Of a stretch of DNA of 43,424 bases, positions 1-43,424 are shown piece after piece (the first letter of the stretch is position 1; every line of letters begins with the position of its first letter). Position numbers and translations under genes: made by a program. This stretch comes from an uncultured bacterium (GTDB lineage Bacteria; Verrucomicrobiota; Kiritimatiellia; RFP12; UBA1067), in the NCBI GenBank assembly GCA_902775595.1, contig CACYNF010000011.1:1-43424 (forward strand), in the 5' to 3' direction. The notes below the pieces were generated by a model. It ran no database searches. It was not told the origin of the DNA and saw only the letters and a list, made by a program, of their open reading frames with translations.

Positions 1-362
1 CCGCAGGTGTCCACCATCTTGTAGCTGGCAGACCAATCAGGAAGGTGATCGGTGTGAAACAGACGTCGAATGGCCCCATCCGGGTATCCCCACCGCTTCA
101 GCTGCTCGTAGTTTCCTACCTGCAAGCCGGTATGGTTGATGCGGTTTTCCAGCATCGCCATGGCCTGCAAACGCGAAAGAAACCAACGGTCTATTTTCGT
201 CAGCGCGAAAACATCATCGACCGTCATGCCTGCTTTCAATGCTTCAAACACAGTAAACAGCCGACGGTCGTCCTGCTTTTTTAGCCGAACGGATACCGGT
301 TCATTGGTAAGCGGCGGCGCGTTTAAGGTATCCAGCCCGATTTCCGCGCCGCGCACCGCCTT
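1..362 (-). other. CarB-like oligomerisation-domain segment in frame with dnaX
   Basis: The last ~120 codons before the window edge read like the middle of carbamoyl-phosphate synthase large subunit. Diagnostic pieces are RRLFTVFEALKAG, ALTKIDRWFLSRLQ, YEQLKRWGYPDGAIRRLF and SYKMVDTC, matching the CarB stretch that ends in Y-K-x-V-D-T-C. By hand count positions 1-300 have 161 G+C (about 54%), while the next two 60-base lines have 65% and 62%. Codons such as TTA and AAA also become more frequent. The switch is near positions 320-365. It is either a contig-edge assembly chimera or a real in-frame fusion; I favour the chimera. Confidence 0.75.
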
Positions 363-1484
363 CATCAGCTCCTCCACCGTGGCGATCGTCGCGATGCGCG
401 AAGCGCGGATAAGCGTCATCTCGATAAGGGCCCTCACGCTCAGCACATAGCGCAGCTTGTCCTCTGCGTCGGCGAGCTGGTCGCAGATGCGGAATATCCG
501 CCCGGCGTCCACGCCCTGGGCCTGGGCCGCGAGAACCTTGACCTGGTCGGGCGTCGCCTCGAGCGACTTCGCGTTAGGCCCGAGCGCCTGGACGACGACG
601 AGGTTGCGGAAATGCCTGAGGAGCTCGCTCATGAGCCGCCGCATGTTCTTGCCCGCCGAGTCGAACGCCTCTATCGACGAGAGTATCGCCCCGACGTCGC
701 CCCTGAGAATCGCCTGCGCAAGACCTTCGAGCGCCGACCGGCTCACGAGACCGAACACGCCGAGAGCGTCTTCCTCCGTCACCTTCTCGCCCTTGAACGA
801 GACGAGCTGGTCGAGCGACGAGAGCGCGTCGCGCATGCCTCCCTCGGCGCCTCGCGCGATTGCAAGAAGCGCATCCTCCTCGGCGTCGATCTTCTCGCGT
901 TCGCAGACATGGCGGAGACGCGAGACGATGTCGTTCGTCTGGATGCGCCTTAAGTCGAAGCGCTGGCAGCGGGAGACGATCGTCGCGAGCACCTTGTCGC
1001 CCTCTGTCGTCGCGAAGATGAATCGGACATGCGGCGGCGGCTCCTCGAGCGTCTTGAGAAGAGCGTTCCAGGCCGCGATGGAGAGCATGTGGCATTCGTC
1101 TATTATGAAGATCTTGAACTTGGACGAGACCGGCTTGAACTGGACCGACTCGATTATCGGCCGAACGTCCTCTACCTTGTTGTGCGACGCTGCGTCGAGC
1201 TCCACGACGTCTAAGGAGCGGCCAGCGGCGATCTCCTCGCAGTTGACGCACTTCCCGCACGGCTCGACGCCGTTCGGAGACGTGCAGTTGAGCGCCTTCG
1301 CGAAGATGCGGCTCGTCGTGGTCTTGCCGATGCCGCGGGGGCCGATGAAAAGGTATGCGTTCGCGATGCGGTTCGCCTCGATTGCGTGACGAAGCGTCCT
1401 TACTACGTGCTCCTGGCCGACGACGTCGTCGAACGTCATCGGGCGGTACTTGAGCGGCAGGGGTATGTGCTGCTGTTCTGCCAT
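1..1484 (-). CDS. dnaX: DNA polymerase III subunit gamma/tau (3' end runs off window; tail is CarB-like)
   Basis: Clamp-loader ATPase of the replicative polymerase. Starting at ATG 1484 the frame is open to the window edge. The N-terminus is typical DnaX: P-loop GPRGIGKT at residues 48-55, a four-Cys zinc site (Cys67, 76, 79, 82), the DExH-like IIDECHML, and the SRC sensor motif in TIVSRCQRF. DnaX similarity continues through the clamp-loader helical domain to about residue 370. Beyond that the same frame encodes a segment resembling the oligomerisation domain of carbamoyl-phosphate synthase large subunit, which is not part of DnaX (see separate entry). No Shine-Dalgarno is present; an extended -10 lies 7 nt before the ATG. 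It follows the epmA-like gene by about 20 bp. Very sure of DnaX; the C-terminal part is suspect. Confidence 0.93.
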   Translation of the reverse strand, partial: MAEQQHIPLPLKYRPMTFDDVVGQEHVVRTLRHAIEANRIANAYLFIGPRGIGKTTTSRIFAKALNCTSPNGVEPCGKCVNCEEIAAGRSLDVVELDAASHNKVEDVRPIIESVQFKPVSSKFKIFIIDECHMLSIAAWNALLKTLEEPPPHVRFIFATTEGDKVLATIVSRCQRFDLRRIQTNDIVSRLRHVCEREKIDAEEDALLAIARGAEGGMRDALSSLDQLVSFKGEKVTEEDALGVFGLVSRSALEGLAQAILRGDVGAILSSIEAFDSAGKNMRRLMSELLRHFRNLVVVQALGPNAKSLEATPDQVKVLAAQAQGVDAGRIFRICDQLADAEDKLRYVLSVRALIEMTLIRASRIATIATVEELMKAVRGAEIGLDTLNAPPLTNEPVSVRLKKQDDRRLFTVFEALKAGMTVDDVFALTKIDRWFLSRLQAMAMLENRINHTGLQVGNYEQLKRWGYPDGAIRRLFHTDHLPDWSASYKMVDTC

Positions 1485-1491
1485 TGCGGAT

Positions 1492-1500
1492 ATTATACCA
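1492..1500 (-). promoter_or_regulatory. Extended -10 element upstream of dnaX
   Basis: The minus strand reads TGGTATAAT followed by exactly 7 nt and the dnaX ATG. A start site 7 nt downstream of the hexamer would coincide with the A of the ATG, giving a leaderless mRNA. No recognisable -35 is seen at 17 bp. The -10 lies in the short gap after the epmA stop codon. Confidence 0.55.
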
Positions 1501-1503
1501 TAA

Positions 1504-2337
1504 TCACACGCCGCACATCGCGGAATGGATGTCGTCCTCTCCAATGGCGAGCGCGACGAGACGGTCGACGCCAAGGGCGACGCCCGACGCGCTCCCGACG
1601 AGCGGGAGGAGCTCGAGGAACTCGTCGTCCAGCGGATAGTCGCTCTCTCCGAGAAGCCGGCGCTCCTCCTTCGCGGCAAGAAAGCGCCGCCGCTGCTCCG
1701 CGCCGTCGCAAAGCTCGGTAAAGCAGTTCGCGAGCTCCACGCCGTCAACGTAGAGCTCCCACCTCTCGGCGACATCGCCGCGCAGAAGCGCGAGCGAGGC
1801 GGCCTCCTTCGGGTAGTCCATGAGGAACACCGCCCCCTTCGGCAGGCTCGGCTCTATCTTCGAGGCCATGTCTAAGTCGAAGCGGTCCTGGTCCCATTCA
1901 AGCCAAGGGTCCCACCCCGCCCACCTCAAGTACGCCTCGCGGACGGTAATCCGCGAGGGCGCGGCGCAGCCGGGCATGACATCGTGCAGCAGCGATTCCG
2001 CGTCGGCCGCTATGTCGAGATACGTCACGCCGAGGCGATACCACTCGATCATCGTGAACTCGGGGTTGTGGCGCGCGCCAAGCTCGCCGTCGCGGAAGCA
2101 CGGCCCTATCTGGTAGATGCGGTCCATCCCCGCGGCGAGCAGCTTTTTCATCTGCAGCTCCGGCGACGCGCGGAGGAAACCCTTCCCGCACGGCGGGCAG
2201 TCGATGTGCGGCTCGGGCGCGGGCGCGGAAATCAAGACAGGTGTCGACACTTCCGTGAATCCGCGATCGTCGAAAAACGCGCGGACTGCGCGGACGACCT
2301 CGGCCCGGCGCCTCAGGTTCTCGACGAGACCGCTCAC
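1504..2337 (-). CDS. epmA: EpmA/PoxA-type lysine--tRNA ligase-like protein (EF-P lysyltransferase)
   Basis: Class II aminoacyl-tRNA-synthetase catalytic core without an anticodon-binding domain, as in EpmA (GenX/PoxA), which attaches beta-lysine to elongation factor P. About 277 aa, somewhat shorter than the ~325 aa E. coli protein. Motif 2 is visible in YQIGPCFRDGE followed by HNPEFTMIEWYR, and motif 3 in GVALGVDRLVAL near the C-terminus. I start it at GTG 2337, which overlaps the TGA of the upstream ymdB-like gene (GTGA); a longer frame upstream is out-of-frame shadow of ymdB. No EpmB or EF-P gene is in the window, so the substrate is inferred from the family. Confidence 0.85.
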   Translation of the reverse strand: MSGLVENLRRRAEVVRAVRAFFDDRGFTEVSTPVLISAPAPEPHIDCPPCGKGFLRASPELQMKKLLAAGMDRIYQIGPCFRDGELGARHNPEFTMIEWYRLGVTYLDIAADAESLLHDVMPGCAAPSRITVREAYLRWAGWDPWLEWDQDRFDLDMASKIEPSLPKGAVFLMDYPKEAASLALLRGDVAERWELYVDGVELANCFTELCDGAEQRRRFLAAKEERRLLGESDYPLDDEFLELLPLVGSASGVALGVDRLVALAIGEDDIHSAMCGV

Positions 2338-3107
2338 TCTCGCACCCTGAACGCCTCTATCGACGAGGCCTTCTTCGTCGCCGGGTCGAAGTCGACTATC
2401 GCGCCCTCGAGGACGCACGGGCCTTCCGCCACCTCGAAGCGCGCAGGTATGCCGGTGACGAACTTCCTCGTGACGGGCTTGAGGTCGCGCCCTATCGACG
2501 AAATGTACGGCCCGGTCATTCCGAGGTCGGTGATGTAGGCCGTACCCTTGGGCAGAAGCCGCGCGTCGGACGTCTGGACGTGAGTGTGGGTGCCGACTAT
2601 CGCCGTCACGCGTCCGTCGACGTAGTGCGCCATCGTCATCTTCTCGCTCGTCGCCTCGGCGTGGAAGTCGACGAACACGGAGACGTTCTTAGGGATCTCG
2701 GCGAGGACCCGGTCGATTGCCTTGAACGGGCAGTCCACGGCCTGCATGAAGACGCGCCCCTGCACGTTGACGACGGCGAACTGGAACGTCGGCGCGGTCA
2801 CGAGCGTCCAGCCGCGCCCCGGGCATTCGGGGGCGAAGTTCGCGGGCCTGACGACGCGCTCGATGGCGCCGATCTGCCCGGCAAACTCCTTCTGCCCCCA
2901 CGTGTGGTCGCCGAGCGTGATCGCGTCGGCGCCAGAATCGAAGATATCCTCCGCGAGCGCCGCCGTAAGGCCAGAGCCAGCCGCGCAGTTCTCTGCGTTG
3001 ACGACGACGGCGGCAAGCGAGAGCTCGCGCCTGAGGCGCTTGAGCTCCCGCGCCAGGATGCGCCGTCCGGGGCTGCCGACGACATCGCCTATCAGGAGTA
3101 TCTTCAT
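2334..3107 (-). CDS. ymdB: YmdB-family metallophosphoesterase (TIGR00282)
   Basis: 257 aa calcineurin-like phosphoesterase of the YmdB family; characterised members hydrolyse 2',3'-cyclic nucleotides. The start MKILLIGDVVGSPGR contains the first metal-binding Asp. NAEN, GDHTWGQKE, FVDFHAEATSEK and GTHTHVQTSD carry the remaining metal ligands in the usual order. The start ATG 3107 overlaps the TGA of the Sel1 gene upstream (ATGA), and the stop overlaps the GTG of epmA, so it sits in a translationally coupled operon. A longer reading of the frame would run into the Sel1 gene and is rejected. Confidence 0.9.
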   Translation of the reverse strand: MKILLIGDVVGSPGRRILARELKRLRRELSLAAVVVNAENCAAGSGLTAALAEDIFDSGADAITLGDHTWGQKEFAGQIGAIERVVRPANFAPECPGRGWTLVTAPTFQFAVVNVQGRVFMQAVDCPFKAIDRVLAEIPKNVSVFVDFHAEATSEKMTMAHYVDGRVTAIVGTHTHVQTSDARLLPKGTAYITDLGMTGPYISSIGRDLKPVTRKFVTGIPARFEVAEGPCVLEGAIVDFDPATKKASSIEAFRVRE

Positions 3108-4210
3108 TTCCCGTTCTGCTGGAGCCATGCGGCCGCGTTCCTGTCGCCGCGCGCGGCCATGCTGCGCACCTTCCAGACGAGGCTTTCCTTCTCGTCCTTC
3201 CTGACGCCCGTGCCGAGGCTGTAGCAAGAGGAAAGGTTGTCCATGGCCGGCGCGAAGCCGCGCGCGGCGGAGGCGCGGTACCACTTCACCGCCTCGGCTT
3301 CGTCCTTCTTGACGCCGTCGCCGTTGTAGAAGCACATGCCGTACGCGTTCATCGCCTCGGCGCTGCCGAGCTCCGAGGCCTCCTTCAGCAGCTCGACCGC
3401 CTTGGGGACGTCCTTCTCAACGCCCTCGCCGCGCTGCAGGGCGAGCGCGTAGTTCAGCATGCCGTATGAGTTGCCGAGATCGGCGCTCCGCGCAAACCAC
3501 TTCGCCGCCGTCTCGGGATTGGCGCGGACGACGATCCCGTCGCGGTAGAACCCGCCGATGTTGTTGATCGCCTCCGGATGGCCGGCCTCCGCGCTCGTGC
3601 GGAAGCACTTGTAGGCGAGGTCCTGGTCTGGCGTGCAGCCGTAGCCCTGCATGTAGCACATGCCGAGGTTGTAGAGGCCGTTTGCATCTCCCGCGTCGGC
3701 GGCCTTCTTGAAGAGCCCGAAGCACTTGACAAGCGTCCTCTCGACATCGTTCGTCTCCATCGACGGGTCCCTGAACGCCTCCGTCAGGGTGATGGTGCCC
3801 CACGCGTTAAGCGCCTGCACGTTCTCGCCGTCGGCGGCGCGCTTGAGGAACGCCATGTCGTTCGTCTCGAGCGACAGGAGATACCACGCAAGGGCGTTGT
3901 TCTTCTCCTCGGCGAGACGGCGTATCTTGTCCCTCGCCTGGTCGAGATAGGCCTTGCGCGTCTCGGGCTTGAGGCGCAGCTTGCGCGGGAGATCCCTGTC
4001 GTTAGCGACGAGCGCTATGACGAACTGCTGCAGCGGACGGCCATTCTTCGCATCCTCGGCGACGATCTTTGCGGCCTCGCGGAACTCGCTGCGGCTCCCC
4101 GATGCGCGCGAGTTGAGGAGCTTCACTATCGCGTCGGACGACTTGTCTGCCGCCTGGACGGCAAAGACGAGGACGAAGGCGCAGAGCGCGGAGAAAAGCG
4201 TCTTCATCAT
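3104..4210 (-). CDS. Exported Sel1-repeat protein
   Basis: 368 aa. An N-terminal signal peptide (MMKTLFSALCAFVLVFAVQA, cleavage after AQA-like VQA) predicts export. The C-terminal two thirds contain about five Sel1-type helical repeats, recognisable by phrases such as LYNLGMCYMQGYG, AINNIGGFYRDG, MLNYALALQRGEGV, AMNAYGMCFYNGDGV and AMDNLSSCYSLGTGV. Sel1 repeats are alpha/alpha protein-interaction solenoids; the partner is unknown. ATG 4210 overlaps the hisS stop codon (ATGA), implying coupled translation. A second ATG directly follows and could serve instead. Confidence 0.88.
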   Translation of the reverse strand: MMKTLFSALCAFVLVFAVQAADKSSDAIVKLLNSRASGSRSEFREAAKIVAEDAKNGRPLQQFVIALVANDRDLPRKLRLKPETRKAYLDQARDKIRRLAEEKNNALAWYLLSLETNDMAFLKRAADGENVQALNAWGTITLTEAFRDPSMETNDVERTLVKCFGLFKKAADAGDANGLYNLGMCYMQGYGCTPDQDLAYKCFRTSAEAGHPEAINNIGGFYRDGIVVRANPETAAKWFARSADLGNSYGMLNYALALQRGEGVEKDVPKAVELLKEASELGSAEAMNAYGMCFYNGDGVKKDEAEAVKWYRASAARGFAPAMDNLSSCYSLGTGVRKDEKESLVWKVRSMAARGDRNAAAWLQQNGK

Positions 4211-5442
4211 GGCACGAGCTCCATTTCCGTCTCTTCGCGCGTGGAGAGGTCCTTCATCCGCGCGACGCCCTTCTCGACGTCGTCCGGGCCGAGGAACACC
4301 GCCTTCGCGGCGCCCGACTCGGCTGCGTGCGAGAAGAACTTCTTCGGCTTCTGGCTGCGGAGCGCGAGATCCACGCATTCGCCAGACTTCCTCAGCCGTG
4401 CGGCAAGCGCCACCGCGGCGTCGCGCTGCTCCGGGAACATGAAGCCGATTGCGACGCCCTTCCTCGCGGCTGCCGCGTCCTCGCCGAGCCGCGCCTTCAG
4501 AAGCTCGGTGACTACGACGTCGCCAAACCCAAGGCCGACGGCGCTCGTCGGCTCGCCGCCGATCGTGGTGAGGAGGTTGTCGTACCTGCCGCCGCCGAAG
4601 ATCGCGCGGAATTCGCCCTTCGTGTCGAAGCACTCGAAGACGACGCCCGTGTAGTAGCTGAGGCCGCGGATGACGGAAATGTCGAACTCGAGGCAGTCCG
4701 CAAATCCGGCGATCTCCGCAAGGCGGAAGAGCTCGACGAGCTCGGGGCAGGCGGAGTAGTCCTTCGTCTCCATGATGGCGAAGGTCGCTGCGATCTCGGC
4801 GTCCGAAAGCCCGCCGTCCTTCAGCATCGCGGCGATTTCGGCGTCCGGCATCTTGCCGCGCTTGTCGAGCGCGAGGAACACCTGGGCGTGGCGGTCCGCG
4901 GCGATGCCGCTCTTCGCGAGGAGCTCGCCGAGGAACTTCCTTGACGAGACATGCACCTTGAAGTCGGCCGGCGAAAGGCCCATGCGCCTGAGCGCGTCGC
5001 ATGCCGCGCCGATGACCTCGGCCTCGGCGAGCACGGAGTCCTCGCCTATGATGTCGAGGTTCCACTGGTAGTGCTCGCGCTTGCGGCCCTTCGTCATGCG
5101 CTCGTATCGGAAGCACTGCGCGATCGTCGTCCACTTGAGCGGGAAGGGAAGCTCCTTCTGGCGCTGCGCGACCATGCGCGCGAGCGTGGGCGTCATCTCC
5201 GCCCTAAGCGCGAGGTGGCGTTCGGACTTGTCGAAGAAGTGGTAGATCTGCTCGCCTACTTCCTCGCCCGCCTTGCGGGCAAGCAGCTCGTAGCTCTCGA
5301 CGACGCACGCGTCGTACTGACGGAAGCCTGCCGCCTCACCCGCGGCGCGGAACGCGTCGAAGACGCGGCTGCGCCACGCCATGTCCTCGGGATAGAAGTC
5401 CCTCATTCCGCGAGGCGGCTCAAAACTGATCTTTTCTGCCAT
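4207..5442 (-). CDS. hisS: Histidyl-tRNA synthetase
   Basis: 411 aa class II synthetase charging tRNA-His in the cytoplasm. The N-terminus has PPRGMRDFYPEDMAWR. Motif 2 is in TTIAQCFRYERMTKGRKREH, and the histidine-specific motif is RGLSYYTGVVFE followed by GGGRYDNLL. The C-terminal anticodon-binding domain begins near GVAIGFMFPEQ. Length is normal. It is the first gene of a leftward operon (hisS, Sel1 protein, ymdB, epmA, dnaX). A TTGACC/GATAAT promoter ends only 8 nt before the ATG and no Shine-Dalgarno is present, so the mRNA is probably leaderless. Confidence 0.97.
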   Translation of the reverse strand: MAEKISFEPPRGMRDFYPEDMAWRSRVFDAFRAAGEAAGFRQYDACVVESYELLARKAGEEVGEQIYHFFDKSERHLALRAEMTPTLARMVAQRQKELPFPLKWTTIAQCFRYERMTKGRKREHYQWNLDIIGEDSVLAEAEVIGAACDALRRMGLSPADFKVHVSSRKFLGELLAKSGIAADRHAQVFLALDKRGKMPDAEIAAMLKDGGLSDAEIAATFAIMETKDYSACPELVELFRLAEIAGFADCLEFDISVIRGLSYYTGVVFECFDTKGEFRAIFGGGRYDNLLTTIGGEPTSAVGLGFGDVVVTELLKARLGEDAAAARKGVAIGFMFPEQRDAAVALAARLRKSGECVDLALRSQKPKKFFSHAAESGAAKAVFLGPDDVEKGVARMKDLSTREETEMELVP

Positions 5443-5450
5443 AGGTTGGT

Positions 5451-5479
5451 ATTATCCTAAAAAACGCAGACAAGGTCAA
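5451..5479 (-). promoter_or_regulatory. hisS promoter (-35 TTGACC, 17 bp, -10 GATAAT)
   Basis: On the minus strand, TTGACC (5479-5474) and GATAAT (5456-5451) are separated by 17 bp. Only 8 nt separate the -10 from the hisS ATG, so transcription should begin at or one base before the start codon. It lies back to back with the pncC promoter. Confidence 0.7.
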
Positions 5480-5491
5480 GTGGGGGGCGGG

Positions 5492-5520
5492 TTGGTATTG
5501 CGGCGGATATTTGCTATACT
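5492..5520 (+). promoter_or_regulatory. pncC promoter (-35 TTGGTA, 17 bp, extended -10 TGCTATACT)
   Basis: TTGGTA at 5492-5497 and TATACT at 5515-5520 are spaced by 17 bp, with TG one base upstream of the -10. The predicted start near 5527 gives a short leader. An AGGAGG at 5526-5531 sits 8 nt before the ATG. Divergent from the hisS promoter. Confidence 0.7.
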
Positions 5521-5539
5521 ACGTCAGGAGGCGGCGGAA

Positions 5540-6007
5540 ATGACGACAGCGGAAAAACTCGTTGAACGGCTCGGCGAACTCGGCCGGACTTGCGGTACGG
5601 CGGAATCGTGCACCGGCGGAGGCATCGGGAGCGCCATAACGGCAGTCCCGGGCTCAAGCGCGGTCTTCATGGGCGGCGTCATCAGCTACGACAACTCCGT
5701 GAAGCAAGGCGTCCTCGGAGTCTCCCCCGGGACTCTTGCCGCTGTCGGCGCGGTGAGTCCCGAGACGGCCGAGCAGATGGCCGTCGGCGCGCGCAGGCTC
5801 CTTAAAGTCGACTATGCCGTTTCCGTCACCGGCATAGCGGGTCCCGGCGGCGGCAGCGCCGAGAAGCCGGTCGGCCTCGTGTGGTTTGGCGTCGCCACGC
5901 CCACAGGCACAAAGACCGAAAAGCGCGTCTTCCCCGGCAATCGCGCCAAAGTGCGCGCCGCTGCCGTCGAGCACGCCCTTTCGCTGCTCCTCGCCGCAGC
6001 GGAATGA
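5540..6007 (+). CDS. pncC: Nicotinamide-nucleotide amidase (CinA C-terminal domain protein)
   Basis: 155 aa stand-alone CinA C-terminal domain, the family of PncC, which deamidates nicotinamide mononucleotide in NAD recycling. Family signatures are AESCTGGGIGSAIT near the N-terminus (with the conserved Ser-Cys-Thr-Gly-Gly), YDNSVKQGVLGV, and VTGIAGPGGGSAEKPVGLVW. I chose ATG 5540 because AGGAGG lies 8 nt upstream; an in-frame start at 5480 lies upstream of the promoter -10 and would not be transcribed. It is the only confident plus-strand gene in the window. It is convergent with lptD, with a 15 bp gap. Confidence 0.93.
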   Translation: MTTAEKLVERLGELGRTCGTAESCTGGGIGSAITAVPGSSAVFMGGVISYDNSVKQGVLGVSPGTLAAVGAVSPETAEQMAVGARRLLKVDYAVSVTGIAGPGGGSAEKPVGLVWFGVATPTGTKTEKRVFPGNRAKVRAAAVEHALSLLLAAAE

Positions 6008-6009
6008 CG

Positions 6010-6022
6010 GGCCGAGCCGGCC
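6010..6022. terminator. Possible small hairpin between convergent pncC and lptD
   Basis: GGCCG-AGC-CGGCC forms a 5-bp stem with a 3-nt loop exactly between the two convergent stop codons. There is no T-tract on either side, so intrinsic termination is doubtful. Confidence 0.25.
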
Positions 6023-8224
6023 TCAGTCGCCGTGGAACGGGTTGCCCGACGAGGGGCCGAGGGCGCGCAGGTAGACGAAGAACCCGAAGTTCCAGTCGTG
6101 GTCGTAGCGCGAGCCGTCGACGCGGGTGAAGTCGTTCTCGTAGGAGACGCTGAAGCGGAATCCGAGGCAGTCGGTGCGGAAGTCTATCCACCCGCCGATC
6201 TCGTCGAACTCGCCCTCGCGGCAGTCCCAGCGGATGTAGGGGCTCCACGCGATGGCGTCGCACAGCTCGTGCTCGAAGCCGACCTCGAGGAAGCGGAACT
6301 TCGCCCAGTTGAAGTCCTCGTTGCGCATCGTCTCCCTGTCGTAGACGGTGGACGAGTAGTCCCAGCGGCGGTGGCTGCGCCCGGAATACGTCACGTTGTA
6401 GCTGAACGAGTCGGCGAGGCGGTGCGACCACTTGAGATCGCCATAGGCGAACTCGTCGTTCTCGGTGTCGTATTCGAGGCGGGTGGACAGCACGGTGTCC
6501 TTCGACGGCCGCCAGCGCGCGCGCACCCCCGGCACGAACACCGGCGCATCTTCGCCGTAGTTCGGGTCCTCGAGGTTCTTCACGAGCCGGTGGTACTTGT
6601 TGCCGGCGGTGTAGGACGTGTCGTTGAACTGGATCGCGCAGTAGACGTCGAAGTCGAGGAGCGTGCGCGAGAGCCCGTTCTCCTCGGTCTTGCGCAGCGC
6701 GTTGCGGATGCCGGGCGTGACGCCGTACCATGAATACGGCAGGTTGCGCGAGCGCCCCGCAAACTGGTCGAGCCAGTCGCGGCTCGCGTCCACGCTGTCG
6801 AACTGGTAGAGCCGCTCGCCCTTCTTCAGCCCGGAGACGTTGGACTCCTGCGCGAGCATGTCGAAGTACGGCTCCACGACGTGCGTGAGGCCTCCGTCGA
6901 AATCGGCCGTGCCGCGCGCCGCGAAGGTAACGCCGCCCTCGACTATCGTGCGCCAGGCGTCGTCACCCGCGGAGTGGGCGCGCATGTCGGGCGCCGCCAG
7001 GTAGCCGGCGTCGCTCCAGTACGTCCCCCTCAGGCCGAAGCGCGGAACGACCGAGAGGACGTCGGCGAACTTCATCGGCAGCGTGAGGCGATGGTACGTG
7101 TCGAGGCGGAAGGCGTTGTAGTTGGCCCATGGTCCCGGCGTGAAACGGTACTGCGTCGGCGTGTCGCGGCTTCCGTACTTGGCGTAGTCCCGGTCGAGAT
7201 AGCCGATGCGCGTCTGCGACTCGTAGTTGACGGGAAGCGACCAGACCGGCATCGGGTTGACGTCGAAGTAGAACTCGGGGAGACGCGCCACGCCCGGATA
7301 GAAGTCGTTGAGCGGACCCGCCACGCTCACGCCGGCGGACGCCGAGCGCTCGACGTGCTCCCACGCGAGCTCGTTCGCGAGGTGGGTGGCGAAGGTGTTG
7401 CCGTCGCCCATCATCGTCTTCCTGAGGAAGTCGTGGTGGAAGTGCGAGTCGCTGTAGTAGACCGCCTTGAACCAGAACACGTCGCGCTCGGTCAGCTCGG
7501 CGCGGTGCTCGATGCTCAGGCCGTAGCGATCGCGGTCGACCTCGTTGCCCCAGTGGCTGTAGTGCCACTCGTTCACGTCGTTCCAGTGGCGGTCGTAGCG
7601 GCTGGCATCGTCGTCCCACGCGTAGTAGACCTTGAACTTGCCCTGGCCCCAGTCGCCGAGACTCCACCTCACGGACTGCCCGAGCGCCACGCCGTTCTTC
7701 TCCCTCAGGTCGAAGCGCGTGCTGCCCGCAAGCCCGTAGGCACCTTCGCCCACGCTGCCGCAGATGCCGTAGACGTACTTCGTCAGGAGCGTCGGGCCCC
7801 AGCGCGTGGTGTAGCCGGGCATGACGCGCCAGCCGTAGTCGGTGTCCATCGGATAGTACCACCACGGAAGCCACAGGACGGGGATGTCCCACATCCTGAG
7901 CCACGCGTTCTTCAGCAGCACGTAGCGGCCGTCCTTGAAGCGCACTTCGCCCGAAACGCGCCAGTGGAGGTGGTCCCAGCCGTTCGTGCAGGTCGTGAGG
8001 TGGGTCGGGTCCGCGAACGTGAACTCGCCTTCAGAGTCCCGGGTCACCGAGTCGGCCCACAGGGTAACGGGCGCGGAGACGGCCCTCACGTGGCCAGAGG
8101 CGGCAAGCGCGCCGGTCACGTTGTCGGCGGCGATGCGGTCGGCGGTGATCCTGGCTTCGCCGGCCGGTTTTCCGAAAAGCGTTGCGGCTGAAAGCGCCGC
8201 GGCTATGAGGGCGTATGTCTTCAT
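6023..8224 (-). CDS. lptD: LPS-assembly outer-membrane protein LptD
   Basis: 733 aa. A signal peptide (MKTYALIAAALSAATLF) is followed by a short OstA-like jellyroll region (ARITADRIAADNVTGALAAS, with VTLWADSV and GEFTFADPTHLTTC). The hallmark of LptD then appears: DIPVLWLPWWYYPMD followed by RVMPGYTTRWGP, where the beta-barrel begins. The remainder is rich in alternating aromatic strands as expected for a large barrel. LptD inserts lipopolysaccharide into the outer leaflet with LptE, so the cell has an LPS-bearing outer membrane. The ATG overlaps the rng stop codon (ATGA), placing it last in the mre operon. Confident of the family; LptE is not seen. Confidence 0.9.
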   Translation of the reverse strand: MKTYALIAAALSAATLFGKPAGEARITADRIAADNVTGALAASGHVRAVSAPVTLWADSVTRDSEGEFTFADPTHLTTCTNGWDHLHWRVSGEVRFKDGRYVLLKNAWLRMWDIPVLWLPWWYYPMDTDYGWRVMPGYTTRWGPTLLTKYVYGICGSVGEGAYGLAGSTRFDLREKNGVALGQSVRWSLGDWGQGKFKVYYAWDDDASRYDRHWNDVNEWHYSHWGNEVDRDRYGLSIEHRAELTERDVFWFKAVYYSDSHFHHDFLRKTMMGDGNTFATHLANELAWEHVERSASAGVSVAGPLNDFYPGVARLPEFYFDVNPMPVWSLPVNYESQTRIGYLDRDYAKYGSRDTPTQYRFTPGPWANYNAFRLDTYHRLTLPMKFADVLSVVPRFGLRGTYWSDAGYLAAPDMRAHSAGDDAWRTIVEGGVTFAARGTADFDGGLTHVVEPYFDMLAQESNVSGLKKGERLYQFDSVDASRDWLDQFAGRSRNLPYSWYGVTPGIRNALRKTEENGLSRTLLDFDVYCAIQFNDTSYTAGNKYHRLVKNLEDPNYGEDAPVFVPGVRARWRPSKDTVLSTRLEYDTENDEFAYGDLKWSHRLADSFSYNVTYSGRSHRRWDYSSTVYDRETMRNEDFNWAKFRFLEVGFEHELCDAIAWSPYIRWDCREGEFDEIGGWIDFRTDCLGFRFSVSYENDFTRVDGSRYDHDWNFGFFVYLRALGPSSGNPFHGD

Positions 8225-9804
8225 GTCTGAGAGTATAGCACTTGGGAGGTGGCCGCGTCCAGTATGGAAAACGACTCGGGGTGGCGGTGGAGCTCCGAGA
8301 CGAAGGTGAGACGCGTGTTGAACTGCTTCTGCATCTGCGCGAGAATATCGGCATCCTCGGTCCTGAGGCGCTGCATCACCTGGGGGGCGATGACGATCTT
8401 CGGCTCGAACGGCTTTTTGTCGGCATCTGCCTTTCTGAGGAGGGAGGTCAGCTTGCGCTGCAGCTCTATCGAGATCGACATGGGCGACTTGACGAGCCCG
8501 TGGCCGGAGCAGTAGGGGCACTTCGACGTGAGCATCGACAGGATCGAGCGGTCCTGGCGCTGGCGCGACATCTCGAGAAGCCCGAGCTCGGAGATCTCGA
8601 GGACGTTCGTGCGGGCGCGGTCGCGCTTGAGCGCGTCCTTGAGCGCGCGGTACACCTGCTTCTGGTGCTTGCGGGACTTCATGTCTATGAGGTCAAGGAC
8701 GACGAGCCCGCCTATGTTCCTCAGGCGCAGCTGGCGCGCGACCTCCTCGACGGCCTCGAGGTTGACCTCGAGTATCGCCTCCTCCTGGCTGCCCTTGCCC
8801 TTGTGGTGGCCGGTGTTCACGTCGACCGCGATAAGCGCCTCGGTCTCGTCGATGACGAGATACCCGCCCGACTTGAGCGGCACCTGCCGCGAGAACGCCT
8901 CGGCGAGCTGGCGCTCGAGGCCGTAGTGCTCGAAGACGTTGGTGACGCCGTCGTAGCGGCGGATCTTCCCCTTTGCGCGGCGGGATATGCGACCCGTCAC
9001 CTCGCGCATCGACTCGTAGCTCGCCTCGTCGTCGATGACGATCGCGTCCACGTCCTCGGTGAGCCAGTCGCGCACGACGCGCTCGCAGAGGTCTGGCTCC
9101 TGGAAGATGCAGCAGGGCGTCCTGAGGCGCTTCGTGTTCGCCTGCATCTCGCTCCAGACGGAGAGCAGGTTCCTGAGGTCGCGTGCGAACGCGCGGGCGC
9201 TCGCGCCCTGCCCGACGGTGCGGACGACGAGCCCCACGTTCTCGGGAAGCGGGAGCTTGTCGAGGATCTTCTTGAGGCGCTGGCGCTCCTTCGCGTCGCC
9301 GATCTTCTTCGACACGCCGCGGATGCGCGTGCCCGGCATCATGACGAGGTAGCGCCCCGGGATCGAGAGGTTCGCGGTGACGCGCGGCCCCTTCGTCGAG
9401 ATCGGCCCCTTCGTGACCTGGACGATGATCTCGCTTCCCGGCGGAAAGCGCTTCGCGATCTCCGCGTCGGAGAGGCGGTTCGACTTCCTGCCGCCCTTTT
9501 GGGCCTTCTTCGGCTCGTCGTCGTCGTCGAGAAGCGCGTCAGCGTCGGGCGTCATGTCCCAGTAGTGCAGAAACGCGTTCTTCTTGAGCCCGATGTCGAC
9601 GAACGCGGCCTGGAGGTCGTTCTCGAGGTTCTGCACGCGCCCCTTGAAGACGCTCCCGACGAGGCGCTCGGCCTCGGGGTGCTCCACCATGAACTCCTCG
9701 AGGCGGCCGTTTTCAAGGACCGCGACGCGGGTCTCGAGCTTTTCCACGTTTACTATTATCTCGCGCTTCAGCTTGGAGCGCTTCAGCCATCCGAACAGAT
9801 TCAT
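8221..9804 (-). CDS. rng: Ribonuclease E/G family protein
   Basis: 527 aa endoribonuclease of the RNase E/G family, acting in RNA processing and turnover. An S1-like domain lies at residues ~40-150 (VFKGRVQNLENDLQAAFVDI) and contains an acidic/basic insert (DDDDEPKK and following). The catalytic core has IAVDVNTG (Asp328) and VVLDLIDMKSRKHQ (Asp371/Asp374), matching the metal-binding aspartates of E. coli RNase E. The zinc link is CPYCSG. It lacks the long C-terminal scaffold of RNase E, so RNase G is the better name. GGAGGA precedes ATG 9804; it overlaps rodA upstream and lptD downstream by 4 bp each. Linkage of rng to mreBCD is also known in proteobacteria. Confidence 0.93.
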   Translation of the reverse strand: MNLFGWLKRSKLKREIIVNVEKLETRVAVLENGRLEEFMVEHPEAERLVGSVFKGRVQNLENDLQAAFVDIGLKKNAFLHYWDMTPDADALLDDDDEPKKAQKGGRKSNRLSDAEIAKRFPPGSEIIVQVTKGPISTKGPRVTANLSIPGRYLVMMPGTRIRGVSKKIGDAKERQRLKKILDKLPLPENVGLVVRTVGQGASARAFARDLRNLLSVWSEMQANTKRLRTPCCIFQEPDLCERVVRDWLTEDVDAIVIDDEASYESMREVTGRISRRAKGKIRRYDGVTNVFEHYGLERQLAEAFSRQVPLKSGGYLVIDETEALIAVDVNTGHHKGKGSQEEAILEVNLEAVEEVARQLRLRNIGGLVVLDLIDMKSRKHQKQVYRALKDALKRDRARTNVLEISELGLLEMSRQRQDRSILSMLTSKCPYCSGHGLVKSPMSISIELQRKLTSLLRKADADKKPFEPKIVIAPQVMQRLRTEDADILAQMQKQFNTRLTFVSELHRHPESFSILDAATSQVLYSQT

Positions 9805-10967
9805 CTGTCCTCCTCCCTTCCGTGTATTGACACGCTTTGCACGACGCCGAGACCGGCCATCACCGTCACGAGGAACGTCCGCCCCGCCGATATGAACGGC
9901 AGCGGCAGCCCCGTGATCGGGACAAGCCCGACCGACATCGCAATGTTTACGAAAACATGGGCGAACACGAGGGTCGATACGCCGATAGCTATCAACCGGC
10001 CCCTCCCGTCCGCGGCGAAATACGCCGTCCACACGCACGGGGCGAGAAGCGCCCCGAAAAGCGCGAGCAGCGCTACGGATCCGATGAACCCCGCCTCCTC
10101 CGCATAGACGCAGAAGATGAAGTCGTTCATCGAAATCGACTGCGGCAGGTACTTCAGGTGGTTCGTCTCGCCCCTGCGGAAACCCTTGCCGGAGAATCCG
10201 CCGGAGCCGATCGATATCATCGCCTGCCTTAGTGTATATCCCGCGGCGTGGGGATCCTCGTCGGGGAAAAGAAATATCTTCACGCGCTTCACCTGGTGCG
10301 GCCGCAGGGGGACGAACCTCATTATCGCCGCCCTGCGGTCCTCGGAGACTCCGGGCTTCTCGGCCTCGTAGACCGCGGCGAGGACCGCCGTCGCGAGGAC
10401 GGCCGCGGCGAGAACCGCCGTAAGGAGCCCGCGCCGCCACACGCGCGCGACGAAGAGCATCGCGAGCGTCGCCGGGAGCAGCGCAAGCATCGTCCCGAGG
10501 TCGGGCTCCAGGAGTATGAGAAGCGCGGGAACGCCTATCGTCGCGCAGGCCGCGAGAAAGCCCGGGAACCTGCGCAGCCACGGCCTTTGCTCCGGAGAGC
10601 CGTATATCCAGGCGAGCGCCGCGATTACGCAGAGCTTCGCCACCTCGCTCGGCTGGAAGAACCAGAGCCAGCGGCGGCCGCCGTATGTCGAGGTGCCGAC
10701 AAGCAGCACAGCGACGAGGAGGACGAGCGAGAACAGGTAGGCTGGCGCGGCGAGAAGCGAGACGTACCGACGGTAGTCGAAGAACGCGAGGACGAAATAG
10801 ATCGCGAGCCCGAACAGGGCCGTCGAGAGGTTCGCCTTCCACATCGAGTGGAAAACCTCCTCGCTCCGGGCGTTGCCGGCCGAGTATATCGCGGCGGTGC
10901 CGAGCGCCACGAGCGCCAGCATTGCCGCGAACATCAGCCAGTTGAATCTCTTGATCCTATCCAGCAT
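9801..10967 (-). CDS. rodA: Rod-shape SEDS peptidoglycan glycosyltransferase RodA
   Basis: 388 aa, about ten membrane segments, SEDS family. RodA polymerises glycan strands from lipid II during cell elongation, working with PBP2. Family features are FQPSEVAKL, the loop LLEPDLGT, GSGGFSGKGFRRGE, and NDFIFCVYAEEAGF carrying the conserved Asp, then VGLVPITGLPLPFISAG near the C-terminus. The start ATG overlaps the last base of the mrdA TAA stop (TAATG), and its TGA overlaps the rng ATG. AAGG sits close upstream of the ATG. Confidence 0.96.
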   Translation of the reverse strand: MLDRIKRFNWLMFAAMLALVALGTAAIYSAGNARSEEVFHSMWKANLSTALFGLAIYFVLAFFDYRRYVSLLAAPAYLFSLVLLVAVLLVGTSTYGGRRWLWFFQPSEVAKLCVIAALAWIYGSPEQRPWLRRFPGFLAACATIGVPALLILLEPDLGTMLALLPATLAMLFVARVWRRGLLTAVLAAAVLATAVLAAVYEAEKPGVSEDRRAAIMRFVPLRPHQVKRVKIFLFPDEDPHAAGYTLRQAMISIGSGGFSGKGFRRGETNHLKYLPQSISMNDFIFCVYAEEAGFIGSVALLALFGALLAPCVWTAYFAADGRGRLIAIGVSTLVFAHVFVNIAMSVGLVPITGLPLPFISAGRTFLVTVMAGLGVVQSVSIHGREEDR

Positions 10968-12754
10968 TACCTTTCTCCAACTCCAACTCTGGGCTCCAAC
11001 TCCTCTGCTTCCCCGAATATCGACTTGAGCACGGCGTTCACCTTCGGCGCGGCCGTGCCTCCGCCGGACTCGCCGTTCTCTATCACCATCGCGATCGCCA
11101 CCGTCGGCCTCTCCGCCGGCGCATAGGCGATGAACCACGCGTTCTTGCGGCGCGTCGCGCCGAGCCCCACCTCCGCAGTGCCGGTCTTGCCGGCGACAGC
11201 TGCCGCGACCCCCTCGCCCGCGCGCTTTCCCGTGCCGCCGTCGACGACCATGCGCATGCCTTCGCGCACGACGGCGAGGTCGCGCTCCGGGAACGGCAGC
11301 GGCGTGCGCTCGACCGGCGCGTCGGCGCCCAGACGGGGACGCACCAGGTATCCCGTCCCTATCGCGCCGGCGACGCGGGCCATCTGGAGCGGCGTAACAA
11401 GCAGCTGGCCCTGCCCGATGGCGGCGTGCGCGAGGTCGCTCGCGTACCATGGCAGGTTGTAGCTGATCCGCTTGTATTCGGCCGACGGGACCACGCCCGC
11501 GGAATCCTGGGGGAAGTCGATCCCCGTCTTCGCGCCGAGCCCCATCGCGCGCGCGGCGGAAAAGAGCGCGTTCGTCCCGATGTCGCAGCCGAGGTTGCAG
11601 AAATACGTGTTGCAGCTCTCCTTGAGGGCGTGCCTCATGTCGATCGGACCGTGGCCCCATCTCCGCGCGCAGTGGAGGCGCATGCCGCCGAGCTCGAAGA
11701 CTCCCGTGCAGTCGTAGGACATCTCCGGCGGAACGCCGGCCCAGAGGCCTGCGAGCGCGGTCACCGTCTTGAACGTCGACCCCGGCGCGTACGTCTCGAA
11801 GCACGCGCGGTTCCTGTAGTCGTTCCGCGCGTTCCGGAAGAGCCGTTCGTTTATCTCGGGCGAAAGCTGCGGGACGAGGATGTCCAGGTCGTACGCGGGC
11901 GCGCTCGCGAGCGCGAGCACCGAGCCGTCGCGCGGATCGAGCACCGCGCAGGCGCCGCGCTCGCCGCGGAGCTGCCGCTCCACCGCGCGCTGAACCGCGA
12001 CGTCTATGGAGAGCCGGAGATCCGGGCCACGCCGCGCCTCGGACACCGTCTTCTCCTCGACGGCGAAGCCGCGCGCGTCGACCGTCACCTGGAGCTCGCC
12101 CTGCGAGCCGCGCAGATAGCTGTCGTAGAACGCCTCGAGCCCCTCCCGGCCGCACATCTCCTTGTCGCGGAAGTTGAACTGCTCTCCGCCGACCGATTCG
12201 GCGTCGCGCCTTCCGACAAAGCCGATCACATGCGCGGCGAGGCGCCCTTCGGGATAGACGCGCTCCTCGGTCTCGATGCAGCTGAAGCCGGGGAACTCCC
12301 CCGCACGCTCTGCGAAGCGCGCGATCGCCTCGTCGCCCACGTCGCGCCACGCGACGAGGGGCCGCGCGAGCTGCTGGCGCACGTGGCGCGATATCGCGCC
12401 GACGGTGAGGGTGGAACGCAGGCCTATCGCCGCGGAAACGGCGTCGACCGCGTTGGAGATCGCGAGAACGGTGTCGTTCCAGGTGCGGCGCTGGAAACCT
12501 TCCGGGTTCACGGCTATCGACACCGACGCGCGGTTGTCGGCAAGCACCGTTCCGTCGCGCGCGAGGATGCGCCCGCGCGGCCCCGCGGTCCGCACGGTGC
12601 GTATCGACTGGCGAGCGCCGTCGTAGGAGTGCTTCGCGGCGTCGACGAGCTGCACGCGCGCAAGGCGGAACCCGAGCGCGACAAGCCCGGCGACGAATAT
12701 GGCGCCGATGGCCAGCACGGTGAGGTCGCTCGATATGGACGCCTCGCTACGCAT
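10967..12754 (-). CDS. mrdA: Penicillin-binding protein 2 (elongation transpeptidase)
   Basis: 595 aa class B PBP. An N-terminal membrane anchor (residues ~10-35) precedes the dimerisation domain and a transpeptidase domain. The active-site motifs are all present: Ser326 in GSTFKT (SxxK), Ser380-Cys-Asn382 (SxN), and Lys523-Thr-Gly525. It cross-links peptidoglycan with RodA in the elongasome. The frame extends upstream, but the start is ATG 12754, preceded by GGAGAAAGG and overlapping the end of mreD by 8 bp; the upstream reading is mreD in another frame. The order mreB-C-D-mrdA-rodA is the classic rod-shape cluster. Confidence 0.96.
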   Translation of the reverse strand: MRSEASISSDLTVLAIGAIFVAGLVALGFRLARVQLVDAAKHSYDGARQSIRTVRTAGPRGRILARDGTVLADNRASVSIAVNPEGFQRRTWNDTVLAISNAVDAVSAAIGLRSTLTVGAISRHVRQQLARPLVAWRDVGDEAIARFAERAGEFPGFSCIETEERVYPEGRLAAHVIGFVGRRDAESVGGEQFNFRDKEMCGREGLEAFYDSYLRGSQGELQVTVDARGFAVEEKTVSEARRGPDLRLSIDVAVQRAVERQLRGERGACAVLDPRDGSVLALASAPAYDLDILVPQLSPEINERLFRNARNDYRNRACFETYAPGSTFKTVTALAGLWAGVPPEMSYDCTGVFELGGMRLHCARRWGHGPIDMRHALKESCNTYFCNLGCDIGTNALFSAARAMGLGAKTGIDFPQDSAGVVPSAEYKRISYNLPWYASDLAHAAIGQGQLLVTPLQMARVAGAIGTGYLVRPRLGADAPVERTPLPFPERDLAVVREGMRMVVDGGTGKRAGEGVAAAVAGKTGTAEVGLGATRRKNAWFIAYAPAERPTVAIAMVIENGESGGGTAAPKVNAVLKSIFGEAEELEPRVGVGER

Positions 12755-13193
12755 CGGCACCCGCCTTTCTCCACAGCCGCGGCAGAACCGCCAATGCCGC
12801 CGCCATGCATGCCGCGCCGACGGGAATCGAGAGGAGCACGCGGGCAAGGGCCCCTGCGCCGTCCGAGACAAGCGCGAGCCATATCTGGTACGAAGGATAG
12901 GACACGGCGATCCACAGCACCGGCTCGCGGACGAAGCGCACGGCGACGGCGATCGCGGCGAAGAACACGATCGCGGAGCCAGGGGGCAGCGCGCACACCG
13001 CCTCCTCGAACGCGCCGGCCGCGACAGCCGCCATGATCCACACGGGCGCGCGGGTCTCGGCCGCGAAGAACACGGCGAGCGACAGGAGAACGGGCGCGCC
13101 GAGCGCGCCGACCGTAGGCAGCATGTCCTCAAGCGCACCCCCGACCACAAGGGCGAGCACTATGAACGCGAACTGGACGAGGTTATTTTTCAC
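12747..13193 (-). CDS. mreD: MreD-like rod-shape membrane protein
   Basis: 148 aa, about five hydrophobic segments (for example VQFAFIVLALVVGGALED and APVLLSLAVFFAAETR). Sequence identity to MreD cannot be judged by eye since MreD is poorly conserved. Length, hydrophobicity and position between mreC and mrdA make the call. The start is GTG 13193, overlapping the end of mreC by 11 bp. Confidence 0.8.
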   Translation of the reverse strand: MKNNLVQFAFIVLALVVGGALEDMLPTVGALGAPVLLSLAVFFAAETRAPVWIMAAVAAGAFEEAVCALPPGSAIVFFAAIAVAVRFVREPVLWIAVSYPSYQIWLALVSDGAGALARVLLSIPVGAACMAAALAVLPRLWRKAGADA

Positions 13194-13971
13194 GGCGGAT
13201 GAATACGTCCTTCAGCGTCGCAAAGTCGACAGCCGGCAGCACTTCACCCACCCGTCTCGGCGAATCAGAGTCGTTTCTGACTTCGAGCAAAGTGCCTACG
13301 GCGATCCCCTTGGGGTAGACCCCTCCGAGACCCGACGTGAAAACCGGACTGCGCGGCGGAACCTCCGCCGTGGAAAGAATATGCCTGAGGGCGAGACGCT
13401 CCTCCGTGCCGCCCGCGAGCACGCCGCGGAGAACGGCTCCCCCCGGAAGCGGCACCTCGCAGGCGACCCCGAGCGACGGATCGGTGACGAGGCGTATTTC
13501 GCTCGTGTGCGGAGTCACTGACTCCACGCGGCCGACAAGGCCCTCCGGAACGACGGCGATCGCTCCCTCCCGTATGCCCGCAAGGGAGCCCTTGTCGGTC
13601 CTGACCGTGAGGCAGGGCCCGGAAATACCGCCGGTCGCGAGCACGGCGGCGGCGAGCCAGGTCCCGGGCTCGCGATCCCTGTATTCAAGGGCGCGCCTCA
13701 GCCGCGCGTTCTCCGCCTCGAGTCGCGCGGCATCCTCACGCGCAAGCGCGAGCGAAGCGACCTCGCGCCGCAGGGCGACGTTCTCGGCGGCCGCCGACGC
13801 ACCGCCGACGGCGCCTTTTACGCGCGACCATACCCTGTCGGAGAAAGCGCGGCGCGCGCGTTCTACCGGAAAGATCGCCTCGAGCGCCGTGCCGCGGGAA
13901 AAGACTACGACCGCAGTCGCCACCGCCCCGAGGGCGATGAGCGCGTATGCTCCGGTCGTTCTTGCTTTCAT
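13183..13971 (-). CDS. mreC: Rod-shape-determining protein MreC
   Basis: 262 aa. One N-terminal membrane segment (TGAYALIALGAVATAVVVF) is followed by a coiled coil rich in Ala, Glu, Arg and Leu at about residues 60-95 (ENVALRREVASLALARED, then LEAENARLRRALEY). The periplasmic beta-barrel domain has LVGRVESVTPHTSEIRLVTD and TSGLGGVYPKGIAVG, the latter being the MreC signature. It scaffolds PBP2 activation. It lies 40 bp after mreB, with AGGATT before the ATG, and overlaps mreD. Confidence 0.93.
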   Translation of the reverse strand: MKARTTGAYALIALGAVATAVVVFSRGTALEAIFPVERARRAFSDRVWSRVKGAVGGASAAAENVALRREVASLALAREDAARLEAENARLRRALEYRDREPGTWLAAAVLATGGISGPCLTVRTDKGSLAGIREGAIAVVPEGLVGRVESVTPHTSEIRLVTDPSLGVACEVPLPGGAVLRGVLAGGTEERLALRHILSTAEVPPRSPVFTSGLGGVYPKGIAVGTLLEVRNDSDSPRRVGEVLPAVDFATLKDVFIRREK

Positions 13972-14011
13972 TCTGGCAAATCCTCACCTACGGGCGGACT
14001 TGCCGAAGACT

Positions 14012-15052
14012 CTACGCACGCTTGTTCTTCGCGAGGAAGTCGAGCTCGTTCATCACGACGCCCGTGCCCTCCGCAACAGCCGAAAGCGGATCGTCCGCCA
14101 CCGTGACGGGAAGCCCCGTCTGCTGCGCGAGAAGCTTGTCGAGGCCACGGAGCTGCGAGCTTCCGCCCGACAGCACAAGGCCCCTGTCGACAAGGTCGGC
14201 CGCAAGTTCCGGTTCGCACTTGTCCAGAGTGGACCTGACTGCATCCACGATCTGGCTGACCGGCTCCTTGAGGGCTCCCCTTATTTCCTCGGAGGTTATC
14301 GTCAAAGTCTTCGGCAACCCCGCCACTATGTCCCGTCCCTTGATTTCGAGCGTCTTCTCCTCTCCTGTCGGGAAGGCGCTCCCTATCTCGATCTTTATCA
14401 TCTCGGCCATGCGCTCGCCGATCAGCAGGTTGTAGACCCGCTGGATGTACTTCATGATGCACTCGTCCATCGCGTCGCCGCCCGCCGCGCGGGCGGAATA
14501 GCTGTGGACTATGCCGGCGAGCGAGATGATCGCCACCTCGCACGTGCCGCCGCCGATGTCGACGATCATCGAGCCCGCGGGCTCGCTGACCGGAAGCCCG
14601 ACGCCGATCGCCGCGGCCATCGGCTCCTCGATGAGAAAGACGTCTCCCGCACCCGCTGCGTGCGCCGCGTCCTCGACAGCCCGCTTCTCGACCTCGGTTA
14701 TGCCCGAGGGAACGGCGATGACCATGCGCGGCTTGGCGTATTTCGACCAGAAGCGCTTCGGGCAGACCTTGTTGATGAAATAGGCGAGCATCGCCTCGGT
14801 GATGTCGAAATCGGCAATCACGCCCGACTTCATCGGCCGGATCGCGATGATGTTGCCCGGCGTCCTGCCGAGCATCCGCTTCGCCTCCTCGCCTACCGCG
14901 AGAACGCGCTTGGAGCCCGCCTGTATCGCCACGACCGAGGGCTCGCGGAGAACGACGCCGCGGTCCTTCGCGTACACGAGCGAGTTCGCCGTGCCGAGGT
15001 CTATGCCTATGTCCGTCGAGAAGAACGACTTTAGCTTTGGTATGCGAAACAT
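14012..15052 (-). CDS. mreB: Rod-shape-determining actin-like protein MreB
   Basis: 346 aa, standard length. Actin-fold nucleotide motifs are clear: DIGIDLGTANSLVY (phosphate 1), MIVDIGGGTCEVAIISL (phosphate 2), and LVLSGGSSQLRGLDKLL (adenosine). MreB filaments organise elongation-mode wall synthesis under the inner membrane. First gene of the operon mreBCD-mrdA-rodA-rng-lptD. It has its own promoter overlapping the lysC stop codon and an AGGA Shine-Dalgarno about 8-12 nt before the ATG. Confidence 0.98.
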   Translation of the reverse strand: MFRIPKLKSFFSTDIGIDLGTANSLVYAKDRGVVLREPSVVAIQAGSKRVLAVGEEAKRMLGRTPGNIIAIRPMKSGVIADFDITEAMLAYFINKVCPKRFWSKYAKPRMVIAVPSGITEVEKRAVEDAAHAAGAGDVFLIEEPMAAAIGVGLPVSEPAGSMIVDIGGGTCEVAIISLAGIVHSYSARAAGGDAMDECIMKYIQRVYNLLIGERMAEMIKIEIGSAFPTGEEKTLEIKGRDIVAGLPKTLTITSEEIRGALKEPVSQIVDAVRSTLDKCEPELAADLVDRGLVLSGGSSQLRGLDKLLAQQTGLPVTVADDPLSAVAEGTGVVMNELDFLAKNKRA

Positions 15053-15084
15053 TTCGTAATCCTGATTATCCGATTGTGTCGGAT

Positions 15085-15113
15085 ATTTTATGCGATTTTC
15101 GTCCGCGCGTCAA
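15085..15113 (-). promoter_or_regulatory. mreB operon promoter (-35 TTGACG, 17 bp, -10 TAAAAT)
   Basis: On the minus strand TTGACG (15113-15108) and TAAAAT (15090-15085) are separated by exactly 17 bp. The -35 overlaps the TGA of lysC. The predicted start near 15078 gives a leader of about 26 nt carrying AGGA. This is the cleanest sigma70-type promoter in the window. Confidence 0.8.
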
Positions 15114-16468
15114 CCGAAAAATGCCTTGTAGAGCGACCGGACGGCATTGTCGCGGTCCTGCTTCCGCACGGCTATCATGAACGAGACCTCGGACGAGCCC
15201 TGGTTGACCATCGAAAGCGAGATGCCGGCCGACGCGAGGGCGAGGCATGCCTTTGCGAGCATGCCGGGCGTGTAGCACATGCCCTCGCCCACGACCATCA
15301 GCGTCGTGATGTCGCGCTCAACCGTCACGAAGTCGGGCTCGAGCTCGCGGCGGATCGTGGAGACGACGCGGCGCTCAACCTCCTTCGGGAGATACTGCTC
15401 CTTGATGACGATGCACTGCGAGTCGACGCCCGAGGGCATGTGCTCGTAGGGGACACGCTCGTCCTCGAGGATCTGGAGGAGCTTCCTGCCGAAGCCGATC
15501 TCGCGGTTCATCAGGTACTTCTCGACGACGATGTTGCAGAAGCCGTCGGCGCTCGCGATCCCCACGACGGTCCCGGGGACGACGCGGCGCGACTGCTGTA
15601 TCATCGTGCCGGGTTCTCCGGGGTGGTTCGTGTTGCGGATGTTGATCGGTATGCGCGCGCGGACCGCGGGAATCACGGCATCGTCGGCGAAGACGCCGAA
15701 GCCGGCGTAGGCGAGCTCGCGCATCTCGCGGTAGGTCATCGTCGGGATGCCGTCCTTGACCTCTGGAACGATGCGGGGATCGACAGGATAGACCGAGTCG
15801 ACGTCGGTGAAGTTCTCGTAGACGTCGGCGCACACGGCCGCCGCGAGAATCGAGCCCGTGATGTCGGAGCCGCCGCGCGGGAACGTCGCGACCTTGCCGT
15901 CCTTCGTGTAGCCGAAGAACCCCGGGTAGATCACGATTCCCTCGAAGTTCGAGAACGCGCGCGAGAGCGTCGAATAGCTGTCGGGGTCGAGCGTCGCGTC
16001 GCCGAACTCGCCCTTCAGCACCATGCCGGTGTCCTTCGGGCTCGCGTACCGCGCCTTCCTGCCGCGCGCGGCGAACGCGACGGCGACGAGCTTCGCGTTG
16101 TTGTCCTCGCCGGCGGCCTTGACGAGATCGAGGAACTCCTCGGGCCGGAGGTCCTTGACCTGGGCGACGCGCGAGCGGAGATCGCGCGTGATGTCCGCGA
16201 CGATGTCCTCGCCGAGCTTGAGCTCGTCGGCGATGAGGGCGTAGCGCTCTACGACCGCACCGAGCTGGCGGTCGAAATTCTCGCCGGCGAGAGCGGTCTT
16301 CGCGAGGTCGATCAGGAGGTCGGTGACCTTTGTGTCCCCCTTGTCGCGCTTGCCCGGGGCGGAAACCACCACGATGCGCCGCGCGGGATCAGCGAGGACA
16401 ATGTCAATCACCTTGTTGAGCTGCGAAGCGTCCGCGAGGGAACTGCCGCCGAATTTGCAGACTTTCAT
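15110..16468 (-). CDS. lysC: Aspartate kinase
   Basis: 452 aa. Phosphorylates aspartate, the first step to Lys, Thr, Met and Ile. The N-terminal KFGGSSLAD is the aspartokinase signature. FPRGGSDITGSILAAA and the two C-terminal ACT domains (residues ~300-450, including VVGEGMCYTPGMLAK) indicate allosteric control by end products. It follows hom after a 52 bp gap, so homoserine branch genes are together. No Shine-Dalgarno precedes ATG 16468, only AACTATTCCG, and no clear -10 is visible. The enzyme class is certain; which amino acid inhibits it cannot be told. Confidence 0.96.
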   Translation of the reverse strand: MKVCKFGGSSLADASQLNKVIDIVLADPARRIVVVSAPGKRDKGDTKVTDLLIDLAKTALAGENFDRQLGAVVERYALIADELKLGEDIVADITRDLRSRVAQVKDLRPEEFLDLVKAAGEDNNAKLVAVAFAARGRKARYASPKDTGMVLKGEFGDATLDPDSYSTLSRAFSNFEGIVIYPGFFGYTKDGKVATFPRGGSDITGSILAAAVCADVYENFTDVDSVYPVDPRIVPEVKDGIPTMTYREMRELAYAGFGVFADDAVIPAVRARIPINIRNTNHPGEPGTMIQQSRRVVPGTVVGIASADGFCNIVVEKYLMNREIGFGRKLLQILEDERVPYEHMPSGVDSQCIVIKEQYLPKEVERRVVSTIRRELEPDFVTVERDITTLMVVGEGMCYTPGMLAKACLALASAGISLSMVNQGSSEVSFMIAVRKQDRDNAVRSLYKAFFG

Positions 16469-16476
16469 CGGAATAG

Positions 16477-16504
16477 TTGGTAGATGGTAGTTGGTGGATG
16501 GTAG
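16477..16504. repeat. 14-bp tandem repeat (two units) between hom and lysC
   Basis: TTGGTAGATGGTAG and TTGGTGGATGGTAG lie head to tail, differing at one base. This fills most of the hom-lysC gap. No function is evident. Confidence 0.7.
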
Positions 16505-16520
16505 TGTGGCGGAGGGCTTC

Positions 16521-17825
16521 TCAAAGGACCCTTAGCTTTACCGGGTCCTCGCCTGTGACGCCGGCGGCCTTTATCTCCTCGAGCGCGGCGTCGATGTCGG
16601 CCGCCCTCGCGACGCGCGTCATCGCGACGACGGGAACGGGGAGGTTGCCCTCCGACGACTCCTTCTGCGACAGCGCGGAGATGGAGACGCCGTGCTTGCC
16701 GAGCGCAGAGGCGACGACGCCCATCGCTCCGGGGCGGTCCGCCAGCATGAACCTGAGATAGTACTTCGACCTGATGTCGCCGGCCGCGCGGAGGCGCACC
16801 TTGCCCTCCGCGTAGTTCGGCACGCCGCGCGCGTAGCGCGTCTCGTCGTAGGCGAGGTTGCGCGCGATGTCGCCGATGTCGCCGATCACGGTCGAGGCCG
16901 TAGGCGCGCGGCCCGCGCCGCGCCCGTAGTACATCGTGTAGTCGGACATGTCGCCCTTCACGTACGCGGCGTTGAACGCGTCGTTCACATTGGCAAGCAT
17001 GTGCGAGAACGGGATGAGCGTCGGGTGCACCCCGACCTCCACCTCCGAGCCGTCCTTCGCGACGACCGCGAGAAGCTTGATGCGGTAGCCGAAGTCGGCC
17101 GCGTACTTGACGTCGGCGCCGTCGAGATTGCGGATACCCTCGACCTGCACCTGGTCCACGCCAGGCTGGAAGCCGTACGCGAGCGCGGCGAGGATGCACG
17201 CCTTGTGGGCGGTGTCGAAGCCGTCGATGTCGAGCGAGGGGTTCGCCTCCGCGTAGCCGAGCTTCTGCGCGTCCTTGAGGACGCTTTCGAACGGGAGCCC
17301 CTCGTTCTCCATCCGGGTCAGGATGTAGTTGCACGTACCGTTGAGAATGCCGTGTATGGACTCGATCTCGTTTCCGGCGAGCCCTTCGCGCAGCACGCGG
17401 ATGATCGGGATGCCGCCGCCTACGGAGGCGCCAAAGTAGATGTCGACGTCGTTCTTCGCCGCCGTCTCGAATATCTCGCGCCCGTGCTCGGCGAGCAGCT
17501 TCTTGTTCGCCGTGACCACGCACTTCCCGTTGCCGAGGGCCTCGAGCACAAACGTCTTCGCGACGCCCGTCCCGCCGATTGTCTCGACGACGATGTCGAT
17601 CTCCGGGTCGGAAAGAACGCCTTTCGCGTCTGTCGTGAGAACGCCGTCGGGAACCTGAATGCCGCGGTCCGTCGTGATGTCGAGGTCCACGATCTTCCTG
17701 AGGACGATATCGACGCCGAGGCGCTTCGCCATGACGTCACGATGCTTCAGAAGGCCGTCCGCGACACCCGCGCCGACGGTTCCGAAGCCGAGAATTCCAA
17801 CTCCTATCTGCTTCATCTTCTGCAT
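16521..17825 (-). CDS. hom: Homoserine dehydrogenase
   Basis: 434 aa. NAD(P)-dependent reduction of aspartate semialdehyde to homoserine. The N-terminal Rossmann fold has VGILGFGTVGAGVADGLL. The catalytic part contains VVTANKKLLAEHG, FGASVGGGIPIIRVLREGL, and GILNGTCNYILTRMENEG, followed by LGYAEANPSLDIDGFDTAHK. A C-terminal ACT domain begins near YYLRFMLADRPGAMG. Two in-frame ATGs, 17825 and 17816, are possible; neither has a strong Shine-Dalgarno. It is upstream of lysC and probably cotranscribed with it. Confidence 0.96.
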   Translation of the reverse strand: MQKMKQIGVGILGFGTVGAGVADGLLKHRDVMAKRLGVDIVLRKIVDLDITTDRGIQVPDGVLTTDAKGVLSDPEIDIVVETIGGTGVAKTFVLEALGNGKCVVTANKKLLAEHGREIFETAAKNDVDIYFGASVGGGIPIIRVLREGLAGNEIESIHGILNGTCNYILTRMENEGLPFESVLKDAQKLGYAEANPSLDIDGFDTAHKACILAALAYGFQPGVDQVQVEGIRNLDGADVKYAADFGYRIKLLAVVAKDGSEVEVGVHPTLIPFSHMLANVNDAFNAAYVKGDMSDYTMYYGRGAGRAPTASTVIGDIGDIARNLAYDETRYARGVPNYAEGKVRLRAAGDIRSKYYLRFMLADRPGAMGVVASALGKHGVSISALSQKESSEGNLPVPVVAMTRVARAADIDAALEEIKAAGVTGEDPVKLRVL

Positions 17826-17870
17826 CTGGTCCCTGTTCTTTCCTGTCTGTCCCCAAGTTCCCGGCGGAAA

Positions 17871-18257
17871 TCAGAACGGCATGTCGTCAACCGCGCCGGC
17901 GTCCTCGGGGAAATCGGGCTCGGCGGGGGCGGGGACTGGCTCGGTCGAGGAGCCGTCGGCGTTGAGGACCTCGATCTTGAGGCCGGTCAAGTCGGTGAAG
18001 TACTTGACCTGCCCCTGGGGATTCGTCCACTCGCGGCCGTCGATGGCAAAGCGAATCTTGGCGCGCTGGCCCTCGCGCACGGAGTCGAGCATGGAGGCGG
18101 CGTCCTTCTTGAACGTAAATGCAATATGGTTGGGCCACTTCGACTCGGTCCCAACATCATCTGTCATCACGACATCGCGCTTGGTGAACCCGCTCGCAAA
18201 AGTCTGGAGCTGGAGCACTTTTTCGACAACGCCGGTATACTCGTAGATAGCCGCCAT
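17871..18257 (-). CDS. DUF3127 OB-fold protein with SSB-type acidic tail
   Basis: 128 aa. The body (YEYTGVVEKVLQLQTFASGF, then KWPNHIAFTFKKD, and REGQRAKIRFAIDGREWTN) fits the DUF3127 family, predicted OB-fold proteins related to single-stranded DNA-binding proteins. The C-terminus ends in DDMPF, like the acidic tail by which SSB recruits partners, preceded by a Pro/Ala/Glu linker. This supports a ssDNA-binding role, which is inferred. ATG 18257 is chosen over an upstream frame extension because a strong -10 lies 31 nt before it. No canonical ssb gene is in the window. Confidence 0.8.
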   Translation of the reverse strand: MAAIYEYTGVVEKVLQLQTFASGFTKRDVVMTDDVGTESKWPNHIAFTFKKDAASMLDSVREGQRAKIRFAIDGREWTNPQGQVKYFTDLTGLKIEVLNADGSSTEPVPAPAEPDFPEDAGAVDDMPF

Positions 18258-18288
18258 TTCCGTCTCGTCCTTTTTTGGGTTTCCAAGT

Positions 18289-18297
18289 ATTATACCA
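18289..18297 (-). promoter_or_regulatory. Extended -10 (TGGTATAAT) of the DUF3127 gene
   Basis: TGGTATAAT lies 31 nt upstream of the ATG, leaving a leader of about 24 nt with an AAGGA-type Shine-Dalgarno. No -35 match at 17 bp; the extended -10 would compensate. Confidence 0.6.
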
Positions 18298-18340
18298 TTT
18301 TTTAGCGGCTTACGCGGCGAGCAGGCGGAAAATACGGAAA

Positions 18341-18982
18341 TTACGGCTTGAGGTAGAGCCGGCAGTGGCAGAGGCCGTGGTAGGCAGGGTCGGCGAGCTG
18401 CCCCTTGAACTCGTCGCAGGGGCAGAAGAACTCGGGGAGCTTCGGCAGGCGGCACGGGCAGAAGCCGTGCTTGCGGACAAGACCGTCCTTCACGACCTTG
18501 ACCACTTTCTCATCGCCGTTGTAGACGACCTTCCCCTTCTCGAAAAGCTCGCGTATCTCCGTGGACGACTCCTTCGTGCGCGGGAACGACTTGAAGACGA
18601 CGAGCTTTTTCAGCTCATCGTAGTCCTTCCAGCGCGGCAGCCCCTCGACGGAGTCCTCGCCAATCAGGAAGAAAAGCTCAGCGCCGGGATTCTCCGCGGC
18701 GATCTCGCGCACGGTGTCTATTGCGTAGGAGACGCCGCCGCGCTTCAACTCGCGCTCGTCCACAACGACCTCGGGGATCTCGGCAAAGGCGTTCTTCACC
18801 ATCTCGAGACGATCCCACGGAAGAGGCGGCATGTCCTTCGCCGCCTCGGTCTTGAACGGGCTGACGTTCGCGGGGATCACGATGAGCCGGTCAAGCGCGA
18901 GATCGGCGACGGCCTTCTTCGCGAGGTTGACGTGCCCGAAGTGGACGGGATTGAAGCTCCCGCCGTAGATGCCGATCTTCAT
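18341..18982 (-). CDS. nadD: Nicotinate-nucleotide adenylyltransferase fused to a ferredoxin-thioredoxin-reductase-like Fe-S domain
   Basis: 213 aa. The N-terminal part is NadD: GGSFNPVHFGH (nucleotide-binding GxFxPxHxGH), FFLIGEDSVEGLPRWKDYDE, and SSTEIRELFEKG (the ISSTxIR motif). It is shortened, lacking roughly 15-25 residues that normally separate the central strands from the SSTEIR motif. From about residue 155 the frame continues into a ferredoxin-thioredoxin reductase catalytic-chain-like domain. This has Cys175/177 (CPC), Cys187/189 (CPC) and Cys205/207 (CHC) and ends in LYLKP. Those are the six cysteines of the 4Fe-4S cluster and redox disulfide in FTR. ATG 18982 overlaps the proC stop (ATGA). 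An NAD-biosynthetic enzyme with a redox switch is an inference. Confidence 0.85.
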   Translation of the reverse strand: MKIGIYGGSFNPVHFGHVNLAKKAVADLALDRLIVIPANVSPFKTEAAKDMPPLPWDRLEMVKNAFAEIPEVVVDERELKRGGVSYAIDTVREIAAENPGAELFFLIGEDSVEGLPRWKDYDELKKLVVFKSFPRTKESSTEIRELFEKGKVVYNGDEKVVKVVKDGLVRKHGFCPCRLPKLPEFFCPCDEFKGQLADPAYHGLCHCRLYLKP

Positions 18983-19761
18983 GCCAGCTCCTTCGAACGC
19001 TTCGCGGCGGCGGCGAGCGTCGCTGCGACGATCTTCTTGAATGCGGGAACGTCCATCTTCTCCATGCCCGCGGCGGTCGTGCCGCCCTTCGTGCACACGC
19101 CCTCGATGAACGGACGGAGCGCCATGCCGCTCTCCCTGAGGAACTTCGCCGTCCCGAACATCGTCTGCTCGGCGAGAAGGCGGGCTACTGCCGGCTTGAG
19201 CCCGAGCTTGACGCCGCCCTCCACCATCGCCTCCTCCATGTAGGCGAAATACGCGGGGCCCGAGCCGGATAGCGCCGTCACGGCGTCAAAGTCCTTCTCC
19301 TTGAGAACGACGGTCGCGCCAGCCCCGCCGAGAATCTTCTCGACGAGCTTGACGTCCTTCGCGGGGGTCTTCGCGGCAGGGCATATCGCGCACATGCCGG
19401 CGTTCGCGCGGAGCGCGAGGTTGGGCATCACGCGGACGAGGTTGACTTTAGCGCCAAACGCCTTCTTCAGCTTCGCAAGCGTCTTGCCGGCGACAATCGA
19501 GACGATCGTGTGCTTCTCGCCAAGGAGCGGCTTCACCTCGGCGGCGACTGCATCCACGTCCTGCGGACGGACGGCGAGAAAGACAAACTTCGCCTTCTTT
19601 GCGACTTCCTTCACGTCGGCCGTCGTCGCTACGCCGTACTTCCGCCTGAGCTCCGCCGAGCGCTCCGCGACCTTCTCGGCCATGACGACGCCCTTCTTGT
19701 CCTCTATCGCGGAGAGAATCCCCTCCGCCATCTTGCCTGCACCAAAGAATCCGATTTTCAT
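18979..19761 (-). CDS. proC: Pyrroline-5-carboxylate reductase
   Basis: 260 aa. Last step of proline synthesis. The Rossmann motif is GFFGAGKMAEGILSAI, then LAVRPQDVDAVAAEV, VRVMPNLALRANAGMCAI, and the C-terminal dimer motif LSGSGPAYFAYMEEAMVEGG followed by FIEGVCTKGGTTAAG. AGGAGA lies 5 nt before ATG 19761. It sits 12 bp after murA and overlaps nadD by 4 bp. Confidence 0.96.
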   Translation of the reverse strand: MKIGFFGAGKMAEGILSAIEDKKGVVMAEKVAERSAELRRKYGVATTADVKEVAKKAKFVFLAVRPQDVDAVAAEVKPLLGEKHTIVSIVAGKTLAKLKKAFGAKVNLVRVMPNLALRANAGMCAICPAAKTPAKDVKLVEKILGGAGATVVLKEKDFDAVTALSGSGPAYFAYMEEAMVEGGVKLGLKPAVARLLAEQTMFGTAKFLRESGMALRPFIEGVCTKGGTTAAGMEKMDVPAFKKIVAATLAAAAKRSKELA

Positions 19762-19773
19762 GTGCTCTCCTGA

Positions 19774-21057
19774 TTATTTTCTGGTTATCCCCGCGCCGAT
19801 GGCGGAAAGCTCCGTCTCGACGGATACGTATCCCCGGTCGACCGTCTCCGCGCCGAGGATCGTCGACTCTCCCTTCGCTACAAGCGCCGCGATGACAAGC
19901 GCCACGCCCGCGCGGATGTCGGGCGAAGTGACCGACCCGGCGTAGAGCTGCGATGGCCCGGTCACTACGACGCGATGCGGGTCGCACTGGACGATCTTCG
20001 CGCCCATCTGCCTGAGGTGGTCGACGAAGTACAGCCGCGACTCGAACATCTTCTCGAAGAAAAGGCATGTGCCGCGCGTCTGCGTCGCAAGCACGATGAG
20101 AACCGACATGAGGTCCGACGGAAACGCAGGCCAGGTGCCGTCCGCCACAGACGGAATCGTGTCGCCGAGATCGTATTTCATCTTGAGGCGCTTCTTCGGC
20201 ACATAGCGTAGAGTCCGCTCCTTCGCGTCTATCGTCCACGTCACGCCGAAGCGCGCGAACGCCCCCTCGAGAATCTCGAACGGCGCGGGATCGATGCCGG
20301 TAAGCGTAAGTTCGCCACCAGTGACAGCCGCCGCGACGATGTAGCTCCCCGCTTCTATGTAGTCGCACCCCACCGTCGCCTCGCAACCGTGAAGCGCCTC
20401 GACTCCGTCGACCTCGATGCGATTCGTGCCGGCTCCCGCGATTTTCGCGCCCATGGCGCTCAGCATCGTCGCGAGGTCGACAATGTGCGGCTCGCAGGCC
20501 GCATTGAAAATGACCGTGCGCCCACGCGCGAGGACGGACGCCATGAGGATGTTCTCGGTCGCGGTGACCGACGCCTCGTCGAGAAGGATCTTTGCGCCCT
20601 TGAGTTCGCCCTTGAAGCGAAGCGTCTTCCTGCCCGCGACAGTCTTCGCGCCAAGCGAGCGGAAGCCGGCGAAATGGGTATCGAGGCGGCGGTGGCCGAT
20701 CTGGTCGCCCCCGGGAGGCGGAAGCGACGCGCGGCCGACGCGAGCGAGAAGAGGCCCCGCGAAAAGGAAGCTCGTGCGGATCTTCGCCGCAAGCGCCGAG
20801 TCGATCTTCGCCGTCTTAACCTTGGGCGTGGCGATCGTGACCGTTCCCGCCTTCAGGTCCCGCGTCACCTTCGCGCCGAAGGACTTGGCCGCGTCGAGCA
20901 TTGCCGCGACGTCTGCTATGTCTGGCACATTGCGGAGCGTCACCGGCTCGGAAGTCAAAAGCGACGCCGCTATCATCGGCAGGGCGGCGTTCTTGTTCCC
21001 CGAGACGCGGTGCGTCCCGGAAATCCTCCTCCCGCCCTGGATGACGAAACGGCTCAC
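19774..21057 (-). CDS. murA: UDP-N-acetylglucosamine 1-carboxyvinyltransferase with Asp at the fosfomycin-target Cys
   Basis: 427 aa. First committed step of peptidoglycan synthesis, transferring enolpyruvate from PEP to UDP-GlcNAc. The fold signatures include SGNKNAALPMIAASLL, TSFLFAGPLLARVG, EASVTATENILMASVLA, YIEAGSYIVAAAVTGG and DIRAGVALVIAAL. The active-site loop reads PPPGGDQIGHRRLD: Asp118 replaces the Cys (Cys115 in E. coli) that fosfomycin alkylates. The same substitution gives intrinsic resistance in Mycobacterium and Chlamydia. The start is GTG 21057, overlapping the trkA-like TGA (GTGA); the upstream frame extension is shadow sequence. Confidence 0.95.
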   Translation of the reverse strand: MSRFVIQGGRRISGTHRVSGNKNAALPMIAASLLTSEPVTLRNVPDIADVAAMLDAAKSFGAKVTRDLKAGTVTIATPKVKTAKIDSALAAKIRTSFLFAGPLLARVGRASLPPPGGDQIGHRRLDTHFAGFRSLGAKTVAGRKTLRFKGELKGAKILLDEASVTATENILMASVLARGRTVIFNAACEPHIVDLATMLSAMGAKIAGAGTNRIEVDGVEALHGCEATVGCDYIEAGSYIVAAAVTGGELTLTGIDPAPFEILEGAFARFGVTWTIDAKERTLRYVPKKRLKMKYDLGDTIPSVADGTWPAFPSDLMSVLIVLATQTRGTCLFFEKMFESRLYFVDHLRQMGAKIVQCDPHRVVVTGPSQLYAGSVTSPDIRAGVALVIAALVAKGESTILGAETVDRGYVSVETELSAIGAGITRK

Positions 21058-21710
21058 GACAGCGCGTCTATCTTGCGCGTCTCGCCGAACACGACGAGCT
21101 TGTCGTCCGGCTCGAGCTTGTCGGTCGGCTGCGGTATGACGACGTTGCGCGGCTTGTTGGGATCGGCGTCCGCGCGGCGTATGCAGAGGACCGTTATCCC
21201 AGACTTCTTGCGGAGGTCCGCCTCGGCGAGCGTCAGGCCGCGCGAGCCCTCGGGAACGTCTATCTCGGCGATCGAGTAGCCCTCGGTGACTTCGAGGAAG
21301 TCTACGACGTCGTGGTTCGCGATCGCGCGCGCGAGGCGGTGCGCGCTGTCGCGGTCTGGATACACGACGCTGTCCGCCCCGATGCGGCGGAGAATCTTGC
21401 CGTGAAGCTCGCTCGTCGCCTTTGAGACGACGTTGGGGACACCGAGCTCCTTGCAGTTCGCGGTCGCCATCATCGAGGCCTCGATGTTGGAACCGATCGC
21501 GACGACAACGACATCGCACTCGGCGAACCCGGCCTCCGCAAGAACGTGCGGTTGGGTGGCGTCGCCCTGCAGGGCCGTGGCGAACTCCGACGCGCTCTGC
21601 ATCGCAGGACGGTTGCGGTCGATGAGGATCACTTCCGCGCCCGCGTTTGCGAGCGTTTCCGCGAGGCTCATGCCAAAACGCCCCGCGCCGATGATTCCAA
21701 TGCGTTTCAT
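21054..21710 (-). CDS. TrkA/KtrA-type RCK potassium-channel regulatory protein
   Basis: 218 aa. The N-terminal NAD(H)-binding RCK domain has IGIIGAGRFGMSLAETLANAG, then VILIDRNRP, ALQGDATQPHVLAEAG and DVVVVAIGSNIEASM. The C-terminal ~80 residues form a TrkA-C domain (GYSIAEIDVPEGSRGLTLAEADL, ending DDKLVVFGET). Such proteins gate Trk or Ktr potassium transporters; no transporter membrane subunit is nearby. ATG 21710 lies 7 nt after a TAAAAT -10 and lacks a Shine-Dalgarno, so the message is probably leaderless. First gene of the run trkA-like, murA, proC, nadD. Confidence 0.9.
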   Translation of the reverse strand: MKRIGIIGAGRFGMSLAETLANAGAEVILIDRNRPAMQSASEFATALQGDATQPHVLAEAGFAECDVVVVAIGSNIEASMMATANCKELGVPNVVSKATSELHGKILRRIGADSVVYPDRDSAHRLARAIANHDVVDFLEVTEGYSIAEIDVPEGSRGLTLAEADLRKKSGITVLCIRRADADPNKPRNVVIPQPTDKLEPDDKLVVFGETRKIDALS

Positions 21711-21717
21711 GCCGTGT

Positions 21718-21726
21718 ATTTTACCA
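21718..21726 (-). promoter_or_regulatory. Extended -10 (TGGTAAAAT) upstream of the trkA-like gene
   Basis: TGGTAAAAT is followed by exactly 7 nt and the ATG, with no Shine-Dalgarno in between. The geometry predicts a leaderless transcript. Confidence 0.55.
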
Positions 21727-21759
21727 TAATTTGAGGCGGGATGTCGCCGGAGTTTCAAA

Positions 21760-23139
21760 CTACGATTCCGGCTTCGGCGGGTTGGTCGACTTGATGAGCC
21801 AGATGCAGATGAGGCCGAGCACGACAAAGACGATTACCGAGATGAACGGTATCACGTCAAACGGCGTCGTGAGCCAGATTGCCGTCGGGCCGTTCTCGCC
21901 GTTCAGCACGTCGTCACCGTCGTAGAGCGGGAGCTTGATCTCGAACCGCACCGGATCCTGCACGCGGTCGATGTAGCCGAGAATCGCCTCGTCGTAGCGC
22001 GGGCGATCCGCGCCTGGCTCGACGACGAGCGAATACTTCTCGCCAGGGGTAGCGACGAATACGATATCGTACTGTGTCACCTTTAGCGTCAGGGGGAGCC
22101 CGACGCCTGCGTCCGAAGTCGTCTCAAGAGTAAGCGGAGGATTGTCGTCATTCTCGATTTCGACACGAATCGCCGTTTCGCGCACTTCGCGTCCGAAGGC
22201 GATTTCAAGATTGCTCTTCTTCTCGCCCGGCAGGTTGACGGCGCTGATGCGCCCCGTCGCAAGCGGATGCCAGCGCGCGTCCATTCGGCGGAAGACAGCG
22301 ACCTTGCGCGAGAAGTTGCGGTCGGTCGCGTTGACGGCAATCGCCGTCATTGGAAGTCCGAACACCGAGGTCTCGAGCACCGTCTTCTTCGCCTTCGAGT
22401 CCGTCTCCACCGTGCAGGCAGTCAAGACGTCCATCTGCGGCGCCGCCTCAAATCGCACACGCGTCCTCGGAACGGCTACGGACAGGGAGTCGATGCGGAA
22501 CGGACGGTTCACGACCGACTCCCGGACGCTCTTCGCCTCGAGCTTCCCCTCTCCGTTCTCGCGGATCGTCCTCTCGAACGCTGCAGCCGCCGCCTCGCTC
22601 GTCGGCTTTGCGAAGGTGACGGTCAGCGTGCGGCGATACGACGCCTCGAGCGGCATCTCGGTTACGCGAAGGTCTGCGAACTTGCGGTAGTCGCAGAGGA
22701 CTCCGCTCGCGAGCGGCACGCCCTCGGATGACACTTCGACGGACTGCTCGAAATCGGTCAAGGGCGTCGCGACCTTGAGCGCGAGAAAGCGCTCGGGGTT
22801 CGATGAGCCAGCCGGAAACTCGGCGTCGACGACGAGCCGTCCGTCCGTCTCCGTGACACGCGTCACCTTGAGCTCACGCCAATCCTTCACCTCGTCGACG
22901 ACGCGCGTCTTCGCGGCGCGGAAGGCGTATGGGATGTCGCGCCCCTTCGAGTCGCGGACTCGGAGTTCGCTCCTCAAGCCGTCTTCGCGACCCTGTGTCG
23001 TCGCCGAGTAGAGCATCGGCTTGACGCTGACGGCGACAGCGCACTCTTCGGTGACGACGCCAGTCACCGGCCAGGTATACGGCTCCTTCGCGGCAAAGGC
23101 GGCGAGAGGAAGGATCGCGAGTAGAATCGACTTATGCAT
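21760..23139 (-). CDS. DUF3999 family membrane-anchored exported protein
   Basis: 459 aa. Signal peptide MHKSILLAILPLAAFAAKE, a long beta-rich periplasmic region, and a C-terminal membrane segment (FISVIVFVVLGLICIWLIK) ending in a short Pro-rich tail. This architecture and the position directly downstream of a DUF2339 protein match the DUF3999 family, whose function is unknown. I start at ATG 23139 with GGAAAGG about 10 nt upstream; a TTG at 23148 is also in frame. It overlaps the DUF2339 stop by 8 bp. Confidence 0.82.
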   Translation of the reverse strand: MHKSILLAILPLAAFAAKEPYTWPVTGVVTEECAVAVSVKPMLYSATTQGREDGLRSELRVRDSKGRDIPYAFRAAKTRVVDEVKDWRELKVTRVTETDGRLVVDAEFPAGSSNPERFLALKVATPLTDFEQSVEVSSEGVPLASGVLCDYRKFADLRVTEMPLEASYRRTLTVTFAKPTSEAAAAAFERTIRENGEGKLEAKSVRESVVNRPFRIDSLSVAVPRTRVRFEAAPQMDVLTACTVETDSKAKKTVLETSVFGLPMTAIAVNATDRNFSRKVAVFRRMDARWHPLATGRISAVNLPGEKKSNLEIAFGREVRETAIRVEIENDDNPPLTLETTSDAGVGLPLTLKVTQYDIVFVATPGEKYSLVVEPGADRPRYDEAILGYIDRVQDPVRFEIKLPLYDGDDVLNGENGPTAIWLTTPFDVIPFISVIVFVVLGLICIWLIKSTNPPKPES

Positions 23140-25117
23140 GGTCTTCAAACCTTTCCTTGAACTTCATGTAGAGGAATGCGCCGACGATGAGGAGGACGCC
23201 CGCGAGCGCGAACAAGGCGACGCGAGCGGGGGTCGCGAGATGTGCGGTGTCCATAAGGAGCACCTTCACGACCGAGACGCCGAGAAGCGAGAGCGCCGTG
23301 ATGCGTGTCGCGCGGCTGCGGCGGACGATGCCGGCCCAGAGCCCCGCGAACGCGGCGAGAAGCCACGCGACGGAAACGGTGCCCGTCTTGAGCGATGGGA
23401 AGAAGACATAGCCGAAGATGCGTGCCTCGCCGGTGAAGAATATGAACGTCACTGCGAGCGCGGCGATTGCGATCGGGCCGACGCGCCTGCGGTACGCGAT
23501 GAACGCGGCTGCGGCAGGGAGCGACCAAAGACGAACCAGCCGCAGCGCAAACTCGGAGAAATACTCGCCGCCCGAAAGCTGGGTCAGCTGGGCGACCGAA
23601 CGCTGGCAGTAGGCGAGCGGCGCGTAGTAGAAGAGCCCGCCCGCACCGGCGACAATGAGGAGCAGATAGGAGAGGACGCCAAGTATGCGCTCTCCGCTGC
23701 GCGCCTCGGCCTCGGAAGCGGCGACGGCAAGCGCCGACCACGAGACGATGCACCACGGATGGTCGAAAAGAAGGAGTGGCACGATCGCGAGGAAGACGAG
23801 CGCGAACACGAGAAGAATGTTCACCGTGGCGCGATCGGCCCAACCGCGGCGAATCGCCAGCGTCGCGACTGCAAGATACGCGGCGACGAGTCCGAGGAGT
23901 ATTAGCCCCGCGTATCTGCTGGAGAACGATTCGCGAAAGACCGCGGCGAGCCAGGCGAAGTAGGCGACCGCATTGACGCAAAGCCCCGCCCATGCAACTG
24001 CGTTGCCGACCTTGCCGCGCGTCTTCGCCCCAACGATGACGCCAGTCATATAGAGCGCGTGGACGACCGAGAGGAACGCGAGGTTCACGAGCACCGCAGA
24101 CTGTCCACCGCTGTTCAGGTGGGAAGCGCTCCAGATAAAGCACATGACGACGGCCAGCATAGACGCGAGGAAGTCGAGCGCGGACCAGAGGCGCTTGCGC
24201 GCGACGTAGAACGCGCCGAGGTTGAGGACGAGGAGGTAGGCGTCGAGCCCCAGCGGGAAGCCGCTGTCGCGTCCGGCGATCACCGGGACGAGATATCCGC
24301 CGACGAGCCCCATCACCGCGATGTAGGGCGAACGGAGGTAGACGGCCATTACCCCTGCGCAGAGTGTAACGGCGGCAAGCGCGGCGAACGCGAAGACTGG
24401 CGAGGCGATCACGGGCGGGTCGAAGAAGCGGTGGCCAAGCCCGAAGCCGAGGTACAGCGCGACGACGCCAAGCGCGGCGATGGCATGCCCGATAAGTGAA
24501 TACTTCTCTTTCTTCACGAGCCACGAGCCACCGACGCAGCCGACCATGCCCCAGAAGAGCGTCGCGGCGACGCGCCCAGTCGGGCCCATCCATCCGCGGT
24601 CGATCGACAGCTTCACGAAGTAGATGATCGCGCCGACGATCAGCGCCACGCCGATGCGGATAAGCCAGCGCGTGGCAAAGGCGAACTCGTGCGTCATTCC
24701 CTTTGGCGCGAAGTCGCCGCGAACGGCGAGCCAGTCCTCGATGCGCATCCAGAACAGGTCTACCGCCGTCGGTTCGTAGGAAACTTTGCGAACGGGAGCA
24801 GAAGAATTATCGCGCGGAGACGCCGGCGGCTTGACGACTGGCGAGGGCGCGACTTGCGGATTGGCAACCGGCGACGGCACCACGACCTCTACCTTCTTCT
24901 CTGTGTCTCTCGGCACTCGCTCCGCTCGGCTTGGCTCGCTACGAATCGCGAGCCCCGCTTGCGCGGCGGTTACGTGCTTCTGCGTGAGATTATTCACACC
25001 AATTCTCTTAGTGAGATCGGCAACCTTGTTTTCGAGTCCACAGACCTTCACGAGTATTACGATAAGCAAAACCGGCACACTCAAGAGAGCGAGCGCAGCA
25101 AGTATTATTCCGTCCAT
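23132..25117 (-). CDS. DUF2339 family polytopic membrane protein
   Basis: About 661 aa. An N-terminal membrane segment (LAALALLSVPVLLIVILVKV) is followed by a cytoplasmic or periplasmic Pro/Val-rich linker at residues ~70-110 (VVVPSPVANPQVAPSPVVKP). The rest is a run of many hydrophobic helices, first DWLAVRGDFAPKG and then IGVALIVGAIIYFVKLS, typical of DUF2339. The family is unassigned; pairing with DUF3999 is recurrent in bacteria. AGGAGG lies 7 nt before ATG 25117 and 4 nt before the alternative ATG 25120. A repeat copy separates it from the upstream hydrolase. Confidence 0.85.
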   Translation of the reverse strand: MDGIILAALALLSVPVLLIVILVKVCGLENKVADLTKRIGVNNLTQKHVTAAQAGLAIRSEPSRAERVPRDTEKKVEVVVPSPVANPQVAPSPVVKPPASPRDNSSAPVRKVSYEPTAVDLFWMRIEDWLAVRGDFAPKGMTHEFAFATRWLIRIGVALIVGAIIYFVKLSIDRGWMGPTGRVAATLFWGMVGCVGGSWLVKKEKYSLIGHAIAALGVVALYLGFGLGHRFFDPPVIASPVFAFAALAAVTLCAGVMAVYLRSPYIAVMGLVGGYLVPVIAGRDSGFPLGLDAYLLVLNLGAFYVARKRLWSALDFLASMLAVVMCFIWSASHLNSGGQSAVLVNLAFLSVVHALYMTGVIVGAKTRGKVGNAVAWAGLCVNAVAYFAWLAAVFRESFSSRYAGLILLGLVAAYLAVATLAIRRGWADRATVNILLVFALVFLAIVPLLLFDHPWCIVSWSALAVAASEAEARSGERILGVLSYLLLIVAGAGGLFYYAPLAYCQRSVAQLTQLSGGEYFSEFALRLVRLWSLPAAAAFIAYRRRVGPIAIAALAVTFIFFTGEARIFGYVFFPSLKTGTVSVAWLLAAFAGLWAGIVRRSRATRITALSLLGVSVVKVLLMDTAHLATPARVALFALAGVLLIVGAFLYMKFKERFEDHA

Positions 25118-25145
25118 CATTTTACCTCCTTCTTACTTATTGTTG

Positions 25146-25230
25146 TTTTAGACAGGATTTACAGGATTCACAAGATTAGGTTAAGAGCATTTCCAGCAAT
25201 CCTGTTAATCTTGTTAATCCTGTCTAAAAA
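25146..25230. repeat. Family-I inverted repeat, copy A (85 bp)
   Basis: Left arm starting TTTTAGACAGGATTTACAGG and right arm ending AATCCTGTCTAAAAA flank a short non-conserved middle. Both arms are built of ~9-10-bp units of the type ACAGGATTT. It occupies the gap between the hydrolase stop codon and the DUF2339 start. Confidence 0.9.
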
Positions 25231-25240
25231 GCTCATACAA

Positions 25241-26128
25241 TTACTTCAATTGTTGTTTCACCTTCTCGAACGCCGAGCGCATCTCAGACTCGCGGCCCCA
25301 CGCCTTGCGAAGCTTGTCCGGGTCGATGATGCGGCAATGGCCTGTCACCTTGTTCTTCTCGAGCTTCCAGCCGCCCGACGAGTCAAGGACGTCCCACCAT
25401 ACCATCGAGTCCATGACATGCCCCTCTACGCCGGGAAAGCCCTGCGGGACCATAACCTTCCCAGACGGCTCCTCGCCGCCGAGGATGCGACGCGCATACT
25501 CCAAGTAGAACTTCTCGTGGTGGTTGGCAATGTCCTTAAGCGCCTGGCTCTTCGCCCATATTCCATCGATGCTCGCCTCGCGCGTGATGTTCGTCGGCGT
25601 CACGCACTCGACGACATTCGTGCAGGGCGTCGGCGTGCCGTTCGCGCCAAACGCGACAGACCCCTCTCCGCCGACCGTCGCGTAGACGTAGCGAAGAACA
25701 TGGTCTTTCGGATTGCATACGGCGAGAACGGGAAGCTCCGTCGCAAGTCCCATCTTCGCGAGATCGGGGTCGTTCGCCGGAATCGCCGCGCCCATCAGAA
25801 TCGCCTGCTTCACCTTGAGCCCGTTCTCGGCGAGACGCGCAAGGACGCGGGCAGTGATGCGTCCGCCGAGCGAGTGCCCGACGAGCGTCAGGTTTGTCCG
25901 CGCCTCGGGCGGCATCATCGCGATCTCGAACGCGAAGCGCCACGACTCCTTGTCCGCCGAGTCGACCGAGAGCGGCCACACGAGGTTGTCGCCGTCCCAG
26001 TTCTTGAACTCAACGCTCGCCTCGGGAAAGGCGTTCGAGACGCACTCCATAATCCCCTCGTGTGGTTCCGCCGTGCGGAGCCACCCGGGAATGAACCACA
26101 CCGTCGCCGCTAAAACTGCCATTGTCAT
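25241..26128 (-). CDS. Alpha/beta-hydrolase (lipase/esterase-like)
   Basis: 295 aa. The nucleophile elbow LTLVGHSLGGRITARVLA is near residue 85, preceded by a region with a WxFAFE segment. The acid residue may be in LAVCNPKDHVLRYVYA. The N-terminus (MTMAVLAATVWFIPGW) could be a weak signal or simply the first strand. The substrate is unknown. The Shine-Dalgarno AGGAG lies 4 nt before ATG 26128; ATG 26122 is an alternative. Flanked on both sides by family-I repeats. Confidence 0.75.
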   Translation of the reverse strand: MTMAVLAATVWFIPGWLRTAEPHEGIMECVSNAFPEASVEFKNWDGDNLVWPLSVDSADKESWRFAFEIAMMPPEARTNLTLVGHSLGGRITARVLARLAENGLKVKQAILMGAAIPANDPDLAKMGLATELPVLAVCNPKDHVLRYVYATVGGEGSVAFGANGTPTPCTNVVECVTPTNITREASIDGIWAKSQALKDIANHHEKFYLEYARRILGGEEPSGKVMVPQGFPGVEGHVMDSMVWWDVLDSSGGWKLEKNKVTGHCRIIDPDKLRKAWGRESEMRSAFEKVKQQLK

Positions 26129-26180
26129 TTTGCTCCTTTGATTTTCATGTTTTGTTTCAGACTGGATTGTCGATTTTTTG

Positions 26181-26265
26181 TTTTAGACAGGATTTACATG
26201 ATTTACAAGATTAAGACAGCTTCCGTTTCCCGCAATCCTGTTAATCTTGTTAATCCTGTCGAAAA
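26181..26265. repeat. Family-I inverted repeat, copy B (85 bp), overlapping the 3' end of the Fic gene
   Basis: Same arms as copy A with a GACAGCTTCCG-type middle. Its left arm supplies the TAA stop codon of the Fic gene (GTCTAA on the minus strand), and the rest is translated as the Fic C-terminus. Confidence 0.9.
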
Positions 26266-27223
26266 CACCTCTCGGCGTCTCTGCGTCTCTGCGCGAGATA
26301 TCATCCGCGTATTTAGTGTTGTTTGCAGCCTTTGACAGCAGATTTGCCGTGGTCGTCTTGAACACATCTTGTCCAGTGAGGCAGACATCCATCAGCCGAG
26401 CGCGGCGGTTCTGCCGCCATTCGTCGAGTCCGAGGTAATAAAATTTTCTCAGCCCCTCGGCAATGACAAACGGCATGATGCCGTTCTTCAGGCACTCCTT
26501 CAGCATCAAAAGCCGCCCGACGCGTCCATTGCCGTCCTGGAACGGATGTATCGCCTCGAACTTCACATGGAAGTCGATGATGTCCTCCAGCGTTTTTCCG
26601 CTCGCCGCATATTCCCTGACGAGCGCCGCCATCCGGCGCGGCACCTCGCTCGCGGGGCAAGTCTCGCGCTCGCCCACCACATTGTCGAGCCGCTTGTATT
26701 CGCCCACGGCAAACCACGCCTTGCGCGAATCGCTCGTGCCGCTCTTGAGCTGCGCGTGAAGACGCTTGATGTAGCTTTCCGTCAACGCCGCGCCAGCCGT
26801 CTCGATGACGATGTCAAGGCAGCGGAAATGGTTTGCCGTCTCCACCACGTCATCCACTGGCGTGTCCTCGCCGAGCGAACCAATGGTCTTGGTCTCGAAT
26901 ATCCACCGCGTCTGCTCGTGCGTCAGGCGGCTGCCCTCCATGTGGTTGGAGTTGTAGGCAAAGTCGATTTGTAGCCGATGGTAGATTCCGTTCTTGGTTC
27001 CCGAACGCTTCTCCGCCTTCAGCACATCCCAGATCGACTTCGCCCTCACCTTGCGCCGCGTGCTCTGCCCTGGATCGACCGCATCCGCCGGTATAAGCCA
27101 GCATCTGCCCTCGATGGTCGCACCAGGAACATGCCCCTTCTGGCACCTTAACCGCACATTACGCGCGGTTTTCCCCCATTTCTTGGCGGCTTCCTCGACA
27201 GAAATATACTTTTCTTTATTCAT
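26183..27223 (-). CDS. Fic-domain protein with N-terminal helix-turn-helix; C-terminus built from repeats
   Basis: 346 aa. Residues ~1-50 look like a DNA-binding excisionase-type helix-turn-helix (ISVEEAAKKWGKTARNVR). The Fic core motif HPFQDGNGRVGR is at residues ~226-237, intact for AMP transfer. An inhibitory-type motif SNHMEG (S/T-x3-E-G/N) at ~92-97 lies before the core, so activity is probably self-restrained. From about residue 306 (DISRRDAETPR) the frame runs through two repeat elements and ends NPV-stop. The start ATG 27223 is chosen because a -10 TATAAT overlaps the further upstream ATG 27235. Function could be toxin-like or regulatory; no antitoxin gene is adjacent. Confidence 0.88.
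   Translation of the reverse strand: MNKEKYISVEEAAKKWGKTARNVRLRCQKGHVPGATIEGRCWLIPADAVDPGQSTRRKVRAKSIWDVLKAEKRSGTKNGIYHRLQIDFAYNSNHMEGSRLTHEQTRWIFETKTIGSLGEDTPVDDVVETANHFRCLDIVIETAGAALTESYIKRLHAQLKSGTSDSRKAWFAVGEYKRLDNVVGERETCPASEVPRRMAALVREYAASGKTLEDIIDFHVKFEAIHPFQDGNGRVGRLLMLKECLKNGIMPFVIAEGLRKFYYLGLDEWRQNRRARLMDVCLTGQDVFKTTTANLLSKAANNTKYADDISRRDAETPRGVFDRINKINRIAGNGSCLNLVNHVNPV
26266..26305. repeat. Second repeat family (GCAGAGACGCAGAG type), copy 1
   Basis: The minus strand reads GCGCAGAGACGCAGAGACGC, directly abutting copy B and inside the Fic frame. A related copy is at 32019-32047, again next to a family-I arm. Confidence 0.8.
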
Positions 27224-27233
27224 GACTGCGGAC

Positions 27234-27242
27234 ATTATACCA
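27234..27242 (-). promoter_or_regulatory. Extended -10 (TGGTATAAT) of the Fic gene
   Basis: TGGTATAAT ends 10 nt before ATG 27223. Transcription would start about 3 nt before the ATG, so the leader is nearly absent and no Shine-Dalgarno is seen. Confidence 0.5.
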
Positions 27243-27371
27243 TGTTTAAGGAAGCGAAACCAGTGGTTTTTGCCATCACTTTTCCTTTTTTCATTTCCGC
27301 AACGCCCAGTGTTTGTTCTTTACGAGTTTTATTAGACAGGATTTTCAGGATTGTTTATACCAAACGCCATT

Positions 27372-27416
27372 AATATTGGCAAGTGTACCTTGCCAATATT
27401 GTATAACATTGGCAAG
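27372..27416. repeat. Three-armed palindrome in the gap upstream of the Fic gene
   Basis: AATATTGGCAAG and CTTGCCAATATT form a perfect 12-bp stem with a 5-nt loop (27372-27400). A third arm, ATTGGCAAG, follows at 27408-27416, so the central arm can pair with either neighbour. No T-run follows on either strand. It could be a regulator-binding site or a repeat remnant. The 410-bp gap 27224-27634 holds only the Fic promoter, this structure, repeat copy C and one short reading frame. Confidence 0.6.
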
Positions 27417-27482
27417 GCGCGCCACACCATCCTAGTGCATGTATCATTTGCTTTTTCACAAGGTCGTTCCTTTCTTTTTTTG

Positions 27483-27569
27483 TTTTAGACAGGATTTACA
27501 GGATTTACAAGATTAAGACAGCTTCCGTTTTCCGTAATCCTGTTAATCTTGTTAATCCTGTCTAAAAAA
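27483..27569. repeat. Family-I inverted repeat, copy C
   Basis: Left arm TTTTAGACAGGATTTACAGG, right arm ending in CCTGTCTAAAAAA, middle CAGCTTCCG-type nearly identical to copy B. On the minus strand it is fully open in frame with a short gene start just upstream (27610). Confidence 0.9.
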
Positions 27570-27610
27570 CTTCCCGCGGCTGCCCACGCAAGTATCAATT
27601 GCATACTCAT
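27485..27610 (-). CDS. Short reading frame: gene-start remnant running through repeat copy C
   Basis: 41 codons starting at ATG 27610 behind an AAAGGGA Shine-Dalgarno. The first 15 residues (MSMQLILAWAAAGSF) resemble a truncated signal peptide; the remaining 26 are repeat-encoded and end NPVNPV-stop. It may be a decayed gene interrupted by the repeat, or a small peptide. Expression is unknown. Confidence 0.35.
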   Translation of the reverse strand: MSMQLILAWAAAGSFLDRINKINRITENGSCLNLVNPVNPV

Positions 27611-27632
27611 GAGTTAGTCCCTTTCGATTTTG

Positions 27633-28088
27633 TTTTAGACAGGATTTACAGGATTGACAGGATTAAGAGCCTGCGGCTGGCGATACACACGGTATTTGTG
27701 TTTGTGCTGAAGAGAGGAAGCACCAAAATTGATCAGAAGCCCATCCTCTATTCCTGTCGCATTAAGATAGTTAACAAGCTGCGCCTCATGGCTGGGATTG
27801 ATCGTCGTTACGGCTTTCAATTCCAGGATGAGTCGATTTTCTACTATTACATCAGCCCGATAGTCTCCCACACGAACGCCTTTGTAATCAACCGCAATTG
27901 GAACCTCCTTTTCGGATTGAATGCCAAGCGCCTCCAATTCGACCATCAAGGCGTTTTTATACACTTCCTCAAGGTATCCAGGGCCAAAGTGACGATGCAC
28001 TGCCATCGCAGCCCCAATGACCTTATAACATATTTCATCAATATCCATAATTCAAAATCCTGTTAATCTTGTTAATCCTGTCTAAAAA
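27633..28088. mobile_element. Family-I element carrying the GxxExxY gene between 32-bp terminal inverted repeats
   Basis: The left arm (from 27633, TTTTAGACAGGATTTACAGG...) and the reverse complement of the right arm (ending 28088, ...CCTGTCTAAAAA) match at 29 of 32 positions. The GxxExxY gene fills the interior. Its stop codon lies in the left arm and its ATG is about 5 bp from the right arm. Solo copies elsewhere in the window have the same two arms but only a short middle, as expected for internally deleted derivatives. No clear target-site duplication was found. Calling it mobile is an inference. Confidence 0.6.
27635..28048 (-). CDS. GxxExxY protein (PDDEXK_3 nuclease-like)
   Basis: 137 aa. 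The family motif is at residues 24-30 (GYLEEVY). A PD-(D/E)XK nuclease signature follows: Asp66 in YRADVIV and Glu76-Leu-Lys78 in LILELKAV. Then come HEAQLVNYL and GLLINFGA, standard for this family of unknown function. The last ~10 residues (ALNPVNPVNPV) are encoded by the left repeat arm, which also supplies the TAA stop. The right arm contributes CAGGATT about 8-13 nt upstream of ATG 28048, perhaps acting as a weak Shine-Dalgarno. The gene is therefore built into the repeat element, not merely near it. Confidence 0.88.
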   Translation of the reverse strand: MDIDEICYKVIGAAMAVHRHFGPGYLEEVYKNALMVELEALGIQSEKEVPIAVDYKGVRVGDYRADVIVENRLILELKAVTTINPSHEAQLVNYLNATGIEDGLLINFGASSLQHKHKYRVYRQPQALNPVNPVNPV

Positions 28089-28129
28089 CTCCCCGCAATA
28101 GCCCGCACAAACATCTTTCGCGCATTCAT
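28082..28129 (-). CDS. 15-residue gene-start remnant ending in the repeat arm
   Basis: ATG 28129 behind a strong AAAGGAG Shine-Dalgarno, reading MNARKMFVRAIAGSF and then a TAG formed at the edge of the family-I right arm. The first four residues equal those of the intact gene at 31597 (MNARKV...). It is either a truncated gene start or a leader peptide of the GxxExxY gene. Confidence 0.35.
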   Translation of the reverse strand: MNARKMFVRAIAGSF

Positions 28130-28152
28130 TTCGTTTCTCCTTTCAGGTTTTG

Positions 28153-28232
28153 TTTTAGACAGGATTTACAAGATTAAGAATGTTGCTTACGTTTCTCTCA
28201 ATCCTGTTAATCTTGTTAATCCTGTCTAAAAA
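28153..28232. repeat. Family-I inverted repeat, copy E (80 bp)
   Basis: Left arm TTTTAGACAGGATTTACAAG, right arm ending CCTGTCTAAAAA. It lies between the gene-start remnant at 28129 and the lipoprotein gene stop. Confidence 0.9.
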
Positions 28233-28235
28233 CAT
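28155..28235 (-). CDS. 26-residue reading frame made entirely of repeat copy E, behind a leaderless-type promoter
   Basis: ATG 28235 is 7 nt after TGGTATAAT. The frame (MFLDRINKINRI..., ending NLVNPV-stop) spans the repeat from one arm to the other. Whether it is translated is unknown; the promoter might simply drive the downstream GxxExxY element. Confidence 0.3.
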   Translation of the reverse strand: MFLDRINKINRIERNVSNILNLVNPV

Positions 28236-28242
28236 CTTAAGC

Positions 28243-28251
28243 ATTATACCA
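28243..28251 (-). promoter_or_regulatory. Extended -10 (TGGTATAAT) upstream of repeat copy E
   Basis: Same geometry as at dnaX and the Minf_1886 gene: TGGTATAAT, 7 nt, ATG. It lies just after the lipoprotein stop codon and would transcribe copy E, the 15-residue frame and the GxxExxY gene. Confidence 0.45.
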
Positions 28252-28263
28252 TTTCCCACTCAA

Positions 28264-30741
28264 CTATCTCCAGACGGGGATGAAGAGAAGATCGACCTTC
28301 TTGCCCTTCTCGGGATCGTTCTCGTAGCGGAAGAAGCGCCAGAGGAAGGACGTCTTTGAATAGCCGTTCGTCTTCGAGTCGTAGGTGAAGCCCGGGAAGA
28401 CATCGAGCGCGACATCCCCGTTCTCCTCCTCCCAGTCCCAGAGCTTCCAGAGGACTTTGTGGCTCGTGTAGCTTGTGCCTTTCACCGTGTCCGCGCGATG
28501 CTCTCCGTTGTAGAGGAGCATAAGAAGCGATGTATCGCCCTCCTCGCTGTCGGAGATCTTCTCGCGTGTCACCGTGTCAAAGCTAACCTTCCGATTGCTC
28601 TCGTGGTTGAAGACGAGCTTGTTGCCAAGCTTGTGCCTTTCCGTCATCTCGTAGCGGTTCGTGGCGCCATATGGAAGACCGCCATTGAAATGCCTGTCGT
28701 TATCAGAAACAAGGAAAGCCGTCCGCACGTCCTTTGCCCATACGTCGGTCGCCTGCAACCTCTGTTCGACAGTTCTGTCATATGCTTCCCTTGACGAATT
28801 CCAGACACGATTCGTATATGTCGCCGTCCATATCTTGATGTCGTCGGGCAGCTTCTCCGCGTCCATCCATGCCGACTTTGAGCTGTAGCCGACATCCGCC
28901 TCCCTCTTGTAAAGCGGGAACATCCAGCCGCCTTCCTTCTTGCCGGACCTGAGCCCAGCGAGCCCCGCCGCGAAATATGTGTTCGTGTATGCCGAGCCGC
29001 CGCCGCTCCATCCAAATGGAATGGAATAGAACGACTCACCCTCCTCGCGGAGAAAGAGCGGAAGCGCCCAATTCGTCTTGTGCGAACCCGAAGCATTTGA
29101 CGATCCTCCGACGAGCCCCGCAAGCGTGAACCAGGTCTTGTCGCACGAATTCGTCTCCCAGTTCGCGCCAGAGAGAAGCGGCAGGGAGAAGAATCCGCGA
29201 GTTCCCTTCTTCGCGTCGTCCCAATACGAATAGACCGGCGAGTTGAACTGCGACTCGTCGCGGCAGTAGAGCGGGAAGAGCCACGACGCCTCGCCCGACC
29301 TCCCGTAGAGCGGAGTGATGAACGACTCCTTGTTGCGGTAGTAGAGGGGAATGAGCCAGTCGCTGCCGTCCTTCTTGTTGCGCCCGTAGAGCGGCGTTAT
29401 GTATGTGCGCTCTTCGCCGTCGAAGTAGACGGGGAAGAGCCAGGTGCGGCGCGGGTTGTGCCCGTAGAGGAGAGTGTAGAAGCTTTCGCGGTCGCTGTAG
29501 AAAAGCGGGAACACCCAGCTCGCGCCGCCTGTCTCTTCGTTCCAGACATGGCCGCCAAGACCCATGAGAAGATAGAGAAGCCGATCGCCGCTCTTGTGGT
29601 CGCGCTCGTAGCCGGAGAGAAGCGGGAGAGAAAACGCCCTGTCGATCTCGCCGTCCGACCCAAGCTGCCGCCAATAGGGAAGCGAAGCGAAAGTGCGCTT
29701 GTCGCGCCAGTAGAACGGCACGACCCAGTCGGCGTCACCGCTCTTGCCGCCAATCAGCGTCAGGAACTTCTCCTTGTCCTTATAGTAGAGCGGCAGCGTC
29801 CAGTGCGCCGCGGCCTTCTTGCCGAAGAGGGGCGTGAGCGTCAGGCTCTCGTCGTGGTAGTAGAGCGGAATGAGCCAGCTCGCGTCCTTGGTCTGGCCGT
29901 AGAGCGGAGTCAAGAACTCGTCATTGGCTTTGTCGTGTGAATAGAACGGCAGCAGCCACGACGCCTGATAGTCGCCGTTAGTGTTCGAGTCACACCCCGC
30001 GAGACCGCAAAGGATTCGACTCTTGATGCGGCCGTCATCGGTGTAACGCGAATACGGCAGCGAATAGAAGTCGCCGTCGTCGCAAAAGTAGAACGGCAGG
30101 CAGCGATGGTTGGTGAATTTACCGTCGCGGCGATTGAAGCCCGCGAGCCCGCAAAACGCCCAGAACTTGCTTTTCTCTTCGCTCCACGAGGAGCGCTCTC
30201 TCGACTCGTAGTAGTAGAGCGGCCAAATCGTGTTCCACAAGTCTCCGCTCTTCTCCCACCCAGCCCAGCAAAGCGGGAAGACGCAGAAGCCGCCATCATC
30301 GTCGTCGTCGTTGTCCCAGAAGATCGGGAATACTCCGGCGAACTCCCTGTTCCACCAAACGGCCGGGAAGAGGCAGAAATACGGCTTGTCGCTGTAGCTC
30401 TTCCCCCAGAAGAGCGGGAACACGCGGTAGTCCCTGTGCCTCGTGTCGAACTGCGAGACCGGCCAGAGGAAATTGAACTCGTCGTAGTCGTCACCGCTTT
30501 GCTTGTACTGCGAGTAGAACGGACGGAGCGCAAGGTGGTCGTCGCCCCATGAGATGAGCGGCCACGCGAGCGACCCGACGGGCTCGCGGTAGTACGCGAC
30601 CGGCCAGAGGTTCACGCGATCCTCGACCGCGCCAGTGAACTTCACTTCGTTTCCTTCGTAGAACGGCGACGAAGAAAACTCCTTCATCTTGCATCCGCCC
30701 AGCAGCATCACGCCGAAAACGGCAGTAATTATCTTTTTCAT
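28264..30741 (-). CDS. Large lipoprotein with aromatic PLYG-type repeats
   Basis: 825 aa. Lipobox LLGGC with Cys17 predicts a lipid-anchored envelope protein. From about residue 30 to 600 it is a chain of imperfect aromatic repeats, clearest at 260-510. Their core is W-hydrophobic-hydrophobic-P-L-Y-Y, then x-D/N-x-E-S-F, then x-T-P-L-Y-G-R. Examples are SWLIPLYYHDESLTLTPLFG and DWLIPLYYRNKESFITPLYG. The pattern suggests short beta-strands in a solenoid, propeller or barrel. I know no characterised homologue. A C-terminal ~200-residue part is less repetitive. Shine-Dalgarno AAGGAAGGGAG precedes ATG 30741. Possible role in surface structure only. Confidence 0.85.
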   Translation of the reverse strand: MKKIITAVFGVMLLGGCKMKEFSSSPFYEGNEVKFTGAVEDRVNLWPVAYYREPVGSLAWPLISWGDDHLALRPFYSQYKQSGDDYDEFNFLWPVSQFDTRHRDYRVFPLFWGKSYSDKPYFCLFPAVWWNREFAGVFPIFWDNDDDDDGGFCVFPLCWAGWEKSGDLWNTIWPLYYYESRERSSWSEEKSKFWAFCGLAGFNRRDGKFTNHRCLPFYFCDDGDFYSLPYSRYTDDGRIKSRILCGLAGCDSNTNGDYQASWLLPFYSHDKANDEFLTPLYGQTKDASWLIPLYYHDESLTLTPLFGKKAAAHWTLPLYYKDKEKFLTLIGGKSGDADWVVPFYWRDKRTFASLPYWRQLGSDGEIDRAFSLPLLSGYERDHKSGDRLLYLLMGLGGHVWNEETGGASWVFPLFYSDRESFYTLLYGHNPRRTWLFPVYFDGEERTYITPLYGRNKKDGSDWLIPLYYRNKESFITPLYGRSGEASWLFPLYCRDESQFNSPVYSYWDDAKKGTRGFFSLPLLSGANWETNSCDKTWFTLAGLVGGSSNASGSHKTNWALPLFLREEGESFYSIPFGWSGGGSAYTNTYFAAGLAGLRSGKKEGGWMFPLYKREADVGYSSKSAWMDAEKLPDDIKIWTATYTNRVWNSSREAYDRTVEQRLQATDVWAKDVRTAFLVSDNDRHFNGGLPYGATNRYEMTERHKLGNKLVFNHESNRKVSFDTVTREKISDSEEGDTSLLMLLYNGEHRADTVKGTSYTSHKVLWKLWDWEEENGDVALDVFPGFTYDSKTNGYSKTSFLWRFFRYENDPEKGKKVDLLFIPVWR

Positions 30742-30772
30742 GTTTTTCTCCCTTCCTTTAAGCTTTGTTTTG

Positions 30773-30792
30773 TTTTAGACAAGATTTATAGG
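30773..30792. repeat. Family-I partial left arm upstream of the lipoprotein gene
   Basis: TTTTAGACAAGATTTATAGG, a degenerate single arm, precedes the complete copy F by a few bases. Confidence 0.7.
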
Positions 30793-30804
30793 TTTCTGGT
30801 TTTG

Positions 30805-30885
30805 TTTTAGACAGGATTTACAGGATTGACAGGATTAAGAACCTTTCCCGCAATCCTGTTAATCTTGTTAATCCTGTCTAAAAAA
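30805..30885. repeat. Family-I inverted repeat, copy F (81 bp)
   Basis: Left arm TTTTAGACAGGATTTACAGG, right arm ending CCTGTCTAAAAAA, with a short ACCTTTCCCGC-type middle. It lies between a gene-start remnant (30927) and the lipoprotein promoter region. Confidence 0.9.
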
Positions 30886-30927
30886 CCTTCCCGCGACGCC
30901 CCGCGCAAACATCATCCGCGTATTCAT
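30868..30927 (-). CDS. 19-residue gene-start remnant truncated by repeat copy F
   Basis: ATG 30927 behind an AAAGGAG Shine-Dalgarno at good spacing. It reads MNTRMMFARGVAGR, then enters the repeat arm and stops. The start resembles those at 28129 and 31597. It follows the GLQIG-repeat gene. Confidence 0.35.
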   Translation of the reverse strand: MNTRMMFARGVAGRFFRQD

Positions 30928-30958
30928 GAGTTCGCTCCTTTCGATTGCATTGTTGCGG

Positions 30959-31597
30959 CTACTTGAATGACCAACCAAGCACAGGGGTTATCCAACCGTT
31001 GTGAAAGTTCAAGACCCCGATTTGAAAGCAGGAGCCATCATCTGAAAGGTTGAGTCCGCCAATCTGCAAACGGAAACCTCCATCTGCTCGATTAGCGATG
31101 CCGATTTGTAACGAATTCGCGGAACCCTTATCCCAATCAACTTTCCAAAAGTGTGAATTGAATACACCAATCTGCACTGCCGCAGAGTGCTCGTCAAATA
31201 TATTCCAAGCACCGACTTGAAGACCGCATCCTTGCATCGCATTCAGACAGCCGACCTGAACGCCCCGCAAGTTTGTGGTCACGTTGGCGCCACCAATCTG
31301 AAGCCCGTAAACGTCATCCGCGCATTGATAACCAGCACCTGTCTGGACGCCGTATATGGACTCTGCGCATCCGCTTAGACAGCTTGCCTGTAAACCATAG
31401 ACAGGACAATCTTCTCCACTTAGCAAGCACAACGACAATCCCGCCACATTGTCGCATGGGAATGGCGGTATTGGCCTAGCCATCGTGAGGCAGACAGACA
31501 CAGGGAACCAGTCGGCAGAACTCGCACCCCATGTGCAATTCGTCAACAGCACCATCGCCGCTACCGCGACGATCCGCGCTACCTTTCGCGCATTCAT
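30959..31597 (-). CDS. GLQIG-repeat surface protein (LA_2272-like)
   Basis: 212 aa. Signal-peptide-like start (MNARKVARIVAVAAMVLLT); a Cys at residue 21 (LLTNC) might be a lipobox. Residues ~66-205 hold about nine short repeats with the core G/x-L/V-Q-I/V-G-x-x-N, for example VYGLQIGGAN, LRGVQVGCLN and FRLQIGGLN. This matches the LA_2272-type surface repeat seen in several phyla, probably a beta-solenoid or barrel. Function unknown. AAAGGA precedes ATG 31597. Confidence 0.78.
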   Translation of the reverse strand: MNARKVARIVAVAAMVLLTNCTWGASSADWFPVSVCLTMARPIPPFPCDNVAGLSLCLLSGEDCPVYGLQASCLSGCAESIYGVQTGAGYQCADDVYGLQIGGANVTTNLRGVQVGCLNAMQGCGLQVGAWNIFDEHSAAVQIGVFNSHFWKVDWDKGSANSLQIGIANRADGGFRLQIGGLNLSDDGSCFQIGVLNFHNGWITPVLGWSFK

Positions 31598-31624
31598 AAG
31601 TTAGTTCCTTTCTTGAAGTACGAT

Positions 31625-31972
31625 TCATTCATGGCTATTGCAAAACCAGACAAAGCCATACATTGAAAGCAGCAACATTACAATATAGAAAACAAAGGCC
31701 GTCCATCGCGCGCGGCGTTCATCCACCATCAGGAACACAAGCCCGACGGCGATATACAAAATGTAGGAAACGACGAATAAGAGCAACCGCCACTCACCCG
31801 TGACATACCATCCCACAACTTCATAGAGCGCACCTATGACAGCCCACGCCGTAAAATATGGCAAGAACAGAATGCTCACGGCGGCGAAGCCCAATACCGA
31901 CGGTCCTTCGCCAAACAATAACAATACCCCAGGAATGTAGGAAGCCACAAGCAACATCAGAAACTTCTTCAT
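31625..31972 (-). CDS. Small four-helix membrane protein of unknown function
   Basis: 115 aa, hydrophobic with about four membrane segments (KKFLMLLVASYIPGVLLLF, FAAVSILFLPYFTAWAVIGA, LLLFVVSYILYIAVGLVFL, WTAFVFYIVMLLLSMYGFVW). Start ATG 31972 has AAAGG about 8 nt upstream. The upstream in-frame extension is a repeat and is not counted. I do not recognise the family. Confidence 0.65.
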   Translation of the reverse strand: MKKFLMLLVASYIPGVLLLFGEGPSVLGFAAVSILFLPYFTAWAVIGALYEVVGWYVTGEWRLLLFVVSYILYIAVGLVFLMVDERRARWTAFVFYIVMLLLSMYGFVWFCNSHE

Positions 31973-31987
31973 GCCTCCGCCTTTCTC

Positions 31988-32018
31988 AATCCTGTTAATC
32001 ATGTTAAGCCTGTCTAAA
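31988..32018. repeat. Family-I single right arm, copy G
   Basis: AATCCTGTTAATCATGTTAA continues to CCTGTCTAAA; the left arm is missing. It joins directly to a copy of the second repeat family. Confidence 0.8.
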
Positions 32019-32047
32019 CCTCTGCGCCTCTGCGTCTCTGCGTTAAA
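32019..32047. repeat. Second repeat family (GCAGAGACGCAGAG type), copy 2
   Basis: The minus strand reads TTTAACGCAGAGACGCAGAG; it contains the TAA stop codon of the MFS-acyltransferase gene. It adjoins family-I copy G, as copy 1 adjoins copy B. Confidence 0.8.
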
Positions 32048-34013
32048 ATACACCCACACCCTCGTTATACCACTCTTCAAGTTTCCTATTGAACTCAAGC
32101 CGCGTCAAGCTCGACCACTCCTTCACTCGGTCGGTCAGATCCTCGATGTGCATCGTCACGCGGCGGCGCGGAACGAACGGCGACCAGAAGAACCACAGGA
32201 AAACGCTCTTGATGAAAGTCGGCACGAACGAGGGCGAAGTCTTGCGCCCCTTGCGCGACCAGATCGACCCCCAGAGTCCGCGCGTCCTGACGCCAATGAC
32301 GCGCACGCCGGCGGGCAGATCGCCGCAGATATTGTACGCGAGCTGGCGGGTACCAATTTCCTCATGCTCGGACTCGATCTGGATGTGACCCGACGGATAG
32401 AAGATGACGTTCCCTCCGTCTTCGAGCGTCGACTTCACGATGTCGCCAAGACCACGAGCAATCGTCGCGCCCTTCACGGTAGCGTGCTTGCGAAGATCTG
32501 GCACCGCGACCGCGCCAAGAGTCTTGAGGACATGCGGCGCGACGATGCCGGTGTGGAAGAAGAGTTCGTCCGAAAGCGGCTTGAGGGGAGTCTTCCAGAA
32601 CGTGACGCCAACCAGCATCGGGTCAACCATCGCCGGGTGATTGGGGAGAACGAGAAGCGGTGTTTTCTTGACAGGATTTACAAGATTAACAAGATTTTCC
32701 GGGGTCTGGGGTTTTCCCCCAGCTCTTAATCCTGTCAATCCTGTTAATCCTGTCTTATCCTCGACTTCCACCCGGTACCGCCTTGCGAAGACCCACCGGC
32801 CAACGCAGAGAAGAACCGAGCGGTAGCAGAAGACAAACACGAACGGAGCGACGAGAAAAGCAATCGCGAGCAGCAGAAGAAACGCCTTCGGACCGAACGC
32901 CCAGCTCACGAGCGCGTAGCATCCGCTCGCCACGAGCATGAAGAGAAACGACACCTGGTTGAAATACGAGAGCATCGTGTTGAGCTTCGGACCCTTCACC
33001 ACCTTCTGAATCTCGGCGTCGAACGGCAGCTTGAAGAATCCGAGGTCAAACGCCAAAAGCCCCAGCACGACTCCAAATGCCGTGGGCGAAAGCGCCGCGA
33101 AGTAGAGAACGCCAAGAAGCGCTGCGGCAATCCAGCCCGTGAGAAGCGTCGCGCCAAGAAGAAAGCGCCGCCTGTCGACAAATCCCGCGACGATCTGCCC
33201 TGCGACAATGCCAACCGCCGCACCGCAAAGGAGCACTCCCGTGCCGGTGTCGCTCAAGTTTAGCCCCGCCTCTGCCTTGCCATAGACGAGAAGCCCCATC
33301 TGGAGCATCGCCGCGCCCCACCAGAAAATGGAGAGCGTGAAGATGACGGCATTGAGTCCGTCGTAGCGACCGGCCATTCGGTAGGCACGGGCAATATAGC
33401 GAATCGGGTTGATGGCGTGGAAAGAGCGGTTGAGCTCCTCTTTCGCCCTGACTGTGTAGCTCGCCGCAAGGCCAAGCACGGCGAATGTCGCAAGGCAGCA
33501 GTAGGCGAGATTCCACTCGGGATGGCGGACTTGAAGGTCGGCCACAAGGCCACCCGCCACCGTGCCGAGCAGCACGCCGAGAAACGAGACGCCCTCCATG
33601 CCGCCCATGCCGGTCGAGATTCTCTCCGCGCCGCCGATGTCGCGCACAAGCGCGTACTTGGCAGGCGAGTAGAGCGAGCTTTGAAGCCCCATCAGGAGAA
33701 CCGCGCCGATGACGAACCACGGTGAGTGGAGCGCGAAGCCCGCAATCGCAACGACCATGATCGGAAGTTCCGCCCATTTCGCCGCACGTACGATCCGACG
33801 CTTCGGCCACACGGCGGTCAGCCGGTCGGCAAGCGGCGAACAGAGAATGTAGGGCAGGACGAGCATTCCCGCGACAACACTCGTCAGGAGCGACCGCACG
33901 CGCTCGTCTGCGATCCATCCGATGACGGTCAGGCACGCCAGCGTCTTCAGGAAGTTGTCGTTCAGCGTCCCGAAGAAGTTTGTGACGTAAAGCGGTAAAA
34001 AAGAGTTTTTCAT
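32043..34013 (-). CDS. MFS transporter-acyltransferase fusion (LplT-PlsC type) with an in-frame repeat insertion
   Basis: 656 aa. Residues ~1-400 are an MFS permease of the lysophospholipid-transporter type (LPLYVTNFFGTLNDNFLKTL, SSLYSPAKYALVRDI). Residues ~410-640 are a PlsC-type acyltransferase: NHPAMVD (H-x4-D motif) and NVIFYPSGH in the glycerol-binding position. Such fusions take up and re-acylate lysophospholipids at the inner membrane. Between a strand ending VEVE and the strand leading to NHPAMVD, about 31 residues (~419-450) are encoded by family-I copy H. The start ATG 34013 has GGAG 8 nt upstream. The stop TAA lies in another repeat. Confidence 0.88.
   Translation of the reverse strand: MKNSFLPLYVTNFFGTLNDNFLKTLACLTVIGWIADERVRSLLTSVVAGMLVLPYILCSPLADRLTAVWPKRRIVRAAKWAELPIMVVAIAGFALHSPWFVIGAVLLMGLQSSLYSPAKYALVRDIGGAERISTGMGGMEGVSFLGVLLGTVAGGLVADLQVRHPEWNLAYCCLATFAVLGLAASYTVRAKEELNRSFHAINPIRYIARAYRMAGRYDGLNAVIFTLSIFWWGAAMLQMGLLVYGKAEAGLNLSDTGTGVLLCGAAVGIVAGQIVAGFVDRRRFLLGATLLTGWIAAALLGVLYFAALSPTAFGVVLGLLAFDLGFFKLPFDAEIQKVVKGPKLNTMLSYFNQVSFLFMLVASGCYALVSWAFGPKAFLLLLAIAFLVAPFVFVFCYRSVLLCVGRWVFARRYRVEVEDKTGLTGLTGLRAGGKPQTPENLVNLVNPVKKTPLLVLPNHPAMVDPMLVGVTFWKTPLKPLSDELFFHTGIVAPHVLKTLGAVAVPDLRKHATVKGATIARGLGDIVKSTLEDGGNVIFYPSGHIQIESEHEEIGTRQLAYNICGDLPAGVRVIGVRTRGLWGSIWSRKGRKTSPSFVPTFIKSVFLWFFWSPFVPRRRVTMHIEDLTDRVKEWSSLTRLEFNRKLEEWYNEGVGVF
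32663..32757. repeat. Family-I inverted repeat, copy H, inside the MFS-acyltransferase gene
   Basis: A degenerate left arm (TTTTCTTGACAGGATTTACA) and a right arm (AATCCTGTCAATCCTGTTAA, then CCTGTCTT) surround a GGGGTTTTCCCCC-like middle. The host reading frame stays open through it. Confidence 0.85.
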
Positions 34014-34033
34014 TACTGCTGCTCCCGATTGTT

Positions 34034-34066
34034 TAGCCGTGTAGAACGTGTAGATCGTGTAGAGAT
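34034..34066. repeat. Third repeat family (GTGTAGAACGTGTAGATC type), single arm
   Basis: TAGCCGTGTAGAACGTGTAG and GATCGTGTAGAG, 9-10-bp periodic units, directly after the stop codon of the hydrolase at 34069. A fuller copy is at 34908-34966. Confidence 0.75.
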
Positions 34067-34068
34067 TC

Positions 34069-34884
34069 CTACTTGTCCGTGTCCACCATTGAGACCGGTA
34101 CTCCGTCCACAAAACTCTTGATCAGTTCATAGTAGTTGTCAAAGCCCATGTCGTCGACGAGCGTGTTATGGTCGCCGTCTTCGACTGAGACAAAGCGCTT
34201 CGGCTCGTTGGCAAGCTTGAATAGCGCCTGGCCTTGCGAATACGGAATCACCCTGTCGTCCGTACCATGAATCATCAGCACGCGACACTTCACATCGCCG
34301 ATGCGCTTCAAGTTCGGAAACGGATCGACCGGCAACAGGCGCACACGAGTGAAGACGCGCGGCGCGGAAAGAAAAGGCGCCTCAAGAATAAGCCCGCCAC
34401 AGGGCTTCGTCGCCGCGAGCTCGGTCGCGGGGCCAGTTCCAATGGAAAAGCCGTCGACGATGATGTCCTCGGGCTTGAAGCCGCGCGTCTCGACGAGCCA
34501 GTCATAGAGCCGGTGGACATTCCTGTAGCACCCCGCTTCGTCGGGCGAGCCGTCGGAAAGCCCATAGCCGGGATAGTCGACTGACGCGACCGTGTAGCCG
34601 CCTTCCGCGAGCAGTTCCAGCATATCAAGCGTCGAGAGCGCGTCCTCGGCGTTGCCGTGGCAGCGGATAATCGCCTTCTTGCCACGCTCGGGGCCATAGA
34701 CAATCGCCGCCACCTTCACGCCATTCGTACCGATGTCGACATATCCCCTCGTAGTCACATTGTATCTACCCTTCACAGGATGGAACATCAGTGAATTGAT
34801 GCACCCCGTGCCGATGAGGAGCAACAGCACGACCACGACTGCGATTATCCTCACTGCAGATTTAAAAGCATCCTTGATCATCAT
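34069..34884 (-). CDS. Membrane-anchored alpha/beta-hydrolase (BEM46/YfhR-like)
   Basis: 271 aa. One N-terminal hydrophobic segment (VRIIAVVVVLLLLIGTGCINSL), possibly a lipobox at GTGC, then an alpha/beta-hydrolase fold. The oxyanion strand is IIRCHGNAED, the nucleophile motif GFSIGTGPA, the acid in VLMIHGTDDRVIPYS, and the catalytic His in EDGDHNTL. Resembles serine hydrolases of the BEM46 group; substrate unknown. AAAGGA precedes ATG 34884 (a second ATG follows). Flanked by third-family repeats. Confidence 0.82.
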   Translation of the reverse strand: MMIKDAFKSAVRIIAVVVVLLLLIGTGCINSLMFHPVKGRYNVTTRGYVDIGTNGVKVAAIVYGPERGKKAIIRCHGNAEDALSTLDMLELLAEGGYTVASVDYPGYGLSDGSPDEAGCYRNVHRLYDWLVETRGFKPEDIIVDGFSIGTGPATELAATKPCGGLILEAPFLSAPRVFTRVRLLPVDPFPNLKRIGDVKCRVLMIHGTDDRVIPYSQGQALFKLANEPKRFVSVEDGDHNTLVDDMGFDNYYELIKSFVDGVPVSMVDTDK

Positions 34885-34907
34885 TGCATTCCTTTCAATC
34901 TATTTCA

Positions 34908-34966
34908 GCCGTGTAGAACGTGTAGATCGTGCAGATCTTTCTACATGTTCTGCATGTTCTACATGG
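34908..34966. repeat. Third repeat family, two-armed copy at the 3' end of the TetR gene
   Basis: GCCGTGTAGAACGTGTAGAT and an inverted arm TTCTACATGTTCTGCATGTT pair imperfectly. The architecture parallels family I: two inverted arms made of ~9-bp units. The right arm contains the TAG stop of the TetR gene. Confidence 0.75.
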
Positions 34967-35609
34967 TTAACTTACTAACCGACATAAACACCTGTTCGCA
35001 GATGTTGTCCGTGACCTTCTCGGCCCAAGCGCGATTGTCGACGCCCGCAGGACGGAAGGACTTGTGCCATTTGACGTCCGCAAGCGCATAGACCGAAACT
35101 TGCGCCCAGATGGACGTCGTCAGAAGCTCCAGCCGCTCTTCATCCTTCACCTTCATCGCAAGGAGTTTCCTAAGCCCTTCGTAGACAGGTCGGCCAAACG
35201 CCTCCTTGAACTCGTCGTGGAATTTCGTCGGCCGCGAGACCTCGTGACGAAAGAGACCCGCGCAGAGCTTCTGAGCGCGCTCGGTCGGGAGCGTCATGAA
35301 AAGCATGTCGTCAATCCACTCCCTGACGGCCGCGCGCCACGACTTCTCGTCCTTTACACCGTCTGCAAGCGCGGCGAGAGGAGCGCCGAGGTCGCCGAAG
35401 AGCCGCTTCGCGACGAGGCGGTAGAGCGCCTCCTTGGAGCCGAAGTAGCGGTTCATGAGCGCCGAGTTCGCACCCGCGCGGCGGCATATCTCCCGCGCCG
35501 AGGCGAGCTCGAAGCCCTTGTCGGCAAACTCCTGCTCAGCCGCCGCGAGTATCGCCTCGCGCGTCTCCACGCCGTCCTGCCGCGCCTTCCTCGCTCTTTT
35601 CAGCCGCAT
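34959..35609 (-). CDS. TetR/AcrR family transcriptional regulator
   Basis: 216 aa. N-terminal helix-turn-helix: TREAILAAAEQEFADKGFEL, then SAREICRRAGANSALMNRYF and GSKEALYRLVAKRLF. The C-terminal ligand/dimer domain is all-helical and not assignable to an inducer. I start at ATG 35609, 7 nt after AAAGGAG; the GTG at 35636 lies inside the operator. First gene of the run into the hydrolase and the MFS-acyltransferase, so these may be its targets. Likely autoregulated through the palindrome at 35629-35644. Confidence 0.9.
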   Translation of the reverse strand: MRLKRARKARQDGVETREAILAAAEQEFADKGFELASAREICRRAGANSALMNRYFGSKEALYRLVAKRLFGDLGAPLAALADGVKDEKSWRAAVREWIDDMLFMTLPTERAQKLCAGLFRHEVSRPTKFHDEFKEAFGRPVYEGLRKLLAMKVKDEERLELLTTSIWAQVSVYALADVKWHKSFRPAGVDNRAWAEKVTDNICEQVFMSVSKLTM

Positions 35610-35628
35610 CTCGAAATCTCCTTTTATC

Positions 35629-35672
35629 GTAATCACGCGATTACTTTATCATAAAACGTCCGCCCCTGTCAA
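35629..35672 (-). promoter_or_regulatory. Promoter and candidate operator of the TetR gene
   Basis: On the minus strand, -35 TTGACA (35672-35667), 18 bp, -10 TAAAGT (35648-35643). An inverted repeat GTAATC-GCGT-GATTAC (35644-35629) overlaps the -10 and start region, a typical position for TetR autorepression. Confidence 0.6.
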
Positions 35673-35690
35673 TGGCGAACTGGAAAAAAT

Positions 35691-35993
35691 TTATTTTCCT
35701 GCAAGTGCGGCCTTCAGCCGCTCTTCCACCTGCGCGGCGGATATGCCGCGGAGAAGTATGCGCTTTTGCTTCGAAGTCTCGCCGCTCTTGAAGACTACGG
35801 CAGACTTCGCAAGAGCGAACTCGTCGGCAAGCGTCTCCACAAGTTCCTTGTTTGCCTTCCCGTCGACAGGTGCGCAGCGTATGCGCACTTTCACGGCATC
35901 GCCCATGAGCGAGTCGATCCCCGCCCGCGACGAGCGCGGCTGCGCCCGGACGCTTATCACCACGCCCTCAGGCGTCTCGGAAAGGCATCCCAT
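35691..35993 (-). CDS. DUF167 (YggU-like) protein
   Basis: 100 aa. Family pattern: VVISVRAQPRSSRAGIDSL, then VRIRCAPVDGKANKELVETL and VVFKSGETSKQKRILLRG. Function unknown for the family. ATG 35993 lies 1 bp after the stop of the GHMP kinase gene, so it is the last gene of that operon. Confidence 0.88.
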   Translation of the reverse strand: MGCLSETPEGVVISVRAQPRSSRAGIDSLMGDAVKVRIRCAPVDGKANKELVETLADEFALAKSAVVFKSGETSKQKRILLRGISAAQVEERLKAALAGK

Positions 35994-35994
35994 A

Positions 35995-37047
35995 CTACGA
36001 ATTGCGCCAGCTGGCGAACGACACGAGCGGCGCCGTCTCGTCTGCGGTCGTCGCTATCGACGGCTTCAGCGTCTTGCAGCCGATTGCGGCGAGGTCGCGC
36101 TCAAGCGCGGCATACTGCGCCTCGTCCTCGTATGTCCCGACGATTGCGCCGCCCGAGCCCGCGAACTTCGCGCTCGCGCCGCTCTTCCGCGCCGTCATCA
36201 CCATGCGGCGGTTTTCCTCCGCGACATTGAAGATGCGGTCGCGGAGATTGAAGTTCGCGTCGACGAGCGCGGGGATCTTTTCGGGGTGGCCGGCGAGAAG
36301 CGCGTCGCGCCCCTGCTGCGCGATGTCCGCGAACTCCGTCATCGCCGCGAGGACGTCGGCGTTCTTCGCCTCGAAGAGCCGCTTCACCTCCTTGTGCGCC
36401 TCGCCAGACTCCTCCGCGCGCGCCGCGTCGTAGGAGACATAGAGCTTCGGCATTAGCGCGGGGTCGATGCGCTCGTACCTTCCGCGATTGTTCGCCTCGA
36501 CGAACGACTTCTCGAAGTCCATGAAGACGACGCCGTTGTACATCTGGATTACGCGGTCCTGGAAGCCGCAGTTGATGCGAAGCTCCTCCTTCTCGGCCTC
36601 AAGGCAGATCGTCGGCGCGACTTCGAGCGGAATCTCAACCTCGTAGAATTTCATCAACGCCTTGAGCATCGCCGAGCATATCGCCGACGATCCCGAGAGC
36701 CCGACGAGGCGCGGGATGTTGATCTTGTACTCCGCCGTGAAGTTGCGCTTCGGCAACGTCATGCCGTTCCTGCAGCAGTACTCGTAGAATCGCTTCGTGA
36801 CGGCCTTGAGGAGCCGTATGCCGCCATAGTAGCCGTAGAGCCGAAGGTCGCGCACAAGCTGCTCTGGCGAGTCGAACGTCGCATCGTCAACCTCGCCTGG
36901 AACGAACCTAAGCCGCGACGATTCCGTGAGCGCAAGCTCCACGCCGAAGTTCGAGAACGCGAACGACACCGTCTTCCCGAAATATCCATCCGACGGATTC
37001 CCCAAAAAACCCGCCCTCGCGAAGCTCCTAGTTTTGATTGATTCCAC
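35995..37047 (-). CDS. GHMP kinase, glucuronokinase-like
   Basis: 350 aa sugar-1-kinase-type GHMP kinase. The N-terminus ARAGFLGNPSDGYFGKTVSF closely resembles plant glucuronokinases. The ATP loop is PRLVGLSGSSAICSAML, and the C-terminal GHMP motif is KFAGSGGAIVGTYED. It would phosphorylate a sugar (glucuronate, or a heptose or related sugar) at C1. The next gene upstream is a sugar-nucleotidyltransferase, as expected for a salvage pair. The start is GTG 37047 with GGAGG 6 nt upstream; it overlaps the upstream gene by 20 bp. Substrate not proven. Confidence 0.82.
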   Translation of the reverse strand: MESIKTRSFARAGFLGNPSDGYFGKTVSFAFSNFGVELALTESSRLRFVPGEVDDATFDSPEQLVRDLRLYGYYGGIRLLKAVTKRFYEYCCRNGMTLPKRNFTAEYKINIPRLVGLSGSSAICSAMLKALMKFYEVEIPLEVAPTICLEAEKEELRINCGFQDRVIQMYNGVVFMDFEKSFVEANNRGRYERIDPALMPKLYVSYDAARAEESGEAHKEVKRLFEAKNADVLAAMTEFADIAQQGRDALLAGHPEKIPALVDANFNLRDRIFNVAEENRRMVMTARKSGASAKFAGSGGAIVGTYEDEAQYAALERDLAAIGCKTLKPSIATTADETAPLVSFASWRNS

Positions 37048-37741
37048 GATATGCCTCCAGTGCTGCAAAATAGCCGTCGGGATTGCCGATGTCCTGGCGC
37101 TTTCCGGGATAGACGTATGCGTAGGCGTCGCGCTCGGAGAGCATTCGCCTGATTGCGTCGGTGAGCTGTATCTCGCCGCCCTTCCCAGGCGTCTGCGTCT
37201 TCAGGTAGCCGAAAATCGCGGCAGGGAGCAGATATCGCCCCGCGACCGCGATGTCGCTCGGCGCCTCCTCGACCGCGGGCTTCTCGACCATATCCACGAT
37301 GCGGTCGCCGTCGAGTTTCATTATCCCGTAGCGCGAGACCTTCTCCTTCGGAACTCTCTCGCAGCCGATTACCGCCGCGCCAGCGTGACGCTTTGAAACC
37401 TCCACCATCTCCTTCGCGGCGCAGCATCCGACAACAAGCGCGTCGCCAAGAAGGATGAGAACATCGTCGTCGATCTCCGCCTGCAGTACCGCGTGGCCAA
37501 GCCCCTTCTGCTCCTTCTGGTAGACGAAACGGATGTCGGGCTGCCCTTCAAAATACTTTCTAATTAACTCCTTGCCCTCGGAGATGACGATCACCACCTC
37601 GCTCGCGCCCGCCGCACGCGCCTCGTCGACGATCAGCTCAAGCGCCGGCTTCGCGCCAATCGGGAGCATCTCCTTCGGCACGACGCGCGTCACCGGGAGG
37701 AAGCGCGTTCCGAGCCCTGCCGCCGGAATTATCGCCTTCAT
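37028..37741 (-). CDS. Sugar-1-phosphate nucleotidyltransferase (GalU-like)
   Basis: 237 aa. N-terminal signature IIPAAGLGTRFLPVTRVVPK followed by EMLPIGAKPALELIVDEA, as in UTP-glucose-1-phosphate uridylyltransferase. FVYQKEQKGLGHAVLQAE, ILLGDALV, MVEKP and GEIQLTDAIRRML are the usual later motifs. It is about 50 residues shorter than typical GalU. Makes a UDP-sugar, perhaps from the product of the adjacent GHMP kinase. ATG 37741 overlaps the helicase stop (ATGA). Confidence 0.88.
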   Translation of the reverse strand: MKAIIPAAGLGTRFLPVTRVVPKEMLPIGAKPALELIVDEARAAGASEVVIVISEGKELIRKYFEGQPDIRFVYQKEQKGLGHAVLQAEIDDDVLILLGDALVVGCCAAKEMVEVSKRHAGAAVIGCERVPKEKVSRYGIMKLDGDRIVDMVEKPAVEEAPSDIAVAGRYLLPAAIFGYLKTQTPGKGGEIQLTDAIRRMLSERDAYAYVYPGKRQDIGNPDGYFAALEAYRGINQN

Positions 37742-39057
37742 CTGCGTCCGCCTCCCTTCTGTCCGAAGTCCGCCTGGCGGCGGCCCATAAACGACTTTCG
37801 CCCGAACGGACGTCCGCCGCGGCCCTTCTTCTTCCCATGCCCCTGGCCGTATCCCTGCCCGCGCCCCTCGCCCTGGTTCGCGGGACGCATCCACGCGGGC
37901 GGCGGCAGGTCCGGCTGCGCCTCGAATGGATGATCGCGGTCAACGGGAATCGACTTCCTTATGAGGCGCTCTATCGCCTTGAGCTGGCCGCGTTCCTCTT
38001 GCGTCACGAACGAGATTGCAGCGCCCGACTCGCCCGCGCGCGCCGTCCGGCCGATGCGGTGGACATACGACTCGGTCTCGAGCGGCAGCTCCATGTTTAC
38101 GACGCACGAGACGTCGGGAACGTCGATGCCGCGTGAGGCGATGTCGGTCGCGACAAGTACGCGCACGTCGCCGCGGCGAAACCCCTCGAGCGCGCGAGTA
38201 CGCTGGCCCTGCGTCTTGTCGGAGTGGATTGCCGCGCAGTTTATTCCGGCGCGGGAAAGCTTCTTCACGACGCGGTCTGCGCCGTGGCGCATCTTCGTGA
38301 AGACGATAACCCTGTTCCACTCGGGATGCTGCTCGAGGAGATGCGCGAGAAGCGCGTCCTTCTGGCTCTTCGCGACGAACATCACCTTCTGGTTGATCTT
38401 CTCGACCGTCGGCGTCTCAGGCGAGATCGTGACCGATGCTGGATCATGGACGAGCTCGCCCGCGAGCTTGAGGACAGGCGGCGGCATCGTCGCGGAGAAG
38501 AAAAGCGACTGGCGCGACTTCGGGAGTTTCGAGATTATGCGCCTGATGTCCGGGAGGAAGCCCATGTCGAGCATGCGGTCTGCTTCGTCGAGAACGAAGC
38601 ATTCAACCTGGTCGAGATAGAGTATTCCCTGGTTCATCAGGTCTATGAGCCGCCCCGGGCACGCGACGACGGTCTCCGCGCCCTTCTTGATGTCCTTGAC
38701 CTGCCCGTACTGGCTGACGCCGCCGATGAGACTCGCAAACGGCAGCTGCGCGTACTTCGAGTACCGCTTCACGTTCTCGGCAGTCTGCACGGCGAGTTCG
38801 CGCGTAGGCGAGAGGACGAGCGCGCGCGGGTGGCCGATATGCCGCGGCCGCCGCACACGGACGAGGTGGTTCAGTATCGGCAGCATGAACGCCGCCGTCT
38901 TGCCAGTCCCGGTCTGTGCGCAGCCGATCAGGTCGCGCCCGTCGAGAAGATAGGGAATCGCCTTTTCCTGAATCGGCGTCGGCGTCGTGTAGCCCGCGTC
39001 CTTTATCGCGTGCTGCAGCTTCTGGTCGAGCCGCCCGAATACGGTGTTCTCAAACAT
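37738..39057 (-). CDS. DEAD-box RNA helicase (RhlE-like)
   Basis: 439 aa. Q-motif TTPTPIQEKAIPYLLDGRD, Walker A CAQTGTGKTAAF, DEAD in FVLDEADRMLDMGF, SAT in LFFSATMP, ATDIASRGIDVPDV, and HRIGRTARAGE. The C-terminus is a basic Gly-rich tail (GEGRGQGYGQGHGKKKGRGG) typical of RhlE-type helicases acting in ribosome assembly or mRNA decay. AGGAGA precedes ATG 39057. The gene follows the Minf_1886 gene by 24 bp. Confidence 0.94.
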   Translation of the reverse strand: MFENTVFGRLDQKLQHAIKDAGYTTPTPIQEKAIPYLLDGRDLIGCAQTGTGKTAAFMLPILNHLVRVRRPRHIGHPRALVLSPTRELAVQTAENVKRYSKYAQLPFASLIGGVSQYGQVKDIKKGAETVVACPGRLIDLMNQGILYLDQVECFVLDEADRMLDMGFLPDIRRIISKLPKSRQSLFFSATMPPPVLKLAGELVHDPASVTISPETPTVEKINQKVMFVAKSQKDALLAHLLEQHPEWNRVIVFTKMRHGADRVVKKLSRAGINCAAIHSDKTQGQRTRALEGFRRGDVRVLVATDIASRGIDVPDVSCVVNMELPLETESYVHRIGRTARAGESGAAISFVTQEERGQLKAIERLIRKSIPVDRDHPFEAQPDLPPPAWMRPANQGEGRGQGYGQGHGKKKGRGGRPFGRKSFMGRRQADFGQKGGGRR

Positions 39058-39081
39058 GTCTCTTTCTCCTGGTCCCTCGCG

Positions 39082-39441
39082 TCACGTCTGGTACGGGCCG
39101 AGGAACGCCTCCTCGAAGTCGTAGCCGCCGATAAAGCTCTCGTGCGTGTCGTTCTCGTCCTTGCCTATGCGGTGCGATTCCGCGAGGTTGAACATCATCT
39201 CGCCAATGTCCTCGCACGACTTGAGTCCCCACTCCGTGAGGACGCGGTAGGCGAGAGGCCCGAACTGGTCGAGCGCAGTCTCGCGGAACTCGTCCATTAT
39301 GTCTTCCGCATTGGCATGAGCGCCGTCCTTTGTGAGATAGTGGACGACATCCATCAAAAGCGCATAGGCGCGGCCGTTATAGCGGTCGTCCTTCGCCACG
39401 ATGTCCTCAAATGTGTCTGCCTCGAAGTCGATCTCTTCCAT
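39082..39441 (-). CDS. Minf_1886-like Verrucomicrobia/Planctomycetes-restricted protein
   Basis: 119 aa. ALLMDVVHYLTKDGAHANAE, DQFGPLAYRVLTEWG and EDIGEMMFNLAES match the family described as restricted to Verrucomicrobia and Planctomycetes (TIGR04138-type). Function unknown. It supports a PVC affiliation. ATG 39441 follows TGGTATAAT by 7 nt and lacks a good Shine-Dalgarno, so the mRNA is probably leaderless. Confidence 0.85.
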   Translation of the reverse strand: MEEIDFEADTFEDIVAKDDRYNGRAYALLMDVVHYLTKDGAHANAEDIMDEFRETALDQFGPLAYRVLTEWGLKSCEDIGEMMFNLAESHRIGKDENDTHESFIGGYDFEEAFLGPYQT

Positions 39442-39448
39442 GACGCCT

Positions 39449-39457
39449 ATTATACCA
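39449..39457 (-). promoter_or_regulatory. Extended -10 (TGGTATAAT) of the Minf_1886-like gene
   Basis: TGGTATAAT, 7 nt, ATG. It lies just after the trxA stop codon. No convincing -35. Confidence 0.6.
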
Positions 39458-39471
39458 AAAGCGCGGCAGGG

Positions 39472-39780
39472 TCAGGACACGAACGCAAGGACCTCGTCCT
39501 TGCCCATGTATCCGATCTTCTGCGCGGCGAGCTCGCCGCCCTTGAAGAGAAGAAGCGCTGGGATAGACATGATTCCGAACTTCGCCGCGAGGTCGGGGCT
39601 CTTGTCGACGTTCACCTTGCAGACCTTTAGCGCACCTTCCCTCTCCTTCGCGACCTCCGCGACGACAGGCCCGAGCATCATGCAAGGCCCGCACCACTCG
39701 GCCCAGAAATCGACAAGGACGGGAACCTCGGAGCGAAGCACCTCTTCCTCGAAATTACCGCCGTTTACATTGACCTCCAT
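39472..39780 (-). CDS. trxA: Thioredoxin
   Basis: 102 aa thiol-disulfide oxidoreductase. Active site WCGPC with Cys30 and Cys33 in LVDFWAEWCGPCMML. The cis-Pro is in FGIMSIPALLLFKGG. GGAGAG precedes ATG 39780. It is 1 bp after folK and probably cotranscribed. Together with the FTR-like domain on NadD it is a redox component in the window, but no direct link can be shown. Confidence 0.95.
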   Translation of the reverse strand: MEVNVNGGNFEEEVLRSEVPVLVDFWAEWCGPCMMLGPVVAEVAKEREGALKVCKVNVDKSPDLAAKFGIMSIPALLLFKGGELAAQKIGYMGKDEVLAFVS

Positions 39781-39781
39781 C

Positions 39782-40270
39782 TCATCTCTCCTTTCCCGGC
39801 GTGTTCACCGCGCCGATGCCGCCGGGACAATCGAGACAATCCGCAAGCCCCAGCTCTGCAAGCGGACCCATTACGAAATCGCGCATCCGCGCACGCGGAT
39901 GGGGAAGTGTCAGTTCAGGATCGTCCGACACCATGCCGCCGAAGTCCACGAGGTCGATGTCGATTGTGCGCGGCCCGTTGCGAACGGTGCGAATCCTCCC
40001 GAGCGAATCCTCCACCGCGTGCATCCTCTTGGAGAACTCCCGCGCCGAAAGCGCCGTCTCGAACACCGCGACCTGGTTCATGAACTTCATGGCGGCGAAT
40101 TCGGGCGGAACGTCGACCGGCTCCGTCTCGACGACGCCGCTCGCCGCGACAAGTTTCGTCTCCGGGAACGCGGCAAGCGCGTCGACCGCGCGGGAAAGGT
40201 ACTCCACGCGCGGCTCGATGTTAGACCCGAGCGAGACAATCGCCCTGACTCTCCGCTCCTCTGCCTCCAT
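39782..40270 (-). CDS. folK: 6-hydroxymethyl-7,8-dihydropterin pyrophosphokinase
   Basis: 162 aa HPPK of folate synthesis. N-terminus RAIVSLGSNIEPRVEYLSRA, then VETEPVDVPP with the conserved acidic/proline loop, and the signature RNGPRTIDIDLVDFGG. LPHPRARMRDFVMGPLAELG completes the fold. ATG 40270 lies 6 nt after an extended -10, with no Shine-Dalgarno. Confidence 0.95.
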   Translation of the reverse strand: MEAEERRVRAIVSLGSNIEPRVEYLSRAVDALAAFPETKLVAASGVVETEPVDVPPEFAAMKFMNQVAVFETALSAREFSKRMHAVEDSLGRIRTVRNGPRTIDIDLVDFGGMVSDDPELTLPHPRARMRDFVMGPLAELGLADCLDCPGGIGAVNTPGKER

Positions 40271-40276
40271 GCGAAC

Positions 40277-40285
40277 AGTATACCA
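40277..40285 (-). promoter_or_regulatory. Extended -10 (TGGTATACT) of folK
   Basis: TGGTATACT ends 6 nt before the folK ATG, again predicting a leaderless or nearly leaderless transcript. Confidence 0.55.
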
Positions 40286-40302
40286 AAAATCCGCCGCGGC
40301 GG
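40285..40302 (-). terminator. Possible terminator of the gene at 40316-41338
   Basis: A perfect palindrome CCGCCGCGGCGG followed by ATTTTT on the minus strand. The stem is short with a small loop, and the T-run merges into the folK promoter. Confidence 0.4.
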
Positions 40303-40315
40303 CTTTGTTTTATTT

Positions 40316-41338
40316 TCAGTATGGCGCTTTGATTCGCTCGTATTTCATGTTGTTGAAGTCATGCAACTTTTTGGGGGCCGCAAGGAATCCTTTGCATCTC
40401 AACGAATAGATCGCTCCATTCGCAGCAAAGACTACTCGAGCGCGCGGCCTATCATAGTCCGCCCAGCTCCAGTCCGCGCCATCGACAACCACTTGTCCGG
40501 AATCGTCACAGATCACATGTCGCTCCCAATAGCACCCATGCCCTTCCCCCGGCGAGCCGCAAATAAAGAACTTCTTCAGCGTCATCCCTCCGTCGAGCGG
40601 CTTCTCGAACACTTCTTTCGGAAGCGCATTCCATCCATCGCGCACCAACCGGGGGAAATAGACCATTGGACACTCCCCCTTGTATTTCCAGTCGCTACAA
40701 GATTCCGGCGGCGCAACCTCGACAAACCGGCCGCCGCCAATCTTTGCGACAGAGCCACCGGGCGCATGGTTGATGGCGACCTTTCCATTGTCGACAAAAA
40801 GGCCTCCGCCGTTCCAGCCAGTCCCATTGAACCAAAGGGAAACGGCCCTCAAATACGGAACGCGTGATATTGCCGTCCAGCTACAGTCCGAATACTCCCC
40901 CGTCTTGATCTGACGCTCTCTCTCTCGCCGGGTGGCCGTATCGTTGACTATTCGCTCCATCCGCTGGTAATACCGTTCCCCATGAAACCACGAAATCTCT
41001 CCCAGCTCCGCCTTTATCCGGGACTCGATGTACTCGTCCATCGAACTTCCCCGCCCATACTTCGCGGCAAAATAGACGAGATGCCTGCCGTCCGGCGAAA
41101 TGTCGCAGCGATAGGGATAGAAGCTTCCGTAGAACCACTGCCCGATATCAAAACTGTCTGTCTGCAAATCCCATTTCAAGACGGCGGTCTTGTTCGACGG
41201 GCCTCGCCTGAACACGACCGCCGTATCCGATTCGCGCGCCAGTATCGCATGGATACGCGCAGCAATCAAATGGGGAGACTCCCCTTTGGCGTTGCTCTTT
41301 TTATCACCCATTTCGTTACTTTCCGTCACTTTCCTCAT
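40316..41338 (-). CDS. Protein of unknown function with a PD40-like beta-propeller motif
   Basis: About 340 aa. No signal peptide; the first ~20 residues are hydrophilic. CDISPDGRHLVYFAAKYG resembles the PD40/TolB-type propeller blade motif, and later segments with VDNGKVAINHAPGG and GQVVVDGADWSWADYDRP may be further blades. No catalytic motif is recognised. ATG 41338 and ATG 41321 (MGDKKS) are both possible. A -10 TATAAT lies 19 nt before 41338. Its GC content appears lower than that of the housekeeping genes. Confidence 0.65.
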   Translation of the reverse strand: MRKVTESNEMGDKKSNAKGESPHLIAARIHAILARESDTAVVFRRGPSNKTAVLKWDLQTDSFDIGQWFYGSFYPYRCDISPDGRHLVYFAAKYGRGSSMDEYIESRIKAELGEISWFHGERYYQRMERIVNDTATRRERERQIKTGEYSDCSWTAISRVPYLRAVSLWFNGTGWNGGGLFVDNGKVAINHAPGGSVAKIGGGRFVEVAPPESCSDWKYKGECPMVYFPRLVRDGWNALPKEVFEKPLDGGMTLKKFFICGSPGEGHGCYWERHVICDDSGQVVVDGADWSWADYDRPRARVVFAANGAIYSLRCKGFLAAPKKLHDFNNMKYERIKAPY

Positions 41339-41357
41339 TTTCAACGACTTTGGGCAT

Positions 41358-41363
41358 ATTATA
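41358..41363 (-). promoter_or_regulatory. -10 element (TATAAT) of the gene at 41338
   Basis: TATAAT in CGTTATAATATGCC on the minus strand, 19 nt before ATG 41338. The start site would be about 12 nt before that ATG. Confidence 0.45.
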
Positions 41364-41422
41364 ACGAAACTGCCACGCCGAAATCAACCACGCAAGCCAC
41401 CAACAACGCCCAAACAGGCCTT

Positions 41423-42430
41423 TTACAACGGTTCCGCGGGGTCTGTCCCCAACTGCTCCTCAACAAGGTCCACGCGACCGGTCGGGGTCAGGAAGTAGGT
41501 GTCGGGGTTTGGCGTTGGCATGCCGTTCCGAAAGATATAATTACGTCGCAATAATTTGCGCTCCAACCTCAACGCATCGCCATTGGAGCGAATAAGCACG
41601 ACTATCTTCTTGCAGAAGTCAAAGCAGCTTCCGCCTCGTTCCTTTGGACATGTCAACGTCACGTTCCAATGGCGTTCCCCGCGGTACAGGAGTTCGCGAG
41701 GATCCACGTTGTCCGTGAAAACCACGGGGAAGTAATCGTCGGCTGGCGAATTGACTGCTATGCACCAGATGTTCGTGTAGCGACCGATGGCATTTTTTAC
41801 GTCATCGTGGGCTTCAATCAACGCCTGCACGAACTGCGCCGAATTCGTGAAGCCCGCCGGATCAACCCATGGTCTACCCGCTTCTCGATCTATACTGTTC
41901 TCTGCCATGCATGCAAGCAGGCTCCTGCCAAGCATGCTTAGTTCGTGGCTTTTCGAACGATAGGCCATCATTCTGCAACAGCCCATTTCGGGAAGACCAA
42001 CCAGAAAACCAACAACCAAGCACACTGTCACAAACACTGCAATGCTACGAATTGACAAGCCAAAGTCACCCAACTCGAAATACCACCGATTCGACACCGG
42101 CAAATAGAGAAGCACAAACGGCGCGACCAGAAACATCGAACACACAATGCATCCAACTATCGTGTACACGTTCGCAGACACACGTGAATATGCAATGAGT
42201 CCGAGCAGAATCAGCAGCAGAATAACCGTGTTTGCAAGGAGAAACAAAGTTCGGCGTCCCCGCCGCAACGCAACAACCATGCCGATTAGCATCACAATAG
42301 GCAACGAGCTTATATACAGTGAAGACTCAAGCCTCATAACTTTACTCATCGGCAAAAGCGACAACACCGCAAGCGCGACATACACCCACCCGAGGGCTTC
42401 GACGATCTTGGCTGGCAAAGGCTTTTTCAT
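41423..42430 (-). CDS. Membrane protein with five N-terminal helices and a soluble C-terminal domain
   Basis: 335 aa. Five membrane segments in residues ~8-150 (for example TLFLLANTVILLLILLGLIA and SIAVFVTVCLVVGFLVGLP). The remainder (FTNSAQFVQALIEAHDDVKN, PVVFTDNVDPRELLYRGERH) resembles the soluble parts of PVC pseudopilin-like proteins, but I do not recognise a named family. ATG 42430 overlaps the TGA of the serpin gene (ATGA), so the two are coupled. Its role may relate to the serpin. Confidence 0.65.
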   Translation of the reverse strand: MKKPLPAKIVEALGWVYVALAVLSLLPMSKVMRLESSLYISSLPIVMLIGMVVALRRGRRTLFLLANTVILLLILLGLIAYSRVSANVYTIVGCIVCSMFLVAPFVLLYLPVSNRWYFELGDFGLSIRSIAVFVTVCLVVGFLVGLPEMGCCRMMAYRSKSHELSMLGRSLLACMAENSIDREAGRPWVDPAGFTNSAQFVQALIEAHDDVKNAIGRYTNIWCIAVNSPADDYFPVVFTDNVDPRELLYRGERHWNVTLTCPKERGGSCFDFCKKIVVLIRSNGDALRLERKLLRRNYIFRNGMPTPNPDTYFLTPTGRVDLVEEQLGTDPAEPL

Positions 42431-43424
42431 TTCAGGTTCTTACCGCTGGCATTCACCTGCGGAGGTACTGGTTTCATCACGCGACCGACAAAGAGAATCA
42501 GACCTGTACTAGTCTCGCGGATTAGGAACAGAAACGGGCGGTCGGCGACGAAGAGGCGCGGCGGCTCCTCAATACATGCTTCCGCCATGGGCGCAAAGGT
42601 CGCGGCAGCGGCTTCGGTGCCGACTTCATCGACCGTAATGTTGGCCTTCTGAATAGCGGCACTGACAAAGAGCTTCGGCGCGATGCCGGAGAAGTCCGCT
42701 CTGACAGGGTCGAACGCTGCACCCATGCCCATGACTGTGAGCGCCTTCGTCAAGTCATGCTCGCTGCTAAAGTCAAACTTCGGCAGTGCAAGGGTGGCCT
42801 TGCCGGTCCAGCGGTTCGCGGCAAATCGATCAAGCCATGAGCCGGAGAACTTCGCCTCTACGTCCGCGAGCGTGTTGGAAGGCGACGGCAGAAGCACGAG
42901 CATTTCTGCCAAATCATATCGATAGGGCAGGCACAGTACGGCACACTCAGGAAGGTTGAAAATTGAAACGGTACGCATGTCATGGAGAAAGGGAACCTTG
43001 ACATCGCCGCCAGGGGCATGGAAAATCTGATCGTATGTAGAGCACTTTTCGAACGGATTCTTCCACTTGGCCTGGAAGTAGATAGTGTCTACGGCGACGA
43101 GCCGCGTGAGCGGATCGTCGAGGATGGGCGGACCGAAGAGGTTAGGGATGCGACCGTGAGTCTTTTCAGCAACAAAGGCGTTGATTGCCTTGCGCCCCTT
43201 GGCGCCCATCTTTGTCGTGCGAACCTCGGCATCGAAGGCGCGGCGCGCACGGGCGACGAACTCGTTCGCGACATCAAAGCCTGGCGCGAGCCAGAGCGAA
43301 TCGGAGACGGAGAGCTCAAGCGAAACATCCTCGTCCGCGGCGCTGGCAAGCGCAGTGTGCGCCTTGCGAAACGTCGCGGCGGTTTCATCGGGAGCGGGAG
43401 GCTCGGCGCCACCGAGCTGCAGGG
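42427..43424 (-). CDS. Serpin (serine protease inhibitor), N-terminus beyond the window
   Basis: The frame is open to the window end, about 332 codons. Serpin landmarks: INAFVAEKTHGRIPNLFG, LVAVDTIYFQAKWKNPFEK, LLPSPSNTLADVEAK, and the C-terminal PFLFLIRETSTGLILFVGRV. The hinge of the reactive loop is EVGTEAAAAT, which has the small residues of inhibitory serpins. Counting from the hinge as in alpha-1-antitrypsin puts the P1-P1' bond at Ala-Cys, suggesting elastase-like targets. Secretion cannot be judged because the start is missing. Translationally coupled to the membrane protein downstream. Confidence 0.92.
   Translation of the reverse strand, partial: LQLGGAEPPAPDETAATFRKAHTALASAADEDVSLELSVSDSLWLAPGFDVANEFVARARRAFDAEVRTTKMGAKGRKAINAFVAEKTHGRIPNLFGPPILDDPLTRLVAVDTIYFQAKWKNPFEKCSTYDQIFHAPGGDVKVPFLHDMRTVSIFNLPECAVLCLPYRYDLAEMLVLLPSPSNTLADVEAKFSGSWLDRFAANRWTGKATLALPKFDFSSEHDLTKALTVMGMGAAFDPVRADFSGIAPKLFVSAAIQKANITVDEVGTEAAAATFAPMAEACIEEPPRLFVADRPFLFLIRETSTGLILFVGRVMKPVPPQVNASGKNLK

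Follow-up and report, generated by a model that had tools for sequence, protein, structure and literature searches.

A small GxxExxY gene lies within an inverted repeat whose empty copies are scattered around it, which raises the question of whether the protein has a part in spreading or maintaining that repeat. The stretch of DNA analysed here (43,424 nucleotides, referred to as the window) contains the whole element, arm, gene and arm, at 27633-28087 (455 bp); positions given without a sign belong to features that have no strand assigned. The original prediction viewed this arrangement as an autonomous transposon accompanied by its MITEs and proposed the protein as the enzyme involved.

The window element, its protein and its empty copies

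The arm on the 3′ side of the gene (27633-27664, plus strand) and the arm on its 5′ side (28056-28087, minus strand) are complementary at 29 of 32 positions (91% over 32 nt) and lie 391 nt apart, and the sole open reading frame between them is the GxxExxY protein gene (27635-28048, minus strand, 137 aa), as had been claimed from the letters of the sequence. Each arm is a direct array of three ~9-nt units (GACAGGATT TACAGGATT GACAGGATT) with a T-run ahead, reading TTTTA-GACAGGATT-TACAGGATT-GACAGGATT on the 3′ side and TTTTA-GACAGGATT-AACAAGATT-AACAGGATT on the 5′ side. The earlier assignments of both gene ends to the arms also proved correct: the left arm encodes the stop codon and the final residues LNPVNPVNPV, and the right arm, which begins 7 nt upstream of the start codon, contributes an AGGA to the likely ribosome-binding region. 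An intrinsic terminator is ruled out, since T residues precede the stem and A residues follow it on both strands, which is the reverse of the order in a terminator. In predicted proteins, repetitive tails such as the NPVNPVNPV of this gene are accounted for by insertion of the repeat. Similar low-complexity tails (NPVNPV, DRINKINRI and the like) were observed in the C-terminus of a Fic protein (window 26183-26260), at loci L216 and L257, and in other GxxExxY proteins; where they lie near arms, such tails are translated repeat arms and a source of misannotation.

The window protein matches TIGR04256 (E 3.9e-42; 143 bits against a curated cut-off of 35) and PF13366, PDDEXK_3 (1.3e-40; 139 bits against a curated cut-off of 22). 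Among 69 relatives, Gly24, Glu27, Tyr30, Asp66 and Lys78 are invariant and Glu76 is conserved in at least 90%, so that the PD-(D/E)XK residues proposed earlier (Asp66, Glu76 and Lys78) are supported by conservation as well as by the predicted fold. The predicted structure (pLDDT 91.6) has a PD-(D/E)XK core, and this modelled core fold with its D...(D/E)XK motif places the protein in the PD-(D/E)XK superfamily. The solved structure that best matches the model is SSO0001 (Z 10.7), which we take to be a Cas4; Hjc, an archaeal Holliday junction resolvase, is also among the nearest solved folds (Z 7.7, a value that may reflect merely a common arrangement), and lambda exonuclease is a further PDB structure match. 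A search of the PDB by sequence gave nothing significant, and no sequence relation to Cas4 or Hjc could be detected. No Rfam family matched, nor did PHROGs or PADLOC give a match, and in the open-access literature we found neither reports on the function or repeats of GxxExxY, TIGR04256 or PF13366 proteins or on the arm sequences, nor an enzyme assay for the family. Purifying selection acts on the gene (dN/dS 0.04-0.09 among the three closest genes), and the protein is therefore maintained although the element changes place.

The solo copies with the same arms that had been noticed nearby are present as described, five of them of 79-85 bp and one diverged. Three are simple empty copies (25146-25229, 27483-27567 and 28153-28231), one provides the C-terminus of the Fic ORF (copy 26181-26265; ORF 26183-27235, minus strand), and one (30805-30883) has a counterpart in the relative L204, in which the gene-bearing element stands behind a similar left flank. 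The diverged copy (32665-32760) lies in frame within an acyltransferase ORF (32043-34112, minus strand), another window gene that, like Fic, contains a repeat copy. In addition, there is a single-arm remnant (27330-27361, plus strand), next to which a 115-nt stretch (27404-27518) matches the filled-site flank in the close relative L203, and a single-arm copy (31986-32020, minus strand) beside an arm whose units belong to another class (CGCAGAGG, about 32020-32050). Across the host genome (3.15 Mb, 203 contigs, 86% complete), pattern-search counts give 40 matches to the arm pattern at up to 2 mismatches (0 for the reversed control pattern) and about 13 empty copies with two arms, roughly 75-155 bp long, plus the filled one, and there is one PF13366 gene.

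Two further features of these surroundings were observed. Arms of the other unit class (CGCAGAGA/CGCAGAGG) directly abut CAGGATT copies at window positions 26266-26300 and 32020-32050, and no second GxxExxY gene to match that class was found in the assembled host genome. Moreover, the spacers between copies (window 27568-27632, 28088-28152 and 30884-30944; L204 5900-6570) repeat a short leader (RBS, ATGAATGCGCG..., GCGGGAAGG) directly ahead of TTTTTAGACAGG, which looks as though a recurring gene start had been invaded by the repeat or duplicated together with it.

Arms around GxxExxY genes and their match to the protein

PF13366 proteins were found in 165 of the 289 genomes of the phylum, with up to 12 per genome. 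For each gene, the 260 nt upstream were compared with the 400 nt downstream; the best ungapped inverted repeat gave the arm score, and a score of at least 15 counted as a pass. In a phylum sample of 111 GxxExxY genes, mostly best-scoring ones, 76 had flanking arms, compared with 2.3% for swapped flanks, 1.1% for neighbouring ORFs of similar size and 0/23 for ParE toxin genes of the same class. A second set of 80 close relatives, drawn from several phyla in GTDB, had arms at 60 of the 75 usable genes; swapped flanks passed in 22% there because most of these genes have one arm class in common. When the two sets were merged, with a few genes counted in both (e.g., L098 and L242), 138 of 189 genes from at least six phyla had arms; loci L032-L061 were not oriented to the gene in this scoring, which hardly affected the score, and they were re-oriented for the comparison with the proteins. 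In the comparison that had been suggested, GxxExxY genes are hence flanked far more often than other genes (138 of 189); about 27% of them have no detectable arms. As a separate observation, locus L313 (2055-2527, genome G213) has matching arms about 400 nt apart, with neither an ORF nor a convincing gene remnant between them.

The arm units vary by gene (CAGGATT, CACAGAG, CACGAAA, CGCAAAG, CGCCAAG and others), and arm 5-mer similarity follows protein identity, with a Mantel r of 0.52 (2000 permutations: sd 0.023, maximum 0.09) that falls to 0.49 after protein pairs above 70% identity are removed. GxxExxY genes of different subfamilies within one genome mostly have different arms. Within the subfamily of the window gene, arms of the GACAGGATT type flank proteins of about 50% identity from six phyla, namely Verrucomicrobiota, Acidobacteriota (Geothrix), Chloroflexota, Bacteroidota (Spirosoma), Planctomycetota and Pseudomonadota, and sister proteins of a gut Bacteroidota branch have their own unit variant in common. 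When further members were searched for with a profile of the subfamily, all 12 testable loci, 10 of them new, had the window arm class, and L330, a gene outside the subfamily, had another one. In the protein tree the phyla are intermingled (17 label changes, where 7 would be the minimum), as expected if the element passes between hosts; paralogy and misbinning can add to this mixing.

The two arms of a gene were also compared with each other, each arm being anchored independently of its partner. Over 27 positions, the two arms of one gene agreed at 81% and arms taken from other genes at 64%, with 71% as the highest permutation value. What agrees is the unit variant (CAGGAT or CAGAAT) and the distance from unit to unit (8 or 9 nt). 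Spacer bases show weak agreement (0.60 and 0.45, compared with 0.47 and 0.31) and often fail to pair, and G-U-compatible arm differences are not in excess on the gene strand (80 versus 110 in the mirror). Taken together, these patterns speak more for iterated units that are recognised as such than for an RNA stem with perfect pairing. The gene and its arms thus form one cognate unit. The co-variation also argues strongly that the GxxExxY protein recognises its arm units, and it could partly reflect joint inheritance without binding.

Repeat number was compared with gene presence by using a strict 27-mer arm pattern and, in the phylum genomes, by calling the subfamily gene above 140 bits. The pattern occurs in 19 of the 289 phylum genomes. 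At least one strict arm was found in 6 of about 40 phylum genomes with the subfamily gene and in 13 of 249 without it, a weak difference (p 0.03). At least three strict sites were present in 12 of 49 genomes known to carry the gene versus 6 of the 249 gene-negative phylum genomes (p 1e-6), and in 9 of 46 versus 3 of 244 after removal of the window's genus; the 49 and the 249 genomes are of different taxonomic composition, and up to two of the sites come from the filled element. Examples include G361 (Candidatus Muproteobacteria), with 30 arm sites, many of them as close inverted pairs, and Spirosoma arboris, with 9 strict arm sites. The proposed correlation therefore holds in so far as the repeats are commoner where the cognate gene is present, but it fails for several repeat-rich genomes in which no subfamily gene exceeds 140 bits (37 arms in G204, 12 in G142, 11 in G184 and 11 in G254). 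All of these are draft genomes, and gene loss after spread or draft gaps could account for them.

S23 genes in the same layout

Intervening sequences (IVS) with S23 genes resemble the GxxExxY elements in that a small ORF stands alone between inverted repeats; they differ in their protein, an unrelated four-helix one, in a period of 7 nt, and in that their best-known copies lie in rRNA. The window element itself was rejected as a member of this group because its protein is not the S23 four-helix protein. Among 30 S23/IVP (PF05635) genes from the same phylum (L143-L172), 14 had inverted arms, compared with 2% for swapped flanks. A 7-nt period was present in the flanks of a third of the S23 loci and essentially no other period was seen, whereas that of the GxxExxY arms is 9 or 8 nt; S23 units include AGTGGCT, TTAGGGG, GAGCTTA and GAATCGT, and the S23 locus L220 (3339-3951) is organised likewise. 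For the Coxiella intervening sequence, terminal inverted repeats and heptameric direct repeats preceding the S23 ORF have been reported, with no generalisation in the passages that concern it (PMC4990558).

The S23 loci bear on the possibility that the arms are a hairpin repeat mobilised by other machinery, with GxxExxY genes as cargo that serves another purpose such as defence or repair. Genes of an unrelated fold in the same layout would be expected of such passengers, as would the plentiful solo copies in genomes without the subfamily gene. Nevertheless, the arm unit follows the protein subfamily across phylum-level distances, and the difference between a 7-nt period for S23 and 8-10 nt for GxxExxY implies that a single common repeat with interchangeable cargo does not account for the layout, and we regard a passenger role as unlikely.

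A second possibility is a function at the transcript level, where the arms would form a stem for processing, stability or autoregulation as in 23S rRNA intervening sequences and the protein would be an RNase acting on it. The anatomy matches that of IVS elements with S23 ORFs, in which the terminal-repeat stem is reported to be cut by RNase III (PMC4990558), and one arm of the window gene adjoins the start codon. However, the arm differences mentioned above do not have the G-U excess of a conserved RNA stem, spacer positions are often unpaired, the order of T and A residues is opposite to that of a terminator, Rfam has no match, and solo copies occur within and between many genes. A role at the RNA level is accordingly judged to be improbable.

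Most surprising among these observations is that two unrelated small proteins each lie within inverted arrays that have a unit length of their own. The two kinds of element may, as a tentative idea to which we give somewhat less than an even chance, represent one class of mobile repeats in at least six phyla, in which each element encodes a protein that reads its inverted arrays of short direct units, the length of the unit being set by the fold of that protein (about 9 nt for the PD-(D/E)XK GxxExxY proteins and 7 nt for the four-helix S23 proteins). If this is true, GxxExxY would represent a novel type of transposition enzyme, one whose protein-to-DNA recognition code is readable. The 7-nt parallel also makes an old question, the role of S23 in rRNA intervening sequences, testable in the same manner.

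Insertion sites and movement of the repeat

Empty copies have been inserted in frame in particular lineages. The diverged copy in the acyltransferase ORF lies between RYRVEVE and PLLVLPNHPA; it is present in the relatives L174 and L204 and absent from L178-L181, and L175-L177 have different sequences, some of them visibly short-tandem hairpins, in the same linker. In genome G204, a UxuA-like (mannonate dehydratase) gene (L318, around 1957-2053) contains an in-frame solo copy that is absent from eight readable orthologues, including one in the window's own genome, and its loop is similar to the one in the acyltransferase copy. No target-site duplication was visible at these two in-frame sites, and a variable linker was replaced at both. 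On a side note, the linker of the MFS-acyltransferase fusion (window 32665-32760; L174-L181 and L204) contains varied classes of inserts in different genomes and is a natural in-frame insertion hot spot.

The gene-bearing element also differs in position among close relatives: in L203 (97% identical protein) and L204 (91%), it occupies two other positions within the same syntenic block. Since repeats and short leader modules recur in this block, the copies could also have recombined with one another, without transposition. Sites that contain the repeat and sites that lack it, whose comparison in close strains had been suggested, both exist, with the caveat that the surroundings of the window are rearranged, perhaps by recombination between repeats.

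A classical autonomous transposon with MITEs, in which the gene-bearing element itself transposes and multiplies, would have inverted ends and empty copies and would be found at different places in three close relatives, all of which was observed. In contrast, the 28 pairs of GxxExxY genes from the same genome have a median identity of 43% and a maximum of 85%; such copies are old and diverse, and gene-bearing copies are not amplified within genomes. With only a single copy of the gene in the window's genome, repeats in genomes without the cognate gene, and no target duplication seen, the strict form of the original transposon claim is not sustained, and we consider this explanation highly improbable.

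GxxExxY proteins as candidate nucleases of their repeats

The best-known case of a nuclease that accompanies hairpin repeats is the REPIN/RAYT system, and the GxxExxY element is filed here as belonging to this general kind. In both, a nuclease gene is flanked by its repeat and many two-armed inverted short copies lie elsewhere; the nuclease is single-copy, co-resident nucleases are distinct, and the nearest relatives are found in other genomes. RAYT nucleases have been described as remaining single-copy while the hairpins multiply, and where several occur per genome, each is distinct and has its closest relatives elsewhere (PMC3116915). The differences are that the RAYT enzyme is an HUH (Y1) nuclease and the GxxExxY protein a PF13366 member with a PD-(D/E)XK model, that the repeats there are REPs and the GxxExxY arms arrays of 8-10-nt direct units, and that copies of the GxxExxY repeat also occur in frame inside genes. 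Membership in REPIN/RAYT was rejected, as the protein lacks the HUH tyrosine (Y1) nuclease feature.

On balance, we think it rather probable that GxxExxY proteins are the cognate nucleases of hairpin-like repeats, in a REPIN/RAYT-like system in which a PD-(D/E)XK enzyme replaces the HUH enzyme. The heritable unit would consist of a PD-(D/E)XK nuclease gene flanked by two inverted arrays, each of about three direct 8-10-nt units. The protein probably binds these units successively, as iterons, both on the arms of its own element and on gene-less two-armed copies, and probably nicks or cuts at the bound arms, after which repair or re-insertion would carry short copies to new sites. The gene-bearing unit would be kept as a single copy per subfamily per genome and move between species, and the gene would gain by being an arm-bearing copy itself. 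From the predicted fold and the analogy, we infer that the enzyme may spread the repeat, and likewise only infer its cleavage, the chemistry of spread and DNA (not RNA) as its substrate.

GxxExxY proteins are present in more than half of the phylum genomes sampled. Their cognate arms offer a concrete candidate substrate, and the many subfamilies naturally paired with their own DNA units provide material for decoding how PD-(D/E)XK nucleases recognise sequences.

To our knowledge, no linked nuclease gene is known for the Rickettsia palindromic elements, whose sequence is different from that of the GxxExxY repeat. These elements are similar in that short palindromic copies are found in frame in unrelated protein genes (PMC10969869).

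Finally, two of the few neighbouring control ORFs with high arm scores (L072:734-1434 and L123:6859-7556) are a transposase gene that looks like RAYT by its sequence and has REP-like hairpins of its own; this system of a known kind serves as an internal positive control.
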